A stretch of DNA of 64,000 nt from Solirubrum puertoriconensis (GTDB taxonomy: Bacteria > Bacteroidota > Bacteroidia > Cytophagales > Hymenobacteraceae), in assembly GCF_001483135.1 (NCBI RefSeq), contig NZ_LNAL01000008.1, positions 1,364,001 to 1,428,000 of the forward strand. Reading direction: 5' to 3'. This document shows, one piece after another, positions 1 to 64,000 of this stretch (the first letter of the stretch is position 1; every line of letters begins with the position of its first letter). The position numbers and the translations under genes are program-made. The notes under the pieces were generated by a model that saw only the letters and a program-made list of their open reading frames with translations, made no database searches and had not been told where the DNA came from.

Positions 1-993
1 TGGTGATTTCTGGATTAGCCACGCAATGACACATGATATAGCCAAGCATATGAGACTCATCAGCGGTATACCTAGTAGCGGTTCTATTGTGTAGCCATTG
101 ATTCCGTTGTGATGGAATACTAAAAGCACCAATGCATGGCTTAGATAAATAGTGAAGCTGTTAGCTGCAATGAAAGTAGTTATTGGTCCGAGAGCACGTG
201 GCGCGGCATTTCGTACCAAATGAAAGATGCCGGCAGCCATCAGCGCTACGTTTGGCGTCAAGTAGTTAAAGTACGTGCCGGTGAACTGCTGATTCTGCAA
301 CGTCACGTAGTACGTGCCCACGACGGTGATGATAAAGCCGATGCCGATGGCCAACCACGCCAATGGCCGGTTAACGTACTGCACCTGGGCCAGGTAGTAT
401 CCCAGTACCAGATAGCCGATATAGCCGCCGAAGTATTGCAACTCGATAGCAACGCGGAACTTGTACAGCAGCGGGTAGCTCGCGAATAAAGCGACAGCCC
501 AGATAACTAAGAAATAATGAATCTCTTGCCTTGGAGCGGCTCTGATCCAGCGTCCTAGAATCGGAATGAATAGATACAGGCCTATGATCATGTACAGATA
601 CCAGAGGTGAAATTCTGTGCCGAGCTGCAACTGCCCATAAGACCACTTAACGGTCTTCCCTATCCCAAGCGGGCCCTCAGCCTGGTCCTTCCGGTAGAGA
701 TTATACAGCAAGTAGATCAGGCTCCAGAACGCAGCAGGCGCTAGGATGCGGCTCATGCGACGCGATAAGTACTCGCCTAGGGGCCTATCAGAAGGCAGCA
801 CCAGTGCGCCGCTGAGCATCACGAACAGGGGCACGCAAGCCCGCACGGCGCTATCGAGAACGTTGCCTACCCAAAAGTTATAGCTGCCCACCGGATGGGA
901 AGTGCCGGGGGCTGCGTAGTGAAGAAAGATTACGCTGCAGGTAGCTAGGACGCGTAATAAATCAGGCCAATACCTCGTCTGTACTTGTGACAT
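1..993 (-). CDS. Acyltransferase 3 family membrane protein (partial, C-terminus cut by window edge)
   Basis: The reading frame opens at an ATG at 993 and stays open to base 1, so 331 codons are visible without a stop. The N-terminus has the family signature W-P-D-L-L-R-V-x-A followed by a helix ending in F-L-H-Y. Further hydrophobic helices follow (V-P-L-F-V-M-L-S-G, F-W-S-L-I-Y, and several after residue 140), as in O-acyltransferases (PF01757) that acylate surface glycans. It lies at the end of the phage late block, downstream of the receptor-binding protein, a common place for lysogenic conversion genes. Modification of the host surface polysaccharide is inferred. Confidence 0.85.
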   Translation of the reverse strand, partial: MSQVQTRYWPDLLRVLATCSVIFLHYAAPGTSHPVGSYNFWVGNVLDSAVRACVPLFVMLSGALVLPSDRPLGEYLSRRMSRILAPAAFWSLIYLLYNLYRKDQAEGPLGIGKTVKWSYGQLQLGTEFHLWYLYMIIGLYLFIPILGRWIRAAPRQEIHYFLVIWAVALFASYPLLYKFRVAIELQYFGGYIGYLVLGYYLAQVQYVNRPLAWLAIGIGFIITVVGTYYVTLQNQQFTGTYFNYLTPNVALMAAGIFHLVRNAAPRALGPITTFIAANSFTIYLSHALVLLVFHHNGINGYTIEPLLGIPLMSLICLAISCVIAWLIQKSP

Positions 994-1065
994 AAGGGGC
1001 AAATATCGGCATACACCTCCGTCTATTGAATCGCTTTTGGTGACGGTTCTTCGTAGTATTGTAGT

Positions 1066-1203
1066 ATGCTACACAGTGTATTTGCTTGGTTTCGCCGTGC
1101 CTGGGTGATATTCACCACGCCTCTAGGTGACGTGCCTCACATACCCTACCCGGCCGATGAAGAGGAGTGGGCGCGAGTAAAGAAGGAGGATTTGCCCACC
1201 TAA
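1066..1203 (+). CDS. Small hypothetical protein (45 aa)
   Basis: A short ATG-to-TAA frame lies in the gap between two minus-strand phage genes. The product starts with an amphipathic, Trp- and Arg-containing helix (about residues 3-17) and ends in a charged E/D/K-rich tail. No family is recognised. It fills most of the otherwise empty gap and has a protein-like composition, but there is no clear ribosome binding site, so it could be chance. Confidence 0.35.
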   Translation: MLHSVFAWFRRAWVIFTTPLGDVPHIPYPADEEEWARVKKEDLPT

Positions 1204-1234
1204 CCACTACGGCTAGGCAGGCATCCTCTTGGCT

Positions 1235-3718
1235 TTACGTCGGAGTGTTGACGGCACTTGGCCCGTCGATTCTCGGAGCTTCCACATAGTTGCTCGTGAT
1301 ACTTAGGCTGCAGTCGATCCAAATTGGAAAGGTTACCGCGCCGTCCCACGTTCCTAGCGGAGTTGTTTCGTTGTCGAGGTACACATCTACCTTATCGACT
1401 TGCACGTCGAAGGTCAGTTCTACTGCACCTACTCCACGGGTAACACCACTGCGCAGCTTACCTAGGTTGGCGCCCATGCTCCACTTGGAGTACGCCGTGT
1501 CCTCGAAAAACAGGGCGTAACGCATATCGGTAAATGAGACGCCTGAGGCTTGGTTATTCAAGCCTACCATCTGCGAACCTGAATTACCAGCCCGCACCTT
1601 CAGTTTCCCAGGTGCTGCCAGCGCCTTGCTTGAGTTAGCTCCCGCGCCGAAGGATTCATTGCCACTTACGCCTACGCGCTTGGTGGTCGGATTGTACGTC
1701 ACGATGTTGCCCGCGATGTTGACCCAATCTACCTCCTGCTCAGTATTAACAGGCGGAGCAGGTGCACCGTACTGCGAACGATTTGGCAGGGCTGTGCCTT
1801 TGGTCAAGCTCAGGATGTAGTCGGCCACGATGCGGCCTAGCACGTTGAAGCCGTTGCCGTTCAAGTGCACGAGCATGTAGCGCACCCCGCCATCTTCCGA
1901 ATAGAAGTAGTTGGTGTTGGCCAGATAGCCCGTTGCTTCGTAGCCCGCTGGGGCGTTGGCCGTTAATAGTTCGGCGTAGGAAGAGTACCCCGCATCCTGC
2001 CCAAAGTCGGCTGTTCCTTGTGCACCAATCAGCGACTTGCCGTTGTCCAAGTCGATGTAAGTAGCCTTGCGGCCATCGGGGCCAATGCTGCCGACTTCTG
2101 CAGCCAGCTTGGCGTTGGTGGCTTTGTGCAGCCGCCCTTCTTGGTCCCAGCCCGCCGACCAGCCACTAACGGTGGTTTTGGGCAGGGTCGAAATCCAGAA
2201 CACTTTGTACGCCCCGGCGTCGTAGCACTGCTGAATCCACTGCTTCACGCTGTCGCAGTAAGCAACCCCCGAGGCGGTAAGCGTCTGCGTGGTTTTGTTC
2301 CACATGGCTTGCCCGATGTTGCCGCCCATCGAGTTCGTGCCTTCCATGCCCACCACGATGTTGCCCCGGCCGGCTACCATGCGACTGCCAACATGCAGCT
2401 GGAAGTTCTCCAACATCCAATCAATTCCTTTGCCGCCTGAGCCGCCGTTGTAGTGGGTATAATCGCCTTCGCCAGCTAGGAATGAAGCGGTGCGGTCGGG
2501 AAAGCAGTCGCCTCGATCTTCCACGTTGGAGTTGCCGCCGTAGATGACGTTGTAGCTGGTGAAGTTTTGTGCAGTCACTGTAAACGTGCCTGCCGTAATC
2601 GAGCCCCCAGGAAAGTTGAGCACCACATTGCCCGAGCTGGCGCCCGAAGGCACGGCGGCCGTGAGCTGCGTGCCGCCGGCATTAGCCGAAATACTGATCT
2701 GCCCCGACCCGCCGAAGCTCACCGACTGCACTTGGTTGAGGCCGGTACCGGTAAACGTCACCACGGTGCCGATGGGCCCGCTGGCCGGGCTCATGTTCGT
2801 TACCACCGGCGAGGTGGCCTTAGCCGCAATGGCCGGGCTGTCGGCGGTGCCCGAAGCATTGCGCCCGGTCGCGGCCTTCACGCGGCCCTTCCACTTGCCC
2901 GCCGCGTGGGCGTCGTCACTGATGCTTAGGGGCGCGTACGCCTGATATGCGCCGCCGCTCACCGAGTACTCCAGCTCCGACGAGCCGAGCGGGTGCGAGA
3001 GCGTGAGCACGCGCAGGTTGCTGTCGAAGCTCCAGGTAGGCGCGTCGGGCGTGGTGTTGCCCGGGTTCGTGGGCGTAGTGCTGGCCTGCACCGTGAGGGT
3101 CACCGTGGCCGTGGCCTTGTTGTTGTCGGCATCCTTCGCTTCCGCCGTGATGGCGTAGCTGCCCGTGGCCCCGGTGGGCACCGTGATGGCTAGCGAGTAT
3201 TCGTTGCCGTTTTTCACGCCGAAGCCCAGCGGCACGCCGAGGGCGTTGAAGAACTGCACCGAGGTCACGGCCATGTTGTCGGTCGCGGTGGCCACCAGCG
3301 TAACCGACTGCCCCGCCGTCACAGTCGTGCCCGCGGCCGGGCTGGTGATGCTCACCACCGGTACCACCGATACGGGCGCCGTGGGCGCCAAGCCCTGCAG
3401 CTTCTGCAGCACGTAGGTGTTCAGCGCGGCCTGCGAGTTGAGGGCCTGCGGTATGCCGTAATCCCCAGCTGCGAACGGCGAGAAGGCGGTACCACCCCCT
3501 AGGTTAGCCAGCGCCGCTGCTACGGCTTTCTCGCTGGGGGCTTTGTCGGGTGCGTTGCCGAGGCTTTGCGTCAGGTCGTTTTTCAGCACCGACGCTTCGG
3601 CTACCCGGTCCAGTGCCGTGATTAAGTCCGCGCCGCGGGTGCGGTCGGCCGGGCCGCCCGACACCACCTTGATGGCTTGGCGGAAAAAGGTCTTGAGTTG
3701 GGAGAGCGAGTAGGCCAC
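1235..3718 (-). CDS. Phage tail fibre / receptor-binding protein with Ig, IPT/TIG and SGNH-hydrolase-like domains
   Basis: 827 residues. Residues 1-110 look like a virion-attachment region. Residues about 122-211 form a bacterial Ig-like domain (I-T-S-P-A-x-G-T-T-V-x-A-G). Residues about 303-383 form an IPT/TIG fold (P-x-S-G-P-I-G-T-V-V-T-F-T-G-T-G). Residues about 388-637 resemble an SGNH/GDSL hydrolase: G-G-N-S-N at 394-398 fits block I with Ser397, G-x-x-G-T-N at 457-462 fits block III, and His618 in V-H-L-N fits block V, although the usual Asp three residues before the His is a Met. The C-terminal 190 residues are probably beta-rich. It ends the structural block, five bases from the connector gene. 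Recognition or deacetylation of a surface glycan is inferred. Confidence 0.72.
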   Translation of the reverse strand: MAYSLSQLKTFFRQAIKVVSGGPADRTRGADLITALDRVAEASVLKNDLTQSLGNAPDKAPSEKAVAAALANLGGGTAFSPFAAGDYGIPQALNSQAALNTYVLQKLQGLAPTAPVSVVPVVSITSPAAGTTVTAGQSVTLVATATDNMAVTSVQFFNALGVPLGFGVKNGNEYSLAITVPTGATGSYAITAEAKDADNNKATATVTLTVQASTTPTNPGNTTPDAPTWSFDSNLRVLTLSHPLGSSELEYSVSGGAYQAYAPLSISDDAHAAGKWKGRVKAATGRNASGTADSPAIAAKATSPVVTNMSPASGPIGTVVTFTGTGLNQVQSVSFGGSGQISISANAGGTQLTAAVPSGASSGNVVLNFPGGSITAGTFTVTAQNFTSYNVIYGGNSNVEDRGDCFPDRTASFLAGEGDYTHYNGGSGGKGIDWMLENFQLHVGSRMVAGRGNIVVGMEGTNSMGGNIGQAMWNKTTQTLTASGVAYCDSVKQWIQQCYDAGAYKVFWISTLPKTTVSGWSAGWDQEGRLHKATNAKLAAEVGSIGPDGRKATYIDLDNGKSLIGAQGTADFGQDAGYSSYAELLTANAPAGYEATGYLANTNYFYSEDGGVRYMLVHLNGNGFNVLGRIVADYILSLTKGTALPNRSQYGAPAPPVNTEQEVDWVNIAGNIVTYNPTTKRVGVSGNESFGAGANSSKALAAPGKLKVRAGNSGSQMVGLNNQASGVSFTDMRYALFFEDTAYSKWSMGANLGKLRSGVTRGVGAVELTFDVQVDKVDVYLDNETTPLGTWDGAVTFPIWIDCSLSITSNYVEAPRIDGPSAVNTPT

Positions 3719-3722
3719 GGAG

Positions 3723-4277
3723 TTAGACGGCGTAAGTGTGGAGCCCGCCGCGGCCAGGGCGCCGGCGGGTGGGGTGGCAAGTGGTGGTCGTGGTGCCGCG
3801 ATACGCCCGCAGCGCGGCTTCGAGGCGCCCGCGGTAGAGGCTGCGGTCGGCCTCGATGTCGGCCTTTAGCTCGGCGCGGCGCTGCGCGCTGATGGGCTGG
3901 CTGTTCAGGTCGGTGAAGACCTCCACCCCGTTTTGGGTCATGTGCGTGCCGTGCCAGAGGAACAACCGCCGAAAAGACTCGCACACGAGCAGCGGGCGCA
4001 CGAAGCCGTTCCACAGCGCGGCTAGCTTATTATCATCCCAGCTCGAGGCGGGCGGCGTAGCCAGGAAGTCGGCCGGGTCGAACTCGATGCCCGGAAACTC
4101 ACCTAAGCCGTTGCCTAGGTTGCGCTCGAAGCCCGCCCATTCGGCAGCGGTAAGCAGTGACCGCACGTCGAAGGTTTGGGCCTTGCCGATGTAGGGGTTC
4201 ACCAGCTCGTCGGCCACGTTGATCGACAACGGGTAGAAGGCCGGAAAGTCGGTTTTCGTAATCAGGAGCTGGCTCAT
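3723..4277 (-). CDS. Probable head-tail connector protein (DUF6712-like)
   Basis: 184 residues. The helical N-terminal two thirds (acidic, with conserved-looking Trp and Phe) resembles the DUF6712 / gp6-like connector proteins of Bacteroidota phages. The Arg- and Thr-rich C-terminal tail has no clear fold. Its ATG overlaps the portal stop by four bases, indicating translational coupling, and it directly precedes the receptor-binding gene. The family assignment is from memory of the sequence pattern and the position beside the portal. Confidence 0.5.
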   Translation of the reverse strand: MSQLLITKTDFPAFYPLSINVADELVNPYIGKAQTFDVRSLLTAAEWAGFERNLGNGLGEFPGIEFDPADFLATPPASSWDDNKLAALWNGFVRPLLVCESFRRLFLWHGTHMTQNGVEVFTDLNSQPISAQRRAELKADIEADRSLYRGRLEAALRAYRGTTTTTCHPTRRRPGRGGLHTYAV

Positions 4278-5683
4278 GCGTTGGGCTTGGGCTTAGGTTT
4301 AGCTGAAGGCTCCAGACCGACTAGGCCGAGAATCTGCTCGTCGCTCATGCGGTCGAGCACCTTGGTAGCGATAATGGGCGAGAGCGAGTTGAGCGCCTTC
4401 AGCAGCTTCTCCGACTCCGTATCCTGCGGCTTCTCGATGGGCGGCAAGCCGCGGATGGCGCGGATTTCGTCGTCGGTCATCTTGGCCAGCACCGCCGGGT
4501 CGATGTAGTCCACCGGATCGAGCGGCGCCACCGTGAAGTCGAGGTGCGGAAACCACTGCTGCAGCGGCTCGGTGATGAGCGCGCGGGCCGGCTCCACCAC
4601 CAAGCCGAAGAGCTTGATGGAGTTCACGATTTGCTGGTTGCTGCCCAGCACGCCCGGCTCGGCCACGCCGCAGAGCACCGGCGGCACGCCCATGCGGCGG
4701 TACACTTTGCCCTCGATGCGGGCCGTCATGTCGGTCAGGCCCTTGGAGTTGGGGCCCTTGTCGATCATGTCGATTTCGGGCATCTCCTCCGCTTTGTCGG
4801 CTACCAGAATCATCACCGACGCTTCGGTGCTGGAGCCCTTCAAATCCTTTACCGTGGTGCGCAGCGCGTCCATGTCCGGGGAGGTGATGTACGGGCGGTG
4901 CTCGTCGGTCTGGCCTTCGCCCGGCACCCAGTCCGGGTCGGGCTCGTCGTTGTACTTGCTGCCGACCACCTTCAGGATGGAGTCCGGGAAGAAGCCGTTT
5001 TTCAGCGTCTTGCGGTCGTAGCGCGAGAGTTCGGCATCAGACTCCAGGTCTTCTTTGGCGGCGTAGTAGCCGGGCACGGCGTACTGGTTGCGGGCCACGC
5101 GCTTCTCAAACGAGTAGTACAGATGGCCCCAATACTCGTCGCGCAGGGCCGCGGCCAGCACCTCTTCGGCAATGTCGTCGGCCGAGGCAACCGGATCGTA
5201 CCCGAGGTAGACGCGGTTGTCGCCGGCGGGCATCTTGCCCTTGGCCAGCTGGTAGTTGTGCACCCAGCGCGGGCCGTTCTTCTCGCGGCGCAGCACGTCG
5301 GTTTCCACCACGTACACCTCGGCCGGCTCGCCGCCAAACGTGTAGCGCACGGCCAGGCTCACGCCGATGCCCATGGCCGCGTAGTGCTTGGCTTCGGCCA
5401 GCAACTGGTTGAACGTTTGCTGCGGGTTGGCTTTGGCCTTGGCCGTGGCCTCGCTGGCGAAGCCCTTGCCGCCGATGAACTGCGCCAGGCGCGTCAGGCA
5501 CATTTCCGCGGTGCCCGAATCGTACACGATGCGCACGATTTCCTGCGGCTGCTGGTTGGTGGGCCCCCACGGCTCGATCTTGATGGGTTCGCCCTTGCCT
5601 TCCGAGGGCAGCGCCGGCGCGGTGGCCGCGGGTTTGTAGCCGGTGCGCACCAAAGAGACGGTAGGACGGCGGCGGTTCGCCAT
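4274..5683 (-). CDS. Phage portal protein
   Basis: 469 residues from the ATG at 5683 (M-A-N-R-R-R). An in-frame ATG at 5716 is less likely because its leader lies in a terminator hairpin. The protein has the layout of siphovirus portals: an alpha/beta N-terminal region with a long insertion, then the segment about 310-390 with V-P-P-V-L-C-G followed by L-G-S-N-Q-Q-I-V-N-S, typical of portal stem and clip regions, and a charged Pro/Lys-rich C-terminus. Portals form the dodecameric DNA channel at one capsid vertex. The gene is coupled to the connector at 3723-4277. Its position downstream of the capsid gene is unusual. Confidence 0.8.
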   Translation of the reverse strand: MANRRRPTVSLVRTGYKPAATAPALPSEGKGEPIKIEPWGPTNQQPQEIVRIVYDSGTAEMCLTRLAQFIGGKGFASEATAKAKANPQQTFNQLLAEAKHYAAMGIGVSLAVRYTFGGEPAEVYVVETDVLRREKNGPRWVHNYQLAKGKMPAGDNRVYLGYDPVASADDIAEEVLAAALRDEYWGHLYYSFEKRVARNQYAVPGYYAAKEDLESDAELSRYDRKTLKNGFFPDSILKVVGSKYNDEPDPDWVPGEGQTDEHRPYITSPDMDALRTTVKDLKGSSTEASVMILVADKAEEMPEIDMIDKGPNSKGLTDMTARIEGKVYRRMGVPPVLCGVAEPGVLGSNQQIVNSIKLFGLVVEPARALITEPLQQWFPHLDFTVAPLDPVDYIDPAVLAKMTDDEIRAIRGLPPIEKPQDTESEKLLKALNSLSPIIATKVLDRMSDEQILGLVGLEPSAKPKPKPNA

Positions 5684-5715
5684 GAGCAGGGAGTGGTAGC
5701 GGGGTAAGGGATGCA

Positions 5716-5750
5716 AAAACGGCCGCTACTTGGGTAGCAGCGGCCGTTTT
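5716..5750 (-). terminator. Intrinsic terminator between 5770-6357 gene and portal
   Basis: Twelve-base perfect inverted repeat (arms 5716-5727 and 5739-5750, core CGGCCG) with an 11-base loop. On the minus strand it is followed by a run of five T. It follows the stop at 5770 directly and would stop or reduce transcription entering the portal gene, so the portal may have its own promoter or depend on antitermination. Confidence 0.7.
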
Positions 5751-5769
5751 CGGTGACAGTGGCAGGGGC

Positions 5770-6357
5770 TTAGTCGCGCTGGGCGTCGAGATCCGCCTGC
5801 TTGGCGGCGTTGGCCTCCTTCAGCTGGGGGATGGTGAGGGAAGCGTCGGCCTCTTCGCCGTGCAATTGCTTGTAGGTAGCCAGCAAGCGCTCCTTCTCGG
5901 TCGGCTTCTTTGCCGGCTCCTCCTCTTCGCCTTCGGTTTCGCCGGTGCTTTCGGCTTCCGTAGCCTCAGCCGCCGAAGCTTTCTTCACAAAAGCGTGTTC
6001 GAAGCCTTTACCGATGAAGAACTCAGCGTCTTCGTCGGTGAGGTTGTCGGCGGTTACCACCTTGTTGTAGTCTTCGTGCACGAACTGCTCGCTTTCGTAG
6101 CCGTTGGCGAGGGTGTAATTCGAATCAGCCATGGTTTCGGGGTGTAAGTGGCGTGTGGCCTGGCGGATGTAGGCCTGCACAACCTGGTTGTAGTCGGAAT
6201 ATTGGCACTGGCGGCAGCTGCCGGCCGGCTCGCCGGTGATGTAGCTGTACAGCACAGCCAGTTGGAGGAGCCCGGCGGCGCTGCGGCGCTCTTCCAGCGG
6301 GAGGCTGGCCCAAGCCTCTGCCTGGGCCAGCAACTCCTCGGTGTAGGCGATGGCCAC
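5770..6357 (-). CDS. Hypothetical phage structural-region protein
   Basis: 195 residues, no family recognised. Residues 1-75 are helical with a C-x-x-C motif (C-R-Q-C, about residues 48-51). Residues about 115-160 are a low-complexity Glu/Ala/Thr-rich linker, and the last 35 residues form a charged helix. The layout (small globular part, acidic linker, helix) suggests an adaptor or scaffold-like role. It overlaps the stop of the upstream gene by one base and ends before a strong terminator. Confidence 0.6.
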   Translation of the reverse strand: MAIAYTEELLAQAEAWASLPLEERRSAAGLLQLAVLYSYITGEPAGSCRQCQYSDYNQVVQAYIRQATRHLHPETMADSNYTLANGYESEQFVHEDYNKVVTADNLTDEDAEFFIGKGFEHAFVKKASAAEATEAESTGETEGEEEEPAKKPTEKERLLATYKQLHGEEADASLTIPQLKEANAAKQADLDAQRD

Positions 6358-6935
6358 TACGCCACGCAGAGCGCGTCGAGGTAGGCGCGGCTGGCTGCGA
6401 GCTGGGTTTCGCCGGCCGTGATGGGCGCTTCGAAGAAGGTGGGAAACTCCGGTTCGAAGCCCTTCAGCGTCGTGGTCATGATGCCGTTGTCGGCATTCAA
6501 CGTTTCGCCCGAGCCTTCCTCACCGGTGCCGGTTTCGTTGCCAAACTCCTTAAAGTAAACCCGGATGGCGCCCGAGTTCAGCTCCTGGAACACGACCTTG
6601 CCGCCGGCCTTCAGGAAGTCGGTCAGCGCGTTCAACTCCAGCTGGTTCTTAAAGCCGAACTGCTGAATCAGCGTTTGCTCCACCTGGAAGGAGCCGTTCT
6701 CGGCTTGCGTGCCGGTGCTGGCGCCGCTGCCCTTCTTGGGGCGGCCCATGCCCTTGATGCCTTTTTGGCCGGCTACGATACTGAAGCCCGACAGGGCGCC
6801 GGTCGTACCGTTGTAGGTAAACGCGCCGGTCAGCATCGAGAGCAGGAATACCCAGCTGCGGCGGTTCAAGCCGCCGGGCCGCGGGCAATCCGCCGACGTG
6901 ATGTTCTTGGTAATGGTGTTGCAGATCTCTGCCAT
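6357..6935 (-). CDS. Probable phage tail tube or major structural protein
   Basis: 192 residues from the ATG at 6935. This start is supported by an AGGAGA Shine-Dalgarno sequence eight bases upstream, rare in this genome; the in-frame start at 6971 would put that signal inside the gene. The protein is Gly/Thr/Ser-rich and probably beta-rich, with long strand-like stretches (S-F-Q-V-E-Q-T-L-I-Q, A-I-R-V-Y-F-K-E-F), compatible with tube or decoration proteins. It follows the capsid gene. The strong ribosome binding site suggests a high-copy product. The function is inferred from position and composition. Confidence 0.5.
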   Translation of the reverse strand: MAEICNTITKNITSADCPRPGGLNRRSWVFLLSMLTGAFTYNGTTGALSGFSIVAGQKGIKGMGRPKKGSGASTGTQAENGSFQVEQTLIQQFGFKNQLELNALTDFLKAGGKVVFQELNSGAIRVYFKEFGNETGTGEEGSGETLNADNGIMTTTLKGFEPEFPTFFEAPITAGETQLAASRAYLDALCVA

Positions 6936-6958
6936 AGCTTGGTTCTCCTGTCGGGATG

Positions 6959-6981
6959 GCCCCGGCCGCAAGGGCCGGGGC
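6959..6981. terminator. GC-rich hairpin between capsid and tube-like genes
   Basis: Nine-base perfect stem (6959-6967 with 6973-6981) and a five-base loop, directly downstream of the capsid stop and 24 bases upstream of the next ATG. There is no T run on the minus strand, so it is more likely an attenuator or mRNA stabiliser that sets the ratio of the two proteins than a full terminator. Confidence 0.5.
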
Positions 6982-7012
6982 GGGTTTCACGAATGATTGC
7001 GAGGCGGGCAGG

Positions 7013-8041
7013 CTAGATGCTGAACACGATCAACTGGTCGTAGGCAAAGCCCACCCCCAAGCGGTACAGCACGCGCGTCTTGTTCTTGCGCTCGTCGATG
7101 TTGTACCACATCGTGATTTCGGCCAGGTCGCTTTCCTGGTCCATGGCCACCACGATGGTCGTGGGCACGGTCAGGATGCAGATGTGCGGGCTCTGGCCGG
7201 CGAAGTCCTGGCTCATGTACTGGTGGTACTGGGGCAGCTTCTTCACCAGGATGCCGCGGTAGCGGATCTCCTCGATGCCGCTGAACAGCTCGGCTTTGCC
7301 CGACTCGAGCGCCGCGCCGTTGCTGTTGTTGCCGAAGCGGATGCGCGCCTCTTCCACCGCGTCGTACAGCACCTCGTCGATGAAGTACACCTTGTTGCCC
7401 TTGGCCACGTTCTTCAGCGCGGCCGGCTGCTTCTTGTACGCATCCTCCAGCACGTCGAGTGCCTTGGTGTAGTCGGCCTCGATGTCGGCCGCGACGATGG
7501 CCGCGCCGCGCACCACCTTGCCGGCGGTGGCTTTGGCCAGCAGCTTCTTGCGCAGGCCGTCGATCTGGTTGTAGTCGGGGCTGGCCGCGGCCCGATCCGA
7601 CAGGAACAAGATGCGAATCATGTCCTCGTACACCACGGGCGAAAGGGCCTCGCGCACGATTTCCTCCAACTGGGTGCCGGTCAAATCGTCATCGGTGGCG
7701 TGGCCCTTCTTTTTGGCCAGCTCCAAGATGGTGCCGTCGAAGCGTTGGGCGCACTCCTCCAGTTCGATTTTAAGCGGCCACACCTCGATGGTGTTGCTGG
7801 CCATGGTGAGCAGGTCACCGCTGGGCGTCCAGGTACCGCAGCCGGTGTCGCGGCGCGTCACCTTGCGGGCGGCCGTCACCGAGTAGTCGGTGGTGCTGGA
7901 CTTCACGCCTTCCTGAATTTGAAACCCGAGGGTCTTCAGGTCGATCTGCTCCGTGGGCGGCTCGAGCAGCATCTTGGCTTTCAGTTCCTCGGCGGTGGGT
8001 TGTTTGCCGCCGTAGGTAATCGGATTGACGAAATACGCCAT
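7013..8041 (-). CDS. Probable major capsid protein
   Basis: 342 residues from the ATG at 8041 (M-A-Y-F-V-N-P). The frame extends to 8092, but the upstream residues look untranslated. It follows the ClpP-like protease gene directly and precedes structural genes, the usual place of the major capsid protein. The mix of an extended N-terminal region, a long helix around residues 85-105, a central alpha/beta core and a beta-rich C-terminus is compatible with an HK97-type fold. No signature residues were recognised, so the call rests on order and length. Confidence 0.65.
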   Translation of the reverse strand: MAYFVNPITYGGKQPTAEELKAKMLLEPPTEQIDLKTLGFQIQEGVKSSTTDYSVTAARKVTRRDTGCGTWTPSGDLLTMASNTIEVWPLKIELEECAQRFDGTILELAKKKGHATDDDLTGTQLEEIVREALSPVVYEDMIRILFLSDRAAASPDYNQIDGLRKKLLAKATAGKVVRGAAIVAADIEADYTKALDVLEDAYKKQPAALKNVAKGNKVYFIDEVLYDAVEEARIRFGNNSNGAALESGKAELFSGIEEIRYRGILVKKLPQYHQYMSQDFAGQSPHICILTVPTTIVVAMDQESDLAEITMWYNIDERKNKTRVLYRLGVGFAYDQLIVFSI

Positions 8042-8108
8042 GTCGCGAAAGAGGTAAGGGGGATGGATGGATTGCCGGCGGGCGGCAGACAAAAGCTTGG
8101 GGAAAGGA

Positions 8109-9425
8109 TTAGGACTTGGCCTTATCCATGGGGTGCGGCCTGGCCGGGCCCGACGACTTGCCGTCGGCCTGGTGTGCCGTGGGCGTGGGGCGCTTGCCCG
8201 TGTTGCTGGGCTGCGCGGGTACCGCTTTCTTGAACTTGGCCAGCTCGGCGTTCAGGCCGCTGATGGTTTCCTGATCCTTGGTGCGCTCGGCCTCCAGCTT
8301 GTTCAAGCGGTTGAGCACCTCGGTCAGGTTCACCGCACCGGTGGCGGGCTGCTCCTCGGTGGTGTTTTCCGGCTGCTCTTCGGCGCTGGCCTCGGTGATG
8401 GTTTCCACCACGCCGCCGGCAACCGAGATGGTACGGCCATCGGCCAGGCCGTAGCTGCCGTCTTCGGCGGGTTCGGTCAGCTCTTCGTCGTAGAACACGG
8501 CCACGCCCTGCGCGAGCGGGCCGTCGTGGTAGAGCAGCGCACCGTCCTGGTCGGTTTCGGTCGACTCCACGGCGGCAACGGGTTCATCGTCGAGGCCTTC
8601 GATGGTGGCACTCACGCCGAGCTGCTTAGCCAGGTTGGCCACGAGCTGCGCATTCGCCTTGGCCTGGGGGGTAGACACGGGCTTGGCGGCCGCTTTAGCG
8701 ACCGGTTTGGCTACTTTCGTCATAGCGGGTTTAGAATTGGAAGGCTTGGGAGTGGCCGCTTTGGCAGTCGGCGTCGGGCGCACGGTGCGGGCCCGGCGAT
8801 CCGCGCGGGCAACGGCGAGTTTGAATTTGGACAGACGGGCCGTTGACTTGGCTTTGGTCGGAGCTTTAGCAGCCAGGGGCTTCACGCGGGTGGCGAAGCC
8901 GAAGTCGAGCGCTTCTTGCGCCGTCATGAAGCGGTCCGTTTTCATCAGGTTGATGATGTCGGCTTCGCTTTTGCCGGTGCGGGCGACGTAGATGTCGCGA
9001 ATGGCCTGCTCATCCCGATCCAGGCGGTCGGCATCGGCACGCAGGTCTTCGCTGCGCTCGGAGAGCGTACCGCCGTTGAAGAGCGGACGGTGCGACATCC
9101 ACTGGGCCGTGTGCTCCATTTCGATTTCGTCCGCAGCCAAGGCCACGACGGTGCCGGCCGAAGCGCACAGGCTCATGATGTGGGCGCTCACCGGAATGCC
9201 CAGGCCGCGCAGCAGGTTGTGCACGTCCATGGCGTGGCGCACCGAACCGCCGTAGCAGATGCCGAACTCCAGCTTGATGCTGTCGACCGTGCGGCCCTGG
9301 TAGTGCTCCCATTCGATGCGCATGCGCACGTCTTCGGCGGTGAAGCCAATCACGTACTCAAACAGCTCCCAGTCCATATAGCTGGGGCCGATGTGTTCAC
9401 CAACAGGAATAACGAGTTCGGGCAT
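8109..9425 (-). CDS. ClpP-like (S14) prohead protease fused to a scaffold-like region
   Basis: 438 residues. The N-terminal ~185 residues follow the ClpP fold: G-G-S-V at 59-62 forms the oxyanion strand, Ser89 in A-S-A-G is the nucleophile, His112 in M-S-H-R-P is the general base, and Asp164 in T-D-R-F-M completes the triad (the family has D-R-D-x-F-M here). After an Ala/Lys-rich linker (190-245) comes an acidic region and a coiled coil at about 365-400, then a basic Pro/Ser tail. Fusion of protease and scaffold is known for phage prohead proteases that digest the internal scaffold during maturation. It is the last gene before the divergent plus-strand insert. Confidence 0.85.
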   Translation of the reverse strand: MPELVIPVGEHIGPSYMDWELFEYVIGFTAEDVRMRIEWEHYQGRTVDSIKLEFGICYGGSVRHAMDVHNLLRGLGIPVSAHIMSLCASAGTVVALAADEIEMEHTAQWMSHRPLFNGGTLSERSEDLRADADRLDRDEQAIRDIYVARTGKSEADIINLMKTDRFMTAQEALDFGFATRVKPLAAKAPTKAKSTARLSKFKLAVARADRRARTVRPTPTAKAATPKPSNSKPAMTKVAKPVAKAAAKPVSTPQAKANAQLVANLAKQLGVSATIEGLDDEPVAAVESTETDQDGALLYHDGPLAQGVAVFYDEELTEPAEDGSYGLADGRTISVAGGVVETITEASAEEQPENTTEEQPATGAVNLTEVLNRLNKLEAERTKDQETISGLNAELAKFKKAVPAQPSNTGKRPTPTAHQADGKSSGPARPHPMDKAKS

Positions 9426-9504
9426 GTTGCGGACCGCACCGCTTCAGGGTGCGTGCAACAAAGGTTCGCGCGGGAAGATGGGGCCTCCAACGAAAGGGCC
9501 GAAC

Positions 9505-9538
9505 TTGGTACCAATCTGGTACCGTGTTGGTCCCACAC
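9505..9538 (+). promoter_or_regulatory. Phased TGGTACC repeats, probable operator of the ribbon-helix-helix gene
   Basis: Three heptamers, TGGTACC at 9506-9512, TGGTACC at 9517-9523 and TGGTCCC at 9528-9534, start exactly 11 bases apart. The first is embedded in the 10-base palindrome TTGGTACCAA. The array ends eight bases before the ATG of a gene for a ribbon-helix-helix-like protein, a family that binds tandem short repeats on one face of DNA. Autoregulation, and possibly control of the divergent protease/capsid genes, is inferred. Confidence 0.6.
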
Positions 9539-9542
9539 CGCT

Positions 9543-9737
9543 ATGGCCCAATTGAAATTGAATCCTGCCGAGAGCATCGCCGACGAAATCCGCAAGCAGG
9601 CGGCTTCGCTCGGCATCTCCGTAAACGCCTACATGGCACCCTACCTGAACGCCATTGCGCGCAAGGAACTGGTCATGGTGCCGCACTTCCCGCCGCCTTC
9701 GCCGCCGCAGCGAGAACCATCAGTAAATCGGAAATAA
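9543..9737 (+). CDS. Small ribbon-helix-helix-like DNA-binding protein
   Basis: 64 residues. The N-terminus (L-K-L-N-P) can form the beta strand; helix A is about residues 9-22, the turn is G-I-S-V-N, and helix B is about residues 27-42. This is the Arc/MetJ-type pattern, in which the strand contacts DNA. The last 20 residues are Pro-rich. It lies on the plus strand inside the leftward late block, divergent from the protease gene, with an 11-base phased repeat array just upstream. It may be a phage regulator that controls its own gene and perhaps the late genes. Confidence 0.65.
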   Translation: MAQLKLNPAESIADEIRKQAASLGISVNAYMAPYLNAIARKELVMVPHFPPPSPPQREPSVNRK

Positions 9738-9767
9738 TTAAGCAGTGTTGATGTATAATCACGTTGA

Positions 9768-9835
9768 TTTAAGTGATAGCACTGATCAATCTGTGAATTA
9801 TAGATTGTAAATTATGTCTATATAAATCACTTAAA
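9768..9835. promoter_or_regulatory. AT-rich intergenic segment with separated inverted repeat
   Basis: TTTAAGTGAT at 9768-9777 and its exact complement ATCACTTAAA at 9826-9835 flank a 48-base AT-rich spacer, just upstream of the ATG at 9846. The region is much richer in AT than its surroundings. It may hold a promoter with paired operator half-sites. No consensus Bacteroidota promoter (TTTG / TAnnTTTG) was firmly found. Confidence 0.4.
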
Positions 9836-9845
9836 ATTCACATAT

Positions 9846-10019
9846 ATGCCAGATCCAAAAGAAAAACCAGAAAAACCCGACAAGCCAGAGCGTAAAGAGG
9901 TAGCCACTCATAAAGAAACGCGGGTTACTGACCGTCGGTTAGACAAGGAGCATAACGAAACATTTGGAGGGGGCGATAAGCCTTCGCCATCACCATCTCC
10001 AAAGGGAGGGGACCAATGA
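9846..10019 (+). CDS. Small highly charged hypothetical protein (57 aa)
   Basis: Starts at the ATG at 9846 and stops with TGA at 10017-10019, just before a strong bidirectional terminator. The product is rich in Lys, Glu, Asp and Pro, starts with K-E-K-P-E-K-P-D-K-P repeats and ends in P-S-P-S-P-S-P-K-G-G, so it is probably disordered. No family is recognised. The spacing to the terminator and the AT-rich upstream region support a real transcription unit. Confidence 0.55.
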   Translation: MPDPKEKPEKPDKPERKEVATHKETRVTDRRLDKEHNETFGGGDKPSPSPSPKGGDQ

Positions 10020-10037
10020 ACCCTAAGTCTTAGTAAC

Positions 10038-10070
10038 GAAAAAGCCCGACCACTACGGCCGGGCTTTTTC
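10038..10070. terminator. Bidirectional terminator between convergent genes
   Basis: Eleven-base perfect arms GAAAAAGCCCG (10038-10048) and CGGGCTTTTTC (10060-10070), giving a U tract on both strands. It serves the plus-strand small gene ending at 10019 and the leftward tape-measure gene ending at 10075. Confidence 0.9.
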
Positions 10071-10074
10071 ATTC

Positions 10075-13000
10075 CTAGGAATTAGCTAGCACTTCTGTGT
10101 AGGCTGCTTTGCTCTGCGCCGTTTGGATGTCGGTGACGCGGGTGTAGATCGGCCGCTTGCTCATGGCATCAGCTAGGCGGTCGTAGTCGATGCCTGGAGC
10201 TACCACCGGTGTGCCTGCCGACGCTATGCCACCTAGGGCCATGTAGCCCGAAGCTACCAACGGTACACCACCCGCGGCCACGTTGATGGCCGAGGCCGCC
10301 GCCAGCAGGGCCGGGTTGCGCGATACGCCAGCGGTCAGGATCGGCTCGCCACCTTCGGCCTCGCCGAAGTGGGCGCCGCTACGGCTGTAGAGCTGGATGC
10401 CGCCGGCCGCGTGGCTCGGGCCCTGCAGCACGCCACCACGGGCAAACTTCTGCCCTTGGATGGCGGCAATCTGCGCCGCCGAGGTAGCCAGGGCCAAGCC
10501 GATCTGAATAGCTGTCATGATGCCAAAGTCTGCTTTAGGCGTTTCAGCCAGGATTTTCACCACCGCTGCAGCGGCATTGATCTTGGCCTGCGCCAAAGCA
10601 ATGCGGCGGCTGCGTTCGGCGGCGTTGCGCTCCAGCTGCTCACGCTTCTTGGTGAACTCTTCTTCGATCTTGGCGCGCTCCTTCGCATTGCCCTGTGCTC
10701 CACGCAGGCGCGCCTGCTGCTCTTCGTTGAGGCGGGCCAACGCTTGGTTTTTGCGGGCCTCCTCAATCGTGTTGATGGTGCTCAGCGCGCCCTGCGCCAT
10801 CTGCGTCCACTCGTCGAACTGCGCCCCGAGCTCCTGCCGACGCTGCTGCGCCGTTTGCTCATCCAGTTCGAAAATGCGCTGTTGGGTTTCCTGCTCGATG
10901 CGCAGCCGCTCCGCTGAGCCTTCCTTCGTACCTAGGACCTGCGCATCACGCTCGGCCAGAATAGCGGCCTTACGGGCGTTGAGGTAGCCGTTGCTGAGTT
11001 CGACTTCTTTCCGCTGCCGTTCGCCGAGGCCCTGCAGCATCCGGTCGGCACCTAGGTTCTGCAGCTCGGCCGCTTCTGCCAGCACCTGGCGCTGGCGCTC
11101 CACTTCCGCCGCGGCATTGTCCTTAGCCAGTTGCGCCAGGTCAGCCGAGAGCTTCGCCCGAATGGCGTGCTCTTTCTCCGCATTGTTCTTGCGCTTATCC
11201 AGCGCCGCCAGCTCTAACTCGGCCTGCACCTCCAATTGGCGGCGCTCTAGTTCGTAGCGCTGCTGCGTGCCTTCCTTAGCGACAGCCAGTTCACCGGCTA
11301 CCCGATCCGCTTCGGCTTGCAACGCATCCTGGTTGCGCTGCCGGTGGAAGTCGGCCGTTAGCTTGAGGCTTTCGGTTTCGTACTTCAGATCGGCCAGCTT
11401 CTTCTGGCCCACCGTCACGTCCTTCTGGGCTAGCTCCAGATCCCGGGCAATGCTTAGCTTGCGCTGCAACAGATTCAGCTCTTTGTCGGAGCCCTGCTGC
11501 ACTGTGAGCAGCTGCTGCTCGATGCGCTGCTGCTCCAGCTGCAAGGCCTCGCGCTGGGCTTTGACACGGGCCTCGGCCGCTTTATCAGCCGCTTCCTTTT
11601 CTTTCTCCTGGCCTTCTTTGGCGAGCTGGTACCGATTCGTAATCAGTTCGTTTTGCTTGCCGGCGGCATCCTCCAGAATGTCCGACAGCTCGTTTTCGGC
11701 TTCCTTCAGCTCCTGGTACCGCTCGCGCGACACCCGTTCCCTGCCACCCTCCAGCTCGATCTGCCGGCGCAGGATGTCCACACGGCGGCGTGCCAGGTTG
11801 GCCAGTGTCTGCTCACGCTCCATCTCCACTTTGTAGGCATCCTCGTTGGCCTTGCGGCGGGCTGCCAGGGTATTGAACTCGTTGTCGCGCACGTTCTTCA
11901 GCCGCTCTACTTCGTTGAGCAGCCGCTTGTTGGTGTCGATGTTGTCGTCGGTGGCGCGGTCCAGCTCGCGCTGCAGCTGCGCCAGCCGCTCGCCTTCGTC
12001 TGCCGCGGTGGCCAGGCGCTGCCCCATAGCCTGAATCTTGCCCGTGGCGCCCTCGACGCCGGTACCGAGCTGGATAATGCCATCGGTCACCTTGCGCGGG
12101 TCTAGGTCTAGTATGCCCTGCGCAATCACACCGAACGACTTGAGGCGGTTGAGCAGGTTGGTTTCGATGAAGTCCACCAGATCCGAAAAGGCCTGCTTCG
12201 GGTTCTCGGCTGCTTTGAACAGCGTCTCGCTTAGGTCAGCTACCACGTTGGTAACAACCGAAACGACAGCTTTGAGCGCCCCCAGCTTGCGACTGAGGAA
12301 GTCGGCGCCAGCCTGCGTCTTGGTGAAGTACTGAAACAGGGCTACCAGCGCCAGTACCAGCAGGCCGATGCCGGTAGAAGCAATAGCTCCTTTCAGGCCG
12401 GTGAATCCGGTTTTGGCTAGCTCTACGCCTTGGTTGGCCTTGGCCCACGCATCTTTCAGGCCGCCTACATCCACACCGAGCGTCTCGGCCACTTCGCCCG
12501 CGGCCCCCAGGGCGCTGCCGGCTTTATCGGCTTCGGCCGGGGTATCCTCGAGCTGCTTGTTGACGGCGGCAATTTGGAAGCCGATTTTGCGGTAAGCCTC
12601 GGTGGACTCTTCGCCCGTCTCGATGATCTTGGCTTGTTCGGCCTCCAGCTTCACCAGTTCCGCCACGGCAGGCTGGATCGACTTGGCGTAGTTCTCGATG
12701 GCGTTGGTTGCCTCCTCGTAAGTTTTGCCCTGCCGCGCGGCGGCTTGCTGGACCGCGGTGAGGAAGCCCACCCGGCGGCGCTCCATTTCGTTGGCCTCGG
12801 CGGAGCCCACCACCAAGCCTTTCTGCGTTTCCTGCAGGCGCACCATTTCGCGCACCAGTGCTTCCAGCCCTTTCGAGGCATCTGGGTAGTTGCCCACGTT
12901 GCGCCGGAAATCGCCGTTAGCCTGCTCCGCCGCCTTGAGCGCGTCGCTGATTTCCTTGGTTTTCGCTACCAGCGCTTTCCCACCCTCGGTGTTGCGCTCC

Positions 13001-13338
13001 GCTTCCGACAGCGCATTCACCTGCTGGGTAGCCAGCGCGAGTTGCGCCCGCAGCTGGTTGATCGAGCCTTCCGCAGCCTGGTTGCCGTTACGGAAGGCTT
13101 CGAGCGCTTTGGTGGCGTCGGTCTGCTGCTTGGTCTGCTCGCGCAGCTGGGTGCGCAGCTCTACCGATTTCTTGGCGTATTCATCTTCGGAGATGGCACC
13201 TTCCTTCCGGGCCTGCGTCAAAGCCTTCTGGGCGGTGCGCGTGCTCTCGATGTCGAGCGTGAGCTTCTCCAGCTGCTTGACGGTTTGGCCTTCGTCGAGC
13301 TGGATGCGCAGGAGTAGGGTTTCGTTGGCCTCGGCCAT
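10075..13338 (-). CDS. Tail tape measure protein
   Basis: 1087 residues, mostly alpha-helical with very long coiled coils (about 1-250 and 440-940, rich in E/Q/R/A). A hydrophobic helix near residues 315-340 (G-I-G-L-L-V-L-A-L-V-A-L-F) is followed by F-T-K, and an Ala-rich hydrophobic segment near 935-985 is followed by a Gly-rich F-A-R-G-G-V-L-Q-G-P-S-H motif, as in many tape-measure proteins. It sets tail length and is ejected with the DNA. Transcription ends at the bidirectional terminator at 10038-10070. Confidence 0.9.
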   Translation of the reverse strand: MAEANETLLLRIQLDEGQTVKQLEKLTLDIESTRTAQKALTQARKEGAISEDEYAKKSVELRTQLREQTKQQTDATKALEAFRNGNQAAEGSINQLRAQLALATQQVNALSEAERNTEGGKALVAKTKEISDALKAAEQANGDFRRNVGNYPDASKGLEALVREMVRLQETQKGLVVGSAEANEMERRRVGFLTAVQQAAARQGKTYEEATNAIENYAKSIQPAVAELVKLEAEQAKIIETGEESTEAYRKIGFQIAAVNKQLEDTPAEADKAGSALGAAGEVAETLGVDVGGLKDAWAKANQGVELAKTGFTGLKGAIASTGIGLLVLALVALFQYFTKTQAGADFLSRKLGALKAVVSVVTNVVADLSETLFKAAENPKQAFSDLVDFIETNLLNRLKSFGVIAQGILDLDPRKVTDGIIQLGTGVEGATGKIQAMGQRLATAADEGERLAQLQRELDRATDDNIDTNKRLLNEVERLKNVRDNEFNTLAARRKANEDAYKVEMEREQTLANLARRRVDILRRQIELEGGRERVSRERYQELKEAENELSDILEDAAGKQNELITNRYQLAKEGQEKEKEAADKAAEARVKAQREALQLEQQRIEQQLLTVQQGSDKELNLLQRKLSIARDLELAQKDVTVGQKKLADLKYETESLKLTADFHRQRNQDALQAEADRVAGELAVAKEGTQQRYELERRQLEVQAELELAALDKRKNNAEKEHAIRAKLSADLAQLAKDNAAAEVERQRQVLAEAAELQNLGADRMLQGLGERQRKEVELSNGYLNARKAAILAERDAQVLGTKEGSAERLRIEQETQQRIFELDEQTAQQRRQELGAQFDEWTQMAQGALSTINTIEEARKNQALARLNEEQQARLRGAQGNAKERAKIEEEFTKKREQLERNAAERSRRIALAQAKINAAAAVVKILAETPKADFGIMTAIQIGLALATSAAQIAAIQGQKFARGGVLQGPSHAAGGIQLYSRSGAHFGEAEGGEPILTAGVSRNPALLAAASAINVAAGGVPLVASGYMALGGIASAGTPVVAPGIDYDRLADAMSKRPIYTRVTDIQTAQSKAAYTEVLANS

Positions 13339-13496
13339 AGACTCTAGAGATTAAGCTAGAATAAAGGTCGGAGCCATTAAGGAGGCACCTCGTTATCTCT
13401 TAAGTGTTTTGTTGCACGCGCCAAAAACATGCCTTAGTAAGCTTTTATGTGCCATTAATTATGCATGAGCATGATAGCAAGCTTACCTTTGAGGTC

Positions 13497-14309
13497 ATGA
13501 ATAAACATCTACTATTGCCTGTGTTAGTTGCTTTTTGCTTTAACACAGCTCAAGCTCAATCGAAGAAGCTTCATGCTGCTAATGACAAAGAACAGCTAGT
13601 CTCTAAAAGAAAAGCTTCTTTGCAAGAGAATGCATCTTCAATAATCATATTGAAAAGTGCTGAGGATTCGACCAAAAAATCTATTCCGATTGATTTAAAC
13701 GTTAAGTTGAAACAGGATACTGAAGGTGTAGTGGATAAACATCCATTTGCAGTATACTTTATACTCATTGCCGCGGGTTTGGCAGCAGTAGCATCACTTG
13801 CTTCATCTATTATTACCGCTAGACTTAACCTAAAATCAAAGGATAAAGAGTATCTAAATGATTATCACAAAAAAGTAATCGATAAAAGAATTAAGGCAAT
13901 TGAAGCGGTTGAAAGCTTGATGGCTTTGTTTTCTACCAGCTACACCCATCAAGTTAATGGAGAAAAAAAGCTATATAATTGTTTTTTTGTTGATGAATTA
14001 GAGAGTGAAAAGCTGTCAAATATCGTTGATAAAATGGGCGAATTTGGCATGTGGTATAGCATTAATACTATTAGATCATTAGAGGGATTTTGTGAAATGA
14101 TTTTTCCTATTGTTAGAAGAGCAAGGACATTAGAGGGTGAAGAATTAGTTATGTATGCAATAAAACAAAAGGAAAAAATTAAACACAAAATAGAAATTAT
14201 AGAGGGCTGTCTAGGAGAAGATATGGATAAGCTATACGATGTTAAAGGCTTTTTTAAAGCTAAGTTCAAAAATAAACACCCGAGTACTGAGAAAGTATTA
14301 CAATCATAA
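13497..14309 (+). CDS. AT-rich accessory gene: secreted/membrane protein with signal peptide and one TM helix
   Basis: 270 residues from the ATG at 13497, chosen because it starts a clean signal peptide (M-N-K-H-L-L-L-P-V-L-V-A-F, cleavage after A-Q-A). A transmembrane helix lies near residues 85-108, followed by a long Lys-rich, helical cytoplasmic-type region. Base composition is far more AT-rich than the flanking tape measure and tail genes, and the gene is on the opposite strand. This is typical of a moron acquired separately and expressed in the lysogen. No family recognised; a role in superinfection exclusion is possible but unproven. Confidence 0.75.
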   Translation: MNKHLLLPVLVAFCFNTAQAQSKKLHAANDKEQLVSKRKASLQENASSIIILKSAEDSTKKSIPIDLNVKLKQDTEGVVDKHPFAVYFILIAAGLAAVASLASSIITARLNLKSKDKEYLNDYHKKVIDKRIKAIEAVESLMALFSTSYTHQVNGEKKLYNCFFVDELESEKLSNIVDKMGEFGMWYSINTIRSLEGFCEMIFPIVRRARTLEGEELVMYAIKQKEKIKHKIEIIEGCLGEDMDKLYDVKGFFKAKFKNKHPSTEKVLQS

Positions 14310-14396
14310 GAACATCGAATAAAGCTTGCTAGAATTTTTAAATCCATATTCAAAGAGCGATGAGCCGTCGTCTTACGAGGCCTATGTTGAAAGGCA

Positions 14397-14843
14397 TCAA
14401 GGCGTTTCATGCTGTGAGTTATCCCAAATGACATAGCCCCCTCCATCTTGGGCTATTATTAAGTAGCCCCCTTCATTCAGTGACTTGCCTAGCTGCCAAG
14501 GTTCGTAGCCATCCAGTGAACGCCCGCTGAAGAGCATTTGCACACCGTTATCAAATGAGATGGTCAAATTGGCCTCGTCATCACAATGCACTTCCGTGAC
14601 CAAACGCAAATTCACCTTGCTGAACAGTAGTAGGATTTTTTCCTCTCTGCCGAGGCTTAGTCCTTCACCAACAACGATATTGGAAGTAACTTCTATTTCG
14701 CCGAGCGACAAGAGGTGATCAGCAGGCTCATCATCTCTAAACTCGAGAATAAGAACTTGATGCGAGAAGCCGTAACTCTCAACAGCTGCGTTACCGATGG
14801 CAGCCGTTAGCAGCTTATTAGCAGCAACGGTATCTGGGTTCAT
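14397..14843 (-). CDS. Hypothetical protein, DUF6188-like
   Basis: 148 residues, acidic and probably beta-sandwich-like. The C-terminal half (S-F-D-N-G-V-Q-M-L-F-S-G, D-G-Y-E-P-W-Q-L) resembles DUF6188-type or immunity-like proteins, which read as a beta sheet with an E-P-W-Q motif. It lies between the baseplate gene and the moron at 13497. Codon usage is less GC-rich than in the tail genes. The family resemblance is from memory and weak. Confidence 0.6.
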   Translation of the reverse strand: MNPDTVAANKLLTAAIGNAAVESYGFSHQVLILEFRDDEPADHLLSLGEIEVTSNIVVGEGLSLGREEKILLLFSKVNLRLVTEVHCDDEANLTISFDNGVQMLFSGRSLDGYEPWQLGKSLNEGGYLIIAQDGGGYVIWDNSQHETP

Positions 14844-14924
14844 CCTCCAAGTTTAGGTATTATAGGCATTTAGGCAGCATAAGCATTAAACCCCGCCTCA
14901 CTCTTAATCGGAGCTCGCCATAGG

Positions 14925-17063
14925 TTAGTAGTATTCGGTGGGGGAGAATTCACGGCCGTAGAACTCGAAGCCTGGCGCCTCGCCGGGTACCGGCAGCGGC
15001 AGCAGGTAGGCCGGGTGCAGCCGGGCCAGCTCCACGACGGTGGCGCGCCGCGGGTCGTGTTCGACAATGCGCGTCACGGCGAAGAAGTCGCCGAGTACGC
15101 CGTCCCAAATGGGGGTGGTAAAGTCGAAGCCGGCTACATCGGCCGCACTCAGGCGGTACTGCTCCTTGAGGTAGCGCGCCTCGGGCAGCATGGCCTGCAG
15201 CGCGGCCCAGTTGCGGGGCAGCACGTAGGTACTGGCATCGAGCGACGGCCGCAGCGGATCGTCCGACGCGAAGTAGGCCAGCCCGGCCGTCACCGGCGTG
15301 CTGACCCCATCGGCCAACAGCACCACATCAGTCGTGTCGCCGGCACGCACCAGTAGCCTAGGGACTATCGATTGCCGCTCGTAGTCGGTGCCGTCGCTGT
15401 TCTCTCGGTAGAGCGGCAGCAGCGGCAGGCCCTGCAGCCGCGGGCTGGGCAGCGTAGCCGCAAACGGCAGCGTGGCCAGCACCGCTTCGGGCGGTAGCGT
15501 CTGGTCGGGGCAGCTCAGGTAGCCGTCGCCGTAGCCCTGGGGCGCGGTGGTGGCCGGCTCTTTGTTGTCAAGCGCCGCGCCGTCTTCGGCCCACTTCAGG
15601 TAGTTGCGCTGGCCGTAGGAGCCGAAGTCGAACGACAATGACCTGGGTAGATGCGCGTGCACCGCCGGCGCGTCGCGCTTGCGGGTCCAGTCGCGGGCCT
15701 GCGGCACCTGGTCGAGCAGGGCGCGGGTGGGCGTGAGTTGCAGCCGGTCTTCGTACAAATCCACCTGCGGCGATAAGCCCCCGAGCTGCACCAGCACCTT
15801 GAAGAAGTCGAGCAGCTTGAGGTCGGGCAGCCAGTCCTGCAGGCGCATCGGCCCGCCCGGCGCCAGCTCCTGGGTGCAGGTCACGCGGAAGTAGTTGCGG
15901 TAGCCGTTGGGCGTGCCGTACACGAAGGCGCGGTAGCCCCAGACGGGGAAGCCCGCATCGAGGCCGCGCAGCTGCACCTTGGCCTTGAGCTGATCACCGG
16001 CCGCTAAGAAGATGCGCGTGCTGCTGGCCTGCGCCCAGATCCAGCCATCCTTGCGCGTTTCCACCCGCTCGCCGTCCACCACGCGGCCCACCTGGCCGTT
16101 GGCGCGGATGCAATCCACGTACACCTTCGCCGAGCAGCGCGAGTTGCTCAGGCGGAAGTACACGGGCAGGGCCACGTCGACATCGACGTAGCACGCCACG
16201 TCCGCGGTGTAGGTAAACGCTACCGGATCGAAGTTGCCGTTGGGGCTATTAACGTGGCCCAGCTGCCCGGTGAGCCCGAAGGGAATGTCGAGCTCCGTAT
16301 CCGGCCGGTTCACCGACTCGCCTTTGTCCTGCTCGTGGTCCGGGCCGATGCCGAGGTTACCGGTGCGCGCCTTGGCGAAGGCTTCCGATAGGCCGCTTTC
16401 CGCCACGCTGGGCACCTCCAGCGCGTCGAGCAAGGGCGAGGCCCAGTCGTTGGCCGTAAAGCCCGCCTCGGCCAGCATTTGGCGCCAGATCAGCTTAGCT
16501 GACACCGTGGGGTACAGCTCGTAGGGCGAGACTTCCTCCAGGTTCAGCGGCTTGCCGCGGTCGGCCAGCAGGTAGCCCCAGCCGACCGACGCAAAGTGCC
16601 CAGCCTGCAGGCGCACGGCGATGTTCTCCGCGCTCCAGTTGTGGTCGAAGCGGGAGAAGTCTAAGTCGCGCAGGGTCTTTTCGCCCTGGGTGCCATCGGC
16701 CCGGGTCACCACTTCGCTCAGCGCATCCACGAAGCGGCGGTTGCCGCCTACGAGTCGGAGCTGGTAGCGCCCGCCCTCGGCACCCATCACCAGTAGCAGC
16801 GCCCTAGGCATAGTTTCCACGCCCGCGCAGCGCAGCACGGCTTCGGTGTAGCGGTAGGCGCGCGTCAGGCTGCTGGTGCCATACGCCGCTTGGCCCAGCA
16901 GCCGGTGGTTGCGCGGCGTGAACGGCACCGAGAACTCGGGCGCATAGTCGCTCTGGATGCTCTCCGGCTTCGTGAGGTCGTTGGCCTGGTAGGTGGGCAG
17001 CAGTTGCGTTTCCGCATCGAGATCTAGCAGCTCGCCGGCCACGAGTACTTCGTTGGTCATCAT
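14925..17063 (-). CDS. Large phage tail / baseplate protein
   Basis: 712 residues, no signal peptide. It begins with a regular beta/alpha region (E-V-L-V-A-G-E-L-L-D-L, then an S-V-P-F-T-P-R-N motif) resembling the hub-type tail proteins found in Bacteroidota phages. Repeated beta segments follow up to residue ~380, then a C-terminal domain ending in E-F-S-P-T-E-Y-Y. Its ATG overlaps the stop of the 452-residue gene by four bases. The role (distal tail or hub) is inferred from size and position next to the tape-measure region. Confidence 0.65.
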   Translation of the reverse strand: MMTNEVLVAGELLDLDAETQLLPTYQANDLTKPESIQSDYAPEFSVPFTPRNHRLLGQAAYGTSSLTRAYRYTEAVLRCAGVETMPRALLLVMGAEGGRYQLRLVGGNRRFVDALSEVVTRADGTQGEKTLRDLDFSRFDHNWSAENIAVRLQAGHFASVGWGYLLADRGKPLNLEEVSPYELYPTVSAKLIWRQMLAEAGFTANDWASPLLDALEVPSVAESGLSEAFAKARTGNLGIGPDHEQDKGESVNRPDTELDIPFGLTGQLGHVNSPNGNFDPVAFTYTADVACYVDVDVALPVYFRLSNSRCSAKVYVDCIRANGQVGRVVDGERVETRKDGWIWAQASSTRIFLAAGDQLKAKVQLRGLDAGFPVWGYRAFVYGTPNGYRNYFRVTCTQELAPGGPMRLQDWLPDLKLLDFFKVLVQLGGLSPQVDLYEDRLQLTPTRALLDQVPQARDWTRKRDAPAVHAHLPRSLSFDFGSYGQRNYLKWAEDGAALDNKEPATTAPQGYGDGYLSCPDQTLPPEAVLATLPFAATLPSPRLQGLPLLPLYRENSDGTDYERQSIVPRLLVRAGDTTDVVLLADGVSTPVTAGLAYFASDDPLRPSLDASTYVLPRNWAALQAMLPEARYLKEQYRLSAADVAGFDFTTPIWDGVLGDFFAVTRIVEHDPRRATVVELARLHPAYLLPLPVPGEAPGFEFYGREFSPTEYY

Positions 17064-18418
17064 TGGCCTTGCACGTGGCGAGGCGCGGCCTCGGTGACTT
17101 TAGTATTGAATTCGAAGCGGCGCTGGCCTATGCGGTAGTTGGTCGACTCGCCGGCCTCCACCAGCACGGGTACCCAGGGGCTGTCGGGGCCGTCGAGCTG
17201 CGCCCACGCCTGGATGCACTCGCGCAAGGTAAGCAGCCCGTCGATGAGCGCCTGCCCACCGAAGTAGCCCGATCGCAGCAGCAGCGTGCGGCGCGCACCC
17301 GGGCGGCTGCTCAGGCGCTGCTCCCGGGTCTGGGCCTCGATGAAGCCTTGCCCTTCGGGCGCCAGCAGACCCGGGTCGTGCTTGCCGCCGAACACCCAAT
17401 ACCCGTAGCCGCCCGAGCGATCCAGCCACATCACCGGTACCGGGTACTGGGGGCACGACAGGTAGTGACTCACGGGCGCCGGGTAGCTCTCAATCACGCC
17501 GAACTTGCCCGTGGCGTCGGTACCCAGCTCGGCTACCTGGTAGTCATACCCGTGCCAGCCGGGCAGGGAGGCGAAGGGCGTCAGCTGCTTGCCGGTGAAC
17601 AGCTGCGCATCACCTACAGCGGCGTTCACGGCATAGCCCCGTTCCCAGACAGCGCCGCGGCTGCGCAGCTCGTAGCCCAGCAGCAGATCCGAGGTCAGCG
17701 CCGTGGGGCTGTTGGCATCGAGGCGCGGCAGCAGCGGCTGCAGGTACGGCCCTAGGTCGAACTCGGCTTGGCCCGTTACCGGCGAAACGGTAGCGCGCAT
17801 GTCGGCTACCTTGGCCATGGTCTTAGCAGCTGCGTACGGGTGGCCAGTTGGAAAGCCGGCCCACACCTCGGCGCTGAGAAACGCTTTCGGGTTGCCTTCG
17901 AAGTTGGCTAGGCGCACCTTGAGCTGCGGCCACAGGGCGCGCCACCTAGGGGCGTAGAGGCACACGCTGTTGTCGGTACCACCCACCACGTAGTTGGTTG
18001 CGTCCGGGTCGCCGCACTGGCCCGGCACCGGGTCGGGCTCGGGTTCGGGGTCCGGCTCCGGATCGGGGTCTACCGGCGGCACGTAGGGGCACGCGGGGCT
18101 ATCGGCTTCGTCGCTGTAGCTCACGCCCTGCGCCACCAAGTTGCCGTCGAGCACCGAAGGGTCGTAGCTGTAGCTGCGCAGCGTGGTGCCGAGGCAGCGC
18201 GTGGCAAACACGCCGGCAGCTAGCTCCTCATCCGGAGGGGCGTTCTCGAAGTTGCGCAGGATGTAGAAGGCCTGCGAATTGTCGTAGGTGGTGCGCTCGA
18301 GGGCCGTGTCGTACACCCACACGAGCCGCCGTACTTCCTGCTGGTCGTAGGTCGGGTCGTTGGCGTCGGGAATAACCGGGCCGCGTTCGTAGCGCAGGCG
18401 GAGCTGGTGAAGGGCCAT
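17060..18418 (-). CDS. Phage tail protein with Asp/Glu/Pro-rich linker and Cys-motif repeat
   Basis: 452 residues. Residues about 115-135 form a D-P-E-P repeat linker. It is followed by C-G-D-P-D-A-T-N-Y and, about ten residues later, S-V-C-L-Y, which matches the C-x-D-P-x-A-x-N-Y ... C-x-Y calcium-binding-like repeat seen in Bacteroidota surface proteins. The rest is beta-rich and Trp/Tyr-rich (W-P-Q-L-K-V-R-L, G-Y-G-Y-W-V-F-G). It overlaps its downstream neighbour by four bases and its upstream neighbour by one, so all three are translationally coupled. A minor tail or tip role is inferred. Confidence 0.6.
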   Translation of the reverse strand: MALHQLRLRYERGPVIPDANDPTYDQQEVRRLVWVYDTALERTTYDNSQAFYILRNFENAPPDEELAAGVFATRCLGTTLRSYSYDPSVLDGNLVAQGVSYSDEADSPACPYVPPVDPDPEPDPEPEPDPVPGQCGDPDATNYVVGGTDNSVCLYAPRWRALWPQLKVRLANFEGNPKAFLSAEVWAGFPTGHPYAAAKTMAKVADMRATVSPVTGQAEFDLGPYLQPLLPRLDANSPTALTSDLLLGYELRSRGAVWERGYAVNAAVGDAQLFTGKQLTPFASLPGWHGYDYQVAELGTDATGKFGVIESYPAPVSHYLSCPQYPVPVMWLDRSGGYGYWVFGGKHDPGLLAPEGQGFIEAQTREQRLSSRPGARRTLLLRSGYFGGQALIDGLLTLRECIQAWAQLDGPDSPWVPVLVEAGESTNYRIGQRRFEFNTKVTEAAPRHVQGQ

Positions 18419-18921
18419 TACTGGGAAAGGGCGTGTCGGAGTTCAGTGGCAATGGCCACCATCTGCCCGGCGGCGATGCGGGCCTTGAGCGTGTTCAGGC
18501 GGTCGGGCGTGAGGATGTCGGAGAAGAGGCGCGAAGGCTGACCCAGGCGGTGCAGCGCGGTACCGGCGCGGTGAATCTTGCGCGCGGCCAGAAAGCCGAA
18601 CTGCTGGTAGGTCATGCCGCCGGTGAGCTGAATGCCTTTGTCCTGGGCCCACTGCGCCAGAATCGCGCGCAGCGGCTCGCCGCCGGCGTTGCCACCGCCC
18701 CGGGTAGGGCCGCGGCCGGTGATGAGCGTTTGCGCGTGCGCCGGGCCGTACACCGCCCCGAAGTCGTCGCCGTGTTCTTCGCGGATGAGCTGGGCCGTGC
18801 GGCCGCTGGCCTGCGCCGGGCGGCCATACGGCGGCTGCGGATGCTGGCGCAGCGCCTCGATAGAAGCCTGCACCAACTCGGGCATGCTCTGGGCAAACGC
18901 CACCTTGGCCGAGGCTAGCAT
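18418..18921 (-). CDS. Phage minor tail / virion morphogenesis protein
   Basis: 167 residues, mostly helical. The central part has I-T-G-R-G-P-T-R-G-G-G-N-A-G-G, a Gly/Arg loop flanked by helices, followed by M-T-Y-Q-Q-F-G-F-L-A-A-R-K-I-H-R-A-G-T, a pattern shared with tail-completion or HK97-gp10-like proteins whose C-terminal R-K-I-x-x-x-G-T helix is characteristic. The start overlaps the upstream gene end by seven bases. It follows a tail terminator-like gene, as expected for a head-to-tail joining or tail completion function. Confidence 0.55.
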   Translation of the reverse strand: MLASAKVAFAQSMPELVQASIEALRQHPQPPYGRPAQASGRTAQLIREEHGDDFGAVYGPAHAQTLITGRGPTRGGGNAGGEPLRAILAQWAQDKGIQLTGGMTYQQFGFLAARKIHRAGTALHRLGQPSRLFSDILTPDRLNTLKARIAAGQMVAIATELRHALSQ

Positions 18922-19322
18922 TGGGCGTAGTGGCTAAGCGTGAAGCTGACCACGTAGCCGGTACCGATGGCGGCCCCTTGGCGCAGCACGGGCGTGCGGT
19001 CCATGGCGCCGTCCACCAGCTCAACCTCGGTCAGGTCCGCAAACAGGCTATAGAAGCGCTGCGTCAGCAAGTCCATGGCATCCTGGATCACGATGCTGTC
19101 GGCGTTGCCGTTCTCGTGCTTGTCGGCCCCGTAGAAGCACATCGTTACCTGGGTGCGGATGCGCTGCTCCCGGAGCTGCGAAGGCATGAGGAACAAATGC
19201 GCCTGCGGAAACGGGGCGTTGTAGTTGATGTCTTTGGCCGTCTGCTTGCCGTGCCAGAAGGACTTGGCGCCGGCCTCCATGGCCAGTTGCTCGAGCAGGT
19301 GGGTGAGGTCAGCGTGGGTCAT
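18915..19322 (-). CDS. Probable tail terminator-like protein
   Basis: 135 residues from the ATG at 19322 (M-T-H-A-D-L-T-H-L-L). The upstream in-frame ATG at 19340 would add only six residues. The helix-strand arrangement with an N-terminal helix and T-Q-V-T-M-C-F-Y-G-A-D strand, and the size, fit gpU-like or gp37-like tail terminator proteins, which cap the tail tube. It is coupled to the next gene by a seven-base overlap. No firm motif was recognised. Confidence 0.5.
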   Translation of the reverse strand: MTHADLTHLLEQLAMEAGAKSFWHGKQTAKDINYNAPFPQAHLFLMPSQLREQRIRTQVTMCFYGADKHENGNADSIVIQDAMDLLTQRFYSLFADLTEVELVDGAMDRTPVLRQGAAIGTGYVVSFTLSHYAQC

Positions 19323-19351
19323 AGTTTTGGTTCTTGCCACTATCTTGGAGC

Positions 19352-19558
19352 ATGCTCGTGCGTCTAACCTTGGTGCTGCTCACTGCTTTTTTGCTGATTG
19401 GCGGCCTAGTGCTTTTGGGATTTGGCTCTGCCTTTGAATACCTGGCCGGATGGGCATTCATCATCTTCGTGGTCGGATGGCAGGTAATCTTTCCTTTCCT
19501 GCTCATGGCCATCCTAGGGTGGTTGCTGTTCAGGTCGTGGGGGCGGGCGTCGAAGTAG
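19352..19558 (+). CDS. Small two-helix membrane protein (holin-like candidate)
   Basis: 68 residues from the ATG at 19352. It has two hydrophobic segments (about 5-27 and 34-58, rich in L/V/F/W/G) separated by a short polar turn, and a basic end (R-S-W-G-R-A-S-K). It lies on the plus strand in the gap between leftward tail genes, 29 bases from the divergent tail terminator-like start. The topology is compatible with a class II-type holin, but no lysin is adjacent, so an accessory membrane peptide is equally possible. Confidence 0.55.
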   Translation: MLVRLTLVLLTAFLLIGGLVLLGFGSAFEYLAGWAFIIFVVGWQVIFPFLLMAILGWLLFRSWGRASK

Positions 19559-19565
19559 ATTCGGG

Positions 19566-19835
19566 TTAAGTCTGTTGGCTTTTAAGCTTCTGGTAGCGGC
19601 GCTGCGTGGCGGCTTTGGCTTGCATGAAGCGCAGCTTGGTGTAGGCGGTATCCGCGTCGAGCTGGAGCGTCTGCTCGTAGCTCAGGCGCAGGCTGTCGGC
19701 GAGGGCGTCGAGCGAAAGAAACGCGCCGAAACGCGCTGCCAGATCTTCCCCGCCGGCTTCGAGCCAGTCGTCGTCTTCGGCGTCGTCGTCACGGGGGCCG
19801 GGGGCGTGGCGCTCGTTAAAAGCAGCCAGCCCCCG
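19566..19835 (-). CDS. -1 frame extension of the chaperone-like gene (frameshift product)
   Basis: In the -1 frame relative to 19682-20317, an acidic region (R-D-D-D-A-E-D-D-D-W) is followed by a helical, well-formed segment (L-D-A-L-A-D-S-L-R-L-S-Y-E-Q-T) and a basic end (R-R-Y-Q-K-L-K-S-Q-Q-T). It has no plausible start codon of its own. Candidate slip sites on the minus strand are CTTTTA at about 19,821-19,816 and GGGGGC at about 19,834-19,829, neither a perfect heptamer. Programmed frameshifting, as in the lambda G/GT gene, or a sequence error would both explain it. Confidence 0.6.
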   Translation of the reverse strand, partial: RGLAAFNERHAPGPRDDDAEDDDWLEAGGEDLAARFGAFLSLDALADSLRLSYEQTLQLDADTAYTKLRFMQAKAATQRRYQKLKSQQT

Positions 19836-20317
19836 TAGATAAAAACCACGTCGGGCCACACCTCCGTGACGGGGCTGCCGAGCACCGCCTGGCGCATCTG
19901 CTCCAGCTTTTGCGCATCGTGCTTGCCGTAGAGCTGGTGCGAGCGGTAGAGCGCGTAGAGGTAGGGCGCAGCGAGGATCTCGGCCTTGCCGTCGAGTGCC
20001 TGCAGGTGCTGCATGGCCAGGATGTGCAGCCCGTAGGAGGAACTGCCCACGTCGGGCAAGCCTTCCGACTCCTGCCGGTTCAACAGCTGCGTATCGCTGC
20101 CTAGGGAGCCCAGCACGGTGCTCAGGCGCAGGCCGTCCTGCACCGCCAGGCTGTCGATTTCCTCCATGCTCAGGCCGGTGAGGATGCTCATGGGAGGCGT
20201 GTCGGGTTCGGTGACCAGGCGCAGGTACTGCGCGAGCGTGACGTCGGCCCAGCTGGTGGGCACCGGTACCTGGCGCAGCGGCTGGCCGGTGGCGGTGGTG
20301 AGGGTTACGGTTAGCAT
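19682..20317 (-). CDS. Tail assembly chaperone-like protein, frame-0 part
   Basis: 211 residues from the ATG at 20317, which overlaps the terL stop (TGATG). The N-terminus contains V-P-T-S-W-A-D-V-T-L-A-Q-Y-L, a motif seen in small phage proteins that act as tail chaperones. Residues up to about 165 (W-P-D-V-V-F-I-Y-G-G-W-L-L-L) read as a normal protein. The last ~45 residues become a low-complexity P/T/S/R string, while the -1 frame over the same bases becomes protein-like. A -1 shift near 19,815-19,845 would join both parts into a ~250-residue product. Confidence 0.65.
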   Translation of the reverse strand: MLTVTLTTATGQPLRQVPVPTSWADVTLAQYLRLVTEPDTPPMSILTGLSMEEIDSLAVQDGLRLSTVLGSLGSDTQLLNRQESEGLPDVGSSSYGLHILAMQHLQALDGKAEILAAPYLYALYRSHQLYGKHDAQKLEQMRQAVLGSPVTEVWPDVVFIYGGWLLLTSATPPAPVTTTPKTTTGSKPAGKIWQRVSARFFRSTPSPTACA

Positions 20318-21501
20318 CAGCGAACGATTGAGGGTTGGGCCGAGCGGCGGCGGGGCAGCGAGAGGGCCGGCAACGTGGCCAGTGCGGCGTAGCGCAGCGC
20401 GTCCATGCCGTGGTTGAACTTGTCGATGGGTTCGTTGGTCGGTTCCCCGGTTTTCGAGTCCACCTTCCACTTGTAGGCGTCAAACTCCTTGCGCAGGTTG
20501 GTGCTGCGGCGGGTGATGTTGAGGTGGTAGCGCTTGAGCGAATCGATGCCGGCCCGCAGCGAGTCCGGCCCCTTAGCGGCGCCTTCAATGGGTAGCCCCA
20601 GGGCCTTCAACTCTTGGATGGATTTGGGCTCGGCCGAGTCCGCCACCACGCGCTTGCGCCGGCTCATCGGGTCTTCCTCGAGCAGCCGGCGGTAGATGTC
20701 GGGGTTGGTGAGCCCGGTTTCCCACAGCACCTCGTCGACCCACAGCTCGCCGTTCTGCGTGAACAGGTCCACCACGGCGGTGGGGTCGTTGGTGAAGCCG
20801 AAGTCGAGCCCGCGGGCCAGGAACTTGGCGTGCTCCGGAATGGCCTCCACCACGGACGTTTTGCGGTAGATGATGCCTTGAATCTTGCCCGTCAGCCCGC
20901 GGCCGTACACGCGCCACAGCTCCTCGTCTTCGTCCTTGATGGCCTCGATGTCGGCGTGGTCCTGCGCCGACAGCCACAGGTTATGCCGGTGATCCGAGAT
21001 GATCAGCCGTACGCCGGGCTTGCCGATCACCTTCTCGTGGGCCCAGAACTTGGCCGAGGGGTTGTAGTCGAGCAGCACCTTGAAGCGGGTGCGGCGCGCC
21101 AGCTGCCAGTAGATCTGGTAGCTGATGCCGTTGGCCTCGTTGACGAAGAGCACGTCGCGCTTGCCGTTCTTGGCGCCTTGCTCGGTTTCGTAGGAGGTGA
21201 ACTCAATCAGGCTGCCGTTGTGGAAGCGGATGATGCGCTCGGTCTGGTTCCACGCGGCCACGTATTGGCTCAACTCGGGCGTGAGCGTGAAGATGGTTTC
21301 GGCGTCGCGGTAGGCGCCCTTTTTCAGGTTGGGGATGGATTCGCCCACCACCGTGATGACAAAGCGTGGGCGCGTGATGGCCCAGTAGTACAGCAGTTGC
21401 ACGATGCTGTACGTCTTGCCCGAGCTGGTGCCGCCCTGGTTGACAAGCACCTTCTCGGGGGCGTTCAGGTTTTCGAGGTAGAGGGGGCCGGCGTCGAACA
21501 T
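20317..21501 (-). CDS. Terminase large subunit
   Basis: 394 residues. The ATPase domain has a Walker A at 23-30 (G-G-T-S-S-G-K-T) and a hydrophobic Walker B ending in N-E at 116-122. The RNase H-like nuclease domain has Asp233 (G-L-D-F-G-F-T-N-D-P), Asp288 (A-D-S-A-E) and Asp367 (N-H-G-M-D-A-L-R-Y-A), the three expected metal ligands. This motor packages DNA into the procapsid and cuts the concatemer. It overlaps terS by one base upstream and the chaperone-like gene downstream. Length is usual for phage terminases of the PBSX/Terminase_3 type. Confidence 0.95.
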   Translation of the reverse strand: MFDAGPLYLENLNAPEKVLVNQGGTSSGKTYSIVQLLYYWAITRPRFVITVVGESIPNLKKGAYRDAETIFTLTPELSQYVAAWNQTERIIRFHNGSLIEFTSYETEQGAKNGKRDVLFVNEANGISYQIYWQLARRTRFKVLLDYNPSAKFWAHEKVIGKPGVRLIISDHRHNLWLSAQDHADIEAIKDEDEELWRVYGRGLTGKIQGIIYRKTSVVEAIPEHAKFLARGLDFGFTNDPTAVVDLFTQNGELWVDEVLWETGLTNPDIYRRLLEEDPMSRRKRVVADSAEPKSIQELKALGLPIEGAAKGPDSLRAGIDSLKRYHLNITRRSTNLRKEFDAYKWKVDSKTGEPTNEPIDKFNHGMDALRYAALATLPALSLPRRRSAQPSIVR

Positions 21502-22025
21502 CAGGCATCCACCTCCTTTTCCGAGCCGGCCAAGGGCGGCGCGCCGGTGTAGATGCGGATCTCGGGCGTGGGCAGCGGCGCGCCGTCGGCGCCGCTGTGC
21601 TCCACCTGCTGCTTGTCGCCGTACTTCTTGGGCAGCACCTTAGCGGCGTACCACTTGCGCGCATCCACCCGCAGGGCGCTGCGCTGCATCCATTCCTTGT
21701 TGGGGAAGGCGCCTCTTTCGCCGTGGAGCGTGTCGGGCTGAGCTTCAATGTCATCCACCGGCCGGTTGTCGGCGATATCGATGATTTCGTCGACCAGCGT
21801 CTCGGCTTGGACTTGTCGCGCGCGGGCGTACTGGTCTTGGAAGGCGGCGAACACCCCCTCTGCGTCATCGTCCTTGCCCTTAGACAGCCAGCTCAGCACA
21901 GTGCCTTTGGCGGGCATTCCTTCCAACTGGCAAATGCGACGCAGGCTCATGCCTTCCATAAGTAGGAGGCAGATGCGTTGCGCGATTTCGGGCGAAAAGG
22001 AGGATGGGCGGCCGGTAGTGGGCAT
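21501..22025 (-). CDS. Terminase small subunit
   Basis: 174 residues. An N-terminal helix-turn-helix (about 10-50: E-I-A-Q-R-I-C-L-L-L-M-E-G-M-S-L-R-R-I-C) is followed by T-V-L-S-W-L, the usual DNA-recognition arrangement of phage small terminases, then a helical oligomerisation region (Y-A-R-A-R-Q-V-Q-A-E-T) and a flexible C-terminus. It recognises the packaging site and hands the DNA to the large subunit, whose ATG overlaps its stop by one base. It is the first gene of the leftward late block. Confidence 0.9.
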   Translation of the reverse strand: MPTTGRPSSFSPEIAQRICLLLMEGMSLRRICQLEGMPAKGTVLSWLSKGKDDDAEGVFAAFQDQYARARQVQAETLVDEIIDIADNRPVDDIEAQPDTLHGERGAFPNKEWMQRSALRVDARKWYAAKVLPKKYGDKQQVEHSGADGAPLPTPEIRIYTGAPPLAGSEKEVDA

Positions 22026-22216
22026 AGCCCAAAACTACCTCGGCAGGTCAGCGGCTTTGGGAAGCAGTTGGCACTACTTGTTGCGTGAACCTAGCTTCAC
22101 GTTTTCCAAATCACCGTTTAGAAAACGTGACAGCCCGGCTGCATACGTTCCATTAGCCAACATTATCCAATTTAATAAAAGCTACTTAGGCGCTAAAACC
22201 GGGGGGTGATGTCACA

Positions 22217-22762
22217 CTACCGAAGCTTGTACTGGTTCCTGATGGGCAGGTGCTGCTCCACGAGGATGCTCCGGTGTGGCGCGGCGGTACTTACATAAAC
22301 CAATTGAGCGTGAATGGCCACCGACTTCGCCGTGGCGTTAAGGGTTCGCAAGAACAGGGCCGTATTACGAGGGGTGCACACCAGGGCAAAGACCTGCTCG
22401 TCTTGCAGGTAAAGAGTCCTGTTCGTGTGCGGTAGAATGCGGGCGAGCTCCTGCGCCTCCGCTTCGGGGTCGTAGGCAGCCGAGTGCAGCGTGTCCGAGT
22501 AGATGTGATTCTGGTAGCGGTACGTGCACCAAAACCGGCTGCGTTTGAAATCGAGCACCAGGGTGTCATCACTCCCGTTCGTCAGCCGCAGCTGGGAGAC
22601 AAAGTACGGGCTGGCGCAATGCGCTTGCTGCAATGCCTTTGCCGAGGCACAGCGAAATTCCGTTTCGGTATGCACCACCAGAAGCGCAGTGGTGCCGGCA
22701 GCCAAGCACACGCCAGCGCAAGCGAATACCTGCCCGCAGGCAGTCAAGAGGGGGCTGATCAC
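22217..22762 (-). CDS. Hypothetical membrane-anchored or secreted protein
   Basis: 181 residues. An N-terminal hydrophobic helix (residues about 10-30, C-A-G-V-C-L-A-A-G-T-T-A-L-L-V-V) reads as a signal anchor. The rest is a mixed alpha/beta domain with several Cys, ending in basic residues. No family recognised. It lies upstream of terS in the same orientation with a 190-base gap and may be part of an accessory cluster with the secreted proteins at 23031 and 24107. Confidence 0.55.
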   Translation of the reverse strand: MISPLLTACGQVFACAGVCLAAGTTALLVVHTETEFRCASAKALQQAHCASPYFVSQLRLTNGSDDTLVLDFKRSRFWCTYRYQNHIYSDTLHSAAYDPEAEAQELARILPHTNRTLYLQDEQVFALVCTPRNTALFLRTLNATAKSVAIHAQLVYVSTAAPHRSILVEQHLPIRNQYKLR

Positions 22763-23030
22763 AGGAGCGGCAAGTCAGACGTACGACAACTTACGCGAAC
22801 ATAGTACCACTTTGCTCACGCGCAAGGTTCACGCGCTACTGAATGAAGTTTGCCTATGCTCCATGGCTTGTACAAGTACCATCCCACTACAGCCAATACA
22901 ACCGGTCAGCAGCAGTACTTTCCCGAGGGGGCGGTTAGAACTACCATTACGTTAAGCAACTTTCCCTAGAAACCATAAAAGCCTTTGCTGCATCTTCGTG
23001 ATAGCAAAAGTCCAGTTTATGTAAACTTCT

Positions 23031-23711
23031 ATGAGGATCAAGAAGCATCTTATTGATGGCAGTATAATAACTATTATGTCTCTCCTGCTGATGTGCTGCG
23101 GGCGCGTTGCCCTCCCATCCGAAGCAGAAGTTAGCCAAGAGATGTGTAGCTGTTACCAGGCACAAAAAGGCGGTGACATTGATGCTCGCATGAAGCCCTG
23201 TTTAGAGGTGCTTAACGCCCGGCTAGCTGAAACTGCCCAGTTGCAGAGCCAGCCCGATACAGTTGCGCTACAGACTTTTTTATATCAAGTCCTAAGCGAC
23301 ATGGTTCTTTCCTGCGACGCTTTCGGAGCAGAGCTGTCCTCGATGTATGACAACTTCTATCCGCCGGATACCTCTGCTGCCAACCGAGCCAGTATTCAGG
23401 CTTTAGCGCGTGAGCTGTCCGCCACGTCAACGCCTGACAGTACAAAGAAGCTGTTGCATAAATTAATCACAAAGAGCATGGAAGCTCGATTGTTTGAACA
23501 AGGGCTACAGTATTGCGCTCGGCTAAAAGAGGTTGACCCTAATGAAGTAGCAGCCTACTTTGCCAGCGGGTATGCTTACAACCAACAAGGCAAATACGAC
23601 TTAGCAGCTGGCGAAATAGAGAAAGCAATAAGCTTAGATAAAGAAACACACATGGAGATCTTTCTTGCATTGATCAAACGCCACCAAGAAACTAGTCAGA
23701 GCAAGCCTTAG
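23031..23711 (+). CDS. Putative lipoprotein with C-terminal TPR-like repeat
   Basis: 226 residues. The signal sequence ends in a lipobox-like L-L-L-M-C-C-G, predicting lipidation at Cys. The mature part is helical, and the C-terminal 60 residues carry a TPR-like pair (A-S-G-Y-A-Y-N-Q-Q-G-K-Y-D-L-A-A-G-E-I-E-K-A-I-S). TPR modules mediate protein contacts; the role here is unknown. The gene is on the plus strand, opposite to the late block and more AT-rich, as expected for a cargo gene. Confidence 0.7.
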   Translation: MRIKKHLIDGSIITIMSLLLMCCGRVALPSEAEVSQEMCSCYQAQKGGDIDARMKPCLEVLNARLAETAQLQSQPDTVALQTFLYQVLSDMVLSCDAFGAELSSMYDNFYPPDTSAANRASIQALARELSATSTPDSTKKLLHKLITKSMEARLFEQGLQYCARLKEVDPNEVAAYFASGYAYNQQGKYDLAAGEIEKAISLDKETHMEIFLALIKRHQETSQSKP

Positions 23712-24106
23712 TGCTAAGCCAAAAGGACAAAGAGGGTAAAGACTTACCATAAGCTAGTGCCATAGGTGGCCTTATGATAAGCACCGGTTATCATAAAGCT
23801 ATTTATTGAAACCTGTACCGGGCAAGCAAATCCGATGGTATGTCCGCCTGCTTAAATTGTAGCGGCAGGCAGCCGCGGCCACACCTGAATTGCTGCAGCT
23901 GCTTGTGGTGTAGACGGCCTCGCGCCGGGTGCGGAAGCCCAAGGCGTTGAGCTCGGCTGCAACCCGTGCTTCTTGATTCAGTGCTACGTATCGGCTGTTT
24001 CATCAACTTGTATTTTGCGGGGCTAGCGAGTCCCCTAGTAGGGTGTCAACCCAATCGGGGACGTAGAATCAAATTGCCTTGGCAACTCTCTTCCTCAATC
24101 GTGTGT
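23712..24106. other. Intergenic stretch with a possible gene remnant
   Basis: No convincing gene. On the minus strand, about 23,975 down to 23,813, an open frame reads E-L-N-A-L-G-F-R-T-R-R-E-A-V-Y-T and ends in L-P-G-T-G-F-N-K-stop. The opening resembles the junction segment of large serine recombinases, but it is short and has no start codon. It may be the C-terminal remnant of a lost gene. Confidence 0.3.
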
Positions 24107-24610
24107 ATGGTGATCCACTTCTTACTACCTGCTTCGTTGGTACTTTTCCCGCCGATAGCGCTCCAGACGCACCTTCCTGCTGCTCCAACCAAGGAAGCGG
24201 AGAAGCCCGTGGAGGGTTGCTATAAAGTGTTGAGGATTGACTCCATCACTACGGTCGTTAAGACCAAGGACACCAGGGACGAACGGAACCTAGAAGGCGT
24301 GTACATCATCTATGCACAACGTGAGCAGCGCGTCTACAAAATCACTTCGCCGAGGAAGCTTACCAGCTACCGCAAATGCATTGCAGTTGGGAAATGCTAC
24401 CGGTTCCTACTCAGAAGCTGGTTTGACCCAGAGCCGAATGAACTAGGTGAACCGGCCGGCGGTGTGGTTGCAAACGGGGCCCTCGTAACGCGGGAGAAGC
24501 GCTCTGGTGATTTGTGGGATTACGAAGATCTGTACTACGATACCCGTTTGAACAACCTCTGCTTCGAGCACGTGCACAGCAAAAAAACACCGCGCAAAGG
24601 GCGCCAGTGA
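24107..24610 (+). CDS. Hypothetical secreted protein
   Basis: 167 residues from the ATG at 24107, selected because it begins a signal peptide (M-V-I-H-F-L-L-P-A-S-L-V-L-F-P-P). Frames upstream in the same ORF look unrelated. The mature part starts with a Thr/Lys/Glu segment and contains K-V-L-R-I-D-S-I, then a basic, Tyr- and Arg-rich region and a lysine-rich end. No family recognised. It sits with the lipoprotein at 23031 in the plus-strand cargo group. Confidence 0.5.
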   Translation: MVIHFLLPASLVLFPPIALQTHLPAAPTKEAEKPVEGCYKVLRIDSITTVVKTKDTRDERNLEGVYIIYAQREQRVYKITSPRKLTSYRKCIAVGKCYRFLLRSWFDPEPNELGEPAGGVVANGALVTREKRSGDLWDYEDLYYDTRLNNLCFEHVHSKKTPRKGRQ

Positions 24611-24769
24611 ACCAACCATGAACTTGTGTCAGCCGAGGTAGTAGCGTCTTGGAGACGAGCAGTGCACGTGTATCAACTGGCAACCACATAAAACTGCTGT
24701 ATTTTAGATATGGTGGTCCGGAAAATGTGACAAGACTCGATTAGATCTGATAACCCTTGCTTTGAGCAC

Positions 24770-25105
24770 TTACTGTTCAAGCAAGCGGTACAACCCAGCC
24801 GTAGCCGCTACCTCATCCGCCAGCACCAGCTTGATGCGCTTGCGCACCTGCACGCCGTCGTGGAGTACGTCGCGGCTGATGTGGTGGGCGCAAAAGAACA
24901 TGGGGCGCGTGGCGGGGGTGTGCGTAAGGGGCTTACCCACCCGCGGCCGGATATCCAGGTGCCAAACGCCTCCGCGGCGGGGCGGAGGAATCAGGTCAAT
25001 GCGGTGGCCGGCTTTGAGGCCTAGCACGCGGCAGAGTTCTTTGCTCAGGAGCACACGGCGCGTGGCCGACACGCTGAGCGTGGGGGCGGTAGTGGAGGTA
25101 GACAT
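24770..25105 (-). CDS. Hypothetical protein
   Basis: 111 residues, basic. The segment L-S-K-E-L-C-R-V-L-G-L-K-A-G-H-R-I-D-L-I near residues 20-40 has the shape of an AbrB/SpoVT-like swapped-hairpin strand, in which a short protein recognises DNA, but the match is loose. The rest has no recognised domain. It begins the leftward early-side gene group just upstream of a 276-base gap with no gene. Confidence 0.45.
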   Translation of the reverse strand: MSTSTTAPTLSVSATRRVLLSKELCRVLGLKAGHRIDLIPPPRRGGVWHLDIRPRVGKPLTHTPATRPMFFCAHHISRDVLHDGVQVRKRIKLVLADEVAATAGLYRLLEQ

Positions 25106-25381
25106 AAACTGGTGGAGAGGGGCAGCCGGATAGGCTGTGTGGAGCGCTAAACTTTGTGCAGGCGGTGGCGTAGAGAAGGCGGGGAGAAACTCTTCCCGAA
25201 CGTTGCAATAGGTGACCTGGTGGGCCTTGCCTGTCGGGTCCTTTTTGTATTGAATGCCAACCCTTTGTAGGCGGAGTCGTTAGCAATACTTGGTGAGGGG
25301 GTATTCGCCCCAAATAGTAAGGTGTGTAGATCCGGCGGGCCGTGCTTGCTGGGTCTCTGCCTTAGGCTTACAGCGCCTCCT

Positions 25382-25717
25382 CTACAGGGCAGCCAAACGC
25401 TCGAAGGCCGGTCGGTTTTGCTCGTCCAGCAGGTTGGCCATCCAAAACCCGAACGCAGCCGCGGGCAGCAGGTAGCCGCTCCACTCCATGCGGCGGGCGT
25501 ACACCAGGCGAATGGTCTCGTAGTCGAAGTGGACTGTGCGGTACGGCCGGTGGTCCGAGTAGCGAAACTTTCGTTTGCGGGGATTGCCCGCGGACTTCAC
25601 CGTTGCCAGTTCCGTGAAGCCAAGGTCTAAGAGGTGCCGCGCGAAGGCGTCGTTGGCTTCGTACACGGGCGCTTGTAGGGGTTTGCGGGGCTTTGTTTTT
25701 TGCATTGGTTCATCCAT
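25382..25717 (-). CDS. Hypothetical protein
   Basis: 111 residues from the ATG at 25717; the frame continues upstream to 25789. It is rich in basic residues with V-Y-E-A-N-D-A-F-A-R-H-L-L-D-L-G-F-T-E-L and a R-K-R-K-F-R-Y-S-D-H-R-P segment. No family recognised. It is divergent from the response regulator at 25815, with a 97-base shared upstream region. Confidence 0.5.
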   Translation of the reverse strand: MDEPMQKTKPRKPLQAPVYEANDAFARHLLDLGFTELATVKSAGNPRKRKFRYSDHRPYRTVHFDYETIRLVYARRMEWSGYLLPAAAFGFWMANLLDEQNRPAFERLAAL

Positions 25718-25814
25718 ACGTGGCTGGCGCTCGGGCTCTCCGAAGCGGCAGGTAATTGCGGGCAGCTGCCCTGCGCGGGGCGAACTCATCCGGTGGGCGT
25801 ACGTACGGCCTACG

Positions 25815-26234
25815 ATGAGTCACGTTCTGCCCACCATCCTGCTGGTTGACGACGACGCGCCCACGCGCTACCTCATGCAACGCGCCCTGCGGCGGCTGCA
25901 GGTGCGGGCGCAGGTGCTGGAGGCCGAAGACGGCGCCCAAGCGCTGGCGGCTGTGCAAGCCCACTGCCGCGCCTCCGACCAGCCCAGCTCGCTGCTGGTG
26001 CTGCTGGATTTGAACATGCCCGTCATGGACGGGTTGGAATTTCTGGAACACCAGGTGCACTTGCCGCAGATCTGCCGGCAAGTCACGGCCGTGATTGTCG
26101 TGACGGGCACGCCCGACCCCAAAGAGCAGGCGCGGGCCCGCGCCCTCGCGGTGGACCTGGTGCCTAAGCCCCTGGGCCCCGACGGGGTAGCGGAGCTGCT
26201 GCGGCGGTACTTGCCGGTGGCGTTGTCGGCGTAG
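25815..26234 (+). CDS. Stand-alone response regulator (receiver domain only)
   Basis: 139 residues; the whole protein is one CheY-like receiver domain. The acidic pocket is Asp12 and Asp13, the phosphoacceptor is Asp65 (L-L-D-L-N-M-P-V-M-D-G), the switch Thr is Thr97 (V-V-T-G-T-P) and the conserved Lys is Lys118 (V-P-K-P-L-G), so all key residues are present. There is no DNA-binding output domain. The style resembles Rcp1-type single receivers common in Bacteroidota. It is transcribed against its neighbours inside the prophage early region. It may tap a host histidine kinase pathway; this is inference. Confidence 0.9.
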   Translation: MSHVLPTILLVDDDAPTRYLMQRALRRLQVRAQVLEAEDGAQALAAVQAHCRASDQPSSLLVLLDLNMPVMDGLEFLEHQVHLPQICRQVTAVIVVTGTPDPKEQARARALAVDLVPKPLGPDGVAELLRRYLPVALSA

Positions 26235-26253
26235 TGCCATTGGCGGTCGGGGG

Positions 26254-26595
26254 TTAGTTTTTTCCTAAATCGCAGGCGGAAAGTTGCAGGGCGAGCTCGC
26301 GCACCCCGTGGTCGGCAGCCAACTGCCGCAAGGCTGCAATCAGCCGAGGCGGGCAATTCGTAAAGACCACTCGGCCGTTAATGCCGGTGGCCACGGCGAA
26401 TGCCGGCGGGAGCGCACGAAACACCTTGCTTTCGGCTTGTTTCGCAGCCTCAGAGCGCACCACCTCGGCCGGGAGCGTCTCCGATCGGGTGACGGGCTTC
26501 GGTGGCGCTGGTGCGGCGCTGGTAGCCTTAGTGCGGCCTTTCTTGTCCAGCTTCACGCCCTGCGCTTCCAGCTGCTTGCGAACGGCGTCGGTCAT
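26254..26595 (-). CDS. Hypothetical early phage protein
   Basis: 113 residues. Residues 1-60 are a charged linker-like region (K-K-G-R-T-K-A-T, then P/A-rich); residues 60-113 form a compact alpha/beta part with L-R-Q-L-A-A-D-H-G-V-R-E-L-A-L-Q-L. No family recognised. Its start overlaps the upstream small gene by four bases (ATGA), so it is in the leftward early operon. It ends 19 bases from the convergent response regulator. Confidence 0.6.
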   Translation of the reverse strand: MTDAVRKQLEAQGVKLDKKGRTKATSAAPAPPKPVTRSETLPAEVVRSEAAKQAESKVFRALPPAFAVATGINGRVVFTNCPPRLIAALRQLAADHGVRELALQLSACDLGKN

Positions 26596-26795
26596 ACCGG
26601 TATCCCTTGAGCACTTCTGGGTTGTTTTAGGGAGGCCTGCACGACCCGGTGCTGGTTGGCCTGGTTGAAGGCTAACACCACGTCATCGTCCTGGCTGCGG
26701 TCGGCGTGCGGGTTGCGGAAGTGATAATAAACACGCTTGGCAGCATCGGCCGTGCGTTGGCGGTTGAGCTGATCGTTGTTGGTGGAGGTGTTCAT
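26592..26795 (-). CDS. Hypothetical early phage protein (67 aa)
   Basis: Helical, basic and Gln/Asn-rich (N-D-Q-L-N-R-Q-R-T-A-D-A-A-K-R-V-Y-Y-H-F). No family recognised. It overlaps both neighbours by four bases, and such chained ATGA junctions through 26254-26950 support a real operon of small early genes following the helicase loader. Confidence 0.6.
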   Translation of the reverse strand: MNTSTNNDQLNRQRTADAAKRVYYHFRNPHADRSQDDDVVLAFNQANQHRVVQASLKQPRSAQGIPV

Positions 26796-26950
26796 TGCTT
26801 GGTGGGCTGTTCCAGCGGCAGGCGCCGGCGTAGGAGTTCGGTGTTGAAGAAGTTGACAGTGTCCTGATCACCGCGCCAGAGGTGCCGGCGGCGGTAGAGC
26901 TGGGCCGGCGGTTCGTCGGCCAAGGCCAGCCAGAATTGCTTGCGGTTCAT
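26792..26950 (-). CDS. Hypothetical early phage protein (52 aa)
   Basis: Starts at the ATG at 26950, which overlaps the TGA of the helicase-loader gene, and ends with a TGA overlapping the ATG at 26795. The product is basic, with F-W-L-A-L-A-D-E-P-P-A-Q-L-Y-R-R-R-H-L-W and T-E-L-L-R-R-R-L-P-L. No family recognised; the operon junctions are the main evidence. Confidence 0.6.
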   Translation of the reverse strand: MNRKQFWLALADEPPAQLYRRRHLWRGDQDTVNFFNTELLRRRLPLEQPTKQ

Positions 26951-27717
26951 GCGCGCCGATCGGGAGCCTCTGCCGAAAACTTGACCGTATTGAACATCTC
27001 CCGCATGCGGCTCCGGACGCGGTTCTCGTACCGGGCCTCGATCTGGTCGGCACTCAGGTTGGTGGTGATGTGGGTGGCGAAGGGCTGCAGGCGACCGGCT
27101 ACCAGCTCATCGTAGCGCGAGAGCAGCACCTCGGCCATGGGGTTGACGGCGTTGGCGTAGTGCTTTACCTCGGTCGACTCGGCCCCTAGATCATCGAAGC
27201 ACACCCCGGTGGCGCCAGCCTGCAGGTAAGGGCCCAATCCCTCGGGGCCTTGCTGCTGGTAGCGCTCGGCTACCTTGCGCGTGCTGAGCACCCCGTAGCC
27301 CTGCAGCGGGTTGCGCATGAACAGCTTCATCAGGAAGCTCTTGCCGCGGCCCACGTTGCCCATGAGCAGCAAGCCTTTGCGGCGGGAGTAGCCCGGGCGC
27401 AACGCATCGAACCGGGCGTCGCCGGCGAAGTACAGGCACAGGGTCCAGAACACTTCCTCCACGCCGTTGTCGAGGCTGAAGCCGGGCACCAGCTGCCGGG
27501 CCTCGTAGAGCTTGATCTGGTAAATCTGCTCGGCGGTGAAGGTTTCCGGCTTGGGCGGGTTAGCCACGTCCCAGCGGTACTGGGCCATGCGCAGCGCGTC
27601 CCATTTGGCTTGGCGGGCCGCAGCCAACGCTGCCGCTGCTTCTTCCTCGGAGAGCACGGTGTCGGCCGGCGAGGACGGCAGCACGGGGCGCAGGTTAGAG
27701 ATCGCCGTAATCGTCAT
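26947..27717 (-). CDS. DnaC-like helicase loader (AAA+ ATPase)
   Basis: 256 residues from the ATG at 27717 (M-T-I-T-A-I-S); the open frame extends to 27789, but that would overlap the replication gene by 95 bases. The N-terminal ~100 residues are helical, then Walker A G-N-V-G-R-G-K-S at about 120-127, Walker B V-C-F-D-D at about 172-176, a sensor-like T-H-I-T-T-N-L-S, and basic R-V-R-S-R-M near the C-terminus. DnaC-type loaders deliver the replicative helicase to the origin. It directly follows the replication initiator gene, a lambda O/P-like arrangement. Confidence 0.85.
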   Translation of the reverse strand: MTITAISNLRPVLPSSPADTVLSEEEAAAALAAARQAKWDALRMAQYRWDVANPPKPETFTAEQIYQIKLYEARQLVPGFSLDNGVEEVFWTLCLYFAGDARFDALRPGYSRRKGLLLMGNVGRGKSFLMKLFMRNPLQGYGVLSTRKVAERYQQQGPEGLGPYLQAGATGVCFDDLGAESTEVKHYANAVNPMAEVLLSRYDELVAGRLQPFATHITTNLSADQIEARYENRVRSRMREMFNTVKFSAEAPDRRA

Positions 27718-28693
27718 TGTGGGGGGCACGGTAGCGGTCGGCGGTGCTGACACGGGCAGCAGAGCCGCCAGGCTTGCGGGTTGCGTCATCGGATTTCAGG
27801 GGGTAGAAGCCGGTCCATTCCCGGCCGATGGATTGTTTGATGATGGCCACCGCCTTGGCTTCGTTGCCGGCGGCGTGGCGGCCGAGGGTGAGCATGGCTT
27901 CCTGCTCGGAGATGTCGCCCCGGTAGGGCTTGCCCTGCTCGAGCAGGAAGCGGCGCCAGAGCACCCAGCTGTCTCGGAAGGTGTCGGTGTCGAAGGGCAG
28001 CGCCAGGGCCGGCGAGAAGTCGGTGATCGGGCGGCGTAGCCAGGTCGGCAGCGGCTCGGCTGGGGCGAGGGGGGCCGTCGCAACCGGGGGGAGTAGGGCT
28101 GCGCCTGCTTGGTCGGTAGGGGGGGCAGACTGCTCCATTTTTTTTTCGACCGGCGCGCGCTCCACTTTGTCTTCGTCTTCTACTACAGAACTAGTCTTAG
28201 TCTTATCTTCCTTATATATGTAGGTGTCAATTTTTGACACCTTTGCTGACACCTTTTCGCCCGGAATGGTATCAGAAATTGACACCTTCTCTGACACCTT
28301 TTCGGCGGAATAGGTATCAAATTTTGACACCTTTGCTGACACCTTTAGCGGGGCTACTTGGTGTCCGTTTTGCAGGGCGTAAACCGTCGCATCCCCGCGT
28401 CCATTGCCGCCGCCTTGGAAGGCCACCACGCCGCGCTCCACGAGTTCCGCGCGGGCTGCCTTCATGGTGTTCAGCGTCATGCCCAACACCAAGCAGAGCT
28501 GCTTATCGGATAGGACGAACGGGTTCGTCCAGCGCAGCCGGTTGCACTCCTGCACCAAGAAGAAGTACAGACGCGTCGCGCTGGCGCCGAACTTGCGTTC
28601 TCCGTCCAGTTGCCAGAAGCGGTTGAGCAGGTCGATGTAACTCATCTTGGGGGTGGAAGCACCGGTGGCGTCGGTGGTAAGCAAGGCCTTCAT
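27695..28693 (-). CDS. Phage replication initiator protein with winged-helix domain; carries the putative origin
   Basis: 332 residues from the ATG at 28693; the ATG at 28708 is also possible. The N-terminal region (about 20-110) reads as a winged helix: L-F-F-L-V-Q-E-C-N-R-L-R-W-T-N, then L-S-D-K-Q-L-C-L-V-L-G-M-T-L-N-T-M-K. Residues about 118-165 are three 15-residue repeats (K-V-S-x-K-V-S-x-x-D-T) encoded by the iteron array at 28223-28343. The C-terminal part (W-V-L-W-R-R-F-L-L-E-Q, then a charged end) resembles DnaD/O-type initiator tails. The loader gene follows, overlapping by 23 bases. Confidence 0.8.
   Translation of the reverse strand: MKALLTTDATGASTPKMSYIDLLNRFWQLDGERKFGASATRLYFFLVQECNRLRWTNPFVLSDKQLCLVLGMTLNTMKAARAELVERGVVAFQGGGNGRGDATVYALQNGHQVAPLKVSAKVSKFDTYSAEKVSEKVSISDTIPGEKVSAKVSKIDTYIYKEDKTKTSSVVEDEDKVERAPVEKKMEQSAPPTDQAGAALLPPVATAPLAPAEPLPTWLRRPITDFSPALALPFDTDTFRDSWVLWRRFLLEQGKPYRGDISEQEAMLTLGRHAAGNEAKAVAIIKQSIGREWTGFYPLKSDDATRKPGGSAARVSTADRYRAPHNDDYGDL
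28223..28343. repeat. Three tandem 45-bp iterons inside the initiator gene: candidate phage replication origin
   Basis: TGACACC occurs at 28235, 28247, 28280, 28292, 28325 and 28337: three pairs 12 bases apart, each pair exactly 45 bases from the next. Each unit also begins with an inverted copy, GGTGTCA or GGTATCA, at 28223, 28268 and 28313; the first forms a perfect palindrome with the following site. An AT-rich stretch (28,180-28,222) adjoins. The layout, iterons inside the initiator gene next to AT-rich DNA, matches the lambda ori plan. Origin function is inferred. Confidence 0.7.
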
Positions 28694-28748
28694 GGCGGCT
28701 GGAAACAACAGGATAACCCGCCGGCGCCAGCTGACGGGTTACCCAGGG

Positions 28749-29702
28749 TTAAGCGCTGATCTTTTGTTGTTGGCCAGCGACGATTTCTCGGGCCTCGGTG
28801 AGCAGCCCATGCATCTCTTTCACGGTAGTTACCTGCCAAGCAGAGTCTCGCAGCACTTGTTGCTTTTTGGGCAACGCGTCGAAGTATTGGTCGTGGGCGT
28901 CGAGGTAATGAAGCAACTCGGTGCGGGCCGCATTTAGCTCTTTGCGCAACGCATCGTCAGGCGTGTCGCCGTTCTCGCGCTCGTCGATGGTTTTCCTCAG
29001 GTTGGCAATGGCCTGTGTGGCACGTTCCTGATCGAGCTTGTTGATGTTCAGGAGCATCTTGGTCTTCTCCTGACGCGTAATCACCGGATGGTTCAGCAAG
29101 CGGATGATTTCCTCCTTCTGTTGCGCCGTAGCGTAGGTCGCAGTGCCGGCCAGTGGAGCGGCCTGTTCGACCTGAACCGCTTGCATCGGCTTTACTTCCA
29201 CCGCGCCGGTACCGGGTTCATTACCCGAATTATCCATCTCTTCGGCCGGAGTCGGCTCGTAGCCCGCGGCGCGGATAATCCACGCCAAGATGTTGCGGTA
29301 AGCCTTGCCCACAGCGCGGGTTTGCGCCATCGATGCAATAGCAAACTCCTGGTAGAACTTCTTGCCTTGTTCCTTATTCGAGCATATGGCGAAGCCAGCA
29401 CCGACTGTGGCTTTGTTGTTCAGGTCGTAGAGCGTCACTCGGGCCTGGTACTTTAATTCTGTGTCGGTGCTCAGGCTGATCACCTCCTCCACAATGGGCA
29501 CTATGCCCAAGCGCGAACCGGCGTACTGCCAGCCTTCGACGTTGACAAAGTCTTTGCCTTGCACCACGGTACTCAGCTTGTTCTCTTTAATGAAGTTGGC
29601 TAGGTCTTTAGCAAGCGTAAGCGTTTCATCGCTTCTCTTCAGGTTAAAGGAAGCGGCAACCGACTTGGAGGTGCGAGCGGGAGTATTCGACGTTTCTTGC
29701 AT
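28749..29702 (-). CDS. Putative phage ssDNA-annealing/recombination-associated protein
   Basis: 317 residues from the ATG at 29702, rather than the upstream start at 29771. The N-terminal half includes N-V-E-G-W-Q-Y-A-G-S-R-L-G, then A-I-A-S-M-A-Q-T-R-A-V-G-K-A-Y-R, ending in A-A-G-Y-E-P-T-P-A-E-E-M. This motif set recurs in phage proteins found next to replication genes in many Bacteroidota and Firmicutes phages and is suspected to act in single-strand annealing. The C-terminal half is a charged helix pair (about 190-317). The early position supports recombination or replication support. Confidence 0.6.
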   Translation of the reverse strand: MQETSNTPARTSKSVAASFNLKRSDETLTLAKDLANFIKENKLSTVVQGKDFVNVEGWQYAGSRLGIVPIVEEVISLSTDTELKYQARVTLYDLNNKATVGAGFAICSNKEQGKKFYQEFAIASMAQTRAVGKAYRNILAWIIRAAGYEPTPAEEMDNSGNEPGTGAVEVKPMQAVQVEQAAPLAGTATYATAQQKEEIIRLLNHPVITRQEKTKMLLNINKLDQERATQAIANLRKTIDERENGDTPDDALRKELNAARTELLHYLDAHDQYFDALPKKQQVLRDSAWQVTTVKEMHGLLTEAREIVAGQQQKISA

Positions 29703-29790
29703 AAGTTTGCAGGGCGTTAGGCGCTTTGCGCCAAGGATTACAATCGGTTTGAACCGTCGGCGGAGTGCCATCCGCCGACGGTTTTTGTTT

Positions 29791-30072
29791 TTAGCGGGCT
29801 TGGGCGGCTACTTTGGAGGCTTGCACTAACACATCCAGCGGACCGGCGAAGCTGCGGGCCTCCTTGCTGGTGAGGTGTTGGCCGAGCACGGTGAACAAGG
29901 CCTCTCTGGCGGTGTCGTAGGCTTGGCGAAAAGGCGCAGCGGCTTCGTCGACAGCTAGGTGTAACTGCTCATTAAGCGGAGCAGCGAGGCAGGCTGCTTG
30001 GCACACCGATTCGGCGGCGTCTTTTGCGGCTTTTGCTAACCGGTAAGTGTTGACAGTGGCGTTGGTGTCCAT
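29791..30072 (-). CDS. Hypothetical early phage protein (93 aa)
   Basis: Starts at the ATG at 30072 (M-D-T-N-A-T-V-N-T-Y-R-L). Ala-rich, mostly helical (A-K-A-A-K-D-A-A-E-S-V-C-Q-A-A-C-L). No family recognised; context is the leftward early cluster next to the annealing-type protein. Confidence 0.5.
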   Translation of the reverse strand: MDTNATVNTYRLAKAAKDAAESVCQAACLAAPLNEQLHLAVDEAAAPFRQAYDTAREALFTVLGQHLTSKEARSFAGPLDVLVQASKVAAQAR

Positions 30073-30169
30073 TGTGCCGAATGGAAGTGAAGGGTAGGGG
30101 AAGCAGTTGCAGATGGAGTTGGTTGACCCGGATAGCCAAGGGGCATCGCGTGCCAGAAACCCAGTTGGG

Positions 30170-30475
30170 TTATGCAACACGCAGGTAGCAGTGGCCACCG
30201 AGTCGCTTGCTGAGTTTGTAGTCGATGCAGCTGCGGCGCGAGTACAGGCACTTAGTGCCTTCCTTCCGGTACTTAAGCAGCGTGCCTTTTCGGTCTCGCT
30301 CGGCCACCAGCGTGGTGCGCGAGTTGATGCCGGTGAGCTGCAGGGCCGTGGCCGTGTCCACGTCGTCGTCGATGGCCTCGACGTAAGCCTGCAGCTGCAG
30401 CTCCAGGGCAGCAAAGCGCTGCTCCAGTTCGTGCATCTTGGCCGGCAGATCGGCGAGTTCGGCGAGGGTGGACAT
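30170..30475 (-). CDS. Excisionase-like / HTH_17-type DNA-binding protein
   Basis: 101 residues from the ATG at 30475. Residues 1-35 form a coiled coil (L-P-A-K-M-H-E-L-E-Q-R-F). Then A-L-Q-L-T-G-I-N-S-R-T-T-L-V-A-E-R and T-K-C-L-Y-S-R-R-S-C-I-D-Y match the helix-turn-helix plus wing of small MerR/Xis-like proteins. It is a good candidate for the phage excisionase or an early regulator, although it is 5 kb from the integrase. Confidence 0.65.
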   Translation of the reverse strand: MSTLAELADLPAKMHELEQRFAALELQLQAYVEAIDDDVDTATALQLTGINSRTTLVAERDRKGTLLKYRKEGTKCLYSRRSCIDYKLSKRLGGHCYLRVA

Positions 30476-30482
30476 GGAGCAG

Positions 30483-30734
30483 CTAGCGGACGATGCGGAG
30501 AATAGGCTGATTGGCTTGATCGCGGCGGGCCTGTTCATCGGCCAGCACGAAGGCTGTTTCTTCAGCGAACTGCGGGTGCTGGTAGGCCACTTCGCGGGCG
30601 ACGCGGGCGACTTCGTCGATGTGGGCAAAGCGCACGATGAGTTCTGGCATGTGGCTTTGGCGCACTTCGGCCAGCTCTTTCAGGTTCACGGGGCCGATGG
30701 TGGCGGCGGATAAGGCGAGGAGGCGGAGAGGCAT
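30483..30734 (-). CDS. Hypothetical early phage protein (83 aa)
   Basis: Helical and moderately hydrophobic at its N-terminus (L-R-L-L-A-L-S-A-A), then A-E-V-R-Q-S-H-M-P-E-L-I-V-R-F-A and A-R-E-V-A-Y-Q-H-P-Q-F-A. It lies eight bases upstream of the HTH_17-type gene in the same orientation, probably co-transcribed. No family recognised. Confidence 0.5.
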   Translation of the reverse strand: MPLRLLALSAATIGPVNLKELAEVRQSHMPELIVRFAHIDEVARVAREVAYQHPQFAEETAFVLADEQARRDQANQPILRIVR

Positions 30735-30798
30735 AAGTGGAGTTGCGGAAATGCCCTATCTTTACTGGGCGTATTGGAATCAACAAAGGGGTTCCTCG

Positions 30799-30832
30799 AG
30801 CCCTCGGTCGGTAGCACGGCCGGGGGCTTTTT
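30799..30832 (+). terminator. Hairpin with U-tract on the plus strand
   Basis: AGCCC ... CGG pairs with CCG ... GGGCT and is followed by TTTTT at 30827-30832 on the plus strand. No plus-strand gene ends here. On the minus strand it lies between two early genes, preceded by a run of A, and could act as a bidirectional signal or end a small RNA. Confidence 0.4.
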
Positions 30833-30836
30833 GCAT

Positions 30837-31193
30837 TTAGGCGGCTAGGCGTAGCGTGAGCTGAGCGGCAGTGGGGAAGAAGACCAAATCGCCGGCGGCG
30901 TAGTCGTCGACTACCACTTCCGTCAGGTGCGTGGGGGCGTCGCCGAAGAAGACTTCTTGGACAAAAGCGGGGGCGTGCTCGGCAGCGGTGCGCAGCTTGG
31001 CGGCGGTGTGACCGGGCACGTACAGGCACAAGCCATCCGGCGTTCGGGCATAGCCCAGCAAGGGCTGGGCCGGCAGCAGCAGGCCAGTACTATCGCACCG
31101 CACGGCCAGCTGATCGCCTAGGCTCGGTTGCGAGAGGGTCGTGGTGGGGCCTTCTGGTAGCAGCAGACGGCGCGCGGATTGGGACTTTTTCAT
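30837..31193 (-). CDS. Hypothetical early phage protein (118 aa)
   Basis: Starts at the ATG at 31193. It has a basic N-terminus, then alternating beta-like segments (L-A-V-R-C-D-S-T-G-L-L-L, V-V-V-D-D-Y-A-A-G-D-L-V-F-F) and ends R-L-A-A. No family recognised. It follows the Cro-like gene by 26 bases, so it is the second gene of the leftward early transcript. Confidence 0.55.
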   Translation of the reverse strand: MKKSQSARRLLLPEGPTTTLSQPSLGDQLAVRCDSTGLLLPAQPLLGYARTPDGLCLYVPGHTAAKLRTAAEHAPAFVQEVFFGDAPTHLTEVVVDDYAAGDLVFFPTAAQLTLRLAA

Positions 31194-31219
31194 CGTGCGT
31201 ATTGGGTAGGGGTAAGGGG

Positions 31220-31450
31220 TTATTGGTGCGGCTGCAGATGTGCAGCCTGCCAGGCGGCAAAGCCGTTGGGGTCGGTTTCTTGGGCTAGCTGTTCGACGGC
31301 GGGCCAGTACTTCGAATTGGTGGATTCGCTTAGCACGACATCGTTGAGCGTTGCCTTCTGCTTACAGTCCGTGCGCGTCTGAAGAATGCGGAGGTAACCA
31401 GCCGGCATGAGCTGGCGAATTCGCGTCGGCTGTGTGGCTGGATTGTCCAT
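31220..31450 (-). CDS. Cro-like regulator
   Basis: 76 residues from the ATG at 31450; the longer frame to 31531 would run through the operator region. The N-terminus R-I-R-Q-L-M-P-A-G-Y-L-R-I-L-Q-T-R fits the first helix and linker of small Cro-type proteins, followed by a possible recognition helix (A-T-L-N-D-V-V-L-S-E-S) and W-P-A-V-E-Q-L-A-Q-E. It is divergent from the CI-like repressor with a 107-base shared region, which is the strongest evidence. Confidence 0.6.
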   Translation of the reverse strand: MDNPATQPTRIRQLMPAGYLRILQTRTDCKQKATLNDVVLSESTNSKYWPAVEQLAQETDPNGFAAWQAAHLQPHQ

Positions 31451-31512
31451 ATGCAGTTTCAGTAAAGGCGTATATTGCGCCGTTCGTAGTAGTAGTAAGC
31501 CAAAGGTTAGGT

Positions 31513-31528
31513 ATTTACGAGAGTAAAT
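31513..31528. promoter_or_regulatory. Putative operator of the phage immunity switch
   Basis: ATTTAC at 31513-31518 and GTAAAT at 31523-31528 form a perfect 6+6 palindrome with a 4-base spacer, in the gap between the divergent repressor (from 31558) and Cro-like gene (from 31450). A related GTAAA half-site occurs at about 31,472. The site is likely bound by the repressor and/or Cro. Confidence 0.55.
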
Positions 31529-31557
31529 CAAGTTTTTGCCTAAATAAATTTCAGCAA

Positions 31558-32472
31558 ATGCCTGAATTAGATAGTAAAGCCACTGTTAATCAGCGTATTC
31601 AAATGCTGATTGATAAGTATGAGGGTGGTAACAAATCTGCCTTTGCGCGCGCAGTTGATATGAAATCCGGCGTAATCGGCGATTTGGTAGGGGGCAGGCT
31701 CAATAAGCCGAGCTTCGATAACCTTCTGAAGATTATGGCAGCCTATCCTTCAGTAAATACCGAATGGTTATTAACTGGAAAGGGCTCTATGCTCAAGCCA
31801 GATGTTATTGTGCGCGATGGCGACCAAGCGTTCATTGCTGAGGCAAAGAATTACGCTAAGCCCGAAGTTGCTCACACAGATACGCACGTAGTAACCCTCG
31901 ACTCAGCTCACGCCGACAACACGGCTGCACCCGTTTACAACGTAAAGGCCGCGGCTAACTACCTCGCCGGCTACGACAGCCAAGAGCAGGTGGAGCAGCT
32001 GGATGTGATCAGCTTCCCACGCTTTATGGTGAAGGGTGGCGAGCACGCCGTGTTCCCCGTGATCGGCGACTCCATGGAGCCGACCTTCCTGGCCAAGGAC
32101 TACGTGCTCTGCCGGAAGATCCCGCAGTCGGATTGGCAGTATGTCAATGACCTCACCGTGTGCGTCGTGGTGAGCAAGCCCCACGGCCTGCAGCTCAAGC
32201 GCGTGAAGGTGCGCCCCGACGAGCACCTGGTGCGGTGCAAGTCCGACAACCGCCGCCACCACTCGTTCAACCTGGACTTCGCCGAAGTGGTGGAGCTGTG
32301 GCGCTTTGAGTGGCGTCTGACGGCCAACGCCGAAAACATTACCGAAGACATCTTCCTGAAGGTCGACCGCCTCGAGGACAACCTCGAAGACCTGCGACAG
32401 ACCTTCCAGTCGCTCGTGGCTGCCAGCAACGTGCCGTTGGTGCGGGCTGGGCGGAACAACCCCGCTCAGTAA
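31558..32472 (+). CDS. CI-like repressor with S24 autoprotease domain
   Basis: 304 residues from the ATG at 31558. An N-terminal helix-turn-helix (about 10-75, N-K-S-A-F-A-R-A-V and S-F-D-N-L-L-K-I-M) is followed by a linker with Ala-Gly at 137-138 (A-N-Y-L-A-G-Y), a likely self-cleavage site, and the S24 domain with Ser172 in G-D-S-M-E-P and Lys214 in L-K-R. LexA/CI family members cleave themselves when RecA filament forms, so induction by DNA damage is expected. The C-terminal ~50 residues add a helical extension. It maintains lysogeny, diverging from the Cro-like gene. Confidence 0.9.
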   Translation: MPELDSKATVNQRIQMLIDKYEGGNKSAFARAVDMKSGVIGDLVGGRLNKPSFDNLLKIMAAYPSVNTEWLLTGKGSMLKPDVIVRDGDQAFIAEAKNYAKPEVAHTDTHVVTLDSAHADNTAAPVYNVKAAANYLAGYDSQEQVEQLDVISFPRFMVKGGEHAVFPVIGDSMEPTFLAKDYVLCRKIPQSDWQYVNDLTVCVVVSKPHGLQLKRVKVRPDEHLVRCKSDNRRHHSFNLDFAEVVELWRFEWRLTANAENITEDIFLKVDRLEDNLEDLRQTFQSLVAASNVPLVRAGRNNPAQ

Positions 32473-32576
32473 CTCCAAGCAGACCCAGCATAGGTGCCTT
32501 AATCCTTGCTTCCGTGCTTAGGCACGTGTTCGTGCAATTGCAGGAGCACAGCTTTCTTCTCTCACCCATTACCTAT

Positions 32577-32783
32577 ATGGAAAACTTACACGATTGGATT
32601 TCGAGTGGATGCGCCCTTGTCTCCCTTGGTATTTCATTGTTCACCTTGGATAAGGTGAATAAGATCAAAAAGGAATCTAACATGTCCACTGGCGACATGA
32701 CCAACAGCCGGCCAGTTAACCAAACGCTTCATGGAGGCTCTAACAACACCCAAGTAGGCGGAGACCAGTACAATGGCCGATAG
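32577..32783 (+). CDS. Small membrane protein with C-terminal amyloid-signalling-like motif
   Basis: 68 residues, ATG at 32577 to TAG at 32783. Residues 6-24 form a hydrophobic membrane helix (W-I-S-S-G-C-A-L-V-S-L-G-I-S-L-F), followed by a basic stretch (K-V-N-K-I-K-K). Residues 48-67 carry N-Q-x3-G-G-x3-T-Q-V-x-G-x-Q-Y-N, which the next protein repeats at residues 5-24 with 10 of 20 identities, no gap, and conservative differences. The Q-V-G core recalls the RHIM amyloid motif. It overlaps the next gene by 11 bases, so the two are made together. It is proposed to be the membrane effector of an ABC-3C system. Confidence 0.75.
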   Translation: MENLHDWISSGCALVSLGISLFTLDKVNKIKKESNMSTGDMTNSRPVNQTLHGGSNNTQVGGDQYNGR

Positions 32784-33321
32784 CAACCAACGAATACTAG
32801 GCGGTACTGGACACACGCAGATTGCAGGTAACCAGTACAACAGCAATCATTACTACGCCGCGCCCACTTCCGATGCTATTGAACTTGGCGTCATTGGTGA
32901 GGTATTCTCCTTTGTTACCCAGAACATTGACGCCTGCAAGCAGTACAAGAAGAGCAAACCTGACACTTGGGTCCAGACGCAGGATAAAATGCGAATCAAT
33001 TTTTCAGCAAAAGATTGCGAAGCGATAGAACAGCTTTACTACAACGCTTTGCCCAAGATGAAATTAATTGAATCGTATTTTCAAAAGTTAGATGAAGATC
33101 AGCACGATGATCTTCATAATTACTTTTATGAGCTATATCTAATTCATAGATCGCGAGATATTAATCCAATGATGATTTTTAGCGATTTAATAACGTCAAT
33201 AATTCCTCCAAATCGACAGAGAGATCCGCAATACCGAAATATTGCAATGGCTATGGTAATGATGTTTTTTGAGGATTGTACTATATTTGAAAAAACAGTG
33301 ACGCCAACACTCTGGGACTGA
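32773..33321 (+). CDS. ABC-3C system CTD-type protein with N-terminal amyloid-like motif
   Basis: 182 residues. Residues 5-24 hold the same N-Q-x3-G-G-x3-T-Q-I-x-G-x-Q-Y-N motif as the preceding protein. Residues about 33-182 form an all-helical domain, including I-N-F-S-A-K-D-C-E-A-I-E-Q-L-Y-Y-N and F-Y-E-L-Y-L-I-H-R-S-R, with the pattern of the ABC-three-component C-terminal domain that links effectors to the ATPase. It has no separate catalytic domain, so it may signal through the motif instead. It is coupled to both neighbours (11-base overlap upstream, one-base overlap downstream). AT-rich relative to the phage. Confidence 0.7.
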   Translation: MADSNQRILGGTGHTQIAGNQYNSNHYYAAPTSDAIELGVIGEVFSFVTQNIDACKQYKKSKPDTWVQTQDKMRINFSAKDCEAIEQLYYNALPKMKLIESYFQKLDEDQHDDLHNYFYELYLIHRSRDINPMMIFSDLITSIIPPNRQRDPQYRNIAMAMVMMFFEDCTIFEKTVTPTLWD

Positions 33322-33569
33322 TGATAACCCCAACAAAACATGGAGATATAACCAAGAATGCATTGGTTGTTGCTGCCGAGGTAATTAAATTATTGAAAAA
33401 GGATGATTATAATATTGATGAGTTGCATAAGGTTTTAGCTAAGAAAAAAGAAATATCTCTGTATTTGTATAACGACGTGTTATTGTTTTTGTATTTGGTT
33501 GATGCTATTGAGTTAGTTCAAGATAAAGTAATTCTCATCGAAAAAAAGGACGAAAATGTTCTTAATTAA
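33321..33569 (+). CDS. ABC-3C middle component (MC6-like)
   Basis: 82 residues, helical with a winged-helix-like pattern. The opening M-I-T-P-T-K-H-G and the central L-Y-L-Y-N-D-V-L-L-F-L-Y-L-V-D-A-I-E-L match the small middle components of ABC-three-component systems (I-x-P-T-K-H at the N-terminus, then L-x-F-L-Y near the end). In these systems the component bridges the ATPase and the CTD/effector protein. Its start overlaps the CTD gene stop by one base, and it overlaps the ATPase gene by 14 bases. The family call is from the shared pattern. Confidence 0.7.
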   Translation: MITPTKHGDITKNALVVAAEVIKLLKKDDYNIDELHKVLAKKKEISLYLYNDVLLFLYLVDAIELVQDKVILIEKKDENVLN

Positions 33570-35325
33570 TATTTATTCAGAGCCTGCAGGTCTCTTTCCA
33601 GAAGTAACATTTAAAAATGGGGTCAATTTTATTTTTGGAAAGAAGGAAACCTCAGACCCTAAGGAGTCTTTGAATGGCATTGGTAAATCCACCTTTCTGG
33701 ACCTTGTAGACTTTTGTTTGCTTGCTTCTTTACAAAAAACGCACAACCCGCGTCTGTACGCCGCTAAAGAAATAACTGACGATTACTTCATCGTCTTGAA
33801 TTTCCGAGTGGGTGGAAAAGTGTACACAATCAAGCGCTCCACGGCAAATCCCAAGTTTGTTGCATTCGGCGAACTAGGCTTTACCCAAGGAATGAACGCC
33901 GACGAAGCACGCGAACTGCTTGCCGAACTCATTTTCAGCCGTCCAGAAAATTACCAAGGTTTGCTGGAGGCCAAGTGGTTTCGCCCCTTAATATCCTTCT
34001 ACTTAAAGGTTCAGAAATTTAAGAAAGGACTTTTTGCTGATCCGTTTAAGTACTTGGCTGAGGCAAAGGACTTAGACTTAAATGTATATCATTTATACCT
34101 GCTCGGGCTTGATAATAACCTTGCAATCAAAAATGCAGAGTTGTATACGGAGCTTAAGTCTTTAAAGCCAGCAATTAAAAAGCTTCAGCACTTCGTTTCC
34201 AAACGCTTAAAGCTGAAGGATTCAGGTATGGTGGCGAGCGAAATAAATAAGATTGTTGCTAAAATTAAACGACTTGAAAATACTATCGATTCGTTCCGGC
34301 TTGCGGAACAGTATAAAGATGTGGAAAATGAAGCCAATGAATTGACCGGTAAAATTAAAGAGCTATTGCTTCAAAATGTTACCGACAATAAATTATTGGC
34401 AGACTATATATCTACCTATGAACAAGATGAGAAAATAAGCCCTCAGCGTGTTGCAAAGATTTATAATGAAATATCTGAGGAGTTGGCCTATGCTGTCAAA
34501 AAATCATTAAATGAAGCTGTGATTTTTCGACAGCGAATAAACATCTCAAGAAAGAAATTTTTGTCAGACGAAATCCAGCGTCTCACTCAGTCGCTTCAGG
34601 TCAACGAAAAGCAAATTCGTGAGTTAGAAGAGCGACGGGCTAAGCTGTTCACGTTTTTGTCAAACAAAAATGCTTTAAAGGACCTGACTGAATCTTACTA
34701 TATTCTGAACGAACAGAAGCAACACTTGGCAGAAATACAAGCCAATACCAAATTGCTGGAGCAGTTGAATCAGGATCTAGCGCTGTTGGAGGTGCAGGTG
34801 TCCAACATTAAGGCAGCTTACTTTGCCTTTGTCAGAGAGAATAAAAGAACTATTGACGACCTGACAATGCTGTTTTACGAAGTATTGCAGGCGCTGTACT
34901 CCGAGGAAAACAACACGGCAGGATTTTCAATTACCCCAGACCAGACCAAGGAAAAGGTGTTAGACATTGTGGTAACCCTGCCGGATATGTTTGGGAAGGG
35001 CAAAAACCACGGACGAGCATTGCTTTACGATCTAACCGTGGCCATTCACAACATCCGCACAACCTACAACTTTCCCCGTTTCTTGGTGCATGATGGCATT
35101 TTCGATGGGATGGATAAGGCGCACTTCATCGCCACGCTCGAGTTTGTCGATAGGCAGGTAGAGAATGGCCTGGAGTTCCAGTACATTGTTACGGTTAACG
35201 AGGAAGGTTCATTAGAAGACAACTTCGGAAAGAAAGAACTAGTGGATCCAAGAGTGGTTGAGGATGAGGCCATCTTGGTGCTTTCGCCGAGCCGAAAGTT
35301 GTTCGGAACTGACTTCGCCGCATGA
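33556..35325 (+). CDS. ABC-3C system ATPase (DUF2326-containing)
   Basis: 589 residues, SMC-like ABC ATPase. Walker A is N-G-I-G-K-S-T at 40-46 and follows an N-terminal strand set (I-Y-S-E-P-A-G-L-F-P). A long coiled coil spans about 195-430. The C-terminal DUF2326-type half-domain has a degenerate signature (G-R-A-L-L-Y-D-L-T at about 486-494) and a Walker B-like F-L-V-H-D-G-I-F-D-G at 509-518. It is the conserved core of ABC-3C conflict systems and is thought to sense DNA and switch the effector. It is the third overlapping gene of the cassette and lies between repressor and integrase. Confidence 0.85.
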   Translation: MFLINIYSEPAGLFPEVTFKNGVNFIFGKKETSDPKESLNGIGKSTFLDLVDFCLLASLQKTHNPRLYAAKEITDDYFIVLNFRVGGKVYTIKRSTANPKFVAFGELGFTQGMNADEARELLAELIFSRPENYQGLLEAKWFRPLISFYLKVQKFKKGLFADPFKYLAEAKDLDLNVYHLYLLGLDNNLAIKNAELYTELKSLKPAIKKLQHFVSKRLKLKDSGMVASEINKIVAKIKRLENTIDSFRLAEQYKDVENEANELTGKIKELLLQNVTDNKLLADYISTYEQDEKISPQRVAKIYNEISEELAYAVKKSLNEAVIFRQRINISRKKFLSDEIQRLTQSLQVNEKQIRELEERRAKLFTFLSNKNALKDLTESYYILNEQKQHLAEIQANTKLLEQLNQDLALLEVQVSNIKAAYFAFVRENKRTIDDLTMLFYEVLQALYSEENNTAGFSITPDQTKEKVLDIVVTLPDMFGKGKNHGRALLYDLTVAIHNIRTTYNFPRFLVHDGIFDGMDKAHFIATLEFVDRQVENGLEFQYIVTVNEEGSLEDNFGKKELVDPRVVEDEAILVLSPSRKLFGTDFAA

Positions 35326-35343
35326 TCTGTATTTCAACCACTT

Positions 35344-36702
35344 ATGCCCGCCACCTTCAAGCTCGTTCTCTCCGCCAAGCCCGACGCCATCGACGGGCTC
35401 TACGATGTGCGCCTGCGCATCACGGCGGAGCGGGTGAGCCGTTTCCTTAATACGGGGGTCGCTATTGCACAGAAGCATTGGAATCCGAAAGCCACGCTGG
35501 ACAAGGAGAACTGGATCAAGACCAGCCACCACGACCACGCCGAGCACAACGACTCCTTATATAATATGCTGCGGCATGCTAAAAAGCTGGCGACGGCGCA
35601 TCCAGCCTGGAGCGCCGACCAGCTCAAGGCGGCGCTGAAGAACGGTGGGGTGGATCCTTCCGCGCCCGACTTTATTGCGTTCTGCCGTAAGGTACTCGCT
35701 CAGGAGCAGGCCGTGCTCGACGAGGCGCATCGCAAAGGCAAGCCGACGCCTGGCCTCAGCCAAGGCACCATCGACTCCCGCCGCCCCATCATCGAGAAGC
35801 TGGCCAGCTGGCACGGCAAGCCGTTGCCGTTCGCCCAGCTCACCGAGGAGCTCATCAAAAAGTACGAGCACTACCTGCTGCGTGACGTCGGCAACGCCGG
35901 CACCACGACGGTGAAGAACCTAAAGACGCTGCACACCTTTATCCGGGAAGCGATCAAGGCGCGCTACCTCACGCCCGACAAGGACCCGATGGCGCTCTAC
36001 GAGTACCCGGATGCCAAGCCGAAGCGCGTGTGGATGGAGAAAGGGGAGGTGGATAGCTTTGAAACGGTGACGCTGCCGGCGGCCCAGCACGCCGCGCGCA
36101 CCGTGTACTTCCTGCAGCACTACGCCCACGGCTCGCGCATCGGCGTAATCCTGCGGCTGAAGTGGCGCGACCGCGCCGCCGGGCGCATCCGGTTTGTCAT
36201 GGACAAAGGCGGCCGCATCAAGCTGGTGGAAGAAACGCCCGAGCTCACGGCGCTGCTCGACTCCTTCCTGCCGAAGCAGGGCAAGCCGGATCCGGACGCG
36301 TACATCCTGCCGTACCTGCCCGCCGGCTTTGAGCAGCTGCACCCTAAGGAGCAGCTCGAGACGACCAAGCGCGTGACCTCGGCGATCAACGCCAACCTGA
36401 AGCGCGCGGCGCAGAAGCTGGGCATCGAGAAGAAGCTGAGCAGCCACGTGGCCCGGCGCACGCTGGCCACTCTGTCGGAACGGGTGCTGCGCGGCGACCT
36501 GCGCCAGGTAGGAGGACTGCTCGGCCACACTAACACCCGTACCACGCAGATCTACTTGCAGGATATGGATACCTTTGTCGTCGACGAGGCCGCAAGGCAG
36601 GTGTACCAGGCGCTTGGGGCGTCAGGTACAACACAGGTACAACAACCACTGAACACCGGTGAACAGCCGGTGTCCGATCCGGACGCTGAAAACGCTGCCT
36701 AG
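35344..36702 (+). CDS. Phage integrase, tyrosine recombinase
   Basis: 452 residues. The N-terminal ~110 residues are a SAM-like/arm-binding region with W-N-P-K-A-T. The catalytic domain has Arg265 (H-G-S-R-I-G), a Lys in M-D-K-G-G-R, H-x-x-R at 368-371 (S-H-V-A-R-R), the second His at about 395 (L-G-H-T-N-T), and the nucleophile Tyr404 (T-Q-I-Y-L). All are present, so it should be active. Proteins of this layout integrate phages and conjugative elements in Bacteroidota. It ends the phage, and its 3' end carries tandem and inverted repeats. Confidence 0.95.
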   Translation: MPATFKLVLSAKPDAIDGLYDVRLRITAERVSRFLNTGVAIAQKHWNPKATLDKENWIKTSHHDHAEHNDSLYNMLRHAKKLATAHPAWSADQLKAALKNGGVDPSAPDFIAFCRKVLAQEQAVLDEAHRKGKPTPGLSQGTIDSRRPIIEKLASWHGKPLPFAQLTEELIKKYEHYLLRDVGNAGTTTVKNLKTLHTFIREAIKARYLTPDKDPMALYEYPDAKPKRVWMEKGEVDSFETVTLPAAQHAARTVYFLQHYAHGSRIGVILRLKWRDRAAGRIRFVMDKGGRIKLVEETPELTALLDSFLPKQGKPDPDAYILPYLPAGFEQLHPKEQLETTKRVTSAINANLKRAAQKLGIEKKLSSHVARRTLATLSERVLRGDLRQVGGLLGHTNTRTTQIYLQDMDTFVVDEAARQVYQALGASGTTQVQQPLNTGEQPVSDPDAENAA

Positions 36703-36727
36703 CCGGCAAACTGAACACCGGCTGTCC
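36623..36727. repeat. Repeat cluster at the integrase 3' end (possible att / arm sites)
   Basis: An exact tandem 11-mer, CAGGTACAACA, occupies 36623-36633 and 36634-36644. CTGAACACCGG is found at 36649-36659 and again at 36711-36721, and an inverted CCGGTGTCC lies between them near 36,668-36,676. The repeats cross the integrase stop. Because the phage-host junction must lie near here, they could be arm-type integrase or Xis sites of attR. Confidence 0.5.
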
Positions 36728-36770
36728 ATAGCTGACCAGTTGTTGCGGTCCGCTCGTCACCTCAACTAAA

Positions 36771-36807
36771 GAAAAGCCCCAAAACTCCTTTTGTTTTGGG
36801 GCTTTTC
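36771..36807. terminator. Strong bidirectional terminator after the integrase
   Basis: Perfect 15-base arms GAAAAGCCCCAAAAC (36771-36785) and GTTTTGGGGCTTTTC (36793-36807) with a 7-base loop. It lies 69 bases downstream of the integrase stop. It ends the integrase transcript and marks the border zone between phage and host. Confidence 0.9.
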
Positions 36808-36890
36808 GTTTTCCAGGGTACGCCTAAAGTCTTGCGTGCCCACTACCCAAGCCATCGTCTTGCAGCCACTTCTTTCAGCGGCTTTCCTCA

Positions 36891-37289
36891 ATGCGCGAGT
36901 TCTTCAAAAATTCAGTAGGTAAGGTCATCTACCACAGCCAAGGCTATGTGCGCTTGGTGTATGGCCCTGAAAAGCGCGCAGTAGAGGAGCTAGAAGTTTT
37001 TGTGCGGCAGGTGAGTAACCTCATCAAAACGTCGGGCCTTAATAAGGTGCTCATTGACCAACGACTGATGAAAGAGTTTTCGCTTTCCGAGAGCCAATGG
37101 ATAGCCAATTTTTGGCTTACTCAAGCCCAAGATTTAGGCCTGATTTACCGGGCAACTTTGCCGCCTAAGGATGTAATTGCACGGTTAGCAGCAAACAATC
37201 TGTTAAAAGCTTCCTCAGCACCTTACCTCATCAATCAGGCTTTTGAACACGAGGCCGAGGCGTTGGCCTGGCTGCTGAAGCAGCCTTAA
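36891..37289 (+). CDS. STAS/SpoIIAA-like hypothetical protein
   Basis: 132 residues. The pattern Y-H-S-Q-G-Y-V-R-L-V-Y-G-P at 14-26, a central L-N-K-V-L-I-D-Q-R-L (about 49-58), and a W-I-A-N-F-W segment match short Hymenobacter-type proteins related to SpoIIAA/STAS domains. They may work in stress-signalling partner switching. It is the first clear host gene beyond the integrase and is followed by a strong terminator. Confidence 0.55.
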   Translation: MREFFKNSVGKVIYHSQGYVRLVYGPEKRAVEELEVFVRQVSNLIKTSGLNKVLIDQRLMKEFSLSESQWIANFWLTQAQDLGLIYRATLPPKDVIARLAANNLLKASSAPYLINQAFEHEAEALAWLLKQP

Positions 37290-37313
37290 AATGTCGAGTG
37301 CTATACGCAAGCT

Positions 37314-37351
37314 AAACCCGCTTTCAGCAAATACCTGAAAGCGGGTTTTTT
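37314..37351 (+). terminator. Rho-independent terminator
   Basis: Perfect 14-base arms AAACCCGCTTTCAG (37314-37327) and CTGAAAGCGGGTTT (37335-37348), followed by a T run to 37351. It terminates the STAS-like gene, whose stop is 25 bases upstream. Confidence 0.92.
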
Positions 37352-37433
37352 GTGTTGATTTTGCCGCTGTTTAGGTGCACACAGCAAGCTTAAAAGGGCG
37401 GTTACTTAGCGCACCAATAACCTAGAAAAGCAT

Positions 37434-37462
37434 AAAGCCCCGGTTCAACGAACCGAGGCTTT
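37434..37462. terminator. Second terminator-like hairpin in a gene-free stretch
   Basis: AAAGCCcCGGTTC (37434-37446) pairs with GAACCGaGGCTTT (37450-37462), one mismatch and a 3-base loop. T-rich ends exist on both strands. No gene ends immediately upstream of it. Confidence 0.6.
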
Positions 37463-37567
37463 TGGGCTAACCTAGCAGCCAACTAATGTCGGCTACGGAT
37501 ACTTACGAAGCACTTTGCGCGACTGGATTTAGGGCAAGCAAAATTTATTTGCTCGGGCTACAACGGA

Positions 37568-37598
37568 AAAAGCCACGGACCAGAGGACCGCGGCTTTT
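37568..37598. terminator. Third terminator-like hairpin in a gene-free stretch
   Basis: AAAAGCCaCGG (37568-37578) pairs with CCGcGGCTTTT (37588-37598) around a 9-base loop, with one mismatch. Like the hairpin at 37434, it lies in a stretch with no recognised gene, so it may end small RNAs. Confidence 0.55.
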
Positions 37599-38054
37599 CC
37601 CATATTCCAAACAAGAACGCCCTAGGGCGTTCTGGAGTGTAAACCAATCAGCTATCTGATAAGTGCCTGAAGGGTAACAAGAAAAATAGTGCACATATAC
37701 CGTTTGTGGTTACTGGTTGCAGTGAGTATAATCAGCTGAACAGAGAAAAGAGCAGAGAAGAAGCTACGTATTTGTTCACGATAAAATGCGTATTGTACTG
37801 TAGGCATTTGGCAAGGATGAGCCGTACAATGCAGGAGGGAGCCTTACGTAAGTAGCGGCGCCCGAAAATGCCTGAGCTTAAGCAAGGTGGCAATGCCGTT
37901 GCACCAGTAGGTGGCCCGCTACCGAGCCCAAGCGAGGGTAATGTTGACAGCATTAAACCTCAAAAAGGCCTTGTTAAGCTGCTGAAGCCACATCCCAAAG
38001 ACAAGCTCAGCCGTAGAGGAGCCCGATCTACATTCTCTCAACCTTCCCTCAGCT

Positions 38055-40700
38055 ATGAAAATCGTCGACCTCCGCACCATGCGTGGGCCTAGCTACTGGT
38101 CCGTGAAGCACCCCAAAATCATCGTGCTGAAACTTGACCTAGAAGAACTGGCCGATACCTGGAGCAACGCCGTGCCGGGCCTCGATACTCGCCTGTTGCG
38201 CCTACTGCCCGACCTCGAGAAGCCGCGGAGCAACGATGCCCGCGAGGCTGCGAAGCGCCCACCGCTTACGTGCGAGCAAATCGCCGATGGCGAACCGTGG
38301 GGCCATATTGTGCAGCACGTAGCCCTAGAGCTGCAGCGCATGGCCGGTATGCCCATGCGCTGGGGCAAATCGCACCCGGCCCACGAGGAGAACATGGAGA
38401 TGGTGCTGTTTGAGTACCAGGAGGAGCGGGCCGGCCGTGTAGCCGCCGAAGCCGCCGTCGACCTAATTAACGCCTTGGTGCGCAAGGAGAAGTACGACGT
38501 GCGGGCCATTGTCGATGAGCTGCACGAAATACGGGAAGAAGAATACTTTGGGCCCAGCACCTACAGCATTGTGGCCGAAGCCGCGTCGCGGGGCATTCCG
38601 TACATTCAGCTGCGCGAGAGCAACATTATCCAGTTGGGCTACGGCGTCAACCAGAAGCGCATTTGGGCTACCACCAGCAGCTACACCTCGCACGCAGCCG
38701 TGGAAATTGCCGGGAACAAGAACCGCACGAAAGCCATGCTGGCCGAAGCCGGGGTACCAGTGCCGCGCGGTACCACCGTGTACGATGCCGACGAGCTGAA
38801 GCAGGCTGTTGAAGACCTAGGCTACCCCATCGTAACCAAGCCGCTCGATGGCAACCACGGCAAAGGTGCCACTATCAACATCAAAAACTGGAAGGACGCA
38901 CTGGCTGGCCTCAAAGCCGCGCAACAGTACTCCGAAGCAGTCATTGTAGAGCAATTCATCGAAGGGTTCGATTTCCGCTTGCTTGTGATTAACGGCAAGC
39001 TGGTAGCTGCGGCCAAGCGTACGCCGGCAGCCGTTACCGGCGACGGGGTGCACACCATTCAGGAGCTGATCGACGAGATAAACAAAGACCCGCGGCGCGG
39101 CATAGGTCACGAGAAGGTGCTTACCAAAATCAAGATTGATAAGCACACCAACCAAATCCTGAAAGCCCGCGAGCTGACACCCAAATCGGTGCTGCCGGCG
39201 GGGGAGGTGCTGTACCTCAAGAGCACGGCCAACATCAGCACGGGCGGTACTGCCACCGATGTCACCGACCTTGTTGACCCCTACAACGTGCTGCTGGCCG
39301 AACGCGTGGCTGGCATTGTGGGGCTCGATATCTGCGGCATCGATGTACTAACTACCGACATTGCCATTCCGCTGAATGAAACCCGCGGGGCCGTAATCGA
39401 GGTGAATGCTGCGCCCGGTTTCCGTATGCACATTTCGCCGGCGGAGGGCTTGCCGCGCAACGTAGCAGCGCCGGTGGTGGATATGCTGTTCCCGCGCGGT
39501 GCTAACTCGCGCATTCCGATTTTTGCGGTAACGGGCACCAACGGCAAAACCACCACCACGTTGCTGCTCTCGCACCTGGTGGCTTCCAAAGGCTTCAAAG
39601 TTGGGCACACTACTACTAGCGGTATTTATATACAAGGCCGCCAGCTGCAAAGCGGCGACTGCACGGGTGGCCAAAGCACCGAGTTTGTGCTGAAGGACCC
39701 CACCGTAGACTTTGCCGTGCTAGAAGTAGCCCGCGGCGGTATGCTGCGCTCGGGCTTGGGTTTTCAGTACTGCGATGTGGCCGTTGTAACCAACGTAGCC
39801 GCCGACCACCTAGGGATGCGGGACATTCATACGGTGGAGGAAATGGCAGCCGTAAAGGGTGTGCTGCCGCGCACGGTGCGCAAGAGCGGCTGGGCTGTGC
39901 TTAATGCCGACAACGAGTACACCTACGCCATGCGGCAGTGGGTCGATTGCAAAGTAGCCTTGTTCAGCATGGATGAGAACAGCCCGCGCATTCGCAGCCA
40001 CGTGGAGGCTGGTGGGCTAGCCGCCGTGTACGAAGAAGGCTACATCACCATTTACAAGAACACTTACAAGCAGCGCATCGACCAGGCCGAGAACTTCCCC
40101 ATTACCCTAGGTGGCCGGGCCAAGTTCAACATCGAGAATGCGCTGGCAGCGGCGTTGGCGGCGTACTGCTACGGCTTCGAGAAGGACGACATCAAGACGG
40201 CGCTGCGCACGTTTGTGCCCTCGGCTACCAAAACGCCGGGCCGCATGAATGTTTTCCGTTTCCCCGGCTTCGAGGTAATCGTCGATTACGCGCACAACAC
40301 GCACGGCATCGAGAAATTTGGCGAGTTTCTGGCGGCCACTCCGGCGTCGCACCGGGTGGGCATCATCTCAGGTCTCGGCGACCGGCGCGAAGAAGACACC
40401 ATCGATTACGCACGCACGGCTGGCCGCATCTTCGATGAAGTGGTGTTGCGCCAAGACCGCGACCTGCGTGGCAAGACCGCCGAGGAATTGGAGCGCCTAA
40501 TGCGCACGGGCTTGACCACCGACAAGCCGAATTTGCCTATCACGTACATCGAGGATGAGCTTGAGGCCATTGAGTACGCCGTTCAAACAGCCCGCGAAGG
40601 CTCGGTAATCACCATCTTCACCGAGAACATCAAAGGCGCCCTAGGTAAGGTTGAAGAGCTGCAAGCCCGCATTGGGCAGCCCCAGCAGCAGCCTGCCTAG
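38055..40700 (+). CDS. cphA: Cyanophycin synthetase
   Basis: 881 residues, the usual CphA1 length. It polymerises Asp and Arg into the storage polymer multi-L-arginyl-poly-L-aspartate. An N-terminal domain of ~165 residues precedes the ATP-grasp domain (about 215-470, with K-P-L-D-G-N-H-G-K-G and E-V-N-A-A-P-G-F-R-M-H), and a Mur ligase-like domain follows (A-V-T-G-T-N-G-K-T-T-T-T at about 490-501, then D-H-L-G and the C-terminal V-D-Y-A-H-N motif). All motifs are intact. No cyanophycinase gene is seen in the window. Transcription ends at the palindromic terminator at 40714. Confidence 0.95.
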   Translation: MKIVDLRTMRGPSYWSVKHPKIIVLKLDLEELADTWSNAVPGLDTRLLRLLPDLEKPRSNDAREAAKRPPLTCEQIADGEPWGHIVQHVALELQRMAGMPMRWGKSHPAHEENMEMVLFEYQEERAGRVAAEAAVDLINALVRKEKYDVRAIVDELHEIREEEYFGPSTYSIVAEAASRGIPYIQLRESNIIQLGYGVNQKRIWATTSSYTSHAAVEIAGNKNRTKAMLAEAGVPVPRGTTVYDADELKQAVEDLGYPIVTKPLDGNHGKGATINIKNWKDALAGLKAAQQYSEAVIVEQFIEGFDFRLLVINGKLVAAAKRTPAAVTGDGVHTIQELIDEINKDPRRGIGHEKVLTKIKIDKHTNQILKARELTPKSVLPAGEVLYLKSTANISTGGTATDVTDLVDPYNVLLAERVAGIVGLDICGIDVLTTDIAIPLNETRGAVIEVNAAPGFRMHISPAEGLPRNVAAPVVDMLFPRGANSRIPIFAVTGTNGKTTTTLLLSHLVASKGFKVGHTTTSGIYIQGRQLQSGDCTGGQSTEFVLKDPTVDFAVLEVARGGMLRSGLGFQYCDVAVVTNVAADHLGMRDIHTVEEMAAVKGVLPRTVRKSGWAVLNADNEYTYAMRQWVDCKVALFSMDENSPRIRSHVEAGGLAAVYEEGYITIYKNTYKQRIDQAENFPITLGGRAKFNIENALAAALAAYCYGFEKDDIKTALRTFVPSATKTPGRMNVFRFPGFEVIVDYAHNTHGIEKFGEFLAATPASHRVGIISGLGDRREEDTIDYARTAGRIFDEVVLRQDRDLRGKTAEELERLMRTGLTTDKPNLPITYIEDELEAIEYAVQTAREGSVITIFTENIKGALGKVEELQARIGQPQQQPA

Positions 40701-40713
40701 CACCTAGGTGCTA

Positions 40714-40761
40714 CAAAGTAAAACGCCCCGCCGGATGCATCCGGCGGGGCGTTTTACTTTG
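40714..40761. terminator. 48-base perfect palindromic bidirectional terminator
   Basis: The stretch 40714-40761 reads the same on both strands (CAAAGTAAAACGCCCC ... GGGGCGTTTTACTTTG, centre ATGCAT). It lies between convergent cphA and the coiled-coil protein gene and gives T-rich tails in both directions. Confidence 0.95.
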
Positions 40762-40778
40762 CTGAGTAGCGCTTGAGG

Positions 40779-41726
40779 TTACTTCAGCGTGAAAGTGGTT
40801 TTGCCGATCAGGTATCCATCGGCGTACAGCTCCACGGTGTGGGCGCCGGTTTTGTACTCGTTGCCTTTGGCGTACACAAACTGCACGGGCTGGCGGGTGT
40901 TGTCGTACACAATTTCCTGCTTGGCGGTGTAGAAGGCTTCGTTGCCATCGATCAGGAAGGTGCCGCCGCCGGTGCTCAGGTTGTACAGGGCCGAGCCATC
41001 GGGCTCGAGCAGGCGCATCATGATTTGCTTGGTTTCCTTCGGGGCCACGTCGTTGCGGGCCAGGTTAAAGGTTACCTTGATCTTTTCGACGCGCTTGGCC
41101 TTAAACTCGTTGTCTTCGTCCTGGGCTTCTTTGTTGCGGCGGTTTACCACGCCCACCCGAATGTTTTCGGCCTGCAGGCGCGAGGCAATGGCTACCTTTT
41201 CGCTGAGCTCCTGGTTGGAGCGGGCAATGGTGCCGAGCGTATCGGTAAGCTTGTTCTGACGCTCTTTCAGGGTTTGCGTCTCCGTGAACAACATTTCGTT
41301 GTCCTTTTTCAGCTGAACGATTTCCTCGTCCTTCTGGCGCAGCTGGCGCTCAAAGTTTTGGGCGCGTTGCTGGTAGCGCTTTTGGTCGGCCAGCGAGAAC
41401 GAACCGGCTCGGAAGGAGCGCAGCTTCAGCAGGTCGGCATTAACGCTGGCAATCTTAGCTTCCAGCGAATCGTTGGCGAGGCCCATGCCTTGCAGTTCCT
41501 GGCTTTGGCGCTCGAAGTCGGCTTTCAGCGTTTCGTACTGCTTAATTTGTTCCTCCAGCTTGGTATCCTTCACCTTGATATCAGCGGCGAGCTGCTCGTT
41601 CTGCTTGCTCTTTTGCTGGTTCATGTAGAAGAGGATACCGTTGATGCCTAGCAGCACGAGAAACAGCGCGACAATCAGCAGCACGCGATTATTGTTGCGG
41701 CGTTCGGGGGCTTGCTCTTGTTCCAT
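40779..41726 (-). CDS. Membrane-anchored coiled-coil protein
   Basis: 315 residues. A transmembrane helix near residues 15-34 (V-L-L-I-V-A-L-F-L-V-L-L-G-I-N-G-I-L-F) is followed by a long coiled coil (about 38-195, Q/E/K/L-rich) and a beta-rich C-terminal domain (about 205-315) ending in G-K-T-T-F-T-L. The topology (short inner end, periplasmic coil) resembles Bacteroidota envelope proteins of unknown function. It ends at the bidirectional terminator. Confidence 0.75.
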   Translation of the reverse strand: MEQEQAPERRNNNRVLLIVALFLVLLGINGILFYMNQQKSKQNEQLAADIKVKDTKLEEQIKQYETLKADFERQSQELQGMGLANDSLEAKIASVNADLLKLRSFRAGSFSLADQKRYQQRAQNFERQLRQKDEEIVQLKKDNEMLFTETQTLKERQNKLTDTLGTIARSNQELSEKVAIASRLQAENIRVGVVNRRNKEAQDEDNEFKAKRVEKIKVTFNLARNDVAPKETKQIMMRLLEPDGSALYNLSTGGGTFLIDGNEAFYTAKQEIVYDNTRQPVQFVYAKGNEYKTGAHTVELYADGYLIGKTTFTLK

Positions 41727-41851
41727 AGGGGGGTGGAAAGTGAATGAAACCGCACCGGGAATAGCCCGGCCACAGCGTTACCTTTACGCCAAAAATACAC
41801 GGATATTATAGCCGAGCAACTTTATTGCCCAGCTAGCCTGCCGTTCGTCGC

Positions 41852-42463
41852 ATGTCAGCAACCTCTTTCGACGCCGCTTACTGGAGTGCCCGCTACGCCG
41901 ACGGGCGCGACCAGTGGGACACCGGCACCGTAACCGAACCGCTTCGGGCCTACTTCGCTCAGCTGGGCCCTGGCGATGCCCGTCGCATTCTAATTCCGGG
42001 CGCCGGCCGTGCCTACGAAGCTGAGTACCTGCATAGTGCGGGTTTTGAGGAAGTGTATGTGGCGGATATTGCGCCGGAGGCCCTAGGTGCTCTGCAGCAG
42101 CGTGTGCCTACTTTTCCGGCTGCACACCTGTTGCTCCAGGACTTCTTCGAGCTGGAAGGACCTTACGACCTCATCGTGGAACAAACATTTTTCTGCGCCC
42201 TCAGTCCGGAACTGCGCCCGCGCTATGCCCAACAGTGCGCCAAATTGCTCCGGCCAGGCGGAAAACTCATGGGTTTGCTCTTTGATGGCCAAGTAGGGCC
42301 GGGCAACGAGCCGCCCTTTGGTGGCACCCGCGAGGAGTATCGTCGCTACTTCGAACCCTACTTCGAGTTCGTGCACTTCGATACGGCCTACAACTCCATT
42401 AAGCCGCGGGCCGACCGCGAGCTGTTCATCTGCCTTCAGAAAAAAGCCGACACCCCGGCCTAG
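41852..42463 (+). CDS. TPMT-family SAM-dependent methyltransferase
   Basis: 203 residues. W-D-T-G-T-V-T-E-P-L at about 22-31, then R-I-L-I-P-G-A-G-R-A-Y-E (SAM-binding glycine loop), D-I-A-P-E-A-L (acidic SAM ribose contact) and F-F-C-A-L match the thiopurine S-methyltransferase family, including halide/thiol methyltransferases. The true substrate is unknown. The gene is 28 bases upstream of kdsA, same strand. Confidence 0.85.
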   Translation: MSATSFDAAYWSARYADGRDQWDTGTVTEPLRAYFAQLGPGDARRILIPGAGRAYEAEYLHSAGFEEVYVADIAPEALGALQQRVPTFPAAHLLLQDFFELEGPYDLIVEQTFFCALSPELRPRYAQQCAKLLRPGGKLMGLLFDGQVGPGNEPPFGGTREEYRRYFEPYFEFVHFDTAYNSIKPRADRELFICLQKKADTPA

Positions 42464-42490
42464 GTACCCGGGTGTCATTTCTCTACCAAC

Positions 42491-43318
42491 ATGCTGAATA
42501 CCCTAACCGCTGCACTGCCCAACTTCGCGCATACCAACTCGGGCCAGTTTTTCCTGATGGCCGGACCCTGCGTAATTGAGGGCGAAGACATGGCCTTGCG
42601 CATCGCCGAGCAAGTGCGCACCATTTGCGACCGGCTGCAGATTCCGTACATCTTCAAGGGCTCGTATCGCAAGGCCAACCGTTCGCGCCTCGACTCGTTC
42701 ACTGGCATCGGCGACGAAACCGCCTTGAAGATTCTGCAGAAGGTAGGCCGCGAAATCGGGGTGCCTACCGTCACCGACATTCACGAGTCGAGTGAGGCTG
42801 CTATGGCGGCCGAGTACGTGGATGTGCTGCAGATACCGGCTTTTCTGTGTCGCCAAACCGAGTTGTTGGTAGCTGCAGCTAACACGGGAAAGGTAGTCAA
42901 CATCAAAAAAGGTCAGTTTCTGTCGGGCGAGTCGATGGGCTTTGCCGTGGATAAGGTGCGCCAGTCGGGCAACCCGCACGTTATTCTCACCGACCGCGGC
43001 AACTCCTTTGGCTACTCCGATCTGGTGGTGGATTACCGCAACATCCCGGCCATGCAGGGCTTCGGCGTACCTGTGGTGATGGACGTAACGCACTCCCTGC
43101 AAGAGCCTAACCAAAGCAGCGGCGTAACTGGCGGCAAGCCACAGCTCATCCAAACCATTGCCAGCGCTGCCATTGCCGTTGGTGCCGATGGCTTGTTCAT
43201 CGAAACGCACCCGACGCCTGCCACGGCCAAATCCGACGGGGCCAACATGCTGCAGCTCGACCGCCTCGAAGCCTTGCTGGAGCGCTTGACGCGTATCCGC
43301 GAGGCAGTGCGCGCCTAG
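42491..43318 (+). CDS. kdsA: 3-deoxy-8-phosphooctulonate synthase
   Basis: 275 residues, a standard KdsA length. It condenses PEP with arabinose 5-phosphate to make KDO-8-phosphate for lipopolysaccharide. Motifs: A-G-P-C-V-I-E (about 19-25), F-K-G-S-Y-R-K-A-N-R-S (PEP/A5P contacts), K-K-G-Q-F-L, T-D-R-G-N-S-F-G-Y and D-V-T-H-S-L-Q. The gene is close behind the methyltransferase and probably co-transcribed with it. A palindromic hairpin follows. Confidence 0.95.
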   Translation: MLNTLTAALPNFAHTNSGQFFLMAGPCVIEGEDMALRIAEQVRTICDRLQIPYIFKGSYRKANRSRLDSFTGIGDETALKILQKVGREIGVPTVTDIHESSEAAMAAEYVDVLQIPAFLCRQTELLVAAANTGKVVNIKKGQFLSGESMGFAVDKVRQSGNPHVILTDRGNSFGYSDLVVDYRNIPAMQGFGVPVVMDVTHSLQEPNQSSGVTGGKPQLIQTIASAAIAVGADGLFIETHPTPATAKSDGANMLQLDRLEALLERLTRIREAVRA

Positions 43319-43352
43319 GTGCCAGAACTTTCTCCTGGGGCAAAAGCGAAGC

Positions 43353-43392
43353 GCCTGCTCGCAGTTGGTAATTATTACCAGCTGCGAGCAGG
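43353..43392. terminator. Bidirectional terminator between kdsA and the convergent methyltransferase
   Basis: GCCTGCTCGCAG...ATT (43353-43372) pairs with ATTACCA...GCAGGC (43373-43392), a nearly perfect 40-base palindrome with one mismatch. It lies between convergent genes. Confidence 0.8.
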
Positions 43393-43410
43393 CCTTGTCT
43401 TAAGGATAGA

Positions 43411-44220
43411 TCAGACGCCCAACCCGCGCGACTCTATCCGCAGGATAAAGTGCTGCTTGGGCGCGTTGCGCCGGAAGAACACCAAGCCGATAAAAAACAG
43501 GTCGATGGTCAGTGCCACCTCCGGATGCGCTTTGATGGCCTCCCAGGCCCGGTCCATCTCGCCCGACCAATGAATGTCGTCGAACACGAACACGGAGTTT
43601 TCGGTGCGGTGGGGGAGGCACTGCTCGAAATAGCGCAGTGTGGGCTCGTAGCGGTGGTTGCCGTCGAAGAAGGCAAAATCGAGCGGGTGCTGTAGCTGAG
43701 CTAGGGTTTGCGGCAGCGTTTCGTCGAAGTTGCCCTCAATCAACTCAACGTTGCTTAGGCGCAGCTGCTCTAGCGTTTCGCGGGCAACGGCCGCCGTTTG
43801 GGGGCAACCCTCGAAGGTGAGCACATGGGCCCGCGAACTGGCCGAGGCCAAGTAAGCAGTGGTAAGACCTAGGGAGGTACCCAACTCCAGGATAGTGGCG
43901 GGCTGCAGGTGGTTCACCAACCGAAAAAGCAGCTGCGCCAACCTAGGCGGCTTGGCGGCTGAGCGTGCTATGTTGCGCACCAGCCGCTCCGGGCCCGCGC
44001 CCGTGTGCGAGCCAGCACCGAAATCGGTGATGCGCAGGCTGCGGGTGTCCTCGCGCAGCGCCTGGCGGCGGTCTTCAATGGCCTGAAAGGAGCCAAACTC
44101 GCCGGTGTGGCAGACTACGTCGAGGTAAAGCGAAAAAACAAACGGGGAATGCAGCCCGTGTGCATTCCCCGATCGAAGCCAGTAGCGGATGTAGCGCAGT
44201 GCCTGGGGCAGTAGCGACAA
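43411..44220 (-). CDS. Class I SAM-dependent methyltransferase (O-methyltransferase type)
   Basis: 269 residues. The SAM-binding part is I-L-E-L-G-T-S-L-G-L-T-T-A-Y-L near residues 110-124, then F-E-G-C-P-Q-T (ribose contact), D-F-A-F-F-D-G-N-H-R-Y (the catechol O-methyltransferase-like acidic motif) and V-F-D-D-I-H-W. These match the family with a D-x-x-H-x-Y-like motif used in small-molecule O-methylation. The substrate is unknown. It is 12 bases downstream of apaG in the same orientation, so likely in one operon. Confidence 0.85.
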   Translation of the reverse strand: MSLLPQALRYIRYWLRSGNAHGLHSPFVFSLYLDVVCHTGEFGSFQAIEDRRQALREDTRSLRITDFGAGSHTGAGPERLVRNIARSAAKPPRLAQLLFRLVNHLQPATILELGTSLGLTTAYLASASSRAHVLTFEGCPQTAAVARETLEQLRLSNVELIEGNFDETLPQTLAQLQHPLDFAFFDGNHRYEPTLRYFEQCLPHRTENSVFVFDDIHWSGEMDRAWEAIKAHPEVALTIDLFFIGLVFFRRNAPKQHFILRIESRGLGV

Positions 44221-44232
44221 AGCGGAGCGGGT

Positions 44233-44619
44233 TTAGTTGAGGCGGAACGGTACCACGAGCGTAAACTCGGGGATTTCGACCTCAAAGGTACGGCCGTCGG
44301 CCACACGCTCCATTAGGTAGGTGCCACGCATCTTGCCGATGCCGGTTTTCAGGTTGCAGCCCGACACGTACTGGTGCGCATCGCCGGGCTCGAGGGTAGG
44401 TTGCTGGCCCACCACGCCTTCCCCCTCCACCTCGCGTACCACGCCGTTGGCGTCGTAAATGTGCCAGTGGCGGCGCAGCAGCTTCACGGTGTATTCGCTG
44501 TGGTTGCGAATGTCGATTCTATAGGCGAAAACGAAATGTTCCTGGTTGGGGCTCGAATACTCGGACAGGTAGCTGGTCGATACGCTAACCGTCACGCCCT
44601 GAGTGGTTGTAGAGTTCAT
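44233..44619 (-). CDS. apaG: ApaG domain protein
   Basis: 128 residues, the usual length. Beta-sandwich ApaG fold: V-S-V-S-T-S-Y, F-A-Y-R-I-D-I-R-N-H-S-E-Y-T-V-K-L-L-R-R-H-W, V-G-Q-Q-P-T-L-E-P-G and G-T-Y-L-M motifs are all clear. ApaG proteins are linked with Co2+/Mg2+ resistance and occur as F-box adaptors in eukaryotes; the molecular role in bacteria is not settled. Confidence 0.95.
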   Translation of the reverse strand: MNSTTTQGVTVSVSTSYLSEYSSPNQEHFVFAYRIDIRNHSEYTVKLLRRHWHIYDANGVVREVEGEGVVGQQPTLEPGDAHQYVSGCNLKTGIGKMRGTYLMERVADGRTFEVEIPEFTLVVPFRLN

Positions 44620-44746
44620 GGCAACGGGGCCGAAACGGCAATGGGTGAGTATGGAAGGAGCTAACAGCAGCCTTTCGGATTTGGTTTACGTACGCAACCC
44701 GGCTACGTTTGGCCCAAGTTGTCGCATACGTTTACCCCCCAGAGGC

Positions 44747-45409
44747 ATGACCGTAAAGATAAATGAAAGCTGGCGCAAGGTGTTGCAGCCCGAGTTCGAG
44801 AAGCCCTATTTTCAGGAGCTTATTCAATTTGTCAAGCAGGAGTACCAAACCCAAACGGTTTACCCGGCGGGCGGCCAAATTTTTCATGCTTTTGACGCCT
44901 GCCCCTTCGAGCAAGTGAAGGTGGTTATCCTAGGTCAGGATCCCTACCACGGCAAGGGGCAAGCCCATGGGTTAGCCTTCTCGGTGCAGTTCGGGGTCCG
45001 GTCGCCTCCTTCGCTCGTCAACGTGTTCAAAGAGCTGGAAAGCGACCTAGGCATACCGCGCCCCGACAACGGCAACCTCGACCGGTGGGCGCAGCAAGGC
45101 GTGTTGCTTCTGAATGCTACCCTTACGGTACGGGCCTCTACGCCCGGCTCGCACCAGAAGAAGGGCTGGGAGGAGTTTACCGATGCCGTTATCCGCATCA
45201 TCTCCGAGCAGAAGGAGCACGTGGTGTTTATCCTGTGGGGTGCCTACGCCCAGAAAAAAGCCGAGCTAATCGACAGCCGCAAGCACCTCGTCCTGAAAGC
45301 CGCGCACCCCTCGCCCTACGCCGCCGACAAAGGCTTCTTTGGCTCCAAGCCCTTCAGCAAAACCAACGCCTACCTGCAGCAGCAAGGCCTTGGGCCCATT
45401 CAGTGGTAA
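44747..45409 (+). CDS. ung: Uracil-DNA glycosylase
   Basis: 220 residues from the ATG at 44747; the open frame extends upstream to 44603 but those residues are not family-like. It removes uracil from DNA as the first step of base excision repair. The water-activating loop is G-Q-D-P-Y-H-G (about 63-69), the uracil-binding strand L-L-L-N-A-T-L-T-V, and the H-P-S-P-Y DNA intercalation loop near the C-terminus. All catalytic residues are present. Confidence 0.96.
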   Translation: MTVKINESWRKVLQPEFEKPYFQELIQFVKQEYQTQTVYPAGGQIFHAFDACPFEQVKVVILGQDPYHGKGQAHGLAFSVQFGVRSPPSLVNVFKELESDLGIPRPDNGNLDRWAQQGVLLLNATLTVRASTPGSHQKKGWEEFTDAVIRIISEQKEHVVFILWGAYAQKKAELIDSRKHLVLKAAHPSPYAADKGFFGSKPFSKTNAYLQQQGLGPIQW

Positions 45410-45420
45410 CGCCGCTCTGC

Positions 45421-45651
45421 CCGCTGTCATTGCGAGAACGAAAGACGAGGCAATCGGTCCTGAGCAGGGCACAACCCTTCACCCAGTACCAACCGAAAAC
45501 TACGTAGGCTAAAAACCGCACCGCCCGACCCTGCTACCAGGTCTCGGGCGGTGCGGTTTGAGAGTTCTGCCAACCGAACTGTTGTGCCGCCAAAGGAAGG
45601 ATTGACGCCGCTCAATGCGCGAAATGTCGTACCTCCTCGCAACGACAGCGG
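45421..45651. repeat. REP-like inverted repeat element
   Basis: CCGCTGTCATTGCGAG at 45421-45436 is repeated inverted at 45636-45651 with one difference. The stretch starting TGTCATTGCGAG and continuing with AAAGACGAGGCAATCG belongs to a dispersed palindromic family seen widely in Bacteroidota. It sits between ung and lepB, with an inner hairpin at 45513-45559. Function unknown, possibly a remnant MITE or REP-BIME unit. Confidence 0.7.
45513..45559. terminator. Hairpin between ung and lepB (inside the REP-like element)
   Basis: Sixteen-base perfect arms AAACCGCACCGCCCGA (45513-45528) and the complement at 45544-45559 with a 15-base loop. On the minus strand a T run follows; on the plus strand the tail is TTTGAG, weaker. 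It may end the ung transcript. Confidence 0.6.
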
Positions 45652-45654
45652 TAT

Positions 45655-45699
45655 AAAACACAACGGCCCGGTGATTACGTCACCGGGCCGTTGTGTTTT
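45655..45699 (-). terminator. Terminator of the lepB transcript
   Basis: Twenty-base perfect arms (45655-45674 and 45680-45699, AAAACACAACGGCCCGGTGA and complement) with a TTACG loop and a U tract. It is just downstream of the lepB stop at 45715, and bidirectional in principle. Confidence 0.93.
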
Positions 45700-45714
45700 G
45701 CTTAAAGCCCGAGC

Positions 45715-46872
45715 TTAGTCGATGGTGTTGAACAAGCGGCTCCAGCGGATTTTGCCACCTAGGCCGGCATTCGGGTCAACCGACATCCAGATCAACACGG
45801 CTTTGCCCACGATGTGGTCGGCGGGTACGAAGCCCCAATAGCGCGAGTCGAGCGAATCGTGGCGGTTGTCGCCCATCATGAAGTAGTAATCCTGCTTGAA
45901 GGTGTAGCTCGTCAGGGGGGTGCCGTTTTGCAGAATCTGGCCGTTGGCTACCGTAATGCCTTCGTTGTGCTCGTAGCGCTGGATGATCTTTTGGTAGATC
46001 GGCACGTTTTGCGCCGTAAGCTGCACGGTTTGGCCAGCTTTGGGCACCTGCAGCGGACCGTAGTTGTCGCGATTCCAGTTTACGAGCGGCGCGGGCGTGC
46101 TGTGTGGGTAGTCGGGGTTGTTCGGGAATACGTCGGCTTCGGCTTTGCCGGGCTCCGTAGCGTCGTTCACGATGCTGCGCACGTAGGGCTGCTTCTTGAA
46201 GAAAGCCGCCGTGGTGGCCGTCATATCTACCATATACACCGGCGTATTAAAGGCCGGGTTGGGCTGCGGCGTGCCACCTTGGGCGTAGTAATCGACCACG
46301 CCTTGCTGCTGAAACGCATTCTTGAGGTCGTCGTTAGGTTGCGGCACATCCACGAAGTAGCGGCGCTGCGACTGCGGCGGCGTTACCTGCTGCTTGCCGT
46401 TCACGAATACCTCTTGCTGCTTAATTTCGAGTACATCGCCGGCCACGGCCACGCAGCGCTTAATGTAGTTGGTGCGCAAATCGGCCGGGTGCTGATCCTC
46501 GAAGGGCACGTTAAATACCACCACGTCGCCGCGCTTAATCTCCGAAAAGCCGGGCAGGCGGTAAGAGGGCAGCTGAATCAGATCGGAATAGCTCTTGATG
46601 GCGGTTCCCCACAGCGTTTGGTGCGTAAGCGGCACCTGCAGCGGTGTTTGCGGGGTGCGCGGGCCGTAGTGCAGCTTGCTTACAAACAGGTAGTCGCCTA
46701 CGAGCAGCGAGTGCTCCATCGAGGGCGTCGGAATGGTGTAAGCCTCGAACGTAGCCCAGCGGATCAGCGTAGCGGCCACCACCGCAAACAGGATGGCATC
46801 GCCCCATTCGCGCCAGAAACCTTTGGGTTTGGTTGGCTGCTCGGCCGGTTTTTTCTTCCAGAAAGTAACTGC
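45715..46872 (-). CDS. lepB: Signal peptidase I
   Basis: 385 residues from the ATG at 46872 (M-A-V-T-F-W-K-K-K); the ATG at 46887 would add five residues. It cuts signal peptides of exported proteins at the outer face of the inner membrane. One N-terminal transmembrane helix (about 26-40) is followed by catalytic Ser52 in P-S-M-E-H-S-L-L-V-G-D and general-base Lys139 in Y-I-K-R-C-V-A-V-A-G-D. The final M-G-D-N-R-H-D-S-L-D-S-R-Y-W-G-F box is present. The long insertion between Lys and the last box is usual in Bacteroidota. Confidence 0.95.
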   Translation of the reverse strand, partial: AVTFWKKKPAEQPTKPKGFWREWGDAILFAVVAATLIRWATFEAYTIPTPSMEHSLLVGDYLFVSKLHYGPRTPQTPLQVPLTHQTLWGTAIKSYSDLIQLPSYRLPGFSEIKRGDVVVFNVPFEDQHPADLRTNYIKRCVAVAGDVLEIKQQEVFVNGKQQVTPPQSQRRYFVDVPQPNDDLKNAFQQQGVVDYYAQGGTPQPNPAFNTPVYMVDMTATTAAFFKKQPYVRSIVNDATEPGKAEADVFPNNPDYPHSTPAPLVNWNRDNYGPLQVPKAGQTVQLTAQNVPIYQKIIQRYEHNEGITVANGQILQNGTPLTSYTFKQDYYFMMGDNRHDSLDSRYWGFVPADHIVGKAVLIWMSVDPNAGLGGKIRWSRLFNTID

Positions 46873-47074
46873 CATGGAGAACAACAAAGCGGCAGGGCCG
46901 CCTTTGGGTGTCGGGGGTGAAAAGATTTGTGCGGCTGAATATCCGATTTTCCGCGTCAGTTAGCGCTAACGCTGGCAAAAAGCTGGTATTGCAGCCAGAA
47001 GTAAGATGCTTTTGCCGGATATAAAAAGAACGCGTCGAAACGCGTTCCATTTACTCGGGGCAAGCCCTAGGTGC

Positions 47075-47794
47075 TTAGAGGCCCAGTAAGTCCTTCATGC
47101 CAAATACGCCTTGGCGGCTGGGTAGCCACTCGGCGGCCAGAACGGCGCCGTGTGCAAACCCTCCGCGCGAGTAGGCTTCGTGCTTTAACTCCAGGCCATC
47201 AACGGGCGAGGTGTAGGTTACCACGTGCGTGCCCACGGTTTCGGACAAGCGTTCCGAGATGATAGCCAACTCCTCTGGCGACTGAGCTGGATCGTTGCGC
47301 CACCGTTTCTTTTCGGGGTAGTGGCGCATAATGCCTTCGGCCACGGTAAGGGCCGTGCCGCTTGGCTGATCGACCTTGTGTACGTGGTGGATTTCGCGCA
47401 CTTGCACATCGTAGCCGCCAAACTGGTGCATTTTGGCCGCGATGTACTCGTTGAAGTGGAAGAACAAATTCACGCCCACGCTGTAATTGGAGGCGTAGAA
47501 TAGGGCGCCGCCTTTTTCCTGCGCCAAGCCGCGAGCTTCGGGGAAGTGGTGCAGCCAGCCCGTGGAGCCGCATACTACCGGAAGGCCTTGCTCGAGGCAA
47601 GCCTTTACATTCTCGAATGCAGCATCGGGGTGCGTAAACTCGATGGCAACGTCGGCATCGGCGGGGCCAAACTGGCTGAGTTTGGTTTCGGGGTGTGCCG
47701 GATCGATAATGCCGACGATTTGGTGGCCGCGGCTGAGTGCCTGAGCTTCAATGGCCCGGCCCATTTTGCCGTAGCCAATCAACAAAATTTTCAT
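47075..47794 (-). CDS. dapB: 4-hydroxy-tetrahydrodipicolinate reductase
   Basis: 239 residues from the ATG at 47794. It makes tetrahydrodipicolinate for lysine and diaminopimelate (peptidoglycan). Nucleotide-binding G-Y-G-K-M-G-R (about 7-13) is followed by the catalytic region E-I-H-H-V-H-K-V-D-Q-P-S-G-T-A-L-T, and the C-terminal R-G-G-F-A-H-G-A-V. The start overlaps no neighbour, but it follows the DUF5683 gene by four bases, so it is in the parB operon. Confidence 0.95.
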   Translation of the reverse strand: MKILLIGYGKMGRAIEAQALSRGHQIVGIIDPAHPETKLSQFGPADADVAIEFTHPDAAFENVKACLEQGLPVVCGSTGWLHHFPEARGLAQEKGGALFYASNYSVGVNLFFHFNEYIAAKMHQFGGYDVQVREIHHVHKVDQPSGTALTVAEGIMRHYPEKKRWRNDPAQSPEELAIISERLSETVGTHVVTYTSPVDGLELKHEAYSRGGFAHGAVLAAEWLPSRQGVFGMKDLLGL

Positions 47795-47798
47795 AGAG

Positions 47799-48464
47799 CT
47801 AAAAGCGTCGCGGCGCTGCCGGGCTAGATCCGGGGCGCAGCGTAAAGGTAAGGGCAACACCGGCTGCCGGCCCACTTGGGGTTGGCAAGGTTGCCGGCTG
47901 CCAGCGCAAGCTTAAATCGTCGCTTACGTCGAAGTCGTGGAGGTGCGCATCTACCAGCGCGTCCAGCATCTGCAGGGCATAAGCGCCCGCAATGTAGGCA
48001 AAGAACACGTCGCGCTGCGTGCGGTAGAAGTTAAGCGCCTGCTGTTGGGCTGCGTCGGTGGTGAAGCTACTGGAGCGCGGGCCCGGATCGGGTAACCCAG
48101 CCCGGCGGGCGTTGTACCCGTCGCGGAACTCGCGGTAGCGGTCGAGGTAAAATAGCTCGCCGGCAATGGTGCCACCTAGGGCGCCGTACACCAGCGGCAA
48201 CTTCCAGTACTTGCGGTTGTACACCTGCCCCGCGCCGGGCAACACCGCGGCTAGTATCACAGCTTTGGTGGGGCGGCTCATCCGAATACCCAACAACCGC
48301 TCGCGACGGCGCAGCGAATCGGGCACGGTGGGACCGGCCGCTACTTGCGTCGAGTCGGTATCGGACGTAACGGTTTGGGCCTGCGCCGGTGCAGAAAGAC
48401 AAAGCAGCCCCACTGCCATAAGCAATGGGGCTACCGATAAGCGTAAAGCGAATGGGTTGCTCAT
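47799..48464 (-). CDS. DUF5683 domain-containing protein
   Basis: 221 residues. A signal peptide (L-L-M-A-V-G-L-L-C-L-S-A-P-A-Q-A, cleavage after A-Q-A) precedes a membrane segment pattern (V-I-L-A-A-V-L-P-G-A-G-Q-V-Y-N-R-K-Y-W-K-L-P-L-V-Y) and L-D-R-Y-R-E-F, as in DUF5683. The family sits in this order (parB, DUF5683, dapB, lepB) in many Bacteroidota; it may help envelope growth or chromosome segregation. Confidence 0.85.
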   Translation of the reverse strand: MSNPFALRLSVAPLLMAVGLLCLSAPAQAQTVTSDTDSTQVAAGPTVPDSLRRRERLLGIRMSRPTKAVILAAVLPGAGQVYNRKYWKLPLVYGALGGTIAGELFYLDRYREFRDGYNARRAGLPDPGPRSSSFTTDAAQQQALNFYRTQRDVFFAYIAGAYALQMLDALVDAHLHDFDVSDDLSLRWQPATLPTPSGPAAGVALTFTLRPGSSPAAPRRF

Positions 48465-48483
48465 AGTGCCACCCTCAACGTGG

Positions 48484-49440
48484 TTAGGCCGGTTGCAGTA
48501 TGCTGATGATGCGGTGCATGTCTTCGGCCGAATCGAAGCTGATGCGGATTTCTCCCCGGCCCTGCGCTGTGGGTTTTACTTGTACGCGCGAACCAAAGCG
48601 GTCGGACAAGAAACGCTCGGCGCGTTTTACCTCGGCCGGCGGCACGGGCAAGGCATCCTCGGCGGGCTGGGCCTGATTAGGCTTAGCTGCCACCGGCACA
48701 CCTTGGCGCACCAGCTGCTCGATGCGGCGCACCGAAAGCTCTTCGGCCACAATGCGCTCGAACAGGTTGAGCTGATGCTGGGCATCCTCTACGCTAAGCA
48801 ATGCGCGGGCGTGGCCCATGCTGATAACGTTGTCGCGCAGACCGATCTGGATATCGGGCGGCAGCTTTAGCAGGCGCAGGTAGTTGGTTACGGTCGAGCG
48901 GTTTTTGCCTACTCGGTCGCCCAATTCTTCCTGCTTCAGGTTGCACTCGCTCACCAAGCGCTGGTAGCTCAACGCAATTTCGATGGCGTTGAGGTTTTCG
49001 CGCTGAATGTTCTCGATCAGGGCCATTTCCAGCATTTGCTGGTCGTCGGCCTTGCGGATGTACGCCGGAATGGTTTCCAGGCCAGCTAGGCGCGAGGCCT
49101 GCAAGCGACGCTCACCCGAAATAAGCTGGTATGCAGCGGGGCCGGTTTGGCGCACCGTGATGGGCTGAATGATGCCCTGTACCCGGATGCTTTCGGCCAG
49201 CTCTTGCAGCGCTTCCTGATCGAAGTGCGTACGGGGCTGGTAGGGGTTTGCCTCGATCTGATCGGTCGGGATCAGACCTACGGAGTTGACGGGGTGGGGC
49301 ACCAAGCTGCTCACCCGCTCGCTTTTCTTTTCGTAGCTACCCTCGATGAGGGCGTTCAACCCGCGGCCCAGGCCACCCACGCGGCGCTTGGCCAGCGGCG
49401 TCTGGGCGGTTTTCTCTTCGTGCTTCTCTGACATACTCAC
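48484..49440 (-). CDS. parB: Chromosome-partitioning protein ParB (centromere-binding, CTPase)
   Basis: 318 residues. L-I-P-T-D-Q-I-E-A-N-P-Y-Q-P-R begins the N-terminal CTPase domain, which has the S-G-E-R-R-L-Q-A-S-R motif (nucleotide binding) and a central HTH (Q-E-E-L-G-D-R-V-G-K-N-R-S-T-V-T-N-Y) for parS recognition. The C-terminal domain dimerises. Its partner parA is not adjacent; it lies at 62952 on the other strand. Confidence 0.96.
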   Translation of the reverse strand: MSMSEKHEEKTAQTPLAKRRVGGLGRGLNALIEGSYEKKSERVSSLVPHPVNSVGLIPTDQIEANPYQPRTHFDQEALQELAESIRVQGIIQPITVRQTGPAAYQLISGERRLQASRLAGLETIPAYIRKADDQQMLEMALIENIQRENLNAIEIALSYQRLVSECNLKQEELGDRVGKNRSTVTNYLRLLKLPPDIQIGLRDNVISMGHARALLSVEDAQHQLNLFERIVAEELSVRRIEQLVRQGVPVAAKPNQAQPAEDALPVPPAEVKRAERFLSDRFGSRVQVKPTAQGRGEIRISFDSAEDMHRIISILQPA

Positions 49441-49734
49441 TCTGAGGCCCTAGGGCCAGACGGCGGCCGAAGGGAAATCAAAAATAGCACAAAGCCCACG
49501 GAAGAAATCCACAATTTTTGTGGAACATTGGTGGATAAAGTGGGTAAGTGTCTGTTAGTAAGACGAGTATGCGTGGAACAATTCTTTGTTATGGTTCAGT
49601 AAAAGCGGGTTTAAGGCCTTGATTGGCTTGTAACTGCTTCGGTAACAATAACAACGCTGGGCGCGAAAGCAAGGCAGCGCGTCTTACGGGTTTACTGACG
49701 ATGTTGTACTGATAACGGCTGTCTAACGCCTATG
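49441..49734. promoter_or_regulatory. AT-rich region upstream of parB with palindrome and repeated half-sites
   Basis: 294 bases without a gene. CCACAA-TTT-TTGTGG (49509-49523) is a perfect palindrome. GTGGAACA occurs twice (49520-49527 and 49573-49580), like halves of a parS-type TGTTCCACGTGGAACA site. TTATCCACC, one base from a DnaA box, reads on the minus strand near 49,537-49,529. It may hold the parB promoter and binding sites; the origin link is a guess. Confidence 0.45.
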
Positions 49735-51078
49735 CTAGAGTCGTTCGCGCACCAGGGTAAGCACGCGCTCCATTTCGTTGCGTATTTCGGAAGTCTCAGC
49801 CAGGTGGTTGTTGTTCATGAAGCTGAAGGCAAGCAATTGCCCCGAGCGCGTGCGCAGAAATCCGCAGAGGTTATGGGCATTGGTGAGCGTGCCGGTTTTG
49901 CCCCACAGCCACAGCCCGGTTGGGTCGCGGTACACGCGGCGCAGGGTGCCCTGCCGTCCGCCGGCGGCCAGCAAATCGAACAGGCGAGCTTCGGGTACCA
50001 GTTGATGCAGTTTCAGCAGCACAGCCACTTGGTTGCGCGGGGTGGTAAGGTTTTGGCGCGAGAGGCCCGAGCCATCAACCCAGGCCAGCGAATCGGGCAA
50101 ATCGAGCAACCACTGCTTGCGGGCATAGGCGATTACGCGGGCTACGCTGAGGCTATCGTGGCCAAGTTGGCTGGAGCAGAGCAGCATGGTTTGCTCGGCC
50201 AGCAGGTTGTCGCTCACGCGAATGGTGCGCCGCAGCAGCGAATCAACGCCGAGGCTGTAGTACGTCCTAGGTGTTTCGTTGGGCCGGAGGCGCCAAGGGG
50301 CAGGGCGTACCTTGCGTTTCAGGGTGTCGCGCAGCAGTGTAAGCAGCAGCTCACGGCTGGTCCTGAAAGGCGATTCATCAGTCCAAGACCTAGGGCTGGG
50401 GTACCAAGTGTAGCGGTTGGCTTCCAGCGCGCGGGCCACATGGTCGGGGCTGGTAGCGCCAGCGGCCGCAGGCTTCACCGATTTGGCAAACCAACGCGGT
50501 TGCACCGTAACGGCTCGTTGGCCGGGCTGGCGGTACTTAAAGCGTACCACGTTGCCGTAGATGGGAAACGTGCTGCGCTCGGGCTGAAAGTAGTACGGGT
50601 AATCATCCCAGCTCCAGCCGGGGCCAAACTTAGACTCGGCGGCGGGCGTTTCGGCGTAGTAAAGCTTGCCGGGCCAGCGTTTCAGCAATTCATACGCGCG
50701 GCGACTCGGCACGTCGCCGTGCAGGAGGGTAGGGTCGCCGGTGCCGCGGAAGATAAGCGAATCGCCGTGCACCACGTAGCGCAAAGCCGGCACCGAATCG
50801 GGCAGGATGCGCAGGGCTGCGTACAGCGTAAGCAGCTTGTGGGTGCTGGCGGGCACAAAGTACTTATCGGCTTGCCAGGTGGCCAGCGTTTGCCCTGTGG
50901 CTACGTCGGTTAGCTGAAACCCAACGTGATGCTGGCGCAGTACCGCAGAGGTCTGAAGTTCGGGCAAGAGCCATTCGGCAGGAGCTGGAGCAGGCGCAGC
51001 GGCGGGTTCCGGAGTTTGGGCACGTGCAACGCCCGCGAGCAAACCCAACTGAGCAAGTAACAGAAGCAAACAGCGCAT
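49735..51078 (-). CDS. dacB: D-alanyl-D-alanine carboxypeptidase/endopeptidase (PBP4, S13 type)
   Basis: 447 residues with a signal peptide (L-L-L-L-L-A-Q-L-G-L-L-A-G-V-A-R-A, cut after A-R-A). Active-site S-x-x-K is S78-T-H-K81, S-x-N is S-D-N in the middle, and K-T-G is in W-G-K-T-G-T-L near the C-terminus. It trims peptidoglycan peptides in the periplasm. The order and spacing of the motifs match PBP4/DacB, with the extra domains between S-x-x-K and S-x-N. Confidence 0.92.
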   Translation of the reverse strand: MRCLLLLLAQLGLLAGVARAQTPEPAAAPAPAPAEWLLPELQTSAVLRQHHVGFQLTDVATGQTLATWQADKYFVPASTHKLLTLYAALRILPDSVPALRYVVHGDSLIFRGTGDPTLLHGDVPSRRAYELLKRWPGKLYYAETPAAESKFGPGWSWDDYPYYFQPERSTFPIYGNVVRFKYRQPGQRAVTVQPRWFAKSVKPAAAGATSPDHVARALEANRYTWYPSPRSWTDESPFRTSRELLLTLLRDTLKRKVRPAPWRLRPNETPRTYYSLGVDSLLRRTIRVSDNLLAEQTMLLCSSQLGHDSLSVARVIAYARKQWLLDLPDSLAWVDGSGLSRQNLTTPRNQVAVLLKLHQLVPEARLFDLLAAGGRQGTLRRVYRDPTGLWLWGKTGTLTNAHNLCGFLRTRSGQLLAFSFMNNNHLAETSEIRNEMERVLTLVRERL

Positions 51079-51269
51079 AAGGCGCCTAAACTACGACTTA
51101 GCGGCGCACAAGCACTGTGCCCAAAGAGCCACCAAGGGCGGCACAAGATTGATACAGTTCGTTGCTTGTTTCGCTGAAATGCTACTTTGGATGACCCTAC
51201 AGCTGTGCCCAGCAACACACGAGCCACTTACCTGTTGTATGGGCCACCCTAGCATCAAGAACAATCCTT

Positions 51270-52292
51270 ATGGAAATCGGCATCGATAGTTTTGCGGCGG
51301 CCTTGCCCGACCCCAGCACCGGCATTACGCCCACCGGCGCGGCCGCAATGGAGCAACTGCTCAGCCGCATCGAGTACGCCGAGCAAGTGGGGCTCGATGT
51401 ATTTGGCATTGGCGAGCATCACCGCCGCGAGTACCTCGATTCGGCCACTGCTGTGATTTTGGCCGCCGCTGCGGCCCGCACCAAGCGCATTCGCCTTACC
51501 AGTGCTGTTACGGTACTTAGTGCCGCCGATCCGGTGCGCGTGTTTGAGCAGTTCGCCACCCTCGACCTTATTGCGCAGGGCCGCGCCGAAATGGTCGTCG
51601 GGCGGGCTTCTTCCATCGAAGCGTTTCCGCTGTTTGGCTACGACCTCGACGATTACGACGAGCTGTTTGTGGAAAAGCTCGACCTACTGCTAAAGATCCG
51701 CGACAACGAGCGCGTGCAGTGGTCGGGCAAGTTTCGGCCGGCGCTAACCGGACAAGGCATATATCCGCGCCCGGTGCAGCAGCCCTTGCCCGTTTGGATT
51801 GGGGTAGGAGGTACGCCGCAGTCGTTTGCCCGGGCCGGAGCCCTAGGTCTGCCGCTGATGGTGGCCATCATCGGCGGCGAAACCCACCGTTTCCGCCCTT
51901 TAATTGATTTGTACCGCGAGGCAGGCAACCGGGCCGGCCATGCACCGCAGAAGCTAAAAGTAGGCCTACACTCCCTCGGCTACGTGGCCGAAACCACCCA
52001 GCAGGCCCAGAACGAGTTCTTTCCGGGGTACGCCCGTACTTTTTCGGCTCGGGCACGCGAGCGGGGCGGTATGCCCATCACGCGGCCCCAGTTCGATGCG
52101 CAGGTAGGCCCGCGTGGTGCGCTGCTGGTGGGCAGCCCTGAGGAAATAGCCGATAAAATCCTGCGGCACAGCGAAGCCCTAGGTGGCGTTTCGCGGGTTA
52201 CGTTTCAGCAGGATGTGGCCGCGCTGCCGCACGAGAAAATCACGCGTTCCATTGAGCTGCTTGGCACCCGCGTAGCGCCCCTGATTCGTTGA
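51270..52292 (+). CDS. LLM-class flavin-dependent oxidoreductase (luciferase-like)
   Basis: 340 residues. TIM-barrel luciferase-like monooxygenase: G-I-G-E-H-H-R-R-E-Y (His pair) near residues 48-57, L-T-S-A-V-T-V-L-S, V-G-R-A-S-S-I-E-A-F-P-L-F-G (FMN contacts), and I-W-I-G-V-G-G-T-P-Q-S. It oxidises an unknown substrate using reduced FMN. It is monocistronic, with free intergenic space on both sides. Confidence 0.92.
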   Translation: MEIGIDSFAAALPDPSTGITPTGAAAMEQLLSRIEYAEQVGLDVFGIGEHHRREYLDSATAVILAAAAARTKRIRLTSAVTVLSAADPVRVFEQFATLDLIAQGRAEMVVGRASSIEAFPLFGYDLDDYDELFVEKLDLLLKIRDNERVQWSGKFRPALTGQGIYPRPVQQPLPVWIGVGGTPQSFARAGALGLPLMVAIIGGETHRFRPLIDLYREAGNRAGHAPQKLKVGLHSLGYVAETTQQAQNEFFPGYARTFSARARERGGMPITRPQFDAQVGPRGALLVGSPEEIADKILRHSEALGGVSRVTFQQDVAALPHEKITRSIELLGTRVAPLIR

Positions 52293-52368
52293 GCTGAACC
52301 GCTAGGGTAGAAGTTCGTGCTGGCTTTACAAGGATTACTCTAGGAAGCTGAAGGCATAACGCCCGGCG

Positions 52369-53151
52369 CTAAGCCGGCAAGCCAAGCAGGTACAGTCGTT
52401 TTGCTTTGCCAGCGAATACGCCCTTTTCCCAAGTGTAATCCGCCGCTTGCAGCCCATCGAGCAGAACATCCAAGTCCTGCAAGGTGTAGGTGCGGGCGTT
52501 GGATACGGCGCCGTCCCAGGCAAAGCAAAGCGGAATGATGGGGATGAGGTAAGTAAACAGCAGTTGCCGCCAAGTGAGTGGCCGGGCAAGTGGCGTGATG
52601 AAGAAAGCCATAATAAAAACCATGGGGATAGAAATCCACCACAGCAGGGCCGGAGAGCTGTTGTCGCTGATTTCGTAGATGCAAATAGGCTGCCGGCTGC
52701 GCTGCGCATCCTGCAGAATATTGCGCGCTACGTTTGGGGGCATATGGTGAAAGCTGCACACCATGCTGCGGATACCCGTTAACTCCGGCCCAACTTGGGT
52801 GGCATCAACGGGGGCGGTCCGATACGATATGCTGCTGCCGGCTTGCTGGTTGATTGCTGCGGCAAGCCCTAGGTCGGGGTACAAGTCGGTTAACAGCAGC
52901 GACAAATCGGCCGATGGATTCTGCTTTTGCAGCTCTGCGAATACTTCGGGCATAGGGCCGCCGCTACCCGAGCACAGATCAACGATAGTACGCTGGCCCG
53001 AGTGCTGCATGGCTTTGGTAAAGAGCATCACCAAGTCCTCGCGCGAGCCCAGAAACCGGTGCATGACATTTAGCAGCCTTGTCATGCAGGTTCTAATCCA
53101 CTTCGGAAGCCACGGCAGGTCTTCAAACTCGAACAAGTGTATTCTTTTCAT
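52369..53151 (-). CDS. Class I SAM-dependent methyltransferase with hydrophobic C-terminal insert
   Basis: 260 residues. T-I-V-D-L-C-S-G-S-G-G-P-M-P at about 55-68 is the SAM-binding loop, and T-D-L-Y-P-D fits the acidic ribose contact. Residues about 170-215 hold two strongly hydrophobic helices (W-W-I-S-I-P-M-V-F-I-M-A-F-F and L-F-T-Y-L-I-P-I-I-P-L-C-F), so the enzyme is probably membrane-bound and may act on a lipid. No partner is known. Confidence 0.75.
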   Translation of the reverse strand: MKRIHLFEFEDLPWLPKWIRTCMTRLLNVMHRFLGSREDLVMLFTKAMQHSGQRTIVDLCSGSGGPMPEVFAELQKQNPSADLSLLLTDLYPDLGLAAAINQQAGSSISYRTAPVDATQVGPELTGIRSMVCSFHHMPPNVARNILQDAQRSRQPICIYEISDNSSPALLWWISIPMVFIMAFFITPLARPLTWRQLLFTYLIPIIPLCFAWDGAVSNARTYTLQDLDVLLDGLQAADYTWEKGVFAGKAKRLYLLGLPA

Positions 53152-53280
53152 GGCTGCCGGAGTTGTTGAGGAGAAGAGGCATGAACCAAGTTGATCTTCA
53201 GCAGAAGCGGCAAGAGTAAACCGCTGCGCCGAGTGCCTAAGCTAAGGTAGGAGCGGCAGGCTTTCATGCGTCACATTTAA

Positions 53281-55056
<1,776 letters not shown>

Positions 55057-55082
55057 AGCCCAAAGACCTCAACTCGAAGTAA

Positions 55083-55173
55083 GTCATGCTGAGCTTGTCA
55101 AAGCATCTCGCCAGATAGTGATTTTACTATCTAAATAACGCGGTAGAGATGCTTCGCTTAGGCTCAGCGTGAC
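55083..55173. repeat. REP-like inverted repeat after pyrG
   Basis: GTCATGCTGAGCTTGTCAAAGCATCTC (55083-55109) is nearly repeated inverted at 55146-55173, with an inner GATAGT/ACTATC hairpin at 55114-55131. Such GTCATGCTGAGC ... GAGATGCTTCG elements are scattered between genes in many Bacteroidota. Different family from the 45421 element, but the same kind of placement. Confidence 0.75.
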
Positions 55174-55371
55174 GTTCTTTTTCGGTATTGCGCCGGCCAA
55201 TTTGGCATGTTGCCCTAGGTGCGCCCGGTTGTTGCATCCACCCGGAACCCAAGCGACTTTGCGCCGGGTTGTTAGCAGTTAGCTGATTGCCACGTACTTT
55301 TGCGGCTCGCTTGGGCAGTGGCGGGCTGGTTGCCGGCCACAACTGCCTTTTACCCAATACCTAATCCATTC

Positions 55372-57210
55372 ATGGATAGAAATCAGGCCACGGGCCTCAT
55401 GCTTATTTCGGCCCTGCTGCTGGTATACCTGTTCTTCTTCTCGCCGAAGAAGGAGGAGCAAGCTCAGCAACCCGCCAAGCCAGCTGCCGCAGCCGCAGCA
55501 CGCCCCGATACCGCCAATACTGCTGCTGCTGTCCAGCTCGATTCTGCCGCGCTGGTGCGCAACCTAGGAGCGTTTGCCGCGGCAGCCCAGGGCGCCGAGC
55601 AAACGGTTGAGCTTCGTAACAGCAAGATTACCGTTTCGCTGAGCACGCGCGGCGGTCGTCCGCAAGTGGTGCTGCTCAACGACGAGAAGACCTACTTCGG
55701 TACTCCGCTGTACCTGCTCGATAAGCAGAGCGGCGGTATTGATGTGCAAGTTCCCGCCGCCGATGGCCGTAAGGTGAAGCTTTCGAGCCTCAGCTTCCGC
55801 CCCACGCCGGTGCAGCCCGTAACCGAGGGCAGTAAGCAAGGCCAGCGCGTACAATTGGTTGCCGAACTGGGCCCCGGTCAGCAGATTCTGCAGACGTACA
55901 CGCTCTACAACGATTCGTACCAGCTAGCCTACAACCTGAAATTTCAGGGCTTGAATGGCTTGGTAACGGCTGAACCGCTTACGCTCACCTGGCTCGACAA
56001 AGTGCGCCAGACGGAGAAAAGCGCCAAGCAGAACCGCAGCCACACCACCGTCAACTACTACCTGGCCGAAGACGACCTAGGCTCCATTGCCGAAGCCAGC
56101 GAAGACCCCGAAGAGCAGGTAGCACCCGGCCCGGTGAAGTGGATCGGACACAAGCACGACTTCTTTACGGCCGGTTTGATTGCCGATAAGGAGTTCACCA
56201 ATGGCAAGTTCAACTCGAACGTAAACACCGCCGATAGCACCTTCCTGAAGACGCTACAAAGCACCGTGCAAATTCCGGCTGCCGATGTGCAGTCGGCCAG
56301 CGGTGCGAGCTTCCAGTACTACTTCGGCCCGAACTCTTTCCCGATCCTGAAGAACGTAGCGCCCAATTTCGAGCGCAACGTGTACTTGGGCTGGGGCATT
56401 TTCCGGTACGTAAACCGCTTCCTGGTTATTCCGGTCTTCAACTTCCTGGAGCAATACATCAGCTCCTATGGCCTGATCATCGTGCTGCTGGTGATTATCA
56501 TCAAGCTAGCGCTGTGGCCGCTGGTGTATAAGTCGTATCTCTCGCAGGCCAAAATGCGGGTGCTGAAGCCCGAAATCGACCAGATTAAGGAGCGCCTAGG
56601 CGACGACCAGATGGCCGTGCAGCAGGAAACCATGAAGCTGTACCAGAGCACCGGCGCCAGCCCGCTAAGCGGCTGTTTGCCCATGCTGGCTACGCTGCCC
56701 ATCTTGTTCGCGCTGTTCCAGTTCTTCCCCAACGCTATCGAGCTACGCGGCGAGTCGTTCTTGTGGGCTCAGGACCTGAGCACCTACGACGACCCCATTA
56801 AGCTGCCGTTTGTGTTGCCTTTCCTGGGCAACCACATCAGCCTGTTTACGCTGCTGATGACCATCTCGACGCTGCTGATGACTTGGCAGAGCAACCAGAT
56901 GAACCCGGCCGCCATGCAGGGCCCGATGAAGTTCTACAGCTACCTGATGCCGCTGATCTTCTTCTTCGTACTGAACGACTTCCCGGCTGGCCTTACGTGG
57001 TACTACTTCGTATCGAACATTGTGACCTTTGCGCAGCAGGCCATTACCCGCACCTTCGTGGATGAGGACAAGCTGCACGCCCAACTGCAGGCCAACAAAG
57101 AGAAAAACAAGGACAAGAAGCCCGGCGGCTTCCAGGCTCGCTTGGCTGAGGCCATGAAGGCTGCACAGGAGCGGGAAACCGAAGCTCGTAAGCAACCCAA
57201 GAAAAAATAG
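55372..57210 (+). CDS. yidC: Membrane protein insertase YidC
   Basis: 612 residues from the ATG at 55372 (M-D-R-N-Q-A-T-G-L); the frame continues upstream to 55300 but is not family-like. It inserts and folds inner-membrane proteins. An N-terminal anchor (L-M-L-I-S-A-L-L-L-V-Y-L-F-F-F) is followed by a large periplasmic beta domain (to about residue 345), then the conserved core with L-A-L-W-P-L-V-Y-K-S, S-P-L-S-G-C-L-P-M-L, and P-A-G-L-T-W-Y-Y-F-V-S-N. A basic tail ends the protein. It follows pyrG across a REP-like element. Confidence 0.96.
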   Translation: MDRNQATGLMLISALLLVYLFFFSPKKEEQAQQPAKPAAAAAARPDTANTAAAVQLDSAALVRNLGAFAAAAQGAEQTVELRNSKITVSLSTRGGRPQVVLLNDEKTYFGTPLYLLDKQSGGIDVQVPAADGRKVKLSSLSFRPTPVQPVTEGSKQGQRVQLVAELGPGQQILQTYTLYNDSYQLAYNLKFQGLNGLVTAEPLTLTWLDKVRQTEKSAKQNRSHTTVNYYLAEDDLGSIAEASEDPEEQVAPGPVKWIGHKHDFFTAGLIADKEFTNGKFNSNVNTADSTFLKTLQSTVQIPAADVQSASGASFQYYFGPNSFPILKNVAPNFERNVYLGWGIFRYVNRFLVIPVFNFLEQYISSYGLIIVLLVIIIKLALWPLVYKSYLSQAKMRVLKPEIDQIKERLGDDQMAVQQETMKLYQSTGASPLSGCLPMLATLPILFALFQFFPNAIELRGESFLWAQDLSTYDDPIKLPFVLPFLGNHISLFTLLMTISTLLMTWQSNQMNPAAMQGPMKFYSYLMPLIFFFVLNDFPAGLTWYYFVSNIVTFAQQAITRTFVDEDKLHAQLQANKEKNKDKKPGGFQARLAEAMKAAQERETEARKQPKKK

Positions 57211-57235
57211 TTTACCTGCTATCAGATAGCTAGTT

Positions 57236-57270
57236 AAAAGCCTCCCGAGTAGTGCTCGGGAGGCTTTTTT
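57236..57270 (+). terminator. Terminator of yidC
   Basis: AAAAGCCTCCCGAG (57236-57249) pairs with CTCGGGAGGCTTTT (57255-57268), loop TAGTG, with a T run to 57270. Perfect arms, 26 bases after the stop. Confidence 0.95.
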
Positions 57271-57354
57271 GTGCAGTAATATTCGGTATTTGCGCTATTG
57301 GTCCGCTTTTTGGCTACAGCGTTTGCACCTCCTTCTCTCAATACAACAGGTACT

Positions 57355-58653
57355 ATGCGTACATCTTTACTCACTTTGGGCTTGTGTTTGCTCATCAGCA
57401 CCCTGCCGGCCTGCACCGTGAACTATTACGTTGCTGCCCCGGCAGCGGCTCCTGCCCAAACCTCCGGGCCGCAGCCGGGCTACGATTACGATTACCCAGT
57501 GCCAGGGCCGGTAGCTACGGGGCCAACCGGCCCATCGAGAGGACCTGCCTACCCACCGCCCTCGGCGCCACCTAGGGTACCCCCGGGCCCGGTGCGCACC
57601 CCGCCGCCACCCGTACGAACCACCCCGCCACCGCCCGTCCGGAACACGCCTCCACCTCCCGTAAGAACAACGCCACCACCGGTTCGGAATACGCCGGCGC
57701 CTACCACGCCACCACCTGTACGCAACAGCCCGGTGCCCACCACACCGCCGCCAGCCCAAACGCCCGGGAGCATACCGCCTCCGCCTGCCTCGCACACACC
57801 GCCGGTGCGCCCGCCCCGTACACCGCGGCCTAGGGTTGATGAAACCTCGGGGAACCCGGCACCTACTACCAACCCCGGCGGAGGCAACACGCCACCACCT
57901 AGCACCGGGCCCAATAAGCCTACCACACCTAGCGCCCCAACGCCCGGTGGCAATGCGCCCACGCCCATACCCCAGCAGCCTACTTTACCCACAGCTCCGC
58001 CCAAGCGGGCCGAGGTACCCGCTACGCCCCAGGCCGAAACGCCTACGGCCCCCACAAAGCCAGAGGCAAACCCCAGCAACCCAGCATACCCAACCTCGCA
58101 TACCCCCGATACCAAGCCCACGCCTGGCCCCAACCGCACGAACGAGGCCGAATCGGTGCCAACGACAGTACCTGTGGAAAGCAGCCCACAAGTGCCAACC
58201 GGCCCCACCACGCGCCCGCCCGTAGAAGCTGAGCCGAAAACCGAAAACACGCCCGTGCCCCAGAGCAACGCTCCGGTGCTGGTATTCCGCAAAACGCCCT
58301 GCCTAGGCAGGTGCCCGCACTTCGAGGCCAGCATCTTTGCCGATGGGCGGGTGCAATACAACGGCTACCAGCACGTGGCCAAAACGGGTGCGCACGAGCT
58401 GCGCCTCCCCGCTGATGTGGTGCAAGCAATGGTGAACCAGACTACTCAAATAGGTTTTGCCAACTTACAGCCCCAGTACCTGAGCGGCGCCAGTGATATG
58501 CCCTCGACTTACCTCACGCTTAACGTGCCAGGCCAAACCAGCAAAACGGTCCAAGTGGAGGAGGGCGCCCCAGACAACTTGCAGACGCTGCTCAACTACA
58601 TCAGCAACGAGTTGGCCCGCGTTGGTGCTGGCGATGTGGTTCTCGATCGTTAA
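57355..58653 (+). CDS. Proline-rich lipoprotein with C-terminal DUF6438 domain
   Basis: 432 residues from the ATG at 57355. A lipoprotein signal (L-C-L-L-I-S-T-L-P-A-C) gives Cys21 as the lipid anchor. Residues about 55-310 are a disordered Pro/Thr-rich stalk with repeated P-P-P-V-R-T/N-T motifs. The C-terminal ~110 residues are a DUF6438 domain (F-R-K-T-P-C-L-G-R-C-P-H-F-E, then D-G-R-V-Q-Y-N-G). The stalk should carry the domain away from the outer membrane. Repeat-rich DNA may make copy number variable. Confidence 0.85.
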   Translation: MRTSLLTLGLCLLISTLPACTVNYYVAAPAAAPAQTSGPQPGYDYDYPVPGPVATGPTGPSRGPAYPPPSAPPRVPPGPVRTPPPPVRTTPPPPVRNTPPPPVRTTPPPVRNTPAPTTPPPVRNSPVPTTPPPAQTPGSIPPPPASHTPPVRPPRTPRPRVDETSGNPAPTTNPGGGNTPPPSTGPNKPTTPSAPTPGGNAPTPIPQQPTLPTAPPKRAEVPATPQAETPTAPTKPEANPSNPAYPTSHTPDTKPTPGPNRTNEAESVPTTVPVESSPQVPTGPTTRPPVEAEPKTENTPVPQSNAPVLVFRKTPCLGRCPHFEASIFADGRVQYNGYQHVAKTGAHELRLPADVVQAMVNQTTQIGFANLQPQYLSGASDMPSTYLTLNVPGQTSKTVQVEEGAPDNLQTLLNYISNELARVGAGDVVLDR

Positions 58654-58676
58654 GCGCTAGGTTGATCTAATCCAAG

Positions 58677-58712
58677 AGCCCTGTAAAGCAAGCGCTTTGC
58701 GGGGCTTTTGTT
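58677..58712 (+). terminator. Terminator of the DUF6438 lipoprotein gene
   Basis: AGCCC-tgt-AAAGC pairs imperfectly with GCTTT-gcg-GGGCT (58677-58706) and is followed by a T-rich run (TTTTGTTTTTTT). The stop is 24 bases upstream. Confidence 0.75.
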
Positions 58713-58896
58713 TTTTTACCAAAGTTGGCAGGGCACATAAGTCCACTCGCCGGTAAGTTGCAGCGGTTTGTCGAATAGAAAGCTTATATAGGATTTGTTC
58801 AATGTCATATATTTAAAACAATAAAGCTGAACGGGTCGTAAAGCGAGGTGTGATGTTTAACAAACAGCCGCATTTTGTTCAACAAAATAACTTGAT

Positions 58897-59589
58897 ATGT
58901 CTCATGCAGAAGCCCAGGCAATATCAGGGGAATACCTCGCGTTTATCAATAACAAAGAATTCCCTTGCGTAGCGGCCAAGACGGCCCTCACCTGGAATCA
59001 ACTCCACTGCTTGGTGGTCGACCACTTGGCTTGCCCCAAGGACGACGCCGACATCCTGCAGTTTGTATACAACTTCGTGGATGACTACCGCCAGTCGGAA
59101 AAGCTGTACCACAGCGCCGCCGTGGTGTTTAAAGGCCCCGAAGAAACTACCGAAGCCATGTTTGAGCAGTTGTTCTGGCAACGGCTCCAGTCGCTTTCCA
59201 ACCTCGACGCCCGCCAATACGGCTACGACCCAAGGGTGGTGCCCGACCCAACCTCGCCCGATTTCAGCTTCAGCTTGAAAGAAGAAGCCTTCTTCGTGAT
59301 TGGCTTGCACCCCGGCAGTAGCCGGGCCGCCCGGCGCTTTGAGTACCCCACCATAGTATTCAATGCGCATCAGCAGTTTGAGCAGCTGCGTGCCAACGGG
59401 CGGTACGAGTACTTGCAGCAAACCATTCGCAAGCGCGACGAGGCCTTCTCGGGCTCAGTGAACCCCATGCTCGCCAACTTCGGCGAAGCCTCGGAGGCCC
59501 ACCAGTACACCGGCAGCTTGCACGACGAATCCTGGAAATGCCCTTTCTTGAGCCAACATGGACGAACTGACCGTAATACCGCCGCGTAG
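58897..59589 (+). CDS. YqcI/YcgG family protein (GntA-like heme N-hydroxylase candidate)
   Basis: 230 residues. F-P-C-V-A-A-K-T-A-L (about 23-32), a C-terminal C-P-F segment, and H-P-G-S-S-R-A-A-R-R-F (about 138-148) match the YqcI/YcgG family (PF08892). Members include the heme-dependent arginine N-hydroxylase-type enzyme of guanitoxin biosynthesis, so oxidation of an amine or guanidino substrate is a reasonable guess. It overlaps the DUF1989 gene by 32 bases, so the two are translated together. Confidence 0.8.
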   Translation: MSHAEAQAISGEYLAFINNKEFPCVAAKTALTWNQLHCLVVDHLACPKDDADILQFVYNFVDDYRQSEKLYHSAAVVFKGPEETTEAMFEQLFWQRLQSLSNLDARQYGYDPRVVPDPTSPDFSFSLKEEAFFVIGLHPGSSRAARRFEYPTIVFNAHQQFEQLRANGRYEYLQQTIRKRDEAFSGSVNPMLANFGEASEAHQYTGSLHDESWKCPFLSQHGRTDRNTAA

Positions 59590-60148
59590 TGGCACCGCCT
59601 TCGAGTTGCGCAAGGGCCAGCGCTTGCGCGTGGTGGATTTGCAGGGCGAACAGGTGTCGGACTTTGTGTGCTACAACTTGCACGACCGCGACGAATACCT
59701 GTCGTCGGGCCGCACCATCGACTACGCCGAAACCATTTTCCTCACCAAAGGCCACCCGTTCTACTCAAACCGCAGCAACGTGATGTTTGAGCTGGTGGAG
59801 GACACGGTAGGCCGCCACGACTTTCTGCTCACGCCTTGCTCTGCCGATACGTTTCGGATCATCTATGGGCATCAGCATCCGCACCGCGGCTGCTTTGGCA
59901 ACCTCAGCGAGGCCCTGCAGCCCTACGGCATCAGCCCCGATAGCATTCCTATTTGCTTTAACATTTTCATGCACGTAACCGTGGATGGAAACACCGGCAA
60001 GGTGGGCGTGCTGCCGCCCAAAAGCCGCGCCGGCGACTACGTGGTTATCGAAGCGAAAATGGATTTGGTGGTGGGCATGACGGCGTGTTCGGCCGAAATG
60101 TCGAATAACTATGCCTTCAAGCCTATCGGTTACCGTATCGAGAGCTAA
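59558..60148 (+). CDS. DUF1989 / urea carboxylase-associated family protein
   Basis: 196 residues. Beta-rich cupin-like fold with D-L-Q-G-E-Q-V-S-D-F (about 29-38), D-Y-A-E-T-I-F-L, L-T-P-C-S, H-P-H-R-G-C, C-F-N-I-F-M-H and C-S-A-E motifs typical of DUF1989. The family often accompanies urea/guanidine metabolism genes. Its ATG lies inside the preceding YqcI/YcgG gene. Gene pairs of these two families are recurrent, suggesting one pathway, perhaps nitrogen compound metabolism. Confidence 0.85.
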   Translation: MDELTVIPPRSGTAFELRKGQRLRVVDLQGEQVSDFVCYNLHDRDEYLSSGRTIDYAETIFLTKGHPFYSNRSNVMFELVEDTVGRHDFLLTPCSADTFRIIYGHQHPHRGCFGNLSEALQPYGISPDSIPICFNIFMHVTVDGNTGKVGVLPPKSRAGDYVVIEAKMDLVVGMTACSAEMSNNYAFKPIGYRIES

Positions 60149-60159
60149 TGCCCTAGGTG

Positions 60160-60211
60160 CCCAAAACGCCTTGGCCCGGCTGCAGTTGCAGCCGGGCCAA
60201 GGCGTTTTGGG
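60160..60211. terminator. 52-base near-perfect palindromic bidirectional terminator
   Basis: CCCAAAACGCCTTGGCCCGG ... (60160-60185) is complementary to 60186-60211 except for the central base pair. It lies between the convergent DUF1989 and peptide-binding protein genes and serves both. Confidence 0.93.
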
Positions 60212-60230
60212 TTCTTAATTGTCCCTTCGG

Positions 60231-61961
60231 TTAATCCTTCCAGACGCGCTCCAGTACCAACTGGTTCATGGGGTTGGGCGTGAGGCCGTGCACGTTGTTT
60301 TGCGTGAGGCGCACTACTTGGTCGTAGTACAGCGGAATTACGGGTACATCGCGCACTACCAGGCGGTCCATGGCTTGGTACAGCTCCCAACGGCGGCGGT
60401 CGTCGCGCTCCAGCTTGGCTTGCTCGTACAGGCGGTCGTACTCGGGGTTCTTGTAGTGTGTTTTGTTAGGCCCGGCGGGCGAGAAGTTGAGGCCGTAGAA
60501 CAGGGCTAGGTAGTTCTCGGCGTCGGGGTAGTCGCCCAGCCACGACTTGGTAAAGAACGCGGCCCGGCCGTTGTCTACCATCTCCTGGTGCGCTGCCGAC
60601 TGGTTCACGTCGATCTGTACCTGCACGCCTATTTCGGCCCACTTTTTCTGCAGGTACTCGCTTATCTCTTTGGTGTCGGCCACGGTGCTTAGGCGCAGGC
60701 GCAACGGCTTGCCGGGACCGTAGCCCGCTTCGCGCAGCAATTGCCGCGCTTTTTCGGGCTGAAAGGTGTAGCCCGGCACCGCCTGCTGGCTGAAGGATGG
60801 CAGCGACGAAGGCACGAAACCCGAATGGCCCGGCACGCCCACGTTGTTGAGGAAATAAGCCAGCAGCTCGGGTTTGTTGAGGGCAAAGTTGAGGGCCTGC
60901 CGCACGCGCCGATCGCGCAGGGCGGGTTGATCGGCGTCGCCGCGCAAGTTGGTAGGGTCTTGCTGAATCCCTAGGTACTCGGTGTTCAGGTAAGGAACCT
61001 TCTCGAACCGGAACTTACCCGCAAAGTCTTCGCGCAGCTGGCCGTTGGGGTACAGAATCAGGTCGCGCGAGCCGGCCCGAATCCCCGACAGAAAATCGAG
61101 CTTACCTTGCTGAAACGTCAGAAACTCCGATTTACGGTCGGAAATAAAGCTAATCTGCACCGCATCGAGGTAGGGGAGCTGTTTGCCCTTGGCATCGCGC
61201 CGCCAGTAGTTGGGGTTGCGGTGGTACACAATGGCTGAGCCTTCGTCCCAGCGCTTGAACACGAAGGGGCCGGTGCCCACTGGGTGCTCCCGAAAGTCTT
61301 TGCCGTAGCGCTGCACGGCCTCGCGCGGCACCACATAGGCGTAGGGCATCGTGAGGATACCTAGGAACGGGATGAACGGCTCCTTCAGGTAAATGCGCAC
61401 CGTGGAGTCATTCGGGGCCACGAAGGCGGTGTCTGATGGCTCTCCGTCGGCGGTTTCCAGGATTTTGCCCCGAAAAATCCAGCCGCCAGGGCTGGCCGTG
61501 GGCTTGTCGAGGATGCGGCGGAAGGAGTAGACTACATCCTGGGCCTTAACCTCGCGGCCCTTGCCGCCGGGAAACACTTCCGAATCGTGGAAGTGCACGC
61601 CCGGGCGCAGCACAAAGGTGTAGCGCCGGCCATCGGGCGAAATATCGTAGCGGCGGGCCAGGGCCGGAGCCGGGCGCAGCGAGTCGTTCAGCTCTACCAA
61701 GCCGTTGTAGAGCTGCGTCACGGCCCAAATGTTGGCTTGGTTACGGGAAAATGCTGGGTCGAGCGAGGTAAGCGCCTCGGGCTGGTTGTAGCGGAAAACG
61801 CGCCGCTCATCGGCTGGTTTGGTAGCCGTACCGCAGCCGCTCAGCAGGGCCAACGCCGGCAGCAAAAGGCCGCGCCCTAGGTGCGTATGGCGCCGAAAAA
61901 AGGCAGGGGGGAAGAAGAGACGGATCAAGTGCTTACGGGGCCAGGAGCTAATGGTAGCCAT
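60231..61961 (-). CDS. ABC transporter peptide-binding lipoprotein (SBP family 5)
   Basis: 576 residues from the ATG at 61961 (M-A-T-I-S-S-W), with another start at 61994. A lipobox L-L-S-G-C-G follows L-L-P-A-L-A. L-T-S-L-D-P-A-F-S-R-N-Q-A-N-I-W-A-V-T-Q-L-Y-N-G-L-V and the C-terminal W-L-G-D-Y-P-D-A-E-N match oligopeptide/nickel-binding family 5 proteins. It delivers peptides to a permease. No permease genes are nearby, so it works with a complex coded elsewhere. Confidence 0.9.
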   Translation of the reverse strand: MATISSWPRKHLIRLFFPPAFFRRHTHLGRGLLLPALALLSGCGTATKPADERRVFRYNQPEALTSLDPAFSRNQANIWAVTQLYNGLVELNDSLRPAPALARRYDISPDGRRYTFVLRPGVHFHDSEVFPGGKGREVKAQDVVYSFRRILDKPTASPGGWIFRGKILETADGEPSDTAFVAPNDSTVRIYLKEPFIPFLGILTMPYAYVVPREAVQRYGKDFREHPVGTGPFVFKRWDEGSAIVYHRNPNYWRRDAKGKQLPYLDAVQISFISDRKSEFLTFQQGKLDFLSGIRAGSRDLILYPNGQLREDFAGKFRFEKVPYLNTEYLGIQQDPTNLRGDADQPALRDRRVRQALNFALNKPELLAYFLNNVGVPGHSGFVPSSLPSFSQQAVPGYTFQPEKARQLLREAGYGPGKPLRLRLSTVADTKEISEYLQKKWAEIGVQVQIDVNQSAAHQEMVDNGRAAFFTKSWLGDYPDAENYLALFYGLNFSPAGPNKTHYKNPEYDRLYEQAKLERDDRRRWELYQAMDRLVVRDVPVIPLYYDQVVRLTQNNVHGLTPNPMNQLVLERVWKD

Positions 61962-62177
61962 TGGCTTTAGCAAAGGAAAAGAACTCAGAAGCAAGTCGTT
62001 GCCGATTGACTAAGCGCGCATGTGGCGGTCGGTTGCAGCTCTTTTCGAAGGGGCTTCGGAAGTGCCGCTAGAAGCCAAAAAACGGGCTCTGCGAACGGGA
62101 AAGACGTGTATATTTGTAGCAAAGTACGGCTAAATCTGCGCTCGGCCGCAGCCGTGTTTATCCGCTAACTTCGCTGC

Positions 62178-62858
62178 ATGGAACTTACCTATTACGGACA
62201 CTCCTGCTTTGGTCTGCACGTGGGGAGCTCGCGCCTCCTGTTCGACCCGTTTATTCGGCCTAATGCCTTGGCTAAGGACGTACAGGTAGATCAAATCGAA
62301 GCTGACTTTATCCTGCTCTCGCACGGCCACTACGACCACGTTTCGGAAGTTGAGGAGATAGGCAAGCGTACCAACGCCCCACTGGTAGGTATGTTTGAGG
62401 TGCTGAGCTGGTTTGAGCAAAAAGGTTTGCAGGCGCCGTACAAGATGAATATTGGTGGCCGCGCACAGCTGCCTTTCGGTTCCGTGAAAATGGTACCGGC
62501 CGTGCACAGCTCGTCGATGCCCGATGGCTCGTACGGCGGCATAGCTGGCGGCTTTGTGCTCGAAACGGGCGAAGGCAACCTGTACTTTGCTGGCGACACG
62601 GCCCTCAGCTACGAAATGAAGCTGATAGGCGAGCGTACCAAGCTCGATGTAGCCCTACTGCCCATCGGCGACAACTTTACCATGGGCATCGACGATGCCC
62701 TGCAGGCTGCGCAGTGGCTGGGCGTGAAGCGGGTAGTAGGCATGCACTACGACACCTTCCCGCCGATTAAGCTCGACCACGAAGCCGCTCAGCGCAAAGC
62801 ACAAGCGGCTGGCGTGGAGCTGGTGCTGATGAACCTCGGGCAAACGATAAATTTGTAA
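62178..62858 (+). CDS. UPF0173 metal-dependent hydrolase (metallo-beta-lactamase fold)
   Basis: 226 residues, usual length. G-H-S-C-F at 7-11, then L-S-H-G-H-Y-D-H-V (H-x-H-x-D-H motif, about 48-56), A-V-H-S-S, Y-F-A-G-D-T (metal ligand) and G-M-H-Y-D-T-F-P. All metal ligands of the fold are present. Substrate unknown. It precedes parA by 93 bases on the same strand. Confidence 0.92.
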   Translation: MELTYYGHSCFGLHVGSSRLLFDPFIRPNALAKDVQVDQIEADFILLSHGHYDHVSEVEEIGKRTNAPLVGMFEVLSWFEQKGLQAPYKMNIGGRAQLPFGSVKMVPAVHSSSMPDGSYGGIAGGFVLETGEGNLYFAGDTALSYEMKLIGERTKLDVALLPIGDNFTMGIDDALQAAQWLGVKRVVGMHYDTFPPIKLDHEAAQRKAQAAGVELVLMNLGQTINL

Positions 62859-62951
62859 AGTTGCGGAGGTAGCAGTAGTCAGTGAGCAGTTTCTTACCTT
62901 CGAAATCTGACACCTGACAACTGGCCACCGACAACTGTCAACTACAGAGAA

Positions 62952-63761
62952 ATGGGTAAAATTATTGCGGTAGCAAACCAGAAAGGCGGCGTGGGCAAAA
63001 CCACCTCGTCCATCAACCTCGCGGCGTCGTTGGCTGCGCTGGAATACCGCACCCTGCTGGTAGATGCCGATCCGCAGGCCAACGCTACCTCCGGCGTGGG
63101 CTTCGATCCGAAGGACATTCAACACAGCATTTACGAGTGCATGGTCGATGGCATCAACGCCCAGGATATTATCCTGCAGACCAATATTCTGCCCCACCTC
63201 GATCTGATGCCCTCCCACATCGACCTCGTTGGGGCCGAGGTGGAAATGATCAACCTGCCCAACCGCGAGGAGAAGATGAAGCAGGCGCTGGCCTCGCTGG
63301 TCGATCAGTACGACTTCATCATCATCGACTGCTCGCCCTCGTTGGGCCTGATTACGGTAAACGCCCTCACGGCTGCCAACTCGGTAATCATCCCGGTGCA
63401 GTGCGAATACTTCGCTCTCGAGGGCTTGGGTAAACTCTTGAATACCATTAAAATCATTCAGAGCCGCCTGAACCCGCAGCTCGAGATTGAGGGGATTTTA
63501 CTCACGATGTACGATGTGCGCCTGCGCCTCTCCAACCAAGTAGTGGAAGAGGTGAAGCTGCACTTCCAGCAATTGGTGTTCGATACCATCATCCCGCGCA
63601 ACGTTAAGCTATCGGAATCGCCGAGCTTTGGTATTCCGGTAATCCTGCACGACGCCGAAAGCAAAGGCTCGATCAGCTACCTCAATCTGGCTCGCGAGAT
63701 TGTGGAGAAGAACTCCGTGACGCAGGACGGTGCAGCGTACGCCGAAGGCGACGCTGCCTAG
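62952..63761 (+). CDS. parA: Chromosome-partitioning ATPase ParA
   Basis: 269 residues. Deviant Walker A K-G-G-V-G-K-T-T at about 11-18, [10 protein letters not shown] (Walker A'), and [13 protein letters not shown] (Walker B) are complete. It moves ParB-parS complexes and organises chromosomal segregation. A 64-base AT/CA-rich leader precedes the ATG, which follows the hydrolase gene. parB is 13.5 kb away on the opposite strand (48484-49440), unlike the usual operon. Confidence 0.96.
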
Positions 63762-63783
63762 GTTTACTTAGGATAATAACTCC

Positions 63784-63811
63784 AAGGGCAGCCCCTAACA
63801 GGGCTGCCCTT
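63784..63811 (+). terminator. Terminator of parA
   Basis: AAGGGCAGCCC (63784-63794) pairs exactly with GGGCTGCCCTT (63801-63811), loop CTAACA, then TTTGC. It lies 23 bases after the parA stop. Beyond it, up to 64,000, the DNA is AT-rich with no gene seen. Confidence 0.9.
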
Positions 63812-64000
63812 TTGCTTTATCATGGCTACGCATAAGCGAAATGTATAAGCCCTATTGCGGCAACGATTGGTAAGAATGAAAGAAGCTCAATCTAAAGGGT
63901 TTATAACGAAATATAGTCCAGTTGCACTGTTTATATTATTCCTTGATTAAATAAAAATTTACGATTATTTTATCTAAACAAAACATCAAACCGTACAAGA

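Follow-up and report, generated by a model that had tools for sequence, protein, structure and literature searches.

A four-gene cassette in the window (the whole 64,000-nucleotide stretch analyzed here) is probably a prophage-borne ABC-three-component (ABC-3C; Lamassu superfamily) conflict system that fights phages. It is most likely a variant of the ABC-3C design in which the effector is a separate small membrane peptide, coupled non-covalently to the CTD protein through a matched motif. We put the whole explanation, the split-effector cassette together with the proposed sensing, motif assembly and membrane damage, at about even odds (roughly 0.5). The genes, here P1 to P4, are four chained open reading frames on the plus strand (32577-35325) with successive overlaps of 11, 1 and 14 bases; the ORF coordinates reproduce what the first-pass annotation had described. 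The features are as follows.

31432..32472, + strand, prophage repressor of the S24 peptidase type, left neighbor (PF00717; phrog_4, 3.4e-19)
32577..32783, + strand, P1, small membrane peptide and putative effector (68 aa; ORF; same layout in five other loci)
32598..32648, + strand, hydrophobic segment of P1, residues 8-24 (at the hydropathy maximum)
32718..32777, + strand, motif copy 1, P1 residues 48-67 (ungapped alignment with copy 2)
32773..33321, + strand, P2, motif plus ABC-3C CTD10-like protein (182 aa; overlaps P1 by 11 bases)
32785..32844, + strand, motif copy 2, P2 residues 5-24 (67-base offset from copy 1, different frame)
32878..33318, + strand, CTD10-like helical domain of P2 (PF20275 sub-threshold; C-terminal half of PDC-M68A; alignment with nine relatives)
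33321..33569, + strand, P3, ABC-3C Middle Component 6 (82 aa; PF20293 above cutoff; overlaps P2 by 1 base)
33556..35325, + strand, P4, DUF2326 SMC/Rad50-like ATPase, probable sensor (589 aa; PF10088; overlaps P3 by 14 bases)
35344..36702, + strand, prophage tyrosine integrase, right neighbor (PF00589; phrog_1, 3.1e-18)
36749..36765, + strand, right copy of the 17-bp attachment core (second copy at the left end)

The ABC-3C assignment had been proposed in the first-pass annotation, with P3 as the middle component and P4 as a DUF2326 ATPase, and the Pfam matches of these two proteins bear it out. P3 matches MC6 (PF20293) with an E of 2.7e-7 and 30.9 bits against a cutoff of 27.2, and P4 matches DUF2326 (PF10088) with an E of 6e-20. 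P4 also matches PADLOC PDC-M68B (E 3e-75) and LmuB (E 3.4e-18). Its residues D513 and G514 are invariant in ten aligned sequences, the window among them; judged from the sequence, Asp513 is the presumed Walker-B residue, followed by Gly instead of Glu. Searching the PDB with an ATPase profile returned no match at 0.01. P2 had been read as a motif followed by an ABC-3C CTD-like domain. The motif stands, but the match to CTD10 itself is sub-threshold (PF20275, 14.6 bits and E 0.051, against a curated cutoff of 28.1 bits), and P2 also hits positions 127-252 of PADLOC PDC-M68A, which make up the C-terminal half of that profile, with an E of 3.7e-7. The HNH-type regions of two related loci, L043 and L054, match its N-terminal half. 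In P2, the extension before the CTD is just 35 residues, motif included, with no fused effector domain. The PADLOC candidate PDC-M68 (an HNH-CTD protein plus a DUF2326 ATPase; ABC-3C/Lamassu) and the cassette are the same in MC6, ATPase, CTD10-like domain, gene order and strand; however, PDC-M68 has a fused N-terminal effector, whereas the cassette has a separate membrane peptide sharing a motif with the CTD protein. The sole P2 relative found in the taxonomic order (genome G002) is that of L043, whose first component joins an HNH-type endonuclease region to the CTD and whose ATPase is 42% identical to P4. A tblastn search of P2 against phages and plasmids gave none at E 0.01, and the only match of a CTD profile in viral contigs was the window's own prophage.

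The cassette lies between the repressor and the integrase of a prophage of ~42 kb inserted at tRNA-Cys. The left attachment core (G000:C8:1358905-1358921) overlaps the 3' end of the tRNA-Cys gene, and the flanking genes and attachment cores together support the prophage setting suggested at first reading. A mobile-element setting is shared with ABC-3C/Lamassu relatives.

P1 contains one moderately hydrophobic helix, with a maximum 17-residue Kyte-Doolittle mean of 1.81. Its frame is open further upstream, to a GTG at 32310; we took the ATG at 32577 as the start because counterparts in other loci are 55-96 aa long. A Lys-rich stretch directly follows the hydrophobic segment. The positive-inside rule is a general basis for orienting membrane helices, and from these two points the C-terminal motif is expected to be cytoplasmic. 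The hydrophobic part of P1 resembles those of the counterparts in L060 (9/5000 shuffles as good) and L117 (2/5000), and the hydrophobic parts of the L055 and L056 small proteins are related to each other.

The motif, about 20 residues long and rich in Asn, Gln and Gly, occurs once in each partner. Residues 48-67 of P1 align without gaps to residues 5-24 of P2, with 10 of 20 identical and a score of 61. That score was reached by none of 2000 shuffles of the P1 tail and, in a second run, by 1 of 5000, in agreement with the original report of a 20-residue motif common to the P1 tail and the P2 start. To place this pair we surveyed 57 ABC-3C loci. The first component has at least 215 aa in 47, a length sufficient for an effector fused to the CTD, is a solo CTD in eight and was left unclassified in two. 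In six of the eight solo-CTD loci, the gene immediately upstream encodes a small hydrophobic protein with a tail that matches the N-terminus of the CTD protein. These are the window, L055, L056, L060, L052 and L117, from about five phyla (L055, L056 and L060 being metagenome bins); the CTD is CTD10-like, at sub-threshold level, in the first four and CTD12 in the last two. The remaining two solo CTDs (L065/L118 and L090) have neither motif nor peptide, and other genes lie upstream. Linked genes lacking the motif pair, which would have spoken against the first-pass reading, were not found: the pair is present in 6/6 loci combining a small hydrophobic protein with a solo CTD.

The match is cognate. 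Within-locus motif scores are 61 in the window, 66 in L055, 91 in L056, 61 in L060, 48 in L052 and 52 in L117, each equaled by at most 1/5000 shuffles, and the 30 cross-locus scores have a mean of 27.4 and a maximum of 57. Across the 720 possible pairings, the matched-pair score sum is attained by one, the true one. Pairing is not perfectly exclusive, since the L117 tail scores 57 with the CTD protein of L060 and 52 with its own partner. As a control, 24 fused loci with a small upstream ORF included none at 0/300 shuffles, the lowest being 2/300.

The idea that fused relatives have the motif at the effector-CTD junction was dropped: six were compared and none was clearly like the split motifs (lowest 13/300 shuffles). 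L053 and L054 do have a junction segment in common in their fused proteins (1/500 shuffles), while in the pairs L043/L054 and L057/L059 the likeness at the junction reflects no more than close relationship. The motif DNA pattern of the window was found in this genome only among 291 genomes of the order. In viral contigs it occurred in three stretches; one is this prophage, and the other two, in what look like phage structural proteins, were taken as chance. A second pattern, built from L056, gave none in viral contigs, and tblastn against plasmids with the small protein and the CTD protein of L056, low-complexity filter on, also gave none.

We propose that P4, with the MC6 protein P3, would sense a foreign-DNA state and hold or release the CTD. 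The P2 motif, once clustered or exposed, would assemble homotypically with the cytoplasmic tail of P1, probably as a beta-arch or amyloid-like stack. Clustering of P1 in the inner membrane could then lead to depolarization or permeabilization, and a competing phage would be stopped at the cost of the cell. The motif might instead serve for constitutive docking, in which a small beta assembly tethers the peptide to the CTD and activation is conformational, with neither fiber growth nor templating. Because the effector is fused to the CTD in most of the loci surveyed, a non-covalent tether would be the least change, and the motif itself is short and polar, with cognate matching. Moreover, searching the PDB with the P1 motif at E up to 10 gave a single match, Antigen 43 (E 2.9, not significant), a beta-helix protein. 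However, near-identical sequences on both partners fit homotypic stacking, whereas a docking pair could use two different surfaces. The L056 copies, identical at 18 of 19 residues, are hard to read as lock and key, although that identity may be recent. We consider docking possible, if on the unlikely side.

Alternatively, P1 might not kill but act as a membrane anchor that keeps the sensor complex parked at the inner membrane, for instance where phage DNA enters the cell, with harm done elsewhere or by simple exclusion. P1 is tiny and has a single, moderately hydrophobic helix, and superinfection exclusion would be a fitting function for a cassette placed between repressor and integrase. Several relatives, however, hold nuclease-type effectors in the same slot (HNH/endonuclease profiles in L043 and L054, SMEK in L058, annotated HNH in L049 and L102), and no other gene of the cassette is an effector candidate. 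We find an anchor quite improbable.

Codon usage bears on whether the motif match is more than a trace of its origin. The codons of identical residues are alike in 4 of 10 cases in the window (uniform-codon expectation 4.0) and in 4 of 14 in L055 (5.4). Here synonymous positions have been randomized and residues kept; thus the match is not a fresh duplication, and the motifs of these two loci are under constraint. Codon identity exceeds expectation in L056 (15/18; expected 6.6) and L060 (7/11; expected 4.2), where part of the match may stem from a recent duplication or from gene conversion. An origin by gene fission, through tandem duplication at the effector-CTD junction and with no present role for the motif, would account for the short offset between copies (67-86 bases from start to start, measured in five loci), for the near-identical L056 codons and for the junction segment common to L053 and L054, whose N-terminal parts match no common PADLOC families, but it is very improbable in view of the constraint in the window and L055, the retention of the pair by six loci in about five phyla and the six fused junctions not clearly like the split motifs.

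The proposed homotypic assembly has precedents. In published work, bacterial amyloid-signaling (BASS) pairs carry a motif at the effector C-terminus and the receptor N-terminus, encoded by adjacent or overlapping genes (PMC7889193), and their motif families are diverse (PMC7889193; PMC8086366). The first-pass annotation had likened the present arrangement to amyloid-signaling geometry, and it does agree with this layout (PMC7889193). The cassette resembles the BASS systems so described, a Bell-domain effector plus an NLR, in its short polar motif, placed on the tail of a small membrane effector and the start of its partner, and in its overlapping genes. It differs in that the partner is an ABC-3C CTD rather than an NLR, and P2 and P4 gave no match to Pfam NACHT/NB-ARC at E up to 1. 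Where BASS has a Bell domain, P1 has one helix in 68 aa and no Pfam family match at E up to 1. Similarly, RHIM and the fungal PP, HET-s and sigma motifs are alike in a length of ~20 residues, Gly/Asn/Gln richness and the logic of homotypic pairing. The cassette motifs nonetheless differ from them, as neither P1 nor P2 matched these Pfam families at E 1 or better; nor did the small proteins of L055, L056, L060 and L052 (E up to 1) or L117 (E up to 0.1). A loosely similar G/Q/Y/N pattern occurs in a fungal pair reported in 2025 (PMC12261475).

A 2023 review describes LmuA effectors as built of enzymatic domains at the N-terminus and, at the C-terminus, a domain that may dock to other components, and it calls their autoinhibition and subsequent activation still unclear; it counts membranes among the possible targets of effector types and names no small membrane peptide there (PMC10586767). 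In the open literature, no title or abstract beginning among the matches listed ties ABC-3C/Lamassu to a common amyloid-like motif or a small membrane effector; the defining ABC-3C paper (NAR 2020) lies outside that scope and may mention it. If true, our explanation would join SMC-like DNA-sensing immunity with amyloid signaling, and matched motif pairs would offer a readily testable answer, for one subtype at least, on how LmuA-type effectors are activated. Tentatively, and with less than even confidence, we suggest that amyloid-like homotypic signaling extends beyond NLRs: SMC/Rad50-type ABC-3C sensors may repeatedly have swapped covalent fusion for cognate pairs of prion-like motifs, by which membrane-killing peptides are recruited, with motifs diversifying per cassette and so insulating coexisting systems. 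Distant bacteria have the same design with different yet again matching motifs; if our explanation holds, matched pairs would amount to a natural series of signaling peptides, some of them likely orthogonal.

The four open reading frames of the cassette, with overlaps of 11, 1 and 14 bases, were called exactly as the first-pass annotation had described them, and the motif it had placed in two proteins is present both at the C-terminus of the 68-aa putative membrane peptide (P1, residues 48-67) and at the N-terminus of the 182-aa CTD-like protein (P2, residues 5-24). The P2 copy begins 67 bases downstream of the start of the P1 copy and is read in another frame, the two copies spanning the P1 stop and the P2 start. 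Profile searches confirmed the middle component, P3, as Pfam MC6 (E 2.7e-7, above cutoff), and P4 as a DUF2326 SMC-like ATPase (Pfam DUF2326, 6e-20; PADLOC PDC-M68B, 3e-75). PADLOC matches P2 to the C-terminal half of PDC-M68A (3.7e-7); Pfam CTD10 is reached only below cutoff. An S24-type repressor is the left neighbour of the cassette and a tyrosine integrase the right one, with terminase and tape-measure genes farther left. The element is about 41.9 kb long and bounded by 17-bp repeats:

window 36749-36765 and G000:C8:1358905-1358921 (contig of the same genome): 17-bp attachment core repeat of the prophage, the second copy overlapping the 3' end of the tRNA-Cys gene
L107:13848-13919 = C8:1358848-1358919: tRNA-Cys gene (ARAGORN)

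The same element is found in IMG/VR (contig IMGVR_UViG_2786546754_000002), with identical P2 and P4 regions. Its integrase domains, together with Hymenobacter plasmid hits, suggest that the host belongs to Bacteroidota.

In the order, 1 of 291 genomes carries a relative of P2, its own aside. That relative (L043) is a fusion in which the CTD protein also contains an HNH-type endonuclease region (N-terminal half of PDC-M68A, 5.8e-25), and no separate small peptide was seen at the locus. A strict DNA pattern for the motif hit only the window's genome among the 291, at two sites; a looser one allowing two mismatches added four sites there, each with two mismatches. A scan of an 84,980-species collection for the ATPase, limited to two peptide patterns, yielded nine loci, eight of them full-length at 39-42% identity and one an excluded fragment (L061). 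ATPase-profile searches at E 1e-20 matched 17/395 genomes of the phylum and 1/286, 3/193 and 3/74 in further sets, every count taking in the centre genome itself. The window ATPase matched 60 plasmid records and the L060 ATPase 30; in total, 24 plasmid regions were examined.

One script classified the first component in 57 loci: 47 were fused, meaning a first component of at least 215 aa and nothing more, eight were solo CTDs, and two fell in neither class (L070 and L100, the latter with a first gene of 930 bases by record annotation). The 57 exclude fragments (L061, L079, L092) and duplicates (L062, L063, L071, L075-L077, L083-L087, L106, and L002, within L043), retaining near-copies (L039/L040; L047/L048/L073/L074; L080-L082). 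Most of the 30 HNH-profile loci were also excluded; five of their genomes were included (L044-L048) and a few loci re-entered via the ATPase. Effector parts include HNH/endonucleases (L043 and L054 by profile, L046 sub-cutoff, L049 and L102 by annotation) and SMEK (L058 by profile, L099 and L103 by annotation); L059 has only a weak LmuA match, and no effector profile matched L053 or L057. For five of the eight solo CTDs (L052, L055, L056, L060 and L116 = L117) the script found a matched small hydrophobic protein. The window pair is the sixth, recovered using the ATG at 32577; the script had missed it because the P1 frame is open to a GTG and so over the length limit. At the other two, L065 (= L118) and L090, no small upstream ORF was found. 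What lies upstream is a Fic protein in L118 (gene 3753-4835, minus strand; Pfam Fic_N 7.3e-20) and, in L090:1741-3765, a PLD-like protein (PLDc_2 3.2e-4, below cutoff). Neither cassette has a shared motif, and they are possibly a second route to splitting effector from CTD.

We scored motif matching as ungapped BLOSUM62 between the small protein's last 36 residues and the N-terminal extension of the CTD protein. Within-locus scores were 61 (window), 66 (L055), 91 (L056), 61 (L060), 48 (L052) and 52 (L117), against a mean of 27.4 and a maximum of 57 over the 30 cross-locus cells. The own partner gave the column maximum in 6/6 and the row maximum in 5/6, the exception being the L117 tail, which scores 57 with the L060 CTD protein versus 52 with its own. 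Only one of 720 pairings, the true one, attained the matched score sum, and at most 1/5000 shuffles attained a true-pair score. As a control, we tested the 24 fused loci with a small upstream ORF (23 have none): a match at the 0/300-shuffle level occurred in 0/24, and none came closer than L101 (2/300). Across L056, L060 and L117 the motifs resemble one another loosely (GN.N..AGRDI); the window, L055 and L052 each have a distinct one.

Recent duplication was assessed in five loci by codon identity at residues identical in both copies, relative to a uniform-codon expectation. The same codons were used at 4/10 (expected 4.0) in the window and 4/14 (5.4) in L055, no higher than expected, so the protein match there outlasts the DNA match. 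Values were 7/11 (4.2) in L060, 5/9 (3.4) in L052 and 15/18 (6.6) in L056, where codon usage suggests that the match may be recent.

The hydrophobic segments of the window, L060 and L117 are alike (the three pairs at 9, 2 and 0 of 5000 shuffles), as are those of L055 and L056 (1/1000). L060 is CTD10-like and MC6-like, both sub-threshold, whereas the L117 CTD is CTD12 (1.4e-25), its middle component best matching MC8 (3.5e-13) and also MC6 (3e-7); one peptide family thus accompanies two CTD types. L052 combines CTD12 (1.3e-18), MC6 below cutoff and a DUF2326 ATPase, and its peptide has two hydrophobic stretches and a sub-cutoff phage holin family match (E 0.023).

Other polar stretches were seen. 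Two adjacent AbiTii-family proteins (PF18864, 8.2e-28 and 5e-44) lie upstream of an HNH-type ABC-3C cassette (L045:597-2330, G609), the second gene recurring at L024:664-1371. The C-terminal end of each of the two proteins is rich in Asn and Gly (INNNGDGN.IN.G..N), perhaps a further shared motif pair. The fused proteins at L053:2772-3785 and L054:2349-3275 have different N-terminal parts and a similar polar junction segment, GG.Q.NQQ.D....NI (1/500 shuffles).

At the presumed Walker B of the P4 clade, Asp-Gly (D513 and G514) is invariant in ten sequences, where Asp-Glu would be expected; a more distant DUF2326 set has consensus Asp-Ser. This parallels LmuB, which, according to PMC10586767, generally has Glu-to-Gln at Walker B and may hydrolyse little ATP, and suggests that hydrolysis by ATPases of this clade is slow or absent. 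As outlined there, the Lamassu/ABC-3C first component carries its effector N-terminally and, C-terminally, a domain that may dock, LmuB is the likely sensor, and action is thought to be abortive infection. In BASS pairs, as PMC7889193 describes them, the two genes are adjacent or overlapping; the presumed membrane-targeting effector carries the motif C-terminally, and the partner NLR carries it N-terminally. The motif pairs here, six in number, may be amyloid-like. The window cassette unites both logics, and we infer that it would sense, that its matched motifs would assemble homotypically, that membrane damage would follow, and that the outcome would be phage defence.
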